A program made the translations under genes and the position numbers. The notes beneath the pieces were generated by a model. It was not told the origin of the DNA. It saw only the letters and a program-made list of their open reading frames with translations, and made no database searches. Shown piece by piece: positions 1-38,392 of a DNA stretch of 38,392 nucleotides (position 1 is the stretch's first letter; each line of letters starts with the position of its first letter). Origin of the DNA: an uncultured Thermanaerothrix sp. (lineage in GTDB: Bacteria > Chloroflexota > Anaerolineae > Anaerolineales > Anaerolineaceae). The DNA lies in NCBI RefSeq assembly GCF_938028735.1, contig NZ_CALIMF010000022.1, positions 1 to 38,392 of the forward strand, read 5' to 3'.

Positions 1-1
1 G

Positions 2-1594
2 GCGCAGGATGGGCGCTTCTTGCTCTTCGTCTCGCGCGCCACCAACCTGATCTGCGGGCTGAGTGCGAGCGAGTATCAGAGCGATATCCCCAACGCCAGC
101 CCGATGGAGCGGCGCGCCAACATCTTCCTGCTCGACCGCGATTACGACCGGAACGGTATCTACGATGAGTTTGACCAGCGAGGGGGGGTGCGCATTTACC
201 TGCTCTCGCAGAACCCCGACGGCAAACCTGCCAACGGGACGACCGAATACCCGGCTGCGGCCTACGTTGAAGAGAATGGCCAACCTTACCTCTTGGTGGC
301 GTTTCAATCCCGCGCCACCAACCTGGCGCCGCAAAACCTGCCCTCCGGCAAGACCAGCGACGATAACGGGTTTAGCGATATTTACCTCTTCCGCTTCAAT
401 TTTGATGCCACAAAAACCGAATATATGCAAATCACCCAGCGCTACCTGGTCTCAGTGCCCTCGGTGCCGCTGGGAGAGTTGAAGCCCGCCGCACTGGCCA
501 ACCACGCGTCCTATGCGCCTTCCATCTCGCGCGATGGGCTGGTGATCAGTTTCCACTCCTACGCCAACAACCTGGTGGAGGGGGATACCAACAACGTGTG
601 TCCCTACACGGAGGGAGAAGGGATTGAGGGGGTGCCGACCACCAGTTGCCCGGATGTGTTTGCCCACGATTGGAATGCCCAGCAGACCTGGCGGGTCTCG
701 CTAACTTCGAACGGTCAGCAAGGTGCGCCGGATTCGGTGTACGCGGGGCTTTCGGCGACTGGCCAGTTCGCCTTCTTTGCCTCCTACGCCGACCTGGACC
801 TTAACAACGATACTCGGATCTATCAAAACGTGCTCCAAATTTACCTGCGGGATATGGGCAACCCGCCCGGCAACCCCAACGTGCAGCCGACCTACTGGGA
901 TTGGGGCACCTTGCACCTGAGCACCGGCGGAGAAGCCAAGACCTTCACGGTGCGTTTCCTGGGGGATCTGTACGTGAGCGATGTGCAGTTCCGGCTAACT
1001 CAGCCGCAAAGTGCTCCGCTGGAAACCTTTACATTCAGGCATGACTGTTCTCTAAATACCCAGAACCCGTATAAGCGCGGTGAGTATTGTACGTTCACCG
1101 TCAGGTTCAACGGCGGCGCGGTGCCAGATACCGAGTACACCGGGGAGGTTGAAATCGCGGTCAAGCGCCAACTGAGCGACAGCCCGCGCAAGGTGCGCAT
1201 TGGTGTGCGGGCCAAGACGGCGTATTACGGCGTCACGGCCGACTCCGCCGAGCTGAGCGCTAGTGGCACGCCGGGCAGCACGGTGACCTACACCTTCACG
1301 GTGGAGAACGCCGGCGACCTGGCCGAAGATCTGGTGTTAAGCGACCCCAATCGAACTAATGGCTCATGGATCACGGCGTTCCCGACCACGCTAAGCAGTG
1401 TGCAGCCTAACAGCGCTGATCCACGTGTGGTGCAGGTGCAAGTGCGAGTGCCGTCGAGCGGGGTGAGCGTAGGGCACTCCAAGCAGGATCAGGTCACCGT
1501 CTGCTCCAGCCATGACCCCCGCGCCTGCTGGACGGTCACCCTGACCACCACGGTGGATAACTTCCGCGTGTTCATCCCGGCGGTGATGCGGTAA
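2..1594 (+). CDS. Secreted TolB/WD40-like beta-propeller protein with C-terminal DUF11-like domain (5' partial)
   Basis: The frame is open to the left edge, so the true start lies outside the window; the first possible internal start (TTG at 20) falls inside a propeller strand. At least four blade-like repeats follow a pattern of DG-x-hydrophobic-F-x-S-x-A-x-N-L followed by D-rich turns and DI(Y/F) strands, as in TolB-type propellers (for example FVSRATNL, FQSRATNL, FHSYANNL, FASYADLDL). The last ~120 residues contain GSTVTYTFTVENAG, typical of DUF11/CARDB-like Ig-fold repeats of cell-surface proteins. The protein ends in FRVFIPAVMR, which resembles the hydrophobic tail (pattern similar to YLPLVLR) seen at the C-terminus of many exported Chloroflexota proteins. 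The exact role is unknown; binding or display on the cell surface is inference. Confidence 0.8.
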   Translation, partial: AQDGRFLLFVSRATNLICGLSASEYQSDIPNASPMERRANIFLLDRDYDRNGIYDEFDQRGGVRIYLLSQNPDGKPANGTTEYPAAAYVEENGQPYLLVAFQSRATNLAPQNLPSGKTSDDNGFSDIYLFRFNFDATKTEYMQITQRYLVSVPSVPLGELKPAALANHASYAPSISRDGLVISFHSYANNLVEGDTNNVCPYTEGEGIEGVPTTSCPDVFAHDWNAQQTWRVSLTSNGQQGAPDSVYAGLSATGQFAFFASYADLDLNNDTRIYQNVLQIYLRDMGNPPGNPNVQPTYWDWGTLHLSTGGEAKTFTVRFLGDLYVSDVQFRLTQPQSAPLETFTFRHDCSLNTQNPYKRGEYCTFTVRFNGGAVPDTEYTGEVEIAVKRQLSDSPRKVRIGVRAKTAYYGVTADSAELSASGTPGSTVTYTFTVENAGDLAEDLVLSDPNRTNGSWITAFPTTLSSVQPNSADPRVVQVQVRVPSSGVSVGHSKQDQVTVCSSHDPRACWTVTLTTTVDNFRVFIPAVMR

Positions 1595-1701
1595 TGAACA
1601 GACCGCTCAACCGCCCGCGCTCCAGCGGCGCTGCAGAAGGCTCGTCCGGGGGAAGCCAGGGGAGCCAAGTAAGTGAGCGGTGGGGCGGCAGCATTTCTCC
1701 C

Positions 1702-2385
1702 CTATGGCAGGTATTGAGCGAACATCATGGGCAATAGAATAAATGCATAGGCATCATTCAAAATGTGCATCAATATGCACGCGGGCAAATTACGGCGCTT
1801 GACATACAAAAGGGTAACCACAATGCTCCATACCCCGATCTGAAGGGTGCCCCCAAGTCCCCAGAAGGGAATGTGCAGCAGTACAAAGGCCGCATAGGCG
1901 ATCAAGGCGCTTAGACCAAGGCGATGGGTCAAGGCGTACAGGCGCTCGATTGGGTAGCCGCGAGAGAGGATTTCTTCTGTAATGCCTGCTGTGAGGACAA
2001 CCCCTATGCGCAGCCCTAGGGGGATTTCTGCCAGTTGGTTTATCCCCCCCGAGGTGGTGCCCAAGCCCAGTGCAGTGACAATGGGCGTTGTTGCCACAAA
2101 CGAAAACGCGCCAACCACGAACCCCACTAGCCCCCACCCCACATCCTGCCACGACATCTTCTTAAAGCCGATAGATGTTAAGGGTTGTTTTTCCCAAAAC
2201 AAGAGAATTGCTAACAGGATAAGGGTGACCGCCCATTCTTCTATGATGAGAAGGCGCGCTCGTGAGGGGGTTAGTGCACCTTCACGTTGCGCGCCAAATA
2301 GCAGGCCCAGCGCATTGATCACAAAAGGCAGTCCCAAGGCTACGAACAAACCGACAAAAGTTGCCATCCGTTGTTTTGTACGCAT
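1702..2385 (-). CDS. CPBP family intramembrane glutamic endopeptidase (CAAX protease-like)
   Basis: This 227-residue, strongly hydrophobic protein has about six membrane segments. The three family signatures are present in order: EEILSR (EExxxR, residues 137-142), an F-x-x-x-H element ending at H171, and H207-x-x-N210. These are the catalytic and metal or water-coordinating residues of CPBP/Rce1-type intramembrane proteases. Bacterial members process small peptides or prenylated proteins, or act in immunity to bacteriocins; the substrate here cannot be told. ATG at 2385 is preceded by GGGAG about nine bases upstream. It stands alone on the minus strand with a long upstream gap. Base composition is lower in G+C than in the genes from 10 kb onward. 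Confidence 0.88.
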   Translation of the reverse strand: MRTKQRMATFVGLFVALGLPFVINALGLLFGAQREGALTPSRARLLIIEEWAVTLILLAILLFWEKQPLTSIGFKKMSWQDVGWGLVGFVVGAFSFVATTPIVTALGLGTTSGGINQLAEIPLGLRIGVVLTAGITEEILSRGYPIERLYALTHRLGLSALIAYAAFVLLHIPFWGLGGTLQIGVWSIVVTLLYVKRRNLPACILMHILNDAYAFILLPMMFAQYLP

Positions 2386-2806
2386 TGCATCTGCTCCCGA
2401 AAATGATGGACTGTTAGGTTGCTCAGCAAAGACACGAGGTCTTCCTTGGCTGTGTCTCTAACTCTATCGCCAATCCTTATTAGATGATGGCACCTGATGC
2501 AATTCGTGACCCCCCAGCCGAATATTATACATGGAAGCTGAAGGTTCGATCTGTCAAAGTTTTCGAAACTTGTGCCCGCTCCCCCGCACCGAATGGTTTA
2601 CCTTATTGGCTCGTAGGCGGGCGTAGACGGTGCTTGAGCGCAGAAGACAACCCAGCCGTGGAAGACACCCAAGAACGGGGTGGAATCCTGCTACTCAGGT
2701 CCACCCCCAGGCTGATGTGGCCAACCTTCCGGTCGGACGAACGAGCCGCTGACACATGCTTGGCAAACGGTGTTGAGTGGGTTTTCTGGGTTGCGCTCCT
2801 ACGCGA
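2386..2806. other. Intergenic region, about 420 bases, no convincing gene
   Basis: A 108-codon frame runs through this stretch on the plus strand but has no domain, composition or start site that looks genuine. On the minus strand a TATAAT preceded directly by TG lies at 2529-2524 and could be the -10 of the CPBP gene, giving a leader of about 135 bases. No good -35 box is at the proper distance. Nothing else is recognisable. Confidence 0.4.
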
Positions 2807-3388
2807 CTAAAACCACTTCCCTATCCAACCAAATGTTAAGATGGTAACCCATATTCCTGCTATGGCTCCAGCCACTAACTGCGCAGGTGTATGTTTTCGA
2901 CGCTGCAGACGTGCCCAAGCCACCAGCGGCAGGCTCAAAAAAGCCCCTACTGCAGGGGCCCCAAAAACGTACACCAGTGCAGTAGCAAAGCCACCCACGC
3001 CAGCCATGTGCAAACTGATCTTCCAAAAATTGGAGATGGTCAACATGATCACGGCAAGACAAAAGTAAGTCAGAACGATGAGGCTCAACAAATGCGGTCC
3101 GTGTAGCGTGCGAAGCATCAGGAGGGCGAGCACGTCACTACTCAAACTGATCAAAATAAAGCGCGGGCGTTCGGAGCGTCTGCTCATTTCCAAATCACTA
3201 ACCCAACCGCGCCGAATGCCAATTAACAAATAGGCTAATGGAATGCCCGTCACAATAGCAAGGATGAGGATGGCCCAGCCCAAGCCAGATATGCCGGCTT
3301 CAATCCACCCAAAAACCAAAAAGATGGGTATGGAGAGCACGGAACTGTCAAATAGAATGGATACCCAACGTGCCAGACGATCTTTCAT
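2807..3388 (-). CDS. PAP2-like integral membrane phosphatase family protein
   Basis: About six hydrophobic segments are present. Three spaced elements match the PAP2 phosphatase layout in degenerate form: SERPRF (for KxxxxxxRP), SLHMAG (the PSGH position, with the histidine kept) and RLQRRKHTPAQ (for SRxxxxxHxxxD, with Q in place of D). In known PAP2 enzymes these residues dephosphorylate lipid phosphates or undecaprenyl-diphosphate at the membrane face. Loss of the classical PSGH and final Asp makes activity uncertain. I place the start at ATG 3388 because GGAG lies nine bases upstream. The longer frame from ATG 3403 has only a C-run before it. The gene lies between the CPBP protease and the merA-like gene on the same strand, with gaps too wide to claim an operon. 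Confidence 0.65.
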   Translation of the reverse strand: MKDRLARWVSILFDSSVLSIPIFLVFGWIEAGISGLGWAILILAIVTGIPLAYLLIGIRRGWVSDLEMSRRSERPRFILISLSSDVLALLMLRTLHGPHLLSLIVLTYFCLAVIMLTISNFWKISLHMAGVGGFATALVYVFGAPAVGAFLSLPLVAWARLQRRKHTPAQLVAGAIAGIWVTILTFGWIGKWF

Positions 3389-3561
3389 AGTCAAGCGCTC
3401 CATGCGGGGGTGTTCTAAGAATCATACACCCAACAGCCTGTCTTGGGTGTCAATAGGTGTCTGCCGACACTCGCGCTTTGCCTGTGCTCGTGCCGCCTTG
3501 CCCTGAGCCGAGTGAAGTGGGCTAGAAGCGCAGGTGGAGCGGACTTTCATGCTTCCGACTT

Positions 3562-4995
3562 CTACTCGGCACAACATGAAAGCCTGGCTGGATCTTTGAA
3601 ATACGAAATTGCCGCGATCTTCAACGCCTCCGCCATTGTGGGGTAGACGTGGATCATGTCGATAAAGTCCTCCAGTTTGGCGTGAAAGCGTAGCGCCATC
3701 GCTGCTTCGTGGATGACTTCACTCGCGTTGGGCATCACCAAGGAGACGCCCACAACTTCGCGTGTGGTTCGGTTAATGACGATTTTGGCGAGGCCATCGG
3801 TTTGATGGGTCGCTCCCGCACGCGGAACGAGTTCCAGCGGGATGGTGCCGCACCAGCAACGGATGCCTGAACTGACGGCTTCCGCGTCGGTTTGCCCGAC
3901 CATGGCCACCTGTGGATCGGTAAAGATCGTGCGCGGGATGACCCGGTGATCCACTTTCCGATGGGCCTCTGTCAACGCGTTCATCGCCGCGATGACGCCA
4001 TCGTGGGCGCCGACCGGGGTAGCCATCTGGCTGTCGGCATGGTTCCCGATCACGTCACCTGCGGCCCAGAGGTTTGGGACGCTGGTTTGCAGTTCATCGT
4101 TAACCTGCACAAATCCGTGCTCATCCAATTCCACGCCAACCTTTTCCAGGCCGATACCATGGGTGTTTGGCTCTCGGCCCGTAGCGATGAGCAATTTCTG
4201 CGCGCTAAAGGTTTGGGGCTTGCCATTTACGCTCGCCAACACTTCAATTCCGTTGGGGGATGTTTGCAAAATGCGCCTTACCTGCGCGGCAGTGACGATG
4301 TTCACGCCTTCCTTACGCAGGAGAAACGTCAGCATGCTGGAGACCTCTGGCTCATAGCGCGGTAAGATGACCGGACTCCGCTCTAAAATGGTGACGTGCG
4401 TCCCGAAGCGGTGAAACATCTGTCCTAGTTCAAGCGCGATGTAACCCCCACCAAGGATTATGAGCGACTCGGGTAATTCGGTCAATTCTATGCCCTCATT
4501 AACAGTTAACAAATCCGAGGTGAGGTACGGGACGCGGTCAAGCCCTTCAATGGGCGGAATGACAGGGCGCGTCCCCGTTGCGACGAGAATGTGCTCGCCG
4601 CGTAGCGTGATCTCCCCCACGCGGACGGTGTGCGCGTCTAGCAGTTCGGCGCTGCCATCGAACACCTGAATGTTTTTCTCATGGGTCAGGATGGATTGAT
4701 ACTTTTTGCCGCGGTAAACTGCGACAACTTCCTGTTTTTGCGCGATGAGTTCGGCGAAGTCCACCTCCATTTTGACAGGTTTGAGCCCCGGGTACCGCGG
4801 GTGCGCTGCTTCCCAGACAATGCGCGCCGCCTCGATGAGATTCTTGCTCGGCAAACAGCCGCGATTAACGCAGGTTCCGCCCAGGGTCCGCATTTCGGTC
4901 ATGGCGGCGGTCTTCCCTAGTTCCGCAGCGCGAATGGCAGCGGCAAAGGCGGTGGAGCCTGAGCCCAAAATAACCAGATCAAATGAACCGCTCAT
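3562..4995 (-). CDS. merA: Mercuric reductase-like flavoprotein disulfide oxidoreductase (MerA core without HMA domain)
   Basis: This 477-residue class I pyridine nucleotide-disulfide oxidoreductase has the FAD-binding [10 protein letters not shown] near the N-terminus and the redox pair C42/C47 in GGTCVNRGC. It also has a central NAD(P)H domain ([11 protein letters not shown]), GREPN and AAGDV. Two features point to MerA rather than lipoamide dehydrogenase. One is the C-terminal vicinal cysteine pair C474-C475 (LSCCAE), which receives Hg(II). The other is [12 protein letters not shown], where lipoamide dehydrogenases have HPT-x-x-E; the tyrosine is a MerA ligand. The N-terminal NmerA (heavy-metal-associated) domain is absent, as in several deep-branching MerA proteins. 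No merR, merT or merP is adjacent, and no MerR operator was seen. Hg(II) reduction to Hg(0) in the cytosol is the likely reaction, by family knowledge. Confidence 0.85.
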
Positions 4996-5109
4996 TGTAT
5001 CCTTACCCTTTCAGGGTGTTCCTACGGTTGAAGCGTACAAGAAGCGGCCTGAGGGCCCGTGATAAGCCGAGACCTGCTACCGGCTTCATGCAGTGTTAGG
5101 TGGCGCTTG

Positions 5110-6924
5110 CTACCCCAGTTTGTTGGCATTCAGGAACGCCTTGACCGTATTAAAGGCATTAAAGAACAACGGTGTCCCGGCAAACGAGAGTGGTGAGACA
5201 GGACCGATGGTCATAAAGGAATATTCCCTGCCAGCGGTGTCGAACGATGAATGGGGATCTCGGAACAATTGATAAAGGTCGAGGGCTTTGCTACGCCCCC
5301 CTACCAGTTCGCTCAACGCTTTGAACTCCGCCCCCATTCCCAGGCCGAAGCCGAAGAAAAAGATGCGCAGTTGTTCTAAGATCTCACGATGCAAACTGGA
5401 GAGGGTCTGGCTGATGAACAACCACCCGACCCCGTATTTGCGCGTGGTGCGTGCCGCATCAATGAGGATGCCCCGTACGGCTTTCTTTTCCTCGTTTTCG
5501 GGCTCCTCACGGGGGGCGAGGCGATGGGCTTCATCTATCAGCACCAGCGTATTGAGGCTGCGGTTCTGTTTGTAGGCGTATTCTGCCGCGGTGCGAATGC
5601 CTTCCAGCAAGCGTTTAATCACCAGCGCTTGAATCATCTCATTCCAGAACAACGGGGTACTTTGAGGTTGGGATTGATCCCCACCAAACAGAGGGAGCGT
5701 ATTCAAACTGCCAGGAGTTTGAGTCGCTTGTTCCACCGACAGGTCTATGACAACGAGAGGCCGCTGATCTTGGTCAGGGGCAAACAGACGAGCAAGTAGG
5801 TGCTCTACTTTTTGCGCTCCTGGCCGATCCTCGCGAAACAGTTGTGTAACGGGAAGCCAAACTGTTTGATATAAGTCGTTCGGATTGGTGTCAGCCATTT
5901 GCTGACGTACTCGTTCCCTGGCCTCTTTCGAACCGTAGAATCGCACCAAGATACGCTCTTCCTGCAAGTGCTCCCAGACCTTTCTGAAGCTCTCCTTCTT
6001 ATGCAAACTGGCGAGGCGTATGTCGTCTTTTTGCAGTTGTTCGCTTATGACCTCTGCGGCCTGACGCTGGTTTTCCACTGCTTTAACGCCAAGTCTTTGA
6101 AAGAAGCCGGATTCCAAGAGAATCTGTTCAAACAGATCCCATCGGTCGAGCACCAGATCTTTCACCCCATGCACTTGAACGGGTTTTCCGAGCCGGTTCA
6201 AGATTTCCTTCATCGGCAATTGGAATTCCCCCGGCACAGCCTCGCCCCTGGCTTCTTGGGCAAATTCACCTTGAGGATCAATGACCAGAAGCGCCATCTT
6301 GGGATAACGAGCATAGGCCAACAGGATCATCTTAGCCAGCACCGATTTCCCAGATCCCGTCTTTCCAAAGATGCCCAGGTGGTAGGCCTCCCCAGCGCCC
6401 TGCGGACCGGTATCGAAATGCTTGAACCAAAGCGGCAGAAGAGGCTTTGAACCGTAGACATGCCCCAGGTAGAACAGTTGGTCGCGGTAGGGCGAGAGCA
6501 ATTCAGAGAGGGTCGCATCATTGACCAAATGAATGGGCGTGCCCGTGGCCGGGACGGTGCCCAAGATGCTGGGACGATAGCCGTCGGGCCCCGCCGAGAA
6601 CACAGCGCTGATGGTCATCTCTCCCATGTGGGTATCCTGGCGCTCGCTAACGGTATCTACCCGCCCACGCTGACGGATCAGGCTACGCATGGTAGGGTCT
6701 TCATGCCAGACGTTGCGCAGTTTCACCTCGGTAATCTGTCCCAGCGCGTAATGGGAAAGGCCATCCTGATGATAGCGGAATAGGGCCAGTTCCCCGACCA
6801 GTTTCTTATTAACGGCTCCAGCCAGAATATCTAGCGCTATTTCACTGGTAGAAGATGGTGAGCCAACGACACCAATTCGTTCTGCCTCATCTACAAGGTG
6901 GTCCAAACTTAAGTGTTCCTGCAT
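5110..6924 (-). CDS. HerA/FtsK-like hexameric DNA-translocase ATPase of a DruA-NurA-HerA operon
   Basis: I place the start at ATG 6924 (604 residues), not at the upstream in-frame ATG 7005. AGGAGGGT at 6938-6931 gives perfect Shine-Dalgarno spacing and overlaps the stop of the NurA-like gene, leaving only four bases between the genes. The Walker A motif GKTGSGKS is at about residues 187-194 and is followed by LLVIDPQGEFA, the HerA-style strand. A Walker B of the type LVLIDEAHRLAP with the catalytic Glu lies near the C-terminal third, followed by an ISQTLSSL sensor. The N-terminal ~170 residues look beta-rich, like the HAS-barrel of HerA. Charged alpha-helical sequence sits between Walker A and B (around residues 235-345). 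HerA translocates DNA and stimulates a partner NurA nuclease; here that partner is encoded just upstream. Confidence 0.85.
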   Translation of the reverse strand: MQEHLSLDHLVDEAERIGVVGSPSSTSEIALDILAGAVNKKLVGELALFRYHQDGLSHYALGQITEVKLRNVWHEDPTMRSLIRQRGRVDTVSERQDTHMGEMTISAVFSAGPDGYRPSILGTVPATGTPIHLVNDATLSELLSPYRDQLFYLGHVYGSKPLLPLWFKHFDTGPQGAGEAYHLGIFGKTGSGKSVLAKMILLAYARYPKMALLVIDPQGEFAQEARGEAVPGEFQLPMKEILNRLGKPVQVHGVKDLVLDRWDLFEQILLESGFFQRLGVKAVENQRQAAEVISEQLQKDDIRLASLHKKESFRKVWEHLQEERILVRFYGSKEARERVRQQMADTNPNDLYQTVWLPVTQLFREDRPGAQKVEHLLARLFAPDQDQRPLVVIDLSVEQATQTPGSLNTLPLFGGDQSQPQSTPLFWNEMIQALVIKRLLEGIRTAAEYAYKQNRSLNTLVLIDEAHRLAPREEPENEEKKAVRGILIDAARTTRKYGVGWLFISQTLSSLHREILEQLRIFFFGFGLGMGAEFKALSELVGGRSKALDLYQLFRDPHSSFDTAGREYSFMTIGPVSPLSFAGTPLFFNAFNTVKAFLNANKLG

Positions 6925-6928
6925 AAAT

Positions 6929-8080
6929 TCACCCTCCTGATTCGGTACGGTAGCCATGCAAACCCAGAAAAACCTCGCCCACATTTCCTCGATAGGTCTC
7001 GGCAATGTATTGGCTCGTTACCTGTCGAAAGGTGGGGATGGCCCTGGAAAGGTGCTTTACCATTCGGTCTGCCATATAAAGGGGATAGGGTTCCATGACC
7101 GCCGGTGCGCCGCACTGGTAACGGATTCCATGAAGTGCGGTGGCCAGGCGGGCCTGATTTTCGGCCACTGCGCGGCTCATCTCTACCCGGAGGGCTGGCA
7201 GCCAGGGATAAGGCCGGTAGTAAACAACCTGGATCTCGCCCAATAATGAGATGATCTTCTCGGCAGTCTGATGGGTGGTTTCCCTAATAGCCGGTTCCAG
7301 TGGGTTCAGATTCAAGTGCCAGGGCTCGGTTGGCGGTTGGAGTGACCGGGGGCACGTGTATTCACCCGGTTCCAACAGAAAGCTCAAGAGGCCGCGGTCA
7401 TCGTGGTTGTCGGGCCAACCCATCTTTTGGCCAATTTCCCGTCTCGCCGTGTACTTGGGTATTGCCAGCCAACAGCGGTCACTTCGGGCCGAGGCGAGGA
7501 TTTCCTGGTACACTTCCAGGAATGAAACCATTTGACCCAGAAATTGTTGTGTAGTCATCAGATGCGCGGTGTCCCTGCTTTTATTGAGGGCCTGGTTGAA
7601 GTAGATAAGGGGGGTCGTGAGAGAGCCATCCAGGAAAACCACCTCATGCGGAGCGCGTGAGGCCAGCATCAACTCCATACCGATCATCAGGGCGCGGAGG
7701 ATTGTGCTAGTTTCGGCCTCGTGAACCTCTGTCTCCACCCAGACAAGATGACGGGGCTCTGGCCAATGGCGTGTTTCCGAAGGCGGGGTTAGCCCCTCCA
7801 CCGCCACAGCAGCCGCAGCGACCAAATCGCTCGCCAACAGTCGCTCTACGGCGTAGGCGCCATCCACCCCGCAGGTGGTTGGGATGGGCATGTAGGGAAG
7901 TTCGGCATCACGGCGCAGTAACCCCGCCTGTTCAAGGCCAGTGCGCCATTCTTGGCGACGAGCACGGATCTGCTCAAAATCGGCTAGCAACTTCTGGCTA
8001 AGATCCTCGGTGCGTCTGAGGATCTCATCAACCAGTGCGGCGGGGAGTTCACCAAAGGGACGTTCGGCGGATTCCATCAT
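6929..8080 (-). CDS. NurA-like nuclease domain protein
   Basis: The protein has 383 residues (or 382 from the second ATG). D73 in CGVDGAYA and D151 in VFLDGSL are spaced like the two catalytic aspartates of NurA, an RNase H-fold 5'-3' exonuclease. An acidic stretch between them (around E116-E123) could supply the third metal ligand. Sequence similarity to classical NurA is modest, so I rely on these motifs plus the HerA gene directly downstream. The start overlaps the DruA-like stop as ATGA (8080-8077), which implies translational coupling. The stop overlaps the ribosome-binding site of herA. The protein is presumably loaded by HerA to degrade DNA. The gene is distinct from the second NurA gene at 16952. 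Confidence 0.72.
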   Translation of the reverse strand: MMESAERPFGELPAALVDEILRRTEDLSQKLLADFEQIRARRQEWRTGLEQAGLLRRDAELPYMPIPTTCGVDGAYAVERLLASDLVAAAAVAVEGLTPPSETRHWPEPRHLVWVETEVHEAETSTILRALMIGMELMLASRAPHEVVFLDGSLTTPLIYFNQALNKSRDTAHLMTTQQFLGQMVSFLEVYQEILASARSDRCWLAIPKYTARREIGQKMGWPDNHDDRGLLSFLLEPGEYTCPRSLQPPTEPWHLNLNPLEPAIRETTHQTAEKIISLLGEIQVVYYRPYPWLPALRVEMSRAVAENQARLATALHGIRYQCGAPAVMEPYPLYMADRMVKHLSRAIPTFRQVTSQYIAETYRGNVGEVFLGLHGYRTESGG

Positions 8081-9333
8081 TTCGCAACCTTGTCCTGTTC
8101 AAGTAGCAGCAGGCTCTTGATTCCCTCTTTACGCCACTCTCGCCATCCATCCACGCGTTCTGCGCGCGGCAGCAACCAGCGTTCGCGCCACCAGGCCACT
8201 AATTCCGAGAATGGGAGGTTGCGGTAGACCGGTTCGGTTTCACGCCCTTCCATGTAGGCTTCCAGGTTCTCCACCAAGCGGAAGAGAAACACTTCCCGCT
8301 TCACGCCGTGACGCAGCCAATCGGATGGGAGGCCTAAGTATTCCAATGCGCGCACCATGGTTTGCCATTTCCGGCGTGGGCCGGTGCCGAAGCCACCACG
8401 TGTTGAAATTCCCTGGCTTTCCAGGAATTCGCGGAACAACGGATAGAATTCCATCAGGTGAAACGTGCCATAACCTTCTGTGTAACCAAGGGACTCGGCG
8501 ATGGCCATTCCGTGATAGCGCAGGCGGTTATACAGGCTGCTCCGCCCAAAAGCGCTGGTGGTGGTCAGGGCAACGAGATGAGGCGGCAAGATGCGCCCTT
8601 CCATCTCGGTTGCACGTCCGGCGTACTTGCGCCAATACGCTTGGCGAATCTCATTAGAGGCAGCTACCAGCCCAATAAGCTTTCCGCCTAATAAGCGATC
8701 GTAGGGCGGTACAGCCCCCAAGGTTTGAATGTCCATGGTCTGATTGACCAGTTCGGTCTTCTTGCCAGGGGGATAGCGAAACAGGCGATCCCGCGCCGGA
8801 AAACTGAGAGGAGGGGACTGCAGGGCCAGCAGGCCGATGAGTTTTCCATTGGAGCGGTCAACCACCAGAAACCTCAAGCGACGGCCGTAACCCTTGGAGA
8901 ATGGGATGGACCAGAGCAGTCGGGCCACGCGAAAGAGATTGTGGTGTTGCTCGGTGGTCACTTCGACCAGGGCAGGGTCAATCCGCTCCGGCGTGATCTC
9001 GTCACCATCAGCGAAGAAGGGGAGATATTGAGGGAGATATCGCCGCAGCCAATCCTGACGCGCCATAATTTCGAGTTGCGAAGAGGGCCTGTGGATCTGC
9101 CGCAGACGCTCCTTATCCACCCAAGGAGACCATAACGTACCCTCCTCGGTGATTGCGAACCCGAGCTCTTTGAGTCGCTCAAGCACAAGTTGCCTTAATC
9201 CTTTTGCGTCCACGCTTTCAGCCTTTGTCGGGTTCCGTCTGCGAAGGGATGGAGTCTCGATAGGTCGTCGTTTTACCGTGTCCTCACTCCGACTAAACAT
9301 CCTGTTGGGTACAATGATGCCAGATTGGCACAC
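8077..9333 (-). CDS. DUF4338-type protein related to Druantia DruA
   Basis: This 418-residue protein is the first gene of the operon. Conserved-looking blocks include LRFLVVDRSNGKLIGLLAL, VPPYDRLLGGKLIGL and LVALTTTSAFGRSSLYNRL, then YTEGYGTFHL. These match my memory of the DUF4338 family, whose best-known member is DruA of the Druantia anti-phage system. The biochemical role of DUF4338 is not established. No Druantia helicase (DruE) is in the window; the partners here are NurA and HerA. The first ~55 residues are basic and low-complexity, so the true start could be ATG 9300 rather than 9333. A possible -10 (TAAAAT, 9369-9364 on the minus strand) lies just upstream. Composition is lower in G+C than the flanking 10-30 kb region, compatible with acquisition by transfer. 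Confidence 0.75.
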   Translation of the reverse strand: MCQSGIIVPNRMFSRSEDTVKRRPIETPSLRRRNPTKAESVDAKGLRQLVLERLKELGFAITEEGTLWSPWVDKERLRQIHRPSSQLEIMARQDWLRRYLPQYLPFFADGDEITPERIDPALVEVTTEQHHNLFRVARLLWSIPFSKGYGRRLRFLVVDRSNGKLIGLLALQSPPLSFPARDRLFRYPPGKKTELVNQTMDIQTLGAVPPYDRLLGGKLIGLVAASNEIRQAYWRKYAGRATEMEGRILPPHLVALTTTSAFGRSSLYNRLRYHGMAIAESLGYTEGYGTFHLMEFYPLFREFLESQGISTRGGFGTGPRRKWQTMVRALEYLGLPSDWLRHGVKREVFLFRLVENLEAYMEGRETEPVYRNLPFSELVAWWRERWLLPRAERVDGWREWRKEGIKSLLLLEQDKVAK

Positions 9334-9634
9334 GCCATCTGCTGAGACCGGATTTTTAATTTTATTTTACTTCCAAGTTCATGGGTTGAGCCGCTTTGGG
9401 GCTTAATCAATTGCTCAAAAGAGGGTGTACCAGCCCCACCAGGCCGTGCACCGCAAGCCATATTACGCTCCGGGAGCACTCCGTCAGGCAAGGCTGTGCT
9501 CGGTCAACCCTGGCACCTTGGGGGTGTCTTAAGAGCCGTTTGGTCACTTGTAATCACCATACTGTTGGCTGCTGTGCACATCGGTTTTTTTACCTAAACG
9601 CAGGGGCGCGCAACATGGGGCCCAAGGCTCTCCA
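9334..9634. other. Intergenic region, about 300 bases
   Basis: This gap holds the presumed promoter of the minus-strand DruA-NurA-HerA operon near 9360-9400, including the AT-rich TAAAAT element. Otherwise I see no gene, RNA or repeat in it. Confidence 0.4.
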
Positions 9635-10093
9635 TTATGCACTCAGGCTGACCGCCTTGCGCACTAGGGCCACGATTCGTTCTTCTTCGGCGGAGGTCAA
9701 TGCCAGCAACGCAAAGGCGGTGGGCCACATCGCGCCCTCATCCAGGTGCGCTGCATCGGTGAAGCCGAGGGTGGCGTAGCGCGTTTTGAATTTTTGCGCG
9801 CTTTGGAAGAAGCACACCACCTTCCCGGCTTGGGCATAGGCCGGCATGCCGTACCACAACCGCGGGACGAGATCTGGCGCTGTGGTCATGATGAGGTCAT
9901 GCAGGCGTAAGGCCATTGTGCGCTCGGGCTCGGGCATCGCAGCGATCTTAGCGCGCACCACGCTCTCGCCTTCCAGTTTGCTGGTATGGGCGGCTCGCGA
10001 TTCGGCTGCCCGTTCACGCATGGCCGCGCGCTCTGCGGGGGTGAACGCCTGCTCTGCAGGGGCAGAGGGCGAAGCAGGTTTACGAGGGGACAT
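9635..10093 (-). CDS. DUF1801 (YdhG-like) domain protein
   Basis: The protein has 152 residues from ATG 10093. AGGAGG at 10104-10099 gives a five-base spacer, so the in-frame GTG at 10099, which lies inside the Shine-Dalgarno, is not used. The N-terminal ~45 residues are Ala/Glu/Arg-rich and probably disordered or helical. The C-terminal ~100 residues carry [18 protein letters not shown] and YATLGF, typical of the DUF1801/YdhG fold (a frataxin-like fold in the iron-chaperone relative). Function is unknown; YdhG-type proteins have been linked to iron handling and DNA repair only tentatively. The gene is divergent from the diguanylate cyclase gene. Confidence 0.75.
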
Positions 10094-10426
10094 GTGCACC
10101 TCCTGGGGGTCGTGCTATCTTTCCAGCATTGGCACGCCGTGCCGGTGAAATACGCAAACAAAGATCCATTATATCCTGTTTTTGTTCCCGCCCTACCCTA
10201 CCCGCGCGATTGTTTTCGTGCTTCTGGGCCTTCTGGCGGGCCCCTGTCGCCTGGGTCTACCCCTGTCCCTCTGCCAGAAACCCCAGCGGTGCTCTGCCGT
10301 GATCTATCGTGCGGGGAGATGCCCAAGCCTTCAGGGGATGGGCGCGGTCGCCTCAATCTGGGGTCAACGCAGTGGGCGCTTTGGGTGTACAATGTCTGTA
10401 CCTTTGGGTGGTGTGAGCGGGCAGGG
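10094..10426. promoter_or_regulatory. Divergent intergenic region with promoter for the diguanylate cyclase
   Basis: This 333-base gap separates the divergent DUF1801 and GGDEF genes. A TACAAT element preceded by TG at 10388-10393 would place transcription start about 25-30 bases ahead of the GGDEF start codon. No convincing -35 box and no operator-like inverted repeat were seen. Confidence 0.4.
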
Positions 10427-12031
10427 ATGAGTGTCTACCTTTTCTTTTTGATCCTGGCAGGGGTGGCAGAGGGGCTGCTGCTCTATGTGCTGGCGCTCAA
10501 CCTGCGCACCCCCTCGCAGCGCATCCCCCTCACGTTGTTCTGGTTTCTGGTGGGCGGGGCCGGCCTGCTGTTGACTCATGGGCTCACCGTGGCGGTGGCT
10601 TCACCGGCGGTCGCGCGCCTGGGGGCCCAATTCCAATACGCCTTCCTGGTTGCCCTGCCGGTGCTGTGGCTGTTCTTCGCCCTGGATTACAGCGGCCAGC
10701 GGGCCTGGTTGCAGCCAACGCGTGCCTGGCTCTTCGGTGTGATCCCCGTGCTGAGTTTCCTGCTGGTGCTGACCAATCCCCTGCATGGGCTGATCTGGGC
10801 GGCGTACCGCCTGATTGAAGAGGGGCGCTGGGTGCTTCTCCAGGTAACCCAGTACGGCGCATGGTTCTGGGTGCACCTGGCTTACTCCTACGCGCTGATG
10901 CTGGCAGGGGCCTATTGGATTCTGCGCACCCAAGGCAGCACCCGCTGGCCCTACCGCTGGCAGGCGCGCTGGATCGTATTTGGGGCGTTGCTCCCGCTGC
11001 TCTTCAACCTGGTGGATCTGATCGTCGTGTTGCCGCGCGCGCAGCAGGCGATCACCCCGCTGGGATACCTCCTGGCCGGGGGGATCATCGGGGGAACGGT
11101 GCTACGCTACGATTGGCTGGGGGTGACGCCGATGGCCCGCCAGGCCGTCTTCGATCACCTGAGTGAGGGGGTGGTGGTGCTGGATGCGCAGCAGCGCGTG
11201 GTGGATCTCAATCGGACGGCGCAGCGCCTCTTTAGCCTGGAGCGGGTGGCCTGGGCGGGGCAGCCGGCGGATGTGGTGTTGCCCTTCTGGCCTGCCAGCC
11301 GGTTGCCCACCGGTGAGGCGCCGACCTACGAGGATCTCTGCTTGCGCGAAACCGAGGCGGCCGCGCCAACCTATTACGAGATGCGGATCACCCGCCTGCT
11401 CCACCCACGCGGGCGCCTGTTGGGCTACGTGGTGACGCTGAGCGATCAGACTGAGCGGATGCGCTACCTCCAGGCGGTTGAGCAGGAGGCCCAAACGGAT
11501 CCCCTAACGGGGCTTTTCAACCGGCGCATGTTCTTGCAGGTGGCCGAGCGGGCGCTGGCGCACCACCAGGCTTCCTACCAGCCGCTGGCACTGCTGGAAC
11601 TGGATATTGACCACTTCAAGGCCATTAACGATGCCTGTGGTCATCCGATTGGGGACGCAGTGCTGGTGGAGATTTGCCGGCGTATCCAGGGCGCGCTGCG
11701 GGCGACGGACACGCTGGGACGCATCGGCGGGGATGAACTGATGGCCATCCTGCCGGGGGTGACGCCGGAAGACGTGGCGGGGATCACCCGGCGCATTCAG
11801 CGTGAGGTCGCCGAACGCCCCATTGAGGTGGGCGGCTGGGCGATCATGAGCACGGTCAGCGTGGGGGTGGTGGTGAGCGAGGCCAGGTGCAGGCTGAACC
11901 TGGAGCAACTGGTGGAGCGGGCTGACCGCGCGCTCTACCGCGCCAAGCGGCGGGGTGGCAACACCATTGAAACTGAGTGGATTACCTACGCCTCACCCGC
12001 TGACCCGCAGGCCCAAGCGGGGGTGGCTTAA
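10427..12031 (+). CDS. Membrane 7TM-PAS-GGDEF diguanylate cyclase
   Basis: The start at ATG 10427 (534 residues) is chosen because the membrane domain begins there and the upstream extension is antisense to the DUF1801 gene. Seven hydrophobic segments over residues ~1-225 match the N-terminal 7TM region found on histidine kinases and cyclases. A PAS-like domain follows (FDHLSEGVVVLDAQQRVVDLN, about residues 240-345), ending in the linker that leads into DPLTGLFNRR. The GGDEF domain (about 360-530) has the signature RIGGDEL at 432-438, with Leu replacing the usual Phe, a tolerated change. It is predicted to make cyclic di-GMP from two GTP at the inner membrane. A PilZ-type protein gene lies 750 bases downstream on the other strand and could be an effector. 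Confidence 0.9.
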   Translation: MSVYLFFLILAGVAEGLLLYVLALNLRTPSQRIPLTLFWFLVGGAGLLLTHGLTVAVASPAVARLGAQFQYAFLVALPVLWLFFALDYSGQRAWLQPTRAWLFGVIPVLSFLLVLTNPLHGLIWAAYRLIEEGRWVLLQVTQYGAWFWVHLAYSYALMLAGAYWILRTQGSTRWPYRWQARWIVFGALLPLLFNLVDLIVVLPRAQQAITPLGYLLAGGIIGGTVLRYDWLGVTPMARQAVFDHLSEGVVVLDAQQRVVDLNRTAQRLFSLERVAWAGQPADVVLPFWPASRLPTGEAPTYEDLCLRETEAAAPTYYEMRITRLLHPRGRLLGYVVTLSDQTERMRYLQAVEQEAQTDPLTGLFNRRMFLQVAERALAHHQASYQPLALLELDIDHFKAINDACGHPIGDAVLVEICRRIQGALRATDTLGRIGGDELMAILPGVTPEDVAGITRRIQREVAERPIEVGGWAIMSTVSVGVVVSEARCRLNLEQLVERADRALYRAKRRGGNTIETEWITYASPADPQAQAGVA

Positions 12032-12105
12032 CACCGGTGGGGGCTACAGTGGCGCGCCTCTGGGCCAACCTTGGGCAACCGTTTCCTTTATTCTGACCTT
12101 GTGGA

Positions 12106-12111
12106 TATAAT
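12106..12111 (+). promoter_or_regulatory. -10 element (TATAAT) of the sulfite-oxidase-like gene
   Basis: TATAAT lies 20 bases ahead of the ATG at 12132 and is preceded by TGTGGA, close to an extended -10. No clear -35 is seen. AGGAG at 12118-12122 serves as ribosome-binding site. Confidence 0.55.
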
Positions 12112-12131
12112 TCAGGCCAGGAGAAAAGGCA

Positions 12132-12770
12132 ATGACTGAGGATATCTTTCGACGTAAAGCGGTTGAGCAAGAAAAGCGTGCCGAGCGCCGTCTGCCGCCC
12201 GGCCAGGCGCTTACCCAGCGCTTCCCGGTGCTGCACTACGGGCCCATCCCCCGCGTGGACCTGAGCGCATGGGATTTTCGCATCTGGGGTGAGGTGGAGC
12301 AGCCCCTGCGTTTCACCTGGGAGGAGTTTAACCGCCTGCCCCGTACCCGGGTGACCTTGGATATCCACTGCGTCACCCGCTGGAGCAAACTGGACACGGT
12401 GTGGGAGGGGGTTAGCGTGCGCACCCTGATAGACCTGGGATTGCTTAAACTCAAGCCCACGGCGCGCTACGTACTGCAGCACGCCGAATACGGCTTTACC
12501 GCCAACCTGCCACTGGAGGTGGTGCTGGCGGAGAATTTCTTGCTGGCCACCCACTACAACGGCGAGCCGCTCACCCCTGAACACGGCTTCCCCCTGCGCG
12601 GGGTGGTGGGCGCCATCCCGGGGCGGGATGATCTCAAGGTGCCCTACTTCTGGAAGGGGGCCAAGTGGCTGCGCGGGTTGGAATTCTTGGCCGAAGATCG
12701 CCCCGGCTTCTGGGAGCAGGCCGGCTACCACAACGAAGCCGATGTGTGGCAGGAACAGCGTTACGCCTGA
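12132..12770 (+). CDS. Sulfite oxidase-like molybdopterin oxidoreductase (cytosolic, YedY-fold)
   Basis: This 212-residue single-domain protein is of the oxidoreductase molybdopterin-binding family. C80 in LDIHCVTRWS is the expected Mo-coordinating cysteine, embedded in the conserved CVT-x-W context. Downstream are HAEYGFTANLPL, HGFPLRGVVGAIPGRDDLKVPYF and WLRGLEF, all typical of this fold. There is no twin-arginine signal, no heme domain and no C-terminal dimerisation domain, so it is a short cytoplasmic form rather than MsrP/YedY or a full sulfite oxidase. The electron partner and substrate are unknown. The gene is monocistronic by layout and converges on the PilZ gene six bases beyond its stop. 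Confidence 0.88.
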   Translation: MTEDIFRRKAVEQEKRAERRLPPGQALTQRFPVLHYGPIPRVDLSAWDFRIWGEVEQPLRFTWEEFNRLPRTRVTLDIHCVTRWSKLDTVWEGVSVRTLIDLGLLKLKPTARYVLQHAEYGFTANLPLEVVLAENFLLATHYNGEPLTPEHGFPLRGVVGAIPGRDDLKVPYFWKGAKWLRGLEFLAEDRPGFWEQAGYHNEADVWQEQRYA

Positions 12771-12776
12771 AGGTGG

Positions 12777-13508
12777 CTAAAAGTACAGGCCCAGGCTCGG
12801 CCCGATTTCGCGCAGTTCGCGGGCACGTTGCTCTAATTCGGTGAAAATGGCCACCCGCCGTTCGGCCACATAAAGGTCCAGCCAGCGCTGTTGCTCGAGC
12901 GTGGGGAAAAGGCGCGCCCCAATCTGCCACAGGTGGTCCTGCTGGCGGCGGGCGTGGGCGACCTCGCCCGCCACGGTGATGCAGTGCTGGCGGGCCAGTT
13001 GCAGCGTCACGTCGAACTTCAACCCCGGCGCCAGGTTGGCCGGCGGGGTCTCCACCAGACTGTCGAAGAGCAGCCCTATCCCGTGCACGCTCAAATCCGT
13101 CATCAGGGCCTGGAAGGGCAAGCGGTTGACCCACACGGTGACGGGGAAATTGCCCTCGGGCTGTACCCGTGCTTCATAGCGCGGACGCCACGGTGTTGCC
13201 AGGAAACGCAAATGGGTTAGGTGCAGGGCACAATCTGCCTCCATCAGCCACTGCACATGGCCGCGCACGGTGGCGGGTAGAAAGCGACTGTGCAGGTAGG
13301 CCGTCTGGTAAATGGCAGCACACACCTGGGGCTTGGGAGGCGGTAAGGACACCCCCTGCTCAGTTACCGCGCGCGGCTGGAGGGTCTGCTCGAGCACCAG
13401 TCCCTTGTAGGGCACCGCCAGCGTCAACGGTAGTTGCTGGAGCGCCAGCGCGCGCAAGGCCAGCAACGGTTCGCGTTTGCGGGTGGGGTTGGCTGTTTCT
13501 ACACTCAT
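12777..13508 (-). CDS. PilZ-type cyclic-di-GMP binding protein
   Basis: In this 243-residue protein, the second half carries RPRYEARV and then TDLSVHGIGL about 35 residues later. This matches the PilZ signature RxxxR ... (D/N)xSxxG that wraps cyclic di-GMP. The N-terminal ~110 residues resemble a YcgR-like or flagellar-brake-like beta domain but I cannot name it firmly. AAAGG lies directly before the ATG at 13508. A minus-strand TACAAT (13564-13559) is a possible -10. Proximity to the GGDEF gene at 10427 suggests involvement in the same signalling, but the two genes are not cotranscribed. Its target, possibly surface motility or adhesion, is unknown. Confidence 0.72.
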   Translation of the reverse strand: MSVETANPTRKREPLLALRALALQQLPLTLAVPYKGLVLEQTLQPRAVTEQGVSLPPPKPQVCAAIYQTAYLHSRFLPATVRGHVQWLMEADCALHLTHLRFLATPWRPRYEARVQPEGNFPVTVWVNRLPFQALMTDLSVHGIGLLFDSLVETPPANLAPGLKFDVTLQLARQHCITVAGEVAHARRQQDHLWQIGARLFPTLEQQRWLDLYVAERRVAIFTELEQRARELREIGPSLGLYF

Positions 13509-13647
13509 CCTTTGCTCTTTCTCTATCCCCTGGGTTCAAAGCGCTTTTCTATCTACACATTGTACTGATTTGGTGTTCTTAAAGATTAAAACAAAATGAG
13601 AATAAGGGGGGTCGGAATGCCATTTGGGGGCGGTGGCATAAAGCGGG

Positions 13648-13653
13648 TATAAT
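13648..13653 (+). promoter_or_regulatory. -10 element (TATAAT) of the HAD hydrolase gene
   Basis: A perfect TATAAT lies 34 bases upstream of the ATG at 13688, with a G-rich, poorly matched -35 region (TTGGGG about 18 bases before). AAAGGAG at 13674-13680 is the ribosome-binding site. Confidence 0.6.
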
Positions 13654-13687
13654 CCGTCTGGATCAGCGACATCAAAGGAGTTTCACC

Positions 13688-14380
13688 ATGACCGTCAAAG
13701 CCCTGCTTTTCGACCTGGATGGCCTGCTGGTGGATTCGGAGCCGCTTTCACGGCGCTCCTGGAGCGAGGTCATTGCCCAACTCGGCTACACCTTGAGTGA
13801 GGATGTTTTTTTGCAAATGATCGGGCGCTCAGAGAGCGAGGTGCGCACGCTGTTTGAGCGTGTTTTCGGGCCGGACTTCCCTTTTGAGCAGGCGACCCGC
13901 CTACGCCAGGTGCACTTTATGGAGGCACTGAGGCGCGAAGGGGTGCCGCCCAAGCCCGGCGCCCGCGATCTGCTGGCCGAGGTGACGCGGCGCGGGCTGG
14001 CGAAAGCCGTGGCGTCTTCTACCTCCCGCGCCATGGCCGAGGCCAAGTTGCGCAGTGCTGGCCTGCACGAGTTCTTTGAGGTTGTCGTCACTGGCGAGGA
14101 CGTCCCGCGGGCCAAACCCGCCCCCGACCTGTTTCTGGAGGCGTCCCGCCGCTTGAGCCTGCCTCCCGCTGCGTGCGTGGTGCTGGAGGATTCCAGCGTG
14201 GGGGTGCAGGCCGCCCATGCCGCGGGGATGCGCTGCATTCTGATCCCGGATGTGCAGCCGGTGCCGGCGGAGATTGCGCGGCTGGCCACCTGGCAACTGC
14301 ATTCCCTGGCCGAGGTGCCTGCGCTGCTAGATCACCTGCGCGTGAACGGGCACGACCCGGCTCAAGCAGGCTCGGCGTAG
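13688..14380 (+). CDS. HAD-IA hydrolase, beta-phosphoglucomutase-like
   Basis: This 230-residue HAD phosphatase has the nucleophile motif FDLDGLLVDSE (D9 and D11), a helical cap (residues ~18-85), motif II SSTSR, the motif III lysine in RAKPAPD and motif IV VLEDSSVG. The layout and length match subfamily IA phosphatases and beta-phosphoglucomutases (YcjU/YniC-like). The substrate is probably a small sugar phosphate, but the sequence does not settle it. Its last 19 bases overlap convergently with the DegV gene. Confidence 0.9.
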   Translation: MTVKALLFDLDGLLVDSEPLSRRSWSEVIAQLGYTLSEDVFLQMIGRSESEVRTLFERVFGPDFPFEQATRLRQVHFMEALRREGVPPKPGARDLLAEVTRRGLAKAVASSTSRAMAEAKLRSAGLHEFFEVVVTGEDVPRAKPAPDLFLEASRRLSLPPAACVVLEDSSVGVQAAHAAGMRCILIPDVQPVPAEIARLATWQLHSLAEVPALLDHLRVNGHDPAQAGSA

Positions 14381-15222
14381 CCGCAGAGGGCGATGGCACG
14401 CGGGCCAGTGTGGGCACCCAGCACCGGGCTGGGGATGCGGATGATTAACTCCACCGGGTGGTAGGTGCTCTCGACCCGGCGGGCTAGCGCTGTGGCGTCA
14501 TCTGGGCAGAGGTTGTGCAAGACGGCGATGTGCAGTGGGCGTGTCGTATCCACGCGCTTGAAGAACTCGCGGAAGAGGTTTTCAATCACCCCAGCGCGCG
14601 AGCGGGCAGGGATGGAAGGCGCGACCGTGCCGTCGTTGGGTTTGACGTACACCAGTGGCTTGATCTGTATCAAGGAACCCAGCAGGCGCGCTGCGGCACC
14701 GATGCGCCCTCCCTTGTGCAGAAAGTCCAGCGTATCCAGGGCCACAAAGTAAACCATCCTCTCGCGCACCTTTTGGGCGGCCTGGAGCATCTCTGCCACG
14801 TCTGCACCCTGCTCGCGGGCGCGGGCGGCGGCCATGATCTGCCAGCCCATGCCCATCGAGTTATTGCAACTATCCACCACGTGCACTGGGAGGGGCGCTT
14901 CGGCGGCTGCTTGCAGCGCTGTGCGGTAGGTGCCGCTCATGTGGCTGCTGACCACAAACGTGAGGGCCTCGTGAGCACCTTGCTCAGCCGCCCGCTGAAA
15001 GGCACGCATGAAGGCTTCCGGGGTTGGCTGCGAGGTGGTGGGGTGCTCGCCGGTGCGCTCCAGCCTTTCGTAGAACGCTGTGGGGGTCATGGTGATCCCA
15101 TCCAGAAAGACCTCCTCTCCAAAGATGATCGTCTGCGGGACGATCAGCATTCCATAGCGCTCCACCCACTCCGGAGGCAGGTCACAGGTGCTGTCAGCGA
15201 TCAGGGCAATGGGGTGGGTCAT
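14362..15222 (-). CDS. DegV (EDD) family fatty-acid-binding protein, FakB-like
   Basis: From ATG 15222 it has 286 residues; AAGGAG at 15234-15229 fixes this start. The longer frame reading back to 15657 is antisense to tatC. Family hallmarks are IALIADSTCDLP at the N-terminus, TSQPTPEAF, VVSSHMSGTYRTA, VDSCNNSMGMG and LDFLHKGGRIG. DegV/FakB proteins hold a fatty acid and present it to the kinase FakA for phosphorylation and phospholipid synthesis. No fakA is in the window, so the role is by family only. The gene is divergent from tatC, sharing a 163-base intergenic region with a minus-strand TAAAAT at 15268-15263. Confidence 0.9.
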   Translation of the reverse strand: MTHPIALIADSTCDLPPEWVERYGMLIVPQTIIFGEEVFLDGITMTPTAFYERLERTGEHPTTSQPTPEAFMRAFQRAAEQGAHEALTFVVSSHMSGTYRTALQAAAEAPLPVHVVDSCNNSMGMGWQIMAAARAREQGADVAEMLQAAQKVRERMVYFVALDTLDFLHKGGRIGAAARLLGSLIQIKPLVYVKPNDGTVAPSIPARSRAGVIENLFREFFKRVDTTRPLHIAVLHNLCPDDATALARRVESTYHPVELIIRIPSPVLGAHTGPRAIALCGYAEPA

Positions 15223-15364
15223 CAAATACTCCTTGGGCAACAGGGAAATGGGTTCTAGGATGATTTTAATCCCGCTTAGCCCGAGGGGGCTATGACGCCG
15301 GTCATGCTTCGAGGCATATCCCGCAGGCCGGGCGCGGCAGGGGCGTCCCAATTTGGAGCGCGGA

Positions 15365-15375
15365 TGTGGTAAAAT
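15365..15375 (+). promoter_or_regulatory. Extended -10 promoter of tatC
   Basis: TGTG-G-TAAAAT is an extended -10 whose last base lies 10 bases before the ATG at 15386. The predicted transcription start is therefore only about four bases upstream of the start codon, leaving no room for a Shine-Dalgarno. Confidence 0.55.
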
Positions 15376-15385
15376 CCGCATTGTC

Positions 15386-16129
15386 ATGACCCCACAGCCA
15401 CATACCCGGCCTCTCGCGGAGGAGACGGCCCAAGCCCCGGCGACGATGAGCCTGTGGGAGCACCTGGAAGAATTGCGCGGACGCCTGCTCAAAGGGCTGA
15501 TTGCCTTGGGGCTGACCACCTCGATCAGTTTTGCCTTTGGCGAGCGCCTGATTGCCATCCTAGCGCGTCCGATCGGCGGGGTGGACAAACTGGTTTCCAT
15601 CGAGGTGACCGAGAACATTGGCGTATTTATGCGCGTCAGCCTGCTGGCCGGGTTCATCCTTGCCCTGCCCTACATCTTGTACCAGGTGGTGGCCTTCGTG
15701 GTGCCCGGGTTGACGCCGCGCGAGCGGCGCGGGCTGTTCATCGCCATCCCGGCGGCCAGCGCGCTGTTCATCATTGGGGTGCTCTTTGCCTACTTCGTGA
15801 TGCTGCCAGCGGCGTTGCCTTTTCTGATCAGTTTCATTGGCATCCGCACTACGCCGCGCCTGGCCAATTACTACGCCTTCGTCACCAACCTGCTGTTCTG
15901 GATTGGGGTGGCGTTTGAGACGCCGCTGGTTGTCTTCGTGCTGGCCAAGTTGCGCCTGGTCTCGCCGGGCGTGCTGGCGCGGCAGTGGCGCCTGGCCGTG
16001 ATCGTGATCGCTGTTCTGGCGGCGATAATCACCCCCACCCCGGATCCGGTCAACATGACCCTGCTGATGCTGCCGTTGCTGGCGCTGTACGGTCTGAGCG
16101 TATTACTGGCCTTTGTGGCGGTGCGGTAA
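15386..16129 (+). CDS. tatC: Sec-independent protein translocase subunit TatC
   Basis: This 247-residue protein has six hydrophobic segments. The conserved N-terminal SLWEHLEELRGRLLKG contains the Glu and Arg residues that read the twin-arginine signal, and F-x-x-P-F-L-like segments occur later in the TatC fold. It is the receptor core of the twin-arginine translocase, which moves folded proteins across the inner membrane with TatA and TatB. The start is taken at ATG 15386. An ATG at 15446, immediately before the SLWEHL motif, is an alternative, but its nearest purine-rich site is about 20 bases off. tatA follows 44 bases later with its own promoter-like element. Confidence 0.93.
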   Translation: MTPQPHTRPLAEETAQAPATMSLWEHLEELRGRLLKGLIALGLTTSISFAFGERLIAILARPIGGVDKLVSIEVTENIGVFMRVSLLAGFILALPYILYQVVAFVVPGLTPRERRGLFIAIPAASALFIIGVLFAYFVMLPAALPFLISFIGIRTTPRLANYYAFVTNLLFWIGVAFETPLVVFVLAKLRLVSPGVLARQWRLAVIVIAVLAAIITPTPDPVNMTLLMLPLLALYGLSVLLAFVAVR

Positions 16130-16131
16130 GG

Positions 16132-16142
16132 TGTGTTAGAAT
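16132..16142 (+). promoter_or_regulatory. Extended -10 promoter of tatA
   Basis: TGTG-T-TAGAAT lies just after the tatC stop and 31 bases before the tatA ATG. It suggests that tatA is also transcribed independently of tatC. Confidence 0.45.
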
Positions 16143-16173
16143 CCTAATCTGAACCCCTAAGGAGAGTGGACCC

Positions 16174-16368
16174 ATGTGGCGACCTGGTTTACCCGAATTA
16201 CTGATCATTTTGGTGCTGATTCTGTTGCTGTTTGGCCCGGGACGGATCACCAAGATTGCCGGTGAACTCGGCAGCGGTATCCGCGCCTTTCGCGAGGGCC
16301 TGGAGAAGAAGGACGCCCCTGAGGCGCCGGCTGACTCAACGGAGGACAAGACCCCGCCCCGCGCGTGA
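16174..16368 (+). CDS. tatA: Twin-arginine translocase subunit TatA
   Basis: This 64-residue protein has a short N-terminal tail, one membrane helix (about residues 7-21, rich in Leu/Ile), the LFGPGRI hinge, then an amphipathic helix (ITKIAGELGSGIRAFREGL) and an acidic/proline tail. This is the standard TatA architecture: it polymerises around TatBC to form the export pathway. AAGGAGAG at about 16159-16166 precedes the ATG. It converges on the TatB-like gene, whose stop is only 11 bases away on the other strand. Confidence 0.93.
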   Translation: MWRPGLPELLIILVLILLLFGPGRITKIAGELGSGIRAFREGLEKKDAPEAPADSTEDKTPPRA

Positions 16369-16378
16369 AGCGCCGGCC

Positions 16379-16729
16379 TCAGTGGGGGGCTGAACCGTTG
16401 TCGGGGGGAGGATCTGCAGAGGGCGATTGTGGCGGTGAGGGGGGACGAGTGGGCGCCGGAGGTGCTTGCGGCGGCAGGATTTCCTGGCCGGAGCGGCGCA
16501 GTTCGGCTTCCAATTCGTCCAGGCCGGCTTCGCGGATCAGGCGGGTGGGCACCTGGCGCACCTCGCGTTCCACCTCGCGCAGGGAGGCCCACAAGGGGGA
16601 GTGCAAGATCTTGCGCATCAGGCGGCCTAAATCACGCGCGGTTTGGATCATTCCCTGCGGGCCGAGCAGGATGAACGCCAACAAGAGGATCAGGGCTAAC
16701 TCTAAGACGCCAACGTTAAAAATCTCCAT
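16379..16729 (-). CDS. tatB: TatA/B family protein, TatB-like
   Basis: This 116-residue protein has the same topology as TatA: a membrane helix over about residues 8-22, the LGPQGM hinge, then a longer charged amphipathic region with several Glu/Arg pairs and a proline-rich tail. The longer helix and the N-terminal Glu (MEIFNVG) fit TatB better than TatA, but the two families cannot be separated with certainty by eye. TatB links the signal-bound TatC to TatA. It sits tail-to-tail with tatA instead of in the usual tatABC order. Confidence 0.8.
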   Translation of the reverse strand: MEIFNVGVLELALILLLAFILLGPQGMIQTARDLGRLMRKILHSPLWASLREVEREVRQVPTRLIREAGLDELEAELRRSGQEILPPQAPPAPTRPPSPPQSPSADPPPDNGSAPH

Positions 16730-16831
16730 CGTCTTCCCAATGAGGGGGTGCCAAAAGTCGGCATGGGGGCTCCATAGCGCCCGCTGGCCAGGGAGACAAT
16801 GCCCGGCGAGGCCATGTACAGGCTTGGTCTC

Positions 16832-16840
16832 ATTATAGCA
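16832..16840 (-). promoter_or_regulatory. Extended -10 promoter of the tatB-like gene
   Basis: On the minus strand TG-C-TATAAT lies about 103 bases upstream of the tatB-like ATG. There is no convincing -35 box, as expected for an extended -10 promoter. Confidence 0.5.
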
Positions 16841-16894
16841 CGCGAGAAAGGGCCAGAACAGGGCCAGTCCTCTGATTTTTTAAGGTTATCGGGC

Positions 16895-16922
16895 TTGCAT
16901 ATGGAGTGGCACGCAGTAAAAT
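16895..16922 (+). promoter_or_regulatory. Promoter of the second nurA-herA operon
   Basis: TTGCAT (16895-16900) and TAAAAT (16917-16922) are separated by 16 bases, about 30 bases before the nurA ATG at 16952. AAGGGGTG follows as a plausible ribosome-binding site. Confidence 0.5.
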
Positions 16923-16951
16923 TAGTACAAATGTTCAAGGGGTGATGGACA

Positions 16952-18148
16952 ATGACGATTAATTTTGTGCAAGTGCACCGTCAGATCCAGCAGGCCGGGG
17001 AAGAAGCCCGGCGCGAGCAACTGGCTCTGCAAGAGCGCCTGGCCCAGGCGTGGCAGGCGCTGCAAGCGTGGACGGAGCGCTTGGAGGAGCTCCGAGAGCG
17101 GGTGCGGCAGGCCCTGCGTTACAACGCCTCACTGCGCTGTGCCCTGCCCTGGCAGGAAGCGCTGAACGCCCATTTCACCGCCCCGCCCCCGCCAGAGACT
17201 GGGCTGCTACTGGCCGCTGACGGTTCGCAAGCCAACCCCAGCCGCCACGACCGCATCCCTTTCGGGCTGATCAACATCGGCCTGTTTGACTACGACCTGA
17301 GCCACCGCCGCCCGCCGGAGCAGAGCGTCCAGAGTGAGTTGCTGCTCAACCAGGATCTCTATGACGAGTTTGGGACAATCAGTGAGGAGCGCCTTGCCCT
17401 GGAGCGCGATCTGCGCGAGCGCCGTGCCCTGCTCGAGCGCGTGCAAGGCGAGACGACCGCCCCCATCCTCACCCTGACCGATGGGCCGCTGGAACTTTAC
17501 CGCCAGCCCCGCGAGGACGCGGAGTTACAGGCCTTGTTCAGAGCGTATCTGGAGGTGCTGGCCGGGCTGGCGGCTCGCGGCGTCATTGTGGCGGGTTACG
17601 TGGATAAACCCCAGGCCGATCTGGTGGTGCGCCTGCTGGAACTGACCCTGCTGGATGACCTGCGCCAAGCCGGGCAGGAGCGCCCGCTGCGCGGTGTGGC
17701 CGACCGGGTGCTCTTCAACGCGCTGTTGCAGCCCGGTGAGCGCTCGGCCATCTTGGGCATCCAGTCCACCAGTGCCGAACGCTTCCGCGAGTACGAAGGA
17801 GGACAACTTGGGCTCTATTTCTTCTACCTGAACGTGGGGACAACCGACCAGCCCAAAGTGGTGCGCGTGGAGATCCCGCGCTGGGTGGCTGCCGACGCGC
17901 AGGCAGTGGCCAGCTTACACGCCGTCCTGCTCCAGCAGACCCGCATCACCCCCAACCGCCGCTACCCTTATGTGCTGACCCGTGCCCACGAACTGGCCCT
18001 GGTCACTTACCAGGATCGCCAGGCGGTGGAGGCGATGATTGAGCAAGAATGGCGGCGCCAAGGCGTGGCTGTGGGCGAAGAATCTGCCAAGCAACAGTCC
18101 AAGCGCGATTTGCAGCCCCCCCGCCGGAGAAGCCCAATAGGAATTTGA
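16952..18148 (+). CDS. nurA: NurA domain nuclease (second HerA-NurA module)
   Basis: In this 398-residue protein the N-terminal ~70 residues form a long charged coiled coil. The NurA core follows with D90 in LLAADGSQ and D177 in LTLTDGPLE, the two metal-binding aspartates of this RNase H-fold 5'-3' nuclease. GYVDKPQADLVVRLLELT follows, as in bacterial NurA proteins. With HerA, NurA resects DNA ends; in archaea this supports recombination, while the bacterial role is less clear. It is the first gene of a three-gene plus-strand operon ending in herA at 20597. GC content matches the neighbours, which suggests a resident rather than recently acquired copy. Confidence 0.85.
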   Translation: MTINFVQVHRQIQQAGEEARREQLALQERLAQAWQALQAWTERLEELRERVRQALRYNASLRCALPWQEALNAHFTAPPPPETGLLLAADGSQANPSRHDRIPFGLINIGLFDYDLSHRRPPEQSVQSELLLNQDLYDEFGTISEERLALERDLRERRALLERVQGETTAPILTLTDGPLELYRQPREDAELQALFRAYLEVLAGLAARGVIVAGYVDKPQADLVVRLLELTLLDDLRQAGQERPLRGVADRVLFNALLQPGERSAILGIQSTSAERFREYEGGQLGLYFFYLNVGTTDQPKVVRVEIPRWVAADAQAVASLHAVLLQQTRITPNRRYPYVLTRAHELALVTYQDRQAVEAMIEQEWRRQGVAVGEESAKQQSKRDLQPPRRRSPIGI

Positions 18149-18227
18149 GCCGTCTACCGTCCCTTTACCGGACGGGTTACCGCTTTCTTCTCCCGGTGAA
18201 CTTATTCTCATGCGTTGGAGCGATCCC

Positions 18228-18860
18228 ATGAGCGAACATCTCCTGCCCCCTTCCACCCCCCTGCAAATTGGGCGCGTGCTGCGCGCCGATAACACCCGCT
18301 GCGTGGTCGGTTGCCGCGCCGGGCAGGCCAACCTGCCCGTCCTGGGCAGCCTAGTGCGCTTGCCGGTCGAGGATGCCTATCAGGTTTACGGCCTGGTGGC
18401 TAATGTGCAGATTTTTGATGACGGGCTGACGCGCCAGGTGGCAATCAGCGAAGCGCCTGACCCCAGCGTTGTGCTGGATAACCAGTACAACCGCAACCTA
18501 CCCCTAGAGATCGGCGTGCTCTTCGTGGGCTACGAGCGCGCGGGGGCGCTTAGTCACCTGCTGCCACCGCGCCCCCCACTGGTGTTGCATGTGTTGTATG
18601 CCTGCACGCCGGAGGAGGTATGCCGCTTCACCATGCATGGGCGCTTTGGCTACTTCCGCCACATCCTACGCGCCACCGATCAGCCCATTGATGAATTGCT
18701 GGCGGCACACCTGCAGCAAGCCCACGCCTGCCACCAGCAGGCCGGCCATGCGGCGTGGGCGCGCGAGGCCGCCCGCGAACTGATCACCCTGCTGCGCGAT
18801 GATTACGCTACCCTCACCACCGTGCTGAAGACGCTGGCCGATACCCCATTGGATTTCTAG
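18228..18860 (+). CDS. Conserved-looking HerA-NurA operon protein, possible HAS-barrel-like
   Basis: The protein has 210 residues from ATG 18228, preceded by TTGGAG; the in-frame ATG at 18210 has no ribosome-binding site. I recognise no catalytic motif. The first ~110 residues are beta-rich (LQIGRVLRADNTRCVVGC, LGSLVRLPVED, VYGLVANVQIFDDGL), resembling the barrel that caps HerA-type ATPases. The C-terminal third is helical with the sequence RELITLLRDDYATL. It lies 12 bases before herA and 79 after nurA, so it is probably a third component. Whether it binds HerA, NurA or DNA is unknown. Confidence 0.7.
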   Translation: MSEHLLPPSTPLQIGRVLRADNTRCVVGCRAGQANLPVLGSLVRLPVEDAYQVYGLVANVQIFDDGLTRQVAISEAPDPSVVLDNQYNRNLPLEIGVLFVGYERAGALSHLLPPRPPLVLHVLYACTPEEVCRFTMHGRFGYFRHILRATDQPIDELLAAHLQQAHACHQQAGHAAWAREAARELITLLRDDYATLTTVLKTLADTPLDF

Positions 18861-18872
18861 GGAGGTTCCACC

Positions 18873-20597
18873 ATGACCACAGCCCCACTTTCGGTTTCCG
18901 ATCAGGAAAGTCGTCCCATTGGTTATGTCGTGGGCGGCAGTTTGCAGGGTACGCTACGCGTGCGTCTGACCGTCTCCCCTCAAACCATCCAGGAAGGCAG
19001 TTTCGTCACCATCCGCTCCGGCGATTGGCAATTCTACGGCACGGTGGTGGACCTCCAACTGGGGGCCACCGACCCGCGCTTTGCTGATGAGCCGGCCGAG
19101 GCGCGCCTGCCGAGCGGGCTGGTGGATCTACTGCACGGGCAAACGCTCTACACCAATCTGGAGGTGCTGCCCAAACTGATGGCGGAGATCGGCCCGGAGC
19201 CGGGCACCCCGGAGTACGACGCTTGGGCGCGCGAACACCCCGCGGGTGGGCGCATCCTCAGCGTGCGTACCGTGCCCCTGCATCATGCCACCGTGCGCCT
19301 GGCCAGCGCCGGGGATGTGGCCGAGATCTTCGGCGAGCCAAGCGAGCGCAATTTCGTCCTCGGCTACACCCGCGAGCAGGGGCACCCCATCCCGATTGAC
19401 CTGGAGAAGTTCGTTCAGCGCTCGGCAGGCATCTTTGGCGCTACCGGCACGGGCAAGTCCTTCCTCACCCGCATGATTTTGGCCGGCCTGATTCACTACA
19501 ACCAAGCGGCGGTGCTGGTTTTCGATATGCACAACGAATACGGCTTTGATGATATTGCCTCGGACACGCGCGAGCCGGTCATCGGCCTGCGCACCAAGTT
19601 CCCTGGGCGCGTGCGTGTGGTCGGCTTGGGAAGCGACGCCCGCATCCACGGCCGCAGCCCCGATTTCAACCTTGTCCTGGCCGAGCGCGATCTGGAGCCC
19701 GAAGATATCGAGATGCTGACGCGCGAATTGAACCTCAAAGAGACCACGCCCACCACCCTGGCCGCGCTGGTGCAATCGTTTGGCGAGCGGTGGTTTCACG
19801 AGTTTCGCCAGATGGAGGTGGGAGCAGAAGTGACCAATGAGGACGGCAAGAAGGTGCCGGCGCCGAACAGCGTGGCCTACTGGGCCAACGCGGTGGGCAC
19901 CAACGTCATGGCGGCGGAAGGCCTGCACAACAAACTGCGCCGCCTGTTCGAGAAGCCCTACATTGTCGCCGACCCACCGCCCGGCGCCACTATCCAGCAG
20001 ATCATCCAATTGCTGGAGGCCGGTCAGCATGTGGTGCTCTCGTTTGGCCATTACGAGAGCGATCTGGATTACCTGCTGGTGACCAACGTGCTCACCCGCC
20101 ACATCCGTGAGGCGTGGGTCAAGAAGACCGAGGCTTTCCGCTCGGATAAGAGCCAGAACCCGCCGCCGCGTCCGCTGGTCATTGTGCTGGAAGAGGCGCA
20201 CAAATTGCTCAACCGCGAACTGGCCGGGCAGACCACCTTCAGCACCATCGCCCGCGAGATGCGTAAGTACTTCGTCACCCTGCTGGTGGTGGATCAGCGC
20301 CCCTCGCAGATTTACGATGAGGTAATGTCACAACTGGGCACGCGCATCAGCGGCTGGCTGGGGGATGAGAGCGACATCCACGCCGTGCTCTCCGGCCTGG
20401 CCGACCGCGACCAGTTGCGCGGTATGCTCACGCACCTGCAGCCGCGCGAGGAGGTGCTGGTGATGGGCTGGGGCGTGCCGATGGCCATTCCCATCCGCAG
20501 TCGCCGCTACGACGCCCAGTTCTGGGAAGAGCTGCTGGGGGCGTCTCATCAAATGCCTGCCAGCCTGGAGGAGGCGACGAAGAAACTGGGGTTCTAA
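18873..20597 (+). CDS. herA: HerA-like DNA helicase/translocase ATPase
   Basis: This 574-residue protein has an N-terminal HAS-barrel (about residues 15-145), containing IGYVVGGSLQGTLRVRL and GSFVTIRSGDWQFYGTVVDL. The Walker A GATGTGKS is at 189-196, followed by VLVFDMHNEYGFDD. The Walker B region is LVIVLEEAHKLLNREL, followed by a VVDQRPSQI sensor. This is the classical HerA plan: a hexameric DNA pump that activates NurA. GGAGG lies nine bases before the ATG. It differs in length, motif wording and partner genes from the ATPase at 5110-6924, so the two are not recent duplicates. Confidence 0.92.
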   Translation: MTTAPLSVSDQESRPIGYVVGGSLQGTLRVRLTVSPQTIQEGSFVTIRSGDWQFYGTVVDLQLGATDPRFADEPAEARLPSGLVDLLHGQTLYTNLEVLPKLMAEIGPEPGTPEYDAWAREHPAGGRILSVRTVPLHHATVRLASAGDVAEIFGEPSERNFVLGYTREQGHPIPIDLEKFVQRSAGIFGATGTGKSFLTRMILAGLIHYNQAAVLVFDMHNEYGFDDIASDTREPVIGLRTKFPGRVRVVGLGSDARIHGRSPDFNLVLAERDLEPEDIEMLTRELNLKETTPTTLAALVQSFGERWFHEFRQMEVGAEVTNEDGKKVPAPNSVAYWANAVGTNVMAAEGLHNKLRRLFEKPYIVADPPPGATIQQIIQLLEAGQHVVLSFGHYESDLDYLLVTNVLTRHIREAWVKKTEAFRSDKSQNPPPRPLVIVLEEAHKLLNRELAGQTTFSTIAREMRKYFVTLLVVDQRPSQIYDEVMSQLGTRISGWLGDESDIHAVLSGLADRDQLRGMLTHLQPREEVLVMGWGVPMAIPIRSRRYDAQFWEELLGASHQMPASLEEATKKLGF

Positions 20598-20603
20598 TCT
20601 CCC

Positions 20604-21056
20604 TCAGCGCCACAACCACCACATGCCCAGCGCGATGAGAGCGCCGAGCAGGCTGCCCACCGCCACCTGGCGGGGGGTGTGGCCGAGCATTTCCTTAAGA
20701 CGCTCCTGCGAGAGCGGCTGGCCGCTGAATAATTCTTGCAGCAGGACGTTCAGTTTTTGCGCATGCACCCCGGCCTGGCGGCGCACCCCGGCCGCATCGT
20801 ACAACACAATCATGGTGATGGCCACCCCCAGCGCAAAGACCGGATGATCGAAGCCATGGTACAGCCCCACTGCCAATGTCGTCGCCACCATCAGTGCCGC
20901 ATGGGAGGAGGGCATGCCCCCCATGCTGAACCACATGTTCCAGTTCCAGCGCCGATTGACCCAGTAATCAATCGGCACTTTGAGAAACTGCGCCAGCCAG
21001 AGCGCCAGCAGGCCGGCCAGCAGGGGACGGTTGGCCAGCAGTTCATTCCACACCAT
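20604..21056 (-). CDS. Divergent PAP2 family (DUF212/YuiD-like) membrane protein
   Basis: This 150-residue protein shows the typical signature of the divergent PAP2 family: GGMPSSHAA, then YDAAGVRRQAGVHAQKLN and finally LGHTPRQVAVG. There are about four membrane segments. PSSH and the later His correspond to PAP2 catalytic residues, suggesting lipid-phosphate or pyrophosphate hydrolysis, but no member has an agreed substrate. It is the last gene of the xseA-xseB operon; its ATG shares one base with the xseB TGA (TGATG). Confidence 0.9.
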   Translation of the reverse strand: MVWNELLANRPLLAGLLALWLAQFLKVPIDYWVNRRWNWNMWFSMGGMPSSHAALMVATTLAVGLYHGFDHPVFALGVAITMIVLYDAAGVRRQAGVHAQKLNVLLQELFSGQPLSQERLKEMLGHTPRQVAVGSLLGALIALGMWWLWR

Positions 21057-21304
21057 CAGAGGGGTGCCTCCTCCTCAGGGGATTCGTCCTCCAGCGCGGC
21101 GCTTGGCCCGAGTTCGCGCACGCGCAATTCGGCCTGGTCCAGCAGAGCCTGGCAGTGGCGGATGAGCGCCTGCCCCCGCTCGAATAGGCGGATGGCCTCT
21201 TCCAGCGATTGTTGGCCGCTTTCCAGGCGCTGTACCAGTTGCTCCAGTTCAGCATAGGCTTCTTCGTAGGAGAGAGACTCCACGGCTTTCCAGGGCTCAG
21301 GCAT
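21056..21304 (-). CDS. xseB: Exodeoxyribonuclease VII small subunit
   Basis: This 82-residue helical protein contains LSYEEAYAELEQLVQRLESGQQ-type sequence, then SLEEAIRLFERGQALIRHC, the hallmark of XseB. It pairs with XseA, encoded upstream, to form the multisubunit nuclease that degrades single-stranded DNA from both ends into oligonucleotides. Its start overlaps the end of xseA by eight bases, implying coupled translation and balanced stoichiometry. The C-terminus is acidic. Confidence 0.95.
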   Translation of the reverse strand: MPEPWKAVESLSYEEAYAELEQLVQRLESGQQSLEEAIRLFERGQALIRHCQALLDQAELRVRELGPSAALEDESPEEEAPL

Positions 21305-22559
21305 GGGTTCCTCCTTCCGGGGGTGGCGGGGGGTGAGGATGCAAGGATTCCACCCGTGTGCTCAGGTAGCCATCGGCCAGGTGGGCGTGCAGGATCTCGC
21401 CCGCCGCGGCTTGGTGCACTCGTTGCACCGTTTGTCCGTCGGGGCGCTGCAGGATGGCGTACCCGCGGGCCAACACAGCGCGTGGGTTGAGCGATTCCAG
21501 GCGCGCCTGCAGGCCCTGCAGGTGCAAACGGCGCAGGCGCAGGGCGCTGGTGATGTGGTGCGCTGCCCAGGTGCTCAGGTAATCCAGGCGCTGGCGGTCT
21601 TCGCGCACACGGCGCAGCGGTGAGGCGCGTTCCAGGCGTTGGCGCAAGAGCAGCAGGCGGTGCTTCTCCTCTTGCACCCGTGCCTCTAAAGCACTGGCCA
21701 AGCGGCGCTCCAACTGGCGTACCTTGTGCTGCAGTTCCGCGCCATCCGGTGTGGCCAGCATGGCCGCGGCCGAGGGGGTGGGAGCGCGCAGGTCGGCGGC
21801 GAAATCGGCCAAGGTGAAGTCGGTCTCATGACCAATGCCGGTGATGATTGGGGCCTGGGAAGCGGCAATGGCGCGCACCACACGTTCATCGTTGAAGGCC
21901 CACAGGTCTTCCAGTGAGCCACCGCCGCGGGCCACGATAATCAGGCTAGGCCGTTCCCGTTGGTTAAGGTCGGCAATGGCGCGTACCACCTCACTAGCGG
22001 CTTCCTCGCCCTGCACGCTGACCGGGGCCAGCACGATTTCGACGAGGGGGTAGCGCTGGCGAATGATGTTGAGCATATCCTGGAGCGCGGCGCCGGTGGG
22101 TGAGGTCACTAAGCCGATGCGCTGGGGGAAAGCGGGGATGGGGCGCTTGCGGGTGGGTTCGAAGAGCCCCTCGGCTTCCAGGCGTGCCTTCAGGCGCAGG
22201 AACTCCTGGAAGAGCAGCCCCTCACCAGCCAGGCGCAGGGCATCCACGTAAAGTTGGTACTGTCCATCGCGCTCGTAGAGGCTGATGTAGCCATGCGCCT
22301 CGATGGCCAGGCCGTTCTGCAGAGCCACGCGCAGGCGCTGGGCCTGTGCCCGCCAGATGACGCAGCGCAGGGCGGCATATTCATCTTTGAGGGTGAAATA
22401 AATGTGGCCCGAGGTGGGGCGCGAGAGGTTGGAGATTTCCCCCTGCACCCACACATCCTGCAAAAGGTCATCGCTTTCCAACAGCGTGCGCAGGTACTGC
22501 GTGAGGGCGCTCACGCTCAATGCCGTACGGGGGAAAAGATCCAGTTGCTCCAACGCCAT
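21297..22559 (-). CDS. xseA: Exodeoxyribonuclease VII large subunit
   Basis: This 420-residue protein has an N-terminal OB-fold (LTQYLRTLLESDDLL, VQGEISNLSRPTSGHIYFTLKD; residues ~15-105). The catalytic domain includes PQRIGLVTSPTGAALQDML, VQGEEAASEV, ARGGGSLEDLWAFNDE and TGIGHETDFTLADFAAD. A long coiled-coil (residues ~270-380) that binds XseB copies follows. It acts with XseB in mismatch repair and single-strand turnover. It is the first gene of the minus-strand operon and is divergent from the glycosyltransferase operon across about 108 bases. Confidence 0.97.
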   Translation of the reverse strand: MALEQLDLFPRTALSVSALTQYLRTLLESDDLLQDVWVQGEISNLSRPTSGHIYFTLKDEYAALRCVIWRAQAQRLRVALQNGLAIEAHGYISLYERDGQYQLYVDALRLAGEGLLFQEFLRLKARLEAEGLFEPTRKRPIPAFPQRIGLVTSPTGAALQDMLNIIRQRYPLVEIVLAPVSVQGEEAASEVVRAIADLNQRERPSLIIVARGGGSLEDLWAFNDERVVRAIAASQAPIITGIGHETDFTLADFAADLRAPTPSAAAMLATPDGAELQHKVRQLERRLASALEARVQEEKHRLLLLRQRLERASPLRRVREDRQRLDYLSTWAAHHITSALRLRRLHLQGLQARLESLNPRAVLARGYAILQRPDGQTVQRVHQAAAGEILHAHLADGYLSTRVESLHPHPPPPPEGGTHA

Positions 22560-22616
22560 GACGATTCAAGGATACCCTGGCCATTCCTGGCTGTCAACGG
22601 GGAGAGGGCTGCGGGG

Positions 22617-22627
22617 TGTGGTAGAAT
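22617..22627 (+). promoter_or_regulatory. Extended -10 promoter of the glycan operon
   Basis: TGTG-G-TAGAAT lies 40 bases before the first glycosyltransferase ATG at 22668. It is the only promoter-like element I find for the seven-gene block that follows. Confidence 0.5.
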
Positions 22628-22667
22628 ACAAGATGGCCCGGGGCAACTCCGCGGGTCAGGAGAGGGT

Positions 22668-23687
22668 ATGCGGGTAGGTCAGAATCCGGCGAAATTAGGT
22701 GTTCCTGCTTACAAGCCGCATCGGTTGGGCATTGCGACCATTGTGTACATTCCATCCCAAGAGGGATATTTTGCCCATTCCCTCGAAGTTTTTCGCTATC
22801 ATTTGGCGAGCGTTCATCAGTACACGTCGGAGCCTTTTAATTACCTTGTGTTTGACAATGGCAGTTGCGTAGAGGTCAAGCGTGAACTAGAGAGTCTGCA
22901 CGAGGCAGGTTGGATTGATTGGTTGATTCTCTCAGAGCACAACCTGGGCAAGACAGGTGCGCTTAATATTATCTTGGGGGGTATGCCGAATGAGTGGATT
23001 TGTTATGCTGATTCGGATATGCTCTTCCGCGCTGGCTGGCTCGAAGCATCCTGGAAGATCGTCGAAAGTTTTCCCAACATCGGGATGGTTGGTGCCCAAG
23101 TGGTTTTTCCGGATTGGGAAGAGGATAAAGGGAACACGGCGTTTCGTCAGACCAAGGATCCCCGCTTCCGGTTCGACCAAGTTAAAGCAGAATCTTGGAT
23201 TCTGGATGAATACTGTCGCGGTCGCGGCATTCAGGGTGAGCGTGAACAGTTTTATCGGAACATGCCTTTAGATCGGGTGACCAACGTGGAGACAGGGGTT
23301 CAGGCTTTTTTGGGAGGAAATTCGCATCAGCAGTTTCTCGCGCCCCGCAAGGTGTTGCAGGAGATTCTTCCCTTGCCGGCGACCTTGCAACTCAGCCGCC
23401 ATGAAGATACCTATCAGGATGTAGAACTAGATCGCCGTGGATATCTTCACCTAACGACAACGCGCCCCTATCTTTATCACATGGGCAATACCGTTGATGA
23501 GATTCTTCGCCCGGAGTTAGACCGTTTGCAGTTACCTGGGAAGCACACGCCCCCGAAATCTCTTTCCGAGGACGTGGATATTCCACGCAAACTGCATTGG
23601 CGCTGGCTGAAACGGTTGGCACAGAGCCCACGCACGCGGCCCTGGTTAATACGCGCTTATCGGGCGCTTTATCGCGTGCTTTACTGA
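22668..23687 (+). CDS. GT2-like glycosyltransferase, first of three tandem paralogues
   Basis: It has 339 residues from ATG 22668, with AGGAG at 22658-22662. The frame is open further upstream, but that part is antisense to xseA. It begins MRVGQNPAK, a signature shared with the next two genes. The GT-A fold is shown by IVYIPSQEGYF, YLVFDNGSC, NLGKTGALN and the DxD motif DSD at 115-117 (YADSDMLF). The DxD motif binds the metal and nucleotide-sugar diphosphate. The C-terminus is a basic amphipathic helix (RAYRALYRVLY), likely to sit on the membrane. Donor and acceptor are unknown. Base composition is more AT-rich than in the second copy. Confidence 0.85.
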   Translation: MRVGQNPAKLGVPAYKPHRLGIATIVYIPSQEGYFAHSLEVFRYHLASVHQYTSEPFNYLVFDNGSCVEVKRELESLHEAGWIDWLILSEHNLGKTGALNIILGGMPNEWICYADSDMLFRAGWLEASWKIVESFPNIGMVGAQVVFPDWEEDKGNTAFRQTKDPRFRFDQVKAESWILDEYCRGRGIQGEREQFYRNMPLDRVTNVETGVQAFLGGNSHQQFLAPRKVLQEILPLPATLQLSRHEDTYQDVELDRRGYLHLTTTRPYLYHMGNTVDEILRPELDRLQLPGKHTPPKSLSEDVDIPRKLHWRWLKRLAQSPRTRPWLIRAYRALYRVLY

Positions 23688-23696
23688 GGTTTAGGA

Positions 23697-24641
23697 ATGC
23701 GGGTAGGTCAGAATCCGGCCAAGTTCGTCCACCAAGTGGCGCGCCCAGAGCGCATCACGGTGGCGATTCTCAATTACATCCCCTTTTTGAGCGGTTTTTA
23801 TGCCGAGATGCTGGACGTGCTGCGCACCTGCCTGGATTCGGCGCGCCAGGAGCCCGGCTTGCCGTTTGACCTGTTGGTTTTTGATAACGGCAGTTGCCCC
23901 GAGGTGCAGGATTACCTATTGGCCGAGCAGCGTGCCGGGCACATTCAGTACCTGTGGCTTTCCGAGAAGAACCTAGGCAAGGGCGGGGCTTGGAACATCA
24001 TCCTCAGCGGCGCGCCGGGTGAGATCATCGCCTATGCCGATAACGATGTGCTCTTTTACCCCGGCTGGTTGAGCGAGAGCGTGCGCCTGCTGGAGACCTT
24101 CCCCCGTGTGGGCATGGTCACCAGCCGTCCCTTTATCACCAAACGCGAGTATCTGACCCACACCCTAGCCTGGGCGCACAGCCACCCCGAAGTCCAGGTG
24201 GAAGAGGGTAAGTTTATCCCTTGGGAGACCTATTATGAGTTTGCACGCTCATTGGGGCAAGAACCTGAGGTGATCCGTCAGGATTTTGAGAAAGATACCT
24301 GCTACCGCCTCACTTATCGGGGGGTGAGTGCCATTGCTGGCGCTTCGCACTGGCAGTTTGTGGCCTATAAGTCGGTCCTGGCCGAATTTTTACCCTTCGA
24401 TATGGATCGCCCGATGGGGCAGGTGAAGCAACTGGATGAGCGCATGAATCAGGCTGGCTACCTGCGACTGATGCTGACCGAGCCGCGGGTGATGAATATG
24501 AGCAACACCCTGCGGGGGACTCGTCAGCCCGAAACGTCCACTGCGCCACGTGTTTCGCGCCGGCTTTGGGATTGGAAGCCGTTGCGCGTAGTTCTACTCA
24601 ATCTCCACGATGCGATCTTTCGCCTGTATTATGACCGTTAG
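23697..24641 (+). CDS. GT2-like glycosyltransferase, second tandem paralogue
   Basis: This 314-residue protein starts MRVGQNPAK, and its first 23 bases are identical to those of the preceding gene. It has FDNGSC and NLGKGGAWNIIL, then DND at residues 115-117 (YADNDVLF), the same position as in its two neighbours. ASHWQFVAY corresponds to the acceptor-side segment SHQQF/SHMQF of the paralogues. It ends in NLHDAIFRLYYDR, an amphipathic tail. The gene begins nine bases after the stop of the first copy. The role is sugar transfer in surface glycan assembly by inference from fold and context; divergence from the other copies suggests a different linkage or sugar. Confidence 0.85.
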   Translation: MRVGQNPAKFVHQVARPERITVAILNYIPFLSGFYAEMLDVLRTCLDSARQEPGLPFDLLVFDNGSCPEVQDYLLAEQRAGHIQYLWLSEKNLGKGGAWNIILSGAPGEIIAYADNDVLFYPGWLSESVRLLETFPRVGMVTSRPFITKREYLTHTLAWAHSHPEVQVEEGKFIPWETYYEFARSLGQEPEVIRQDFEKDTCYRLTYRGVSAIAGASHWQFVAYKSVLAEFLPFDMDRPMGQVKQLDERMNQAGYLRLMLTEPRVMNMSNTLRGTRQPETSTAPRVSRRLWDWKPLRVVLLNLHDAIFRLYYDR

Positions 24642-24649
24642 AGGTGCAT

Positions 24650-25654
24650 ATGCGCATAGGGCAAAATCCGGCGCGAATTGACACCCCGGCCTATACGCCA
24701 CAAAGGATTGGACTGGCCTCATTGGTTTTCATTCCCCATCTGGAGGGTTACTTTCAGCATGGGCTGACCATCTTGCGTGCTCACTTGATGAGCCTGCATG
24801 CCCATACTGAAATGTCTTTTGACCTGCTGGTCTTTGATAATGGTAGTTGCCGTGAGGTCAAGGGTTTCCTTAGTGAGATGCAGGCGGCAGGCTGGATTCG
24901 CTGGCTGGTTAGTTCCGAGGTCAATCTTGGCAAGACGGGTGCTCTCAATTGGATTTTCGCTGCACTGCCCAATTCCATTATCGGATACTCCGATTCTGAC
25001 GTGTTCTTTCGCCGCGGTTGGCTACAGGCCAGCCTAGATATATTGGAGGGCTTTCCACACGCCGGTATCGTGACGGCCCAACCGTGCTTTTCTGACATTC
25101 TGCGTGGGGAAGGGCAGGCTGCCAAGCGTCTCTTTGCCCCCCACCAGATTGAAACCCACACCGCCGAGCCCGAAGTGGTAGCAGAGTACTGTCGCGGCAT
25201 CAATGCCCCGGAGGAATTGCACCAGCGGTATCTACATACGCCCCTGCAGGTGGTGCGCAACACTCGGGGGGTAGCAGCAGTGCTAGGGGCCTCGCATATG
25301 CAGTTCATTGCTTACCGCGAGGTGTTACACCAAGTTTTGCCTCTCCCGGCTACGCGTGGGCTTTCCCCTGAAGAAGATCGTGTCTTCAACCAGCGCATTG
25401 ATGACCTGGGACGCTTGCACCTTTCGACCCTGCAGCCCTGGGTGGTGCATATGGGCAACACCCTCGACCCGCACTTGCAGCCCGAGGTGGAAGCCGTGCT
25501 CAGCACACCACTACCACCCCCATCGCCTCCCACTCCCGAGGTGGAAGGCAGCTTGCCGCGGCGCTGGCTGGGTAAGCTGGCCCGTACGCGCCATTTACGA
25601 CGCTACTTCCTACGCCTTTATAACGCCCTCTACGAAATTTATTCGGAGCGATGA
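24650..25654 (+). CDS. GT2-like glycosyltransferase, third tandem paralogue
   Basis: It has 334 residues from ATG 24650. The in-frame GTG at 24644 lies within the GAGGTG ribosome-binding site, and only the ATG start restores the shared MRIGQNPAR beginning and puts DSD at residues 115-117 (YSDSDVFF). It shares LVFDNGSC, NLGKTGALN and GASHMQFIAYREVL with the first copy, to which it looks closest. A proline-rich linker (PPPSPPTPEV) precedes the basic C-terminal helix. It ends with an ATGA overlap onto the next gene. Confidence 0.85.
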   Translation: MRIGQNPARIDTPAYTPQRIGLASLVFIPHLEGYFQHGLTILRAHLMSLHAHTEMSFDLLVFDNGSCREVKGFLSEMQAAGWIRWLVSSEVNLGKTGALNWIFAALPNSIIGYSDSDVFFRRGWLQASLDILEGFPHAGIVTAQPCFSDILRGEGQAAKRLFAPHQIETHTAEPEVVAEYCRGINAPEELHQRYLHTPLQVVRNTRGVAAVLGASHMQFIAYREVLHQVLPLPATRGLSPEEDRVFNQRIDDLGRLHLSTLQPWVVHMGNTLDPHLQPEVEAVLSTPLPPPSPPTPEVEGSLPRRWLGKLARTRHLRRYFLRLYNALYEIYSER

Positions 25655-27117
25655 CCCTGAACACTCAGAAGCCACGTATTTTCATCTCTGCCGATCACGG
25701 CCTGGCCGTGGTGTACTTTCTGCAAAGTGATGTCGTCCCCACCCTTCTCGAGGCTGGGGCTGAGGTGATTGTGCTCAGCGACGACAGCCTGACCACGCAA
25801 CTGGCCCAGCGCTTTGGTCGCCCTGGCCTGACCTTTGAGGGCCTGCGCCTGGCGCAGGCGCGCGCCTATGAGCAGCAGCATGACCGCGAGTGGCAGTGGT
25901 GGCTGGGCTTCCTGCGCCGTGTGGGCAGTTCGCGGCGCATCAACACCGGCGCTACCGATAGTTACATCCGCCAGGTGGTGGTGGAAGCGGGCAACCGCCG
26001 CCGCGTTTTTCTACCTCTGGCCTTGCTGGCGGTGCTGGCGCTGCGCCATAGCCGCGCGGCGCGCCGTGCCCTGCGCCGCGCCCAGTTGCGTTATACCCCT
26101 GGCCTGTACACCGATCTCTTCGAGCGTTACCAGCCCGATCTGGTGGTGGCAGCCACGCCGGGCTGGCGCCTGGATCGCTACTTACTGCGCGAGGCGGCTG
26201 CGCGCGGCATTCGCACGGCCGCGGTGGTGGTGGGCTGGGATAACCCCAGCAGTTACAGCCTGCCCGGCGCCCCGGTGGATTGGATCACCTGCTGGTCGGC
26301 CATTCAGAAGGAAGAACTGGTGCTGGGGTCTGATTGGCCTCCCGAACGCGTACACATTGGCGGCATCCCCTCGTACGATGGCTATTTCCGCCGCACCTGG
26401 GAGATGCCGCGCGAAGATTACTTCCGCCTTCATGGCCTCGACCCTCAACGCAAGTTGATCGCCTATGCCTGCAGTTTTGTCTCGTTCTCGCCCAATTACC
26501 AGAACGTGGAAGCCTTGGCGCGCCTGGTTGCCAGTGATGCGTTGGCTGAACCAGCGCAGTTGCTGGTGCGCCTGCACCCCAACCACTTCTGGAACGTTCA
26601 TCTCTTCCGCAACGAGGCGGATAAAATCCGCCGCCTGGCGCGCGAACTGCCCCACGTGCACGTGGTGGAACCGGTGCCGCTGGGGGGCGAACTGGGGCAC
26701 TACTCGGGTGAGGACATGCCCGAAAAGGCCTCGATGATGGCGCATGCGGATGTGTTCACCACGGTTTACTCGACCATGGTGGTGGAGACAGCCATCCACG
26801 ACCGCCCCATCGTCAGCGTGTGCCTGGATGTGCCCGGCGGCTGGAACGTGCCGCGCAAGTACTCGCTGCCGCTTTCTAAAATCGGCAATTGGCCAACTCA
26901 TCTGCGCTTTCGCCGGGCGGGGGCAGGCAAGGTGGCGCTGAACGAGCGCGAACTGGTTGCCGCGCTCAACCATTATCTCCAAAATCCACAGGCTGATCAC
27001 GAGAAACGGCAGCGCTTCGTCCGCGACGAAGTGACCTTCACCGACGGCTCGGCGGGGCGGCGTACCGGTGAATTCCTGTTTTCGCTGTTGCAGCGCCCTC
27101 CAGGAGGTTGGGAATGA
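25651..27117 (+). CDS. GT-B fold glycosyl/glycerophosphotransferase-like protein
   Basis: The C-terminal half of this 488-residue protein carries the pattern RLHPNHF ... ADVFTTVYSTMVVETAIHDRPIVSV, as in the CDP-glycerol glycerophosphotransferase and UDP-GlcNAc 2-epimerase-like GT-B superfamily. In this pattern the Ser/Thr and Glu bind the donor phosphate. The N-terminal half starts with RIFISADHGLAVVYFLQSD and holds VGWDNPSSYSLPG. A basic hydrophobic segment (RRRVFLPLALLAVLALRHSRAARRALRRAQ) in the middle of the N-terminal half may be membrane-associated. It is translationally coupled to both neighbours by ATGA overlaps. The donor is unknown; a CMP-sugar made by the last operon gene is possible but unproven. 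Confidence 0.7.
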   Translation: MTLNTQKPRIFISADHGLAVVYFLQSDVVPTLLEAGAEVIVLSDDSLTTQLAQRFGRPGLTFEGLRLAQARAYEQQHDREWQWWLGFLRRVGSSRRINTGATDSYIRQVVVEAGNRRRVFLPLALLAVLALRHSRAARRALRRAQLRYTPGLYTDLFERYQPDLVVAATPGWRLDRYLLREAAARGIRTAAVVVGWDNPSSYSLPGAPVDWITCWSAIQKEELVLGSDWPPERVHIGGIPSYDGYFRRTWEMPREDYFRLHGLDPQRKLIAYACSFVSFSPNYQNVEALARLVASDALAEPAQLLVRLHPNHFWNVHLFRNEADKIRRLARELPHVHVVEPVPLGGELGHYSGEDMPEKASMMAHADVFTTVYSTMVVETAIHDRPIVSVCLDVPGGWNVPRKYSLPLSKIGNWPTHLRFRRAGAGKVALNERELVAALNHYLQNPQADHEKRQRFVRDEVTFTDGSAGRRTGEFLFSLLQRPPGGWE

Positions 27118-28136
27118 AAGTGCTGATTGCCGGTTTTGGTTCTATCGGGCGCCGTCACTTTCACAACCTGCTCATGCTGGGAGAGCGGGATTTGATCTTT
27201 TACCGCACCCAGCGCAGCACCCTGCCCACCGATGAGCTAAAGGACTACGTGGTGGAAACGGATTTGGAAGCGGCGCTGGCTCATCAGCCGGATGCGGTGA
27301 TCGTGGCTAACCCGACCGCCCTACACTTGGAGGTGGCCATCCCGGCGGCACGGCGTGGCTGTCACTTGTTACTGGAGAAACCCATTGCCCACACCCTGGA
27401 AGGCGTGGCCGACCTGCGCGCCGCAGTGGCCCAGAGTGGCGCCCGGGTGCTGGTGGGGTTTCAGTTTCGCTACCATCCCAGCCTGCGTCGCGTCAAGCGC
27501 TGGCTGGAGGAAGGCGCCATCGGCCGTCCGGTGCATGTGCGCGCCCATTGGGGCGAGTATCTGCCCGCCTGGCACCCCTGGGAGGATTATCGCCGCAGTT
27601 ACGCCGCCCGTCCCGACTTGGGGGGCGGGGTGGTGCTTACGCTGTGCCATCCCTTCGATTACCTGCGCTGGCTACTCGGCGAGGTGGAGAGCGTCAGTGC
27701 CAACCTGGCCACGCTGGGCGATTTGGAGATCCCGGTGGAAGATACGGCGGATATCAGCCTGCAGTTCCAATCCGGTGCGCTGGCACAGGTGCACCTGGAT
27801 TACATTCAGCGCCCACCCAATCATCACCTGGAGATTATCGGCACAGCGGGCATGATCCGCTGGGATAACACCTACGGCACCTGCCGCGTTTACCGCGCCA
27901 GCACCGAGACCTGGGAGACCTACACGCCGCCGAGCGGGTTTGAGCGCAACGACATGTTTCTGGACGAACTGCGCCACTTCCGGCGGGTGGTGGCCGGGGA
28001 GGAAGCCCCCTACTGCACCCTGGAGGACGGTATTCAGGCGCTGGCGATTGCCCTGGCGGCGCACGAATCCAGCCGTCGCGGTCGGCGCATACGGTTGGAG
28101 GAGTTCTTATCCACTGCCCTTGAGGGAGGGGTATGA
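27114..28136 (+). CDS. Gfo/Idh/MocA family NAD(P)-dependent sugar dehydrogenase
   Basis: It has 340 residues from ATG 27114, with AGGAGG at 27102-27107 and an ATGA overlap with the preceding gene. The Rossmann motif is AGFGSIGRRHF (6-16). The EKP motif carrying the catalytic lysine is at 88-90 and a likely catalytic H179-x-x-D182 (HPFDY) follows. The C-terminal half is the mixed beta-sheet substrate domain. Members oxidise or reduce a sugar hydroxyl, often on a nucleotide-sugar. The following SDR and cytidylyltransferase suggest modification of a nonulosonic acid or of its precursor. Confidence 0.9.
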   Translation: MKVLIAGFGSIGRRHFHNLLMLGERDLIFYRTQRSTLPTDELKDYVVETDLEAALAHQPDAVIVANPTALHLEVAIPAARRGCHLLLEKPIAHTLEGVADLRAAVAQSGARVLVGFQFRYHPSLRRVKRWLEEGAIGRPVHVRAHWGEYLPAWHPWEDYRRSYAARPDLGGGVVLTLCHPFDYLRWLLGEVESVSANLATLGDLEIPVEDTADISLQFQSGALAQVHLDYIQRPPNHHLEIIGTAGMIRWDNTYGTCRVYRASTETWETYTPPSGFERNDMFLDELRHFRRVVAGEEAPYCTLEDGIQALAIALAAHESSRRGRRIRLEEFLSTALEGGV

Positions 28137-28963
28137 CGTCGATCTTTGATTTGTTCAAACTGGATGGCCGCGTTGCTGTGGTCACTGGTGGGGCCGGCCT
28201 GTTAGGGCGCGAGTTTGCGCGCACCTTGGCCGAGGCCGGGGCAGCGGTGGTGGTGGCCGATATTCAGGCGGCTGCGGCCGAGGCCGTGGCCGCAGACCTG
28301 AGCGCTCAGGGTTATCCTGCCTTGGGCGTGCGTCTGGATGTGACCGACCCGGCGGCGGTGCGCGACCTAGTGACCACCACCCTGGCGCGCTTTGGACGGC
28401 TGGATATCTTGGTCAACAGCGCCGCACTGGACCCTAAATTTGACCCAGAGGCACTGGCGCGCGGCATCGTTCCCGGACGCTTTGAGGATTTTCCGCTGGA
28501 CCTGTGGAACCAGGCGCTGGCGGTCAACCTGACTGGCATCTTTTTGGTGACCCAGGCGTGTGTGCAGCCCATGTTGGCGCAGGGCAAGGGCAGCATCATC
28601 AACCTCTGCTCGACCTACGGGCTGACCGGCCCTGACCAGCGCATCTACGTACGCGCAGATGGTCAGCGCGTGGGCTACAAGCCGGTTTACTACACCGTGA
28701 CCAAGGCCGGCGTGCTGGGGTTCACCAAGTACCTGGCGGCTTACTACGCCGGGACGCAGATTCGAGTGAACGCGCTCACGCCGGGAGGCGTTTACAACCA
28801 GCACGACGAGGAATTTGTGCGCCAGTACGCCGCGCGCACCATCCTGGGGCGTATGGCGCGTAAGGACGAGATGAACGGCGCACTGCTCTTTCTGGCCTCG
28901 GATGCGTCTTCCTACATGACCGGCGCCAATTTGATTGTAGACGGAGGGTGGACAGCATGGTAG
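28133..28963 (+). CDS. SDR family oxidoreductase (PtmA-like by context)
   Basis: This 276-residue classical short-chain dehydrogenase has the cofactor motif TGGAGLLG (18-25), the NSA motif, the catalytic serine in CSTYG, Y187-x-x-x-K191, and a C-terminal GANLIVDGGW. The segment STYGLTGPDQRIY and the residues after VNALTPGGV resemble the SDRs encoded next to CMP-legionaminate-type cytidylyltransferase genes (PtmA-like). That resemblance is from memory and should be checked. ATGA overlap couples it to the dehydrogenase before it, and seven bases overlap with the next gene. Confidence 0.88.
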   Translation: MTSIFDLFKLDGRVAVVTGGAGLLGREFARTLAEAGAAVVVADIQAAAAEAVAADLSAQGYPALGVRLDVTDPAAVRDLVTTTLARFGRLDILVNSAALDPKFDPEALARGIVPGRFEDFPLDLWNQALAVNLTGIFLVTQACVQPMLAQGKGSIINLCSTYGLTGPDQRIYVRADGQRVGYKPVYYTVTKAGVLGFTKYLAAYYAGTQIRVNALTPGGVYNQHDEEFVRQYAARTILGRMARKDEMNGALLFLASDASSYMTGANLIVDGGWTAW

Positions 28964-30186
28964 CGCCTGAAGTGCTTGCCCTCATCCCGGCGCGAGGGGG
29001 CTCCAAGGGCATCCCGCGTAAGAACATCCGCCTTTTCGCCGGGCATCCCCTGATTGCCTACAGCATTGCTGCGGCGCGCCAGGCCGAGACGGTCACCCGG
29101 GTGATTGTCTCGACGGACGATGTGGAGATTGCCGGGGTGGCGCGGGCCTACGGCGCCGAGACGCCCTTCCTGCGCCCGCCCGAACTGGCGCAGGATGATA
29201 CTACCGACCTGCCCGTTTTTGAACACGCCCTGCGCTGGTTGGCCGAGCACGAAGGCTATCACCCCGATATAGTGGTGCAGTTGCGCCCCACCTCGCCGGT
29301 GCGCCCACGCGGGTTGGTGGATGCGGCCGTGCGCTTGCTGCTGGCGCACCCGGCAGCCGATTCGGTACGCGGGGTGGTGCCGGCGGGGCAAAATCCCTTC
29401 AAGATGTGGCGCCTTGATCCCCATAGCGGGGCCCTGCAGCCTCTACTGAGCCTGCCCGGCGTCCCCGAACCCTACAACGCGCCGCGCCAGAGCCTACCTC
29501 TCGTCTTCTGGCAAACTGGTCATATTGACGCTATCCGCACGGCGACCATTCTGGAGAAGCACTCGATGAGTGGAGCGGTGATCCTGCCGTTACAGGTGGA
29601 CCCGCGCTACACGGTGGATATTGATACCCCCACCGACTGGCAGCGCGCCGAATGGCTGGTTTATTTCGGTGGGCTGGATATGGTCCAGCCGACGCCGCGT
29701 CGCCCCCTGCCCGAGCGGGTAGCGCTGGTGGTGTTTGATTTCGATGGGGTGATGACGGATAACCGTGTTTGGGTGGATGGCGAGGGGCATGAGTTTGTGG
29801 CCGCTTACCGCTCCGACAGCATCGGTATCCACCGCCTTGTGGAGGCCGGCATCCAGGCGCTGGTGCTCTCGGCGGAGACTAACCCGGTGGTAGAGGCGCG
29901 CTGTCGCAAGATCGGCCTGCCCGTTTTGCAAGGGGTGCGGGATAAGGCTACTGCGCTGCGTCAGGTGCTGGCCGAACGCGGGCTGGAGGCCGCCCAAGTG
30001 ATCTACATGGGCAATGACATCAACGATCTGCCCTGCTTCCCGCTGGTGGGGTGCGCAGTGGCGCCAGCGGATGCTCAGCCGGAGGTGCTGCGTGCCGCCG
30101 ACCTCATCCTTTCCCGGGCCGGTGGGCATGGGGCAGTGCGCGAGTTGTGCGACCTGCTGGTGCACCGACAGCAGACGCGCGCTTAG
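28957..30186 (+). CDS. CMP-nonulosonate cytidylyltransferase fused to KdsC-like HAD phosphatase
   Basis: It has 409 residues from ATG 28957, with GGAGGG eight bases upstream. The N-terminal domain (1-235) has LIPARGGSKGIPRKNI at 9-24, RPTSPVRP and a VDIDTPTDW end, typical of NeuA-type enzymes that activate sialic, legionaminic or similar acids with CTP. The C-terminal domain (255-405) is a HAD of the KdsC class: DFDGVMTD at 261-268, SAETN, KATALRQVL and GNDINDLPC. KdsC-class enzymes remove phosphate from an ulosonate 8- or 9-phosphate. The fusion could dephosphorylate and then activate the same sugar. A similar order occurs in animal CMAS. No NeuB-type synthase is present here. Confidence 0.88.
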   Translation: MVAPEVLALIPARGGSKGIPRKNIRLFAGHPLIAYSIAAARQAETVTRVIVSTDDVEIAGVARAYGAETPFLRPPELAQDDTTDLPVFEHALRWLAEHEGYHPDIVVQLRPTSPVRPRGLVDAAVRLLLAHPAADSVRGVVPAGQNPFKMWRLDPHSGALQPLLSLPGVPEPYNAPRQSLPLVFWQTGHIDAIRTATILEKHSMSGAVILPLQVDPRYTVDIDTPTDWQRAEWLVYFGGLDMVQPTPRRPLPERVALVVFDFDGVMTDNRVWVDGEGHEFVAAYRSDSIGIHRLVEAGIQALVLSAETNPVVEARCRKIGLPVLQGVRDKATALRQVLAERGLEAAQVIYMGNDINDLPCFPLVGCAVAPADAQPEVLRAADLILSRAGGHGAVRELCDLLVHRQQTRA

Positions 30187-30938
30187 TCGGCTCCATCCGA
30201 TCTGCCCTGAGGGATGACCACTTGCCCCGTGGCCGGCTCTCCCAGGGTGAGCACCTGCTCGGGGTGGTGGAGCACCAGCCAGGCGGTGTAAGCCGCCACC
30301 AGGGCATTGAGTTCGCTGGGGCTGTGGATCAAATGCAGGGGCAGTTGCCCGCGGCGCAGGCGGTGGCGGGTGATCTCTTCGAAAAAGCGCATGGGATCTG
30401 CAATACCCAGCCCGGCATCGCTGAGGAGAATTTGGCGTTGCCAGCGGCCTTCCAGGCGATGGGCCGGGAGGAGGGAGGCTTGCCCCAGGAGCGCAGCAAA
30501 GGCGGCTTCGGCGGGCACTTCCAGCCACTGGCGCGGTGCCTCGGGATGGGGGTGGGGGCGGTAGCCCAGTTCGTCCAGGCGTTGGTAGAGGGCGAAGGCG
30601 CGGCGCATCCAGGGCGGGGCGTCTTCGGCGCGGGCGGGGGTGTGGTAGGTGGGCAGCCCCCTGGCCTGGAGCAGGCGCTCAGCCGGGCGCAGGGGGACGT
30701 GCGCCCGCCGTGTGGGTGGCGGTGGGTTGGCCACGGCCGGCTCGTGTACCGGGCGTGGGGGCGCATTGACGGCGACCAGCGCGCGGCTCTGACCAGCGGT
30801 GAAGGCGAGCACATCCGCCAGGCGGCCCGTGCCGAGGGCCAGCAGGCGCAGGTCGGCATCCAAGGCGGCGTAGCAGAAGGGCGGCCGCCCGCCGCCGGGG
30901 TCAATGCCCACGCAGAGAGGGGAAGCGGAAGCCGGCAT
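30183..30938 (-). CDS. DUF429 domain protein (predicted RNase H-like fold)
   Basis: This protein has 251 residues from ATG 30938; a GTG immediately upstream (30941) is an alternative start. It has an N-terminal CVGIDPGGG followed by FCYAALD, a mid segment ALVAVNAPP, and a C-terminal ELNALVAAYTAWL ... GEPATGQVVIP block, matching DUF429. Comparative work predicts an RNase H-like nuclease fold for DUF429, but no activity is established. VNAPP replaces the usual IDAP, so one putative acidic residue is missing. It overlaps the end of the cytidylyltransferase gene tail-to-tail by four bases. Confidence 0.75.
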   Translation of the reverse strand: MPASASPLCVGIDPGGGRPPFCYAALDADLRLLALGTGRLADVLAFTAGQSRALVAVNAPPRPVHEPAVANPPPPTRRAHVPLRPAERLLQARGLPTYHTPARAEDAPPWMRRAFALYQRLDELGYRPHPHPEAPRQWLEVPAEAAFAALLGQASLLPAHRLEGRWQRQILLSDAGLGIADPMRFFEEITRHRLRRGQLPLHLIHSPSELNALVAAYTAWLVLHHPEQVLTLGEPATGQVVIPQGRSDGAD

Positions 30939-31063
30939 CACGCTTTAACTTTAGCCCAAAGTGCGGTGTGAGGCAACGGGCAAGAGGACGGGAGTTTGCG
31001 CAGAAACGTGTATGGGCCGGGGGGATCACCGCGCTGTCTTCCCTTGCGCTGGGTAGCGCTGAG

Positions 31064-31095
31064 GTGACTGTTTCAAGATTGGTAAATAGTCAGGG
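31064..31095 (+). repeat. Left terminal inverted repeat of the insertion sequence
   Basis: It begins GTGACTGTTT and pairs with 32109-32140 on the opposite strand. Confidence 0.65.
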
Positions 31096-31137
31096 ACAAG
31101 GCGCTCTAATAGGCAGATTATGGGCATTTGCTGGAGA

Positions 31138-32115
31138 TCACGCCGCCCAATGGGTCAGATCCACGCCTTGAGCCAGGTGATTGCCACTGTAGGCGATCAA
31201 ACGGCTGACGTTGAGCACCGACTGTTGGCGTTGGTAGCCCCACATGGTACGATAGCGTTCCTCGATCCACCCACCAATGGCACGCTGGCTGGCATTGTGG
31301 GTGCCATCCAGGATGTTATCTTCGTTAGCATCCTGCCGAGTGCGATAAAAGGTCAAACGCAGCCACAGGCTCCAGCGGTCGAGGAACAGATTGCGTAAGC
31401 GGTAAGCCAAGCCGGCTGATTGCCCAGGGCGCGGCGCGGGGGCTCTGGCATCGCGCAGGTATAAGCCTTCAAGGATGGCTTGTTGCTCGGGCAGCCGGGT
31501 ATGGATCCGTTCGCTGAGCCGTTGTAAATCGGCCAGGGCGTGTTGGGGGGCGATCCCGAGGCTGGCCAAGGCATGACCACCTGTACCGGTTGGGATGGCC
31601 TGGGCAGGTGCTCGATCAAGGCCTCGGTACGGCGCACGACGTGACTTTTGCCCACCTGCTGGAATAGGCCTGGCCGATCGGCAACCGTCTTGAAGGTATC
31701 CGCATCCTCGCTGACCAGGACTCGCGCCTGCATGCTCTCGGCGATCGGAGCGACCCATTCTTGCACACTTTGGGCGTCTTCGCCAGACAGTTGGCCGATG
31801 GTCAGTACCCAACCGGTGCGGGCATCCACCGCGATCCCGATCGGCCGCCATTTCCCCGTGCCCTTCACACTGGCCAGGGCTTTCGTCCGATAACCTTCTA
31901 AAAACCGTCTCCGTTTCATCTTTCGGCGCTTCCTGGCGCATCCGCAAGGATTGGCCTTTGCACTGCGGGTGAGCACACCGCTCGGGTTTGAGAAATTGCT
32001 CCGGTGCAACCACTGGTAAAATCAGACTGAGGCGCGTATCATCAAGCCACCTTTGCTTTAAGTTTTGTTTGCAGGGCGATTCGCCAATCGCCCCGGAAAT
32101 GCTATCAACCCCCAC
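31138..32115 (-). pseudogene. Frameshifted DDE transposase remnant
   Basis: The product is split between two reading frames. The N-terminal part (frame ending near 31940) has a zinc-ribbon start, CAHPQCKGQSLRM. The middle (about 31590-31905, shifted by one base) reads as a DDE core: GIAVDARTGWVLTIGQLSGE, followed by VLVSEDADTFKTVADRPG and HVVRRTEALI. The end returns to the first frame with LFLDRWSLW, DGTHNASQRAIGGWIEERYR and a tail ending LTHWAA. At least two frameshifts are needed, and the segment normally joining the zinc ribbon to the core looks deleted. It is therefore inactive, although the long open frame makes it look intact. Confidence 0.75.
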
Positions 32116-32140
32116 TTTTTACCTGTTTTAAAACAGTCGC
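32109..32140 (-). repeat. Right terminal inverted repeat of the insertion sequence
   Basis: Read on the minus strand it begins GCGACTGTTT and matches the left repeat at 31064-31095. Confidence 0.65.
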
Positions 32141-32313
32141 TAAATATGGCTTTGCCTTTTCCTTTCCACCCGATTGGAATATCAGCGGTGAAGAGACCCA
32201 TTTCGTCGTCTTGCCAGTCGCACTACACCGGGGTTTGAACTCCCTATCGGGTTTAAGTTCATTTATGAGACGGAGGTCTCGATCCCACGTAGCGGGATAG
32301 GCGCGGGTGAGAG

Positions 32314-32436
32314 GTGCTGGATCAGGACTATATTAATTTTCTGGGCAAGATCATTCCCCACCAAGTGTTGGTCTACCAAAGCGAGGTTACCCGGTGCTCT
32401 ATAACTAGGCTTGTGAAACCCGTGCAGATGATATGA
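32314..32436 (+). CDS. Tiny ORF, 40 residues, possible gene remnant
   Basis: From GTG 32314 it reads VLDQDYINFLGKIIPHQVLVY and then degenerates into less protein-like sequence before TGA. Composition of the first half looks like real coding sequence. An in-frame stop lies only two codons before the GTG. It overlaps the next small ORF as ATGA. Either a relic of a gene broken by the nearby insertion sequence or a very small gene; no family recognised. Confidence 0.25.
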   Translation: MLDQDYINFLGKIIPHQVLVYQSEVTRCSITRLVKPVQMI

Positions 32437-32549
32437 TCCTCGCCATCAGCCTGGATTCCCTAGATATCGTTCAGCGTGCCATTCCGCCCGAGATTCAAGT
32501 CGTTGCCGATCAGATTGCGGAATCGTTTGAGCGGGTTAAACCGAGATGA
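32433..32549 (+). CDS. Tiny ORF, 38 residues, possible gene remnant
   Basis: It starts at ATG 32433 inside the stop of the previous ORF. The product (MILAISLDSLDIVQRAIPPE then IQVVADQIAESFERVKPR) is well-behaved, amphipathic and largely helical. It is reminiscent of small antitoxin-like or truncated proteins but matches nothing I can name. Confidence 0.3.
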   Translation: MILAISLDSLDIVQRAIPPEIQVVADQIAESFERVKPR

Positions 32550-32775
32550 CCAGGCCCCGGTCAGTCCAACTTATCTCGACAACAACAAGGGCAAGATAAA
32601 TAGGAGTAGCACTCTTATCCATATTCTTGGGGTAGAAGAGATATAGTTATTCCCTGCAATGGATCAAACCATAATTCTTGGATTCGGAAATCCACAATTG
32701 AAATGCTCTCATTACTGTTTTACCATACGAATTTAGGAAGGTCTTCAGAACCAATCCAATATAGAGGCAAGGATT

Positions 32776-33312
32776 ATGATAAGACAACTCATTTTTATGT
32801 TGGTGGTTTTAGCGTTGTTGTTATTCCTAAACCTGGGGACTGCAAACGCAAATGGACTGCAGGCAAACACCCATAACTGGAAGCGATCACCCCAGGGCAC
32901 CTATTACATTGCCATCCCGTTTGAGAGCGTTTCAGAGATTCAGCTGCCTAAAGGTATTTATGTGATCTCTGCTGGTGGATGTAAAATATTCACCAAAGGC
33001 ATTGATATTTACAATTCTCTACGAATCAAGGTAGCCACTTATGCTCAAGAGATTAGCTGGTGTTATGATGCTCAAAAGATCACCAGCCTGTCGCGCACGC
33101 GTTGGGGAACGGTCAATTTTCCCATATACCAGTTTAACGGGCACATTGGAAGCACCGAGTCAGGCGGGAAGGGTCAAGCCCTATATCGTGCCTGGACCCA
33201 AGGCGCATTCTGCGAGATTGCACCCGGAATGGGCTGTGTATGGAATTTTTACCCCTGGGTGGATCAGTATGTCTTTTCAGATGGTTCCTACTGGGGAAAC
33301 GCAGGATGGTAA
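32776..33312 (+). CDS. Secreted four-cysteine protein of unknown function
   Basis: This 178-residue protein has a clear signal peptide: a short basic start, a hydrophobic core over residues 6-20, and an A-N-A cleavage site after residue 25. The mature part is beta-rich, with cysteines at 69, 96, 146 and 154 that could form two disulfides. It has WCYD and a C-terminal VFSDGSYWGNAGW. It vaguely recalls small secreted proteins with a WCY motif in Gram-positive bacteria, but no function can be given. AAGGA precedes the ATG. The gene is AT-richer than the rest of the window, as are the following two genes. Its last bases overlap the start of the small membrane protein gene. Confidence 0.75.
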   Translation: MIRQLIFMLVVLALLLFLNLGTANANGLQANTHNWKRSPQGTYYIAIPFESVSEIQLPKGIYVISAGGCKIFTKGIDIYNSLRIKVATYAQEISWCYDAQKITSLSRTRWGTVNFPIYQFNGHIGSTESGGKGQALYRAWTQGAFCEIAPGMGCVWNFYPWVDQYVFSDGSYWGNAGW

Positions 33313-33653
33313 AGAAGTCACTTTTCTCCCTGCTTCAGCAACCTTCTTCGGCTTGGATCGGAGTAACACTCACGTTACTAATAACATTCGGCATAGTGTT
33401 CTTGATGTCCAAGCAACCATGGCCGTTGGTTGTCATCTTTGGAATCTTGGTATGGTCGAGTTTGGCCATGTATCTAACGACTAAACGCAGGTGGGCAAAG
33501 GAGCTTTCCTTGCTGATCTTCATCTTTAGCCTCTCTGCGCTTTGCCTATCACCGGCTCTATTAATAATTATGGTGTCCCACGAGATGCCTTCAGATAATC
33601 ATCGTATCCTTCTGGAAAAACTGATCCAAATCCGACAATGGCTTGGCCAATGA
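33306..33653 (+). CDS. Small membrane protein paralogous to the tail of the adjacent LuxR-type regulator
   Basis: It has 115 residues from ATG 33306, which overlaps the stop of the secreted protein gene; the longer frame from 33240 lies inside that gene. There are three hydrophobic segments. The region from LLITFG to the terminal GQ aligns with residues ~107-201 of the regulator at 33891: LLITFG, LA-x-YLT, SLLIFI, LC-x-SPA-x-LI and the terminal GQ are shared. It has no DNA-binding domain. It may be a separate membrane partner or modulator of the regulator, or a duplicate that lost its helix-turn-helix part. Confidence 0.65.
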   Translation: MVKKSLFSLLQQPSSAWIGVTLTLLITFGIVFLMSKQPWPLVVIFGILVWSSLAMYLTTKRRWAKELSLLIFIFSLSALCLSPALLIIMVSHEMPSDNHRILLEKLIQIRQWLGQ

Positions 33654-33850
33654 TGCATGAAATTACCTTCGCCAGCTCCCGACTTTTGGTCACTTATACG
33701 CGTGCTAGAAATGAACTAAGAGTTGTTCTTTGTTATGGGTTTTCCGAAAAAACTGTCTTGATAATGCAACCGTTAGTAATGCATTCCACACCCAAGTTGC
33801 CAAAACCGTCATCATCAGACATCTAAGAGGGGGTAAACTTAAATCATGCA

Positions 33851-33881
33851 TTGACATTAAATACCACAGTCTGGGCATAAT
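33851..33881 (+). promoter_or_regulatory. Candidate promoter of the LuxR-type gene
   Basis: TTGACA (33851-33856) and CATAAT (33876-33881) are separated by 19 bases. The predicted start site is about three bases before the ATG at 33891, so the message may be leaderless. Confidence 0.4.
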
Positions 33882-33890
33882 TAAGAAGTC

Positions 33891-34496
33891 ATGGAGCAAT
33901 ATCCTGATCTAATGTTTAGCAACCGCGAAATTGAAGTCGTGGTTTTACTGCTCCAGGGAAAAAGCAACAAAGAAATCGCCCACACCCTGGGTGTCTCAAA
34001 TCGCACCATTGAAGCCCACTTAAGTTCCATATATTCAAAACTGGCCGTAACCTCTCGAACCGAAGCGGTCATCAAGTTAACCCAAATGGGATGGAGCAGT
34101 GCCACCGATAAAACACTGCCTAAAGAAGCAAACGAGGCCCCTGCGCCTGACCACCGAGGCACGCAAGTTGAGGATGGCCCCGCAAAACCGTTACGATCTT
34201 CTGCCGGAAAGTGGGCGGTAACAGCACTCCTAATAACTTTCGGCCTTATTTGGATCTTTACAAAACGCAATTGGCTTCTGGTACCCGTGCTGGGCTTCAT
34301 GGCGTGGATTGGTCTGGCGGAGTACCTCACAGCGACCAGTGCTTGGAAAAAGTGGATATCACTTTTGATTTTTATACTGGGATTTTCTCTGCTGTGCATC
34401 TCCCCTGCCTGGTTGATTTCTGCAACTCCTTTCGCAGATGAAACTGCCATTCTGGATTTACTCCAAAAGATCCTCCATGCCATATCGGGGCAATAA
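33891..34496 (+). CDS. Membrane-anchored LuxR/GerE-type transcriptional regulator
   Basis: In this 201-residue protein, residues ~8-65 form a LuxR-type helix-turn-helix (FSNREIEVVVLLLQGKSNKEIA, then LGVSNRTIEAHLSSIYSKL) with no receiver or sensor domain ahead of it. A hydrophilic linker (~70-105) leads to about three membrane segments (107-180) and a short helical tail. This places the DNA-binding domain at the N-terminus in the cytosol, tethered to the membrane, an uncommon order for the family. The membrane part is a paralogue of the small protein at 33306. Only weak ribosome-binding sequence precedes the ATG. A role in regulating the two upstream genes is plausible but inferred. Confidence 0.85.
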   Translation: MEQYPDLMFSNREIEVVVLLLQGKSNKEIAHTLGVSNRTIEAHLSSIYSKLAVTSRTEAVIKLTQMGWSSATDKTLPKEANEAPAPDHRGTQVEDGPAKPLRSSAGKWAVTALLITFGLIWIFTKRNWLLVPVLGFMAWIGLAEYLTATSAWKKWISLLIFILGFSLLCISPAWLISATPFADETAILDLLQKILHAISGQ

Positions 34497-34742
34497 CGCT
34501 TTACAAAGATCTTACAAACGCGCTAACCCGTGAGTTTCCCCGATACCCCCTTACACCTCCAACTTGCCCCCTGAAAACCCAAGAGGTGACCAGGTTCGCA
34601 AAGAGTCCGTCCAAAAGCTGGGGAGTCTCTGCTTTACTAGCAAAAACCAGCATCTCTGGCGGCTTTACTTACAACTGCCCATAAGTACCGGCGGTTAAGT
34701 TCCGCCAACCAATTTTGAGATAAACACACGCTGAGCGCGCCC
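34497..34742 (+). other. Intergenic region before the serS promoter
   Basis: A short hairpin GGCGG-TTAAGTT-CCGCC lies at 34690-34706, followed by AATTTT; it could be a weak terminator for upstream transcription. No gene is visible. Confidence 0.3.
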
Positions 34743-34770
34743 TTGACATTCCTTCTACCCTCGGTATAAT
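34743..34770 (+). promoter_or_regulatory. Strong sigma-70 type promoter of serS
   Basis: TTGACA (34743-34748) and TATAAT (34765-34770), both perfect, with a 16-base spacer. Transcription should begin near 34777, giving a leader of almost 300 bases that contains the T-box. Confidence 0.85.
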
Positions 34771-34776
34771 GCGGGT

Positions 34777-35050
34777 AGACCGAGAAGACCCACCCGGGAC
34801 TGTGCATCCGGCGCTCGTGCAGAGAGCCGGCGGCAGGTGCAAGCCGGCCGAGACGCGGATGCTTTCCACCCCGGTGGCCTGTTGGTACAGGCCGGTCGCC
34901 TCTGCAGGCGCCGTGTGCAGCACGGCGGTAAGGAGGACGGTAGGGGCCGTTATCCCCCGGAACGAGGTCGCTAACCCCCGCGGGTTGGTGGCGAAGGCAG
35001 GTGGCACCACGAGATGCTCCCCCTCGTCCTGCGCAGGCGAGGGGATTTTT
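34777..35050 (+). ncRNA. T-box riboswitch (serine) in the serS leader
   Basis: The leader has the T-box hallmarks. Near 34820-34850 is the stem I apical region (AGAGAGCCGG ... GGTGCAAGCCGG). TCC followed by A at 34865-34867 is a good candidate for the specifier codon. The T-box sequence at 35000-35010 reads GGTGGCACCAC. It is followed by a terminator. The TGGC in the T-box is complementary to the GCCA end of the tRNA-Ser at 37611, and UCC pairs with that tRNA's GGA anticodon. When uncharged tRNA-Ser binds, the antiterminator should form and serS be transcribed. Confidence 0.88.
35020..35050 (+). terminator. Regulated terminator of the serS T-box
   Basis: CCCCTCG (35020-35026) pairs with CGAGGGG (35038-35044) around a CCTGCGCAGG inner hairpin, followed by ATTTTTATT. 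It would compete with the T-box antiterminator. Confidence 0.85.
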
Positions 35051-35072
35051 ATTCCACATGGAGGTGGCCTGA

Positions 35073-36350
35073 ATGTTGGACTTAAATCTCATTCGTGAAC
35101 ATCCCGATACCGTGCGCGAAGCCCTGCGTGCCCGCCAGATGGACACGGGGGCGGTCGACCAGGTGCTGGCATTGGACGCCCGCCGCCGCGCCCTGCTCAC
35201 CGAGGTGGAGGCACTCAAAGCCGAACGCAACACCGTCTCGCGGGAGATCGGGCGGCTGAAGGATCCCGCCGAGCGTCAGGCCAAAATCGAGGCCATGCGC
35301 CAGGTGGGCGAGCGCATTGCCGCGCTGGACGATGAGGTGCGCCAGGTGGAAACCGACCTGCGCAACCTGGTGGCGACCCTGCCCAATCTGCCCGACCCAG
35401 CAGTGCCCTACGGCAGCGGCGAGCAGGACAATGTGGTAATCAAAACAGTGGGTGAACCCCCGCGCTTTGATTTTACCCCTCTGCCGCATTGGGAACTGGG
35501 GCCGCGCCTGGGCATTCTGGATTTTGAGCGGGGGGTCAAACTGAGCGGTTCGCGCTTCTACATCCTCAGCGGAGCAGGGGCGCGTTTGCAACGGGCGCTG
35601 ATTGCCTGGATGCTCGATCTGCACATCCGCCAAGGTTACCTGGAAAAGTACCCGCCGTTCATGGTCAAGGGCGAGGTGCTCTTCGCCTCGGGACAGTTGC
35701 CCAAATTTGCCGATAATCTCTACCGCGATATTGAAGAGGACCTATGGATGGTGCCCACGGCGGAGGTGCCGCTGACGGGCATGCATATGGATGAAATTCT
35801 GGAAGAGGCGGCGTTGCCCTTGCGTTACACGGCCTACACCCCGTGCTTCCGCCGTGAGAAGATGAGCGCCGGGCGGGACGTGCGGGGCATCAAGCGCGGC
35901 CACCAGTTCGATAAGGTGGAGATGTACATCTACTGCAAGCCCGAGGATTCGCTGCGTGAATTGGAGAAGATGCGCGCAGATGCCGAGCAGACTTGCGCCG
36001 AACTGGGGCTGCCTTACCGCGTGGTGCAATTGTGCACCGGCGACCTGGGCTTTGCCGCGGCCATCACTTACGATATCGAAGTGTGGGCGGCGGGCTGCGG
36101 GGAGTGGCTGGAAGTTTCCTCGGTCTCCAACGTGACCGATTTCCAGGCTCGGCGAGCCAATATTAAGTATCGCCCTGCCGATGGTGGCAAGGCCCGCCTG
36201 GTGCACACGCTCAATGGCTCAGGGTTGGGGCTGCCGCGCACGTTGATTGCGGTGCTGGAAAATTACCAGCAGCCGGATGGTTCGGTGGTGGTGCCGCCAG
36301 TGCTACGCCCATGGATGGGCGGCATCGAGATCATTCGCCCTGAGGGTTAG
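35073..36350 (+). CDS. serS: Seryl-tRNA synthetase
   Basis: This 425-residue protein has an N-terminal long coiled coil (residues ~27-105: [19 protein letters not shown] onward) that grips the long variable arm of tRNA-Ser. The class II catalytic domain follows: motif 2 in [22 protein letters not shown] with F-D-K-V-E following, and motif 3 [14 protein letters not shown]. It charges tRNA-Ser with serine using ATP. GGAGGTGG lies six bases before the ATG. Expression is controlled by the T-box leader. DUF456 follows after four bases and is probably cotranscribed. Confidence 0.98.
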
Positions 36351-36353
36351 CCG

Positions 36354-36851
36354 ATGGATGTGCTACGTGAGGTGGCCTTCCCCCTCATCCTGCTGGCTTT
36401 CATGCTGGTGGGGTTGTTAGGGGTGATCTTTCCCATCCTGCCCGGCTTAGTGATAATCTGGGCGGCAGCGTTGGTGTATGGGTTGGTGATGGGCTTCCAA
36501 GGCGCGGGGATCGCCCTGTTTGCGCTAATCACACTGCTGATGCTGGTGGGCAGTGTGGTGGACAATGTGCTGATGGGCGGGAGCGCACGGCGGAGTGGGG
36601 CCTCGTGGGTGGCGGTGGGGGTGGCACTGCTCGGCGCGTTGGTGGGCAGCCTGCTTTGGCCGCCACTGGGCGGGCTATTGCTGGCGCTGGTGGGTATCTT
36701 TGTGGTGGAGTACTTGCGCCTGCGCGATTGGCATAAGGCCCTAGATTCGACGCGCGGGCTGGCCGTGGGATGTGGCTGGGCAGTGGTGGTGCGCGCGCTG
36801 ATCGCCTTGCTGATGATTGGGCTGTGGTTGCTGTGGTGGCTGGCGCTTTAA
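36354..36851 (+). CDS. DUF456 family membrane protein
   Basis: This 165-residue protein has four to five hydrophobic segments. GVIFPILPGLVIIWAAALVYG at the N-terminus and the later GALVGSLLWPPLGGLLLALVGIFVVEYL are typical of DUF456, small glycine-rich membrane proteins of unknown function. It starts three bases after the serS stop, so it is probably under T-box control too. The stop codon lies in a 14-base palindrome (GCGCTTTAAAGCGC, 36844-36857). Confidence 0.88.
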   Translation: MDVLREVAFPLILLAFMLVGLLGVIFPILPGLVIIWAAALVYGLVMGFQGAGIALFALITLLMLVGSVVDNVLMGGSARRSGASWVAVGVALLGALVGSLLWPPLGGLLLALVGIFVVEYLRLRDWHKALDSTRGLAVGCGWAVVVRALIALLMIGLWLLWWLAL

Positions 36852-36857
36852 AGCGCG

Positions 36858-36881
36858 GGCGGGCACCCTGGGGTGCCCGCC
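36858..36881. terminator. Hairpin between convergent DUF456 and ferritin genes
   Basis: An 11-base perfect stem (36858-36868 with 36871-36881) around a minimal loop sits between the two stops. No T-run follows on the plus strand, so it may act as a two-way or Rho-aided terminator. Confidence 0.5.
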
Positions 36882-36899
36882 GTGGCCTGCATAGCCGTG

Positions 36900-37394
36900 C
36901 TAGTCCTCGTCGGTCAGTTCGGGCAGGTAGAGCTCCAGCAAGGTGCTGTTCTGCTCACCCAAGCGGCTGGCGATGCGCAGCAGGGTGTCCATGGTGTTGA
37001 CTTCTTCCAGTTGCTCCTCGACAAACCAATCCAGGAAGTGACGGGTCTGGTAGTCTTTTTCCGCCACGGCCAGGTCCACCAGGTGATAGATCTGGCGGGT
37101 CACTTCCTCTTCCCAATCCAGCGCGAGGCGGAAAGCCTCTTCAATGCTATTGACCGAGGGCTGGGGGGCGGGTACAGCCGGGATGGCCACTGTACCGCCG
37201 GCCTCGACCACGTACTTGATGAAACGCAGGGCATGCTCGTGTTCTTCCTCGGCCTGCTTGTAGAGGAATGCGGCCAGTTTGGGGAAGGCGTGGCTATCGA
37301 AGTGGGCGGCGAGGTTGGTGTACTGAAGCGAAGCAGCAAGTTCGCGTCCAATTTGGGCATTAATGGCCTCGTTTAAGGCTTTACTGAGCGCCAT
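36900..37394 (-). CDS. ftn: Ferritin (non-heme, FtnA-type)
   Basis: This 164-residue four-helix bundle has ferroxidase residues in the FtnA positions shifted by one: E18 and Y25 (GRELAASLQYTNLAAHF), E51 and H54 (EEEHEHALRF), and glutamates in the later helices (DWEEEVTRQIY and FVEEQLEEV). There is no heme-binding Met pattern, so it is ferritin rather than bacterioferritin. It assembles a 24-mer cage that oxidises and stores iron in the cytosol. An insertion-like linker AIPAVPAPQPS follows helix B. AAGGAG precedes the ATG at 37394. Confidence 0.95.
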   Translation of the reverse strand: MALSKALNEAINAQIGRELAASLQYTNLAAHFDSHAFPKLAAFLYKQAEEEHEHALRFIKYVVEAGGTVAIPAVPAPQPSVNSIEEAFRLALDWEEEVTRQIYHLVDLAVAEKDYQTRHFLDWFVEEQLEEVNTMDTLLRIASRLGEQNSTLLELYLPELTDED

Positions 37395-37422
37395 GGGTTT
37401 GACTCCTTATGAGACAAAATTT

Positions 37423-37453
37423 GAGCAAAGTGCTCCAAGTACATTATAACACA
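37423..37453 (-). promoter_or_regulatory. Ferritin promoter with inverted repeat at the start site
   Basis: On the minus strand TGTG-T-TATAAT (37453-37443) is a perfect extended -10. Immediately downstream, over the predicted start site, is the inverted repeat GAGCA-CTT-TGCTC (37435-37423), a possible operator. Confidence 0.6.
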
Positions 37454-37565
37454 GGTAAGGAAGGCCTAGGACGTGGTCGTACAACCTGGCTTAGTGAGGG
37501 GCGTGGCGTGCGCGTCGGCTTGTTTCTCTCGGCATGGGTGGGGCTTCACGGCTTGCAAATTCGAT

Positions 37566-37571
37566 TATAAT
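37566..37571 (+). promoter_or_regulatory. -10 element of the tRNA-Ser gene
   Basis: TATAAT in an AT-rich stretch, 39 bases before the mature tRNA 5' end. The -35 region is not clear. Confidence 0.45.
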
Positions 37572-37610
37572 TAAAATGCATTTGCGAGAAAATGGCCCGC
37601 AAGTGCCTAC

Positions 37611-37701
<91 letters not shown>

Positions 37702-37704
37702 CTC

Positions 37705-37733
37705 CCGCCCGGAACCACCGGGCGGTTTTGTTT
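37705..37733 (+). terminator. Rho-independent terminator of tRNA-Ser
   Basis: CCGCCCGG (37705-37712), loop AACCA, CCGGGCGG (37718-37725), then TTTTGTTTT, directly after the tRNA. Confidence 0.9.
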
Positions 37734-37746
37734 TCTTGGTGACAAA

Positions 37747-37920
37747 GTGCACTACTGGTACTTTTTGGGGTTTGCCCAGGACGTCAATACCGTGCTCCAG
37801 GGCACGGCGCCCTTCGAGGCGGCGCACACCATTGGCGGCTTTGTGTTCACTCCGCAACTTGAGTTGAGTTTTGAACGGCCTTGCCAACTGCGGCACGATG
37901 CTGTCATCCAGGTGCTATAA
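37747..37920 (+). pseudogene. Coding-like fragment after tRNA-Ser, unidentified
   Basis: The plus frame that continues to TAA at 37918-37920 reads HYWYFLGFAQDVNTVLQGTA, then PFEAAHTIGGFVFTPQLEL and so on. Codon use resembles genuine genes here, but only about 57 residues remain and there is no good start (GTG 37747 is the first candidate). It looks like the 3' end of a lost gene. I cannot name the family. The antisense frame over the same bases is also open, so a shadow effect is possible. Confidence 0.3.
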
Positions 37921-37940
37921 ATACAAAAAGCGCATGAATC

Positions 37941-37971
37941 GCACCGACCCGCTTTCACTGCGGGTCGGTGC
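37941..37971 (-). terminator. Strong hairpin, likely terminator of the cytochrome c gene
   Basis: A 12-base perfect stem (37941-37952 with 37960-37971) with a seven-base loop lies 30 bases past the cytochrome stop. On the minus strand GCGCTTTTTG follows about seven bases later. Confidence 0.65.
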
Positions 37972-38001
37972 GCAAAAGTGGGGAGGAAGGGGAGAGGATG
38001 G

Positions 38002-38392
38002 CTAAGGTGCGGCCTGGCGCTGCAGGTAGCGCACGTAGTTGACGACGTCCCAGCGCATGGTGGGATCAGGCAGGTTTTCGATCAGCGCAGGCATGCGTCC
38101 TTCGATGCCGTTGGTGATGGTCAGGAAGATGGCGCCATCGCTCAACTGGCGCGCGTTGGCATCCGGCGCCACTAGGTTGGCGGGGGGGTACACGACCAGG
38201 AAACCCGAGAAAGACCCGTTGCCCTTGCCCTCGGGGCCATGGCACAACGCACAGGCCACGTCGTAGTAGACCTTGCCCCGTCCCACTGAAGCCTCATCGG
38301 CTGGCACGGGGTTGCTCGGCGCACCCAGTTCGGGAATGTAGGCGGCGCCTTGCAGCGGCACCGAGCGCGGCGGTAGGGGCAGGGGATCTTCC
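38002..38392 (-). CDS. c-type cytochrome domain protein (5' partial)
   Basis: The frame is open to the right edge, so only the last ~130 residues are present. It has one CALCH heme c motif (covalent heme attachment), followed by PEGKGNGSF. Later comes GRMPALIENLPDPTMRWDVVNYVRYL, whose Met is the likely distal axial ligand. The stretch PRSVPLQGAAYIPELGAPSNPVPADE before the heme site is reminiscent of cytochrome c subunits of alternative complex III or similar quinol-oxidising complexes in Chloroflexota. It is presumably exported and membrane-tethered by the missing N-terminus. Confidence 0.85.
   Translation of the reverse strand, partial: EDPLPLPPRSVPLQGAAYIPELGAPSNPVPADEASVGRGKVYYDVACALCHGPEGKGNGSFSGFLVVYPPANLVAPDANARQLSDGAIFLTITNGIEGRMPALIENLPDPTMRWDVVNYVRYLQRQAAP

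Follow-up and report, generated by a model that had tools for sequence, protein, structure and literature searches.

A recurrent three-gene cassette of DruA, NurA and HerA proteins as a candidate mobile anti-invader system

Several described systems share components with the locus analysed here. The HerA–NurA pair of archaea and Deinococcus, encoded by adjacent genes, combines a HerA ATPase with a nuclease of NurA fold that carries DG motifs; in T. kodakarensis, HerA moves double-stranded DNA into two NurA subunits and both strands are cut, and the authors of that work propose an antiviral use (PMC12977600). A HerA motor acting with a partner effector is also found in phage defence by SIR2-HerA and DUF4297-HerA (PMC11291478, PMC12977600). 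DruA, the DUF4338 protein, occurs with DruB–E in type I Druantia, and a review lists Druantia among the systems that use DNA modification (PMC12904381). In certain DndFGH systems DUF4338 is instead fused to DndF and works alongside a HerA/FtsK motor, with the nuclease being part of DndH (PMC10853773). Finally, the predicted GNAT fold of DruA is common to Mom, a phage enzyme from phage Mu that our sources name an adenine methylcarbamoylation protein.

The window, i.e., the whole stretch of 38,392 nucleotides under analysis, combines members of these families in one minus-strand operon (Table 1). All three genes proposed by an earlier sequence-only reading are present as open reading frames (ORFs); the overlap that it placed at 8080-8077 is real, with the druA stop and the nurA start sharing the ATGA, and the ribosome-binding site of herA indeed lies at the preceding stop (AGGAGG at 6938-6933, nurA stop codon at 6931-6929, herA ATG at 6924-6922). 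A single transcript probably encodes all three proteins, DruA first. The druA gene itself had probably been drawn too long, as 8077-9333: homology to its relatives starts at residue 41 of that ORF, which makes 8077-9213 the likelier extent, and the DruA of locus L007 has no in-frame start further upstream. The GTG at 9333 is an alternative druA start. The block had also been described as lower in G+C than the region from 10 kb on, and it is (0.54-0.58 at 5-10 kb against 0.60-0.67 at 10-22 kb), but because other parts of the window are equally low or lower (0.54-0.57 at 2-5 kb, 0.55 at 23-25 kb, 0.45-0.46 at 32-34 kb) this is a weak sign of foreign origin.

Table 1. Features of the three-gene operon (positions in the window).
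Feature	Position	Strand	Description
druA (DUF4338/PF14236, long type)	8077..9213	-	378 aa from GTG 9213; candidate DNA-marking enzyme
nurA, NurA-family nuclease gene	6929..8080	-	383 aa; D73 (CGVDG), D151 (FLDGSL), D338 (YPLYMAD)
herA, HerA-family ATPase gene	5110..6924	-	604 aa from ATG 6924; PF01935, alignment, motifs
ATGA, druA stop and nurA start	8077..8080	-	sequence
AGGAGG, ribosome-binding site for herA	6933..6938	-	within last nurA codons; sequence

The proposed family of two of the proteins was confirmed with Pfam. HerA matches DUF87/PF01935 (E 4.2e-14, 53.6 bits, cut-off 23.2) and contains the Walker A motif GKTGSGKS and the Walker B motif LVLIDEAH, and DruA matches PF14236 (E 1.7e-75, 254 bits, cut-off 27) as well as the PADLOC model of DruA (E 4.7e-98), with a predicted GNAT fold. 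For NurA, the family assignment stands but not through a profile match of the window protein itself, which scores below the Pfam cut-off for PF09376 (E 0.095, 12.6 bits, cut-off 21). It is secured by the protein's NurA fold and by its relatives, since PF09376 is reported for 13 of 13 aligned ones (at E up to 1; best E 2.2e-8). The acidic residues D73, D151 and D338, which we take to have a metal role, are invariant in both alignments of close relatives, and strict text patterns for the DG motifs miss 6 more distant members of the 22 trios, at the first motif. A PDB sequence search with the NurA alignment returned no chain, and NCBIfam gave no family for DruA or NurA. Across the 22 trios, the identities of NurA and HerA are closely correlated (r 0.94), while DruA identity correlates more weakly with those of NurA and HerA (0.75 and 0.66, with loci L050 and L052 left out).

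The cassette differs from each of the described systems in its composition. Compared to archaeal and Deinococcus HerA-NurA, its operon is headed by druA and its spread is patchy; neither Mre11 nor Rad50 was found among the seven window neighbours scanned. Unlike in type I Druantia, the partners of DruA are NurA and HerA. In contrast to DndFGH, DruA is free and the nuclease is NurA, and of DndF, DndG and DndH the window gave only a weak DndH match via the HerA domain (14.5 bits). SIR2-HerA and DUF4297-HerA differ from it in the partner, which is NurA here, and in the third component, DruA. The suggestion that the trio may be an undescribed system agrees with the literature searched, which consisted of openly available papers and preprints in PMC: there we found no paper with DruA, NurA and HerA together and none with both Druantia and a Mom protein.

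The trio is found repeatedly across several bacterial phyla and comes in two gene orders. When one genome per species was scanned, 14 relatives of NurA emerged, from records with the titles Chloroflexi/Anaerolineae, Roseiflexus, Gloeomargarita, Synechococcales cyanobacterium, Pyrinomonas, Armatimonadetes and Zixibacteriota. Since most of these records are metagenome bins, individual taxon assignments may be in error; the Pyrinomonas record, however, is from a named strain, whose genome holds a second complete trio elsewhere (L124). The gene order is DruA-NurA-HerA (D-N-H) at 11 of the 14 loci. Two others end inside the cassette (L006, L013), and L009 has no DruA beside a shortened NurA.

Among 400 Chloroflexota genomes, NurA matches were found in 34 (21 strong, at E 1e-37 or better, and 13 weak) and DruA of any type in 30. 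DruA adjoins NurA in 17 of the 21 strong-NurA genomes, 15 times as the long type and twice as the short one (G055, G120), and this co-occurrence has a hypergeometric probability of 1.8e-18 (17/21 vs 30/400, with genome relatedness ignored). The survey bears out that the trio recurs across genomes while being patchy and not universal. In G335 the NurA contig starts inside DruA, and the remaining four genomes (G126, G174, G182 and G190) all belong to one genus and have NurA-HerA without DruA, the copy in G190 being broken; upstream lies a UDP-glycosyltransferase-type gene, with the family checked in one of the four. The order NurA-HerA-DruA (N-H-D) occurs in G064 and G372. Further DruA genes are found close to both a DG-motif protein and a HerA match (G332, G300), next to a 353-aa gene and one that weakly matches HerA (short DruA, G150), beside a large helicase (G116 and, by arrangement, G265), within a fusion protein of ca. 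1,250 aa (G354, G295), at a contig end (G086) or, in the short form, on small contigs where neither NurA nor HerA was matched (G391, G379, G015). At loci L100, L101 and L161 a long DruA is present and NurA and HerA matches were not found. These loci count against the three-part system proposed below, as do the four genomes of one genus with NurA-HerA only.

In cyanobacteria DruA is found in 6 of 244 genomes (five long, one short), and all five long proteins sit with HerA and either NurA or a NurA-type protein. Gloeomargarita L007 has the D-N-H order and the other four are permuted to N-H-D, with a clear NurA match in L154 and L155 and a 409/410-aa protein in the place of NurA in L156 and L157. 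Four proteins of this 409/410-aa type have DGSYNS, RDGTLR-type and GYPYPL motifs in common, and the version in L105, which like L104 has the N-H-D order, scores just under the Pfam NurA cut-off (E 0.001). The short cyanobacterial DruA (L158) has no NurA- or HerA-type neighbours. DruA matches are more numerous in acidobacteria (21 of 247 genomes), mostly short and often in several copies. In the nine of these genomes from which DruA regions were examined, long DruA is part of the trio in Pyrinomonas and stands without a NurA or HerA partner in L161, and in L162 DruA is joined by a HerA match (E 1.4e-52) and by a 442-aa gene whose product has DG motifs. In L160 (Acidobacteriota) and L106 (Chloroflexota), the companions of short DruA are a gene of 352/353 aa and one that matches HerA weakly (E 0.0004 to 0.001); Pfam gave no match for the two partner genes of L106 and NCBIfam none for those of L160, so these loci are read as NurA/HerA from a weak profile match and a single DG motif found by visual inspection. 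On plasmids, three distant NurA matches (23.7-28.5% identity) each adjoin a HerA match, with no DruA match in the stretch around NurA; a Natribaculum plasmid has a DruA match ca. 75 kb from NurA.

The DruA family is namesake to type I Druantia, and a large DEAD-box helicase is found beside DruA in L100 and near it in three plasmid records. One could thus regard the trio as a degenerate or new type of Druantia, but we consider this very improbable: DruA is the sole Dru protein among the window neighbours scanned with Pfam and PADLOC, with neither a DruE-type helicase nor DruB-D, and no Dru family is among the 25 of 47 PADLOC families listed for 119 neighbour ORFs of 14 loci.

The cassette shows several signs of mobility. 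In one Chloroflexota family (f2), all five genomes with DruA (G055, G064, G120, G332, G367) carry a variant at a distance of 0.2-2.3 kb from one and the same gene, which is 82-95% identical to the copy at L050 and is EttA by NCBIfam in the two tested. The variants differ: D-N-H with short DruA twice, a broken D-N-H with long DruA, one N-H-D, and a fifth set, split over opposite strands, of DruA, a DG-motif protein and a HerA match. The exchange of versions of one functional set at a single ettA site is the behaviour of a defence hotspot, and the turnover expected of one is seen across these five genomes. The 8,417-nt contig of L005 has the same 77 nt at both ends and HerA spans the junction, which points to a probable circle of 8,340 bp with the trio; also on it are genes of NucS type (E 1.1e-9) and for an IS4-type transposase (93 bits, under the cut-off of 115). 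Decay is visible too, with NurA or HerA interrupted in L059, L063 and L065.

These observations bear on the proposal that the trio is a horizontally moving DNA-repair cassette, in which HerA-NurA would be an end-resection machine and DruA an accessory. The link of Deinococcus HerA-NurA to recombination (PMC12977600) speaks for it, and against it stand the patchy distribution (1 of 10 sampled genomes of the window's own family), the decayed copies and the exchange of variants at one site. In addition, genus g129 includes four genomes with a different NurA of weaker match, and the trio is also present in two of them. We therefore give a repair function little credence.

Apart from genes of close relatives, the main shared neighbour of the cassette is a 143-aa protein in L005 and L124, along with ABC and signalling proteins that we call generic as a reading from examples. 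PADLOC at E at most 1e-15 revealed no clear excess of defence genes among 119 neighbour ORFs (of 155, from 14 of 18 loci) compared to 117 control ORFs (of 152, from 14 of 18 regions, with ORFs >1,000 aa excluded beforehand); ORFs were picked greedily by length, so that not every neighbour is a true gene. The 25 of 47 neighbour families listed include a cyclase and a 2TM effector of CBASS, genes of IIG type (L064) and of GajA/OLD type (L059), mad3, mad8, mad2, MzaA and SspH, and the 25 of 42 control families listed include type II/III methyltransferases, IetA and a subtilase.

What DruA may contribute is best approached through its short type. The profiles of long and short DruA match each other (E 1.1e-11), and short DruA (24 of 30 matches, chosen by length) matches phage Mu Mom (110 sequences, those of 200-270 aa) in hhalign at E 2.9e-4, a score reached by none of 100 column-permuted controls. 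Most of the Mom active-site set is kept in the 24 short proteins: at the places of H58, Y59 and S124 they have H in 24, Y in 22 and S in 22 (T in 2), and at those of D149 and Y159 they have D in 14 (E 7, Q 2, V 1) and Y in 23. Among the cassette-linked short DruAs, the D149 place is occupied by Q in L050, L052 and L160 and by D in L106. The Pfam model of Mom had no match in L050 and L052 at E up to 0.01, and its remaining matches are below the curated cut-off. Direct kinship of long DruA and Mom was considered and rejected (hhalign E 0.6, with a score of 13.4 below the permuted-control mean of 16.5), and Pfam Mom (PF25680) did not match the window DruA at E up to 0.1. At the sequence level, long DruA would thus be tied to Mom only as a chain through the short type. 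The window protein has W101-S102, G177 and T219 at the places of Mom H58-Y59, S124 and D149 (T219 being placed by ungapped counting), i.e., it differs at four of the five and agrees only at Y228. Long DruA has invariant positions of its own, with W101, P104, R111, G177, K178, Y228 and R230 identical in 26 of 26 proteins.

The strongest argument for a common function of both types is a swap of partners. The DruA of L012 is long and those of L050 and L052 are short, with 17-18% identity between long and short, next to NurA and HerA proteins that are 82-84% and 88% identical. Since either type stands beside a nearly unchanged NurA-HerA pair, long and short DruA presumably share one job, and the analogy to Mom suggests that this may be the marking of DNA. 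The earlier idea of DruA "feeding or licensing" the HerA-NurA machine can thus be narrowed, from the short DruA–Mom relation and the partner swap, to putative DNA marking.

A defence function of the cassette is likely. As a tentative reading that we stop short of calling probable, we propose that the cassette acts against invaders and is mobile: DruA would mark resident DNA chemically and the mark would protect it, while the HerA ring would pass unmarked double-stranded DNA, presumably that of invaders, into NurA for degradation. With a writer encoded in the same operon, self-marking combined with degradation of unmarked DNA is the simplest scheme. It is possible, if rather doubtful, that the trio represents a class of restriction-modification without methyltransferase, with DruA as a cellular branch of the Mom superfamily that would write an acyl-type base mark on self DNA, and HerA-NurA as a motor-driven nuclease that would respond where this mark is missing. 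Such a writer would also explain the DruA proteins of type I Druantia and DndF.

The main rival, which we regard as somewhat unlikely, casts HerA-NurA as a killing effector and DruA as a GNAT-like sensor or activator. By binding or acylating NurA, HerA or some phage product, it would switch on indiscriminate DNA degradation and thereby abortive infection. DUF4297-HerA does degrade both host and phage DNA abortively (PMC11291478), and long DruA lacks most of the Mom active-site residues. Moreover, Mom and ordinary GNATs are tied as best fold matches of the window DruA, which could therefore acylate a protein, and the GNAT domains in DndF have been suggested to act on proteins (PMC10853773). However, the short DruAs at the same gene position keep most of the Mom residues, and the invariant positions of long DruA suggest catalysis rather than mere binding.

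Alternatively, DruA might mark the invader instead of self, with modified incoming or damaged DNA loading or triggering HerA-NurA. Mom modifies phage DNA, and the probable single transcript with DruA first would fit such a sequence of events. We consider this scenario improbable: we saw no sign of a trigger, and modification of the host is the usual logic according to a review (PMC12904381).

What is new here beyond the first description of the locus is the relation of short DruA to Mom and the exchangeable first component that is swapped at a hotspot; the cassette is recurrent, has three parts and a Mom-related first component, and is richer than first described. The literature that we searched assigns no chemistry to DruA beyond the GNAT label, and a term search of the main text of two Druantia preprints (PMC12458937, PMC13192584) found none of DruA, DUF4338 or Mom as whole words. 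The link between short DruA and Mom thus offers a testable idea for a protein that is used in Druantia, DndF fusions and this cassette. Should the mark prove real, cells would have a DNA modification other than methylation for self-recognition, and HerA-NurA would gain a defence role so far proposed by the authors of the archaeal structure.

Beyond the cassette, DruA fusions of ca. 1,250 aa, comparable to DUF4338-fused DndF, were seen in L107 and L108, the latter adjoining a protein of 1,596 aa that matches HerA weakly. Long DruA was also considered as a transposon gene and rejected, since PF14236 is matched just once in the window genome and once per genome in 6 genomes with relatives; in some acidobacteria, short DUF4338 genes do occur in multiple copies (7 matches in G669). 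Searches of viral contigs and of phages found no relative of NurA or of the one short DruA searched. The window DruA has a single weak DUF4338 match in phages (Pelagibacter phage Mosig, 23.9%), and DruA-like folds in Synechococcus phages are reported in the Phold paper (PMC12774648).

The same ettA gene is adjoined by differing variants of the DruA-NurA-HerA cassette in five genomes of one Chloroflexota family (L050, L052, L063, L099, and L104), and this ettA-adjacent site is an insertion hotspot. Genes that neighbor the cassette in our window and in Gloeomargarita are listed in the table below, together with the plasmid and phage loci discussed here.

NurA-HerA pairs also occur without DruA. 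In one Chloroflexota genus, they are found after a glycosyltransferase-type gene (L060-L062 and L065), and one of these four NurA-HerA copies is broken. NurA-HerA pairs are carried by plasmids as well, and the gene row on the plasmid of Rhizobium leguminosarum is possibly another NurA-HerA system.

The DruA domain, in turn, is part of other multi-gene arrangements. At two loci (L107 and L108) it lies inside proteins of ca. 1,250 aa whose genes are followed by a gene for ca. 490 aa and then one for ca. 1,500 aa, with a weak HerA match in L108 only; this row is similar to DndFGH systems with a DUF4338-fused DndF (PMC10853773). The row on a haloarchaeal plasmid is a further arrangement of DruA plus a motor.

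Short DUF4338 genes, as opposed to the long type of our window, are found amid transposases on a Thiodictyon plasmid (L112) and are present in multiple copies in some acidobacteria (e.g., G669). Mobile elements may therefore carry the short DUF4338 gene as cargo, too. Near the DUF4338 gene of a Pelagibacter phage, two genes are annotated as 2OG-Fe(II) oxygenases and one as a phytanoyl-CoA dioxygenase.

Coordinates of genes near the trio and of related genes on plasmids and a phage
Locus	Position	Feature	Remarks
Window	3562-4995 (-)	MerA-type flavoprotein reductase gene	adjoins trio; NCBIfam MerA 505 bits, exceeding cut-off of 454
L007, Gloeomargarita	5334-6491	CRISPR-associated Cas_APE2256 family gene	upstream of trio; E 6.7e-32
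L066, Rhizobium leguminosarum plasmid	7851-14081	unknown 387-aa gene, NurA, HerA, GHKL-type ATPase-domain (HATPase_c_3) gene	consecutive
L067, Euzebya plasmid	8914-12029	NurA-HerA pair	Mrr-type restriction endonuclease and DNA methyltransferases in same stretch
L190, haloarchaeal plasmid	4639-12645	706-aa DruA-annotated gene, two unknown genes, FtsK-annotated gene	consecutive
L189, Pelagibacter phage Mosig	3911-5209	DUF4338 protein gene
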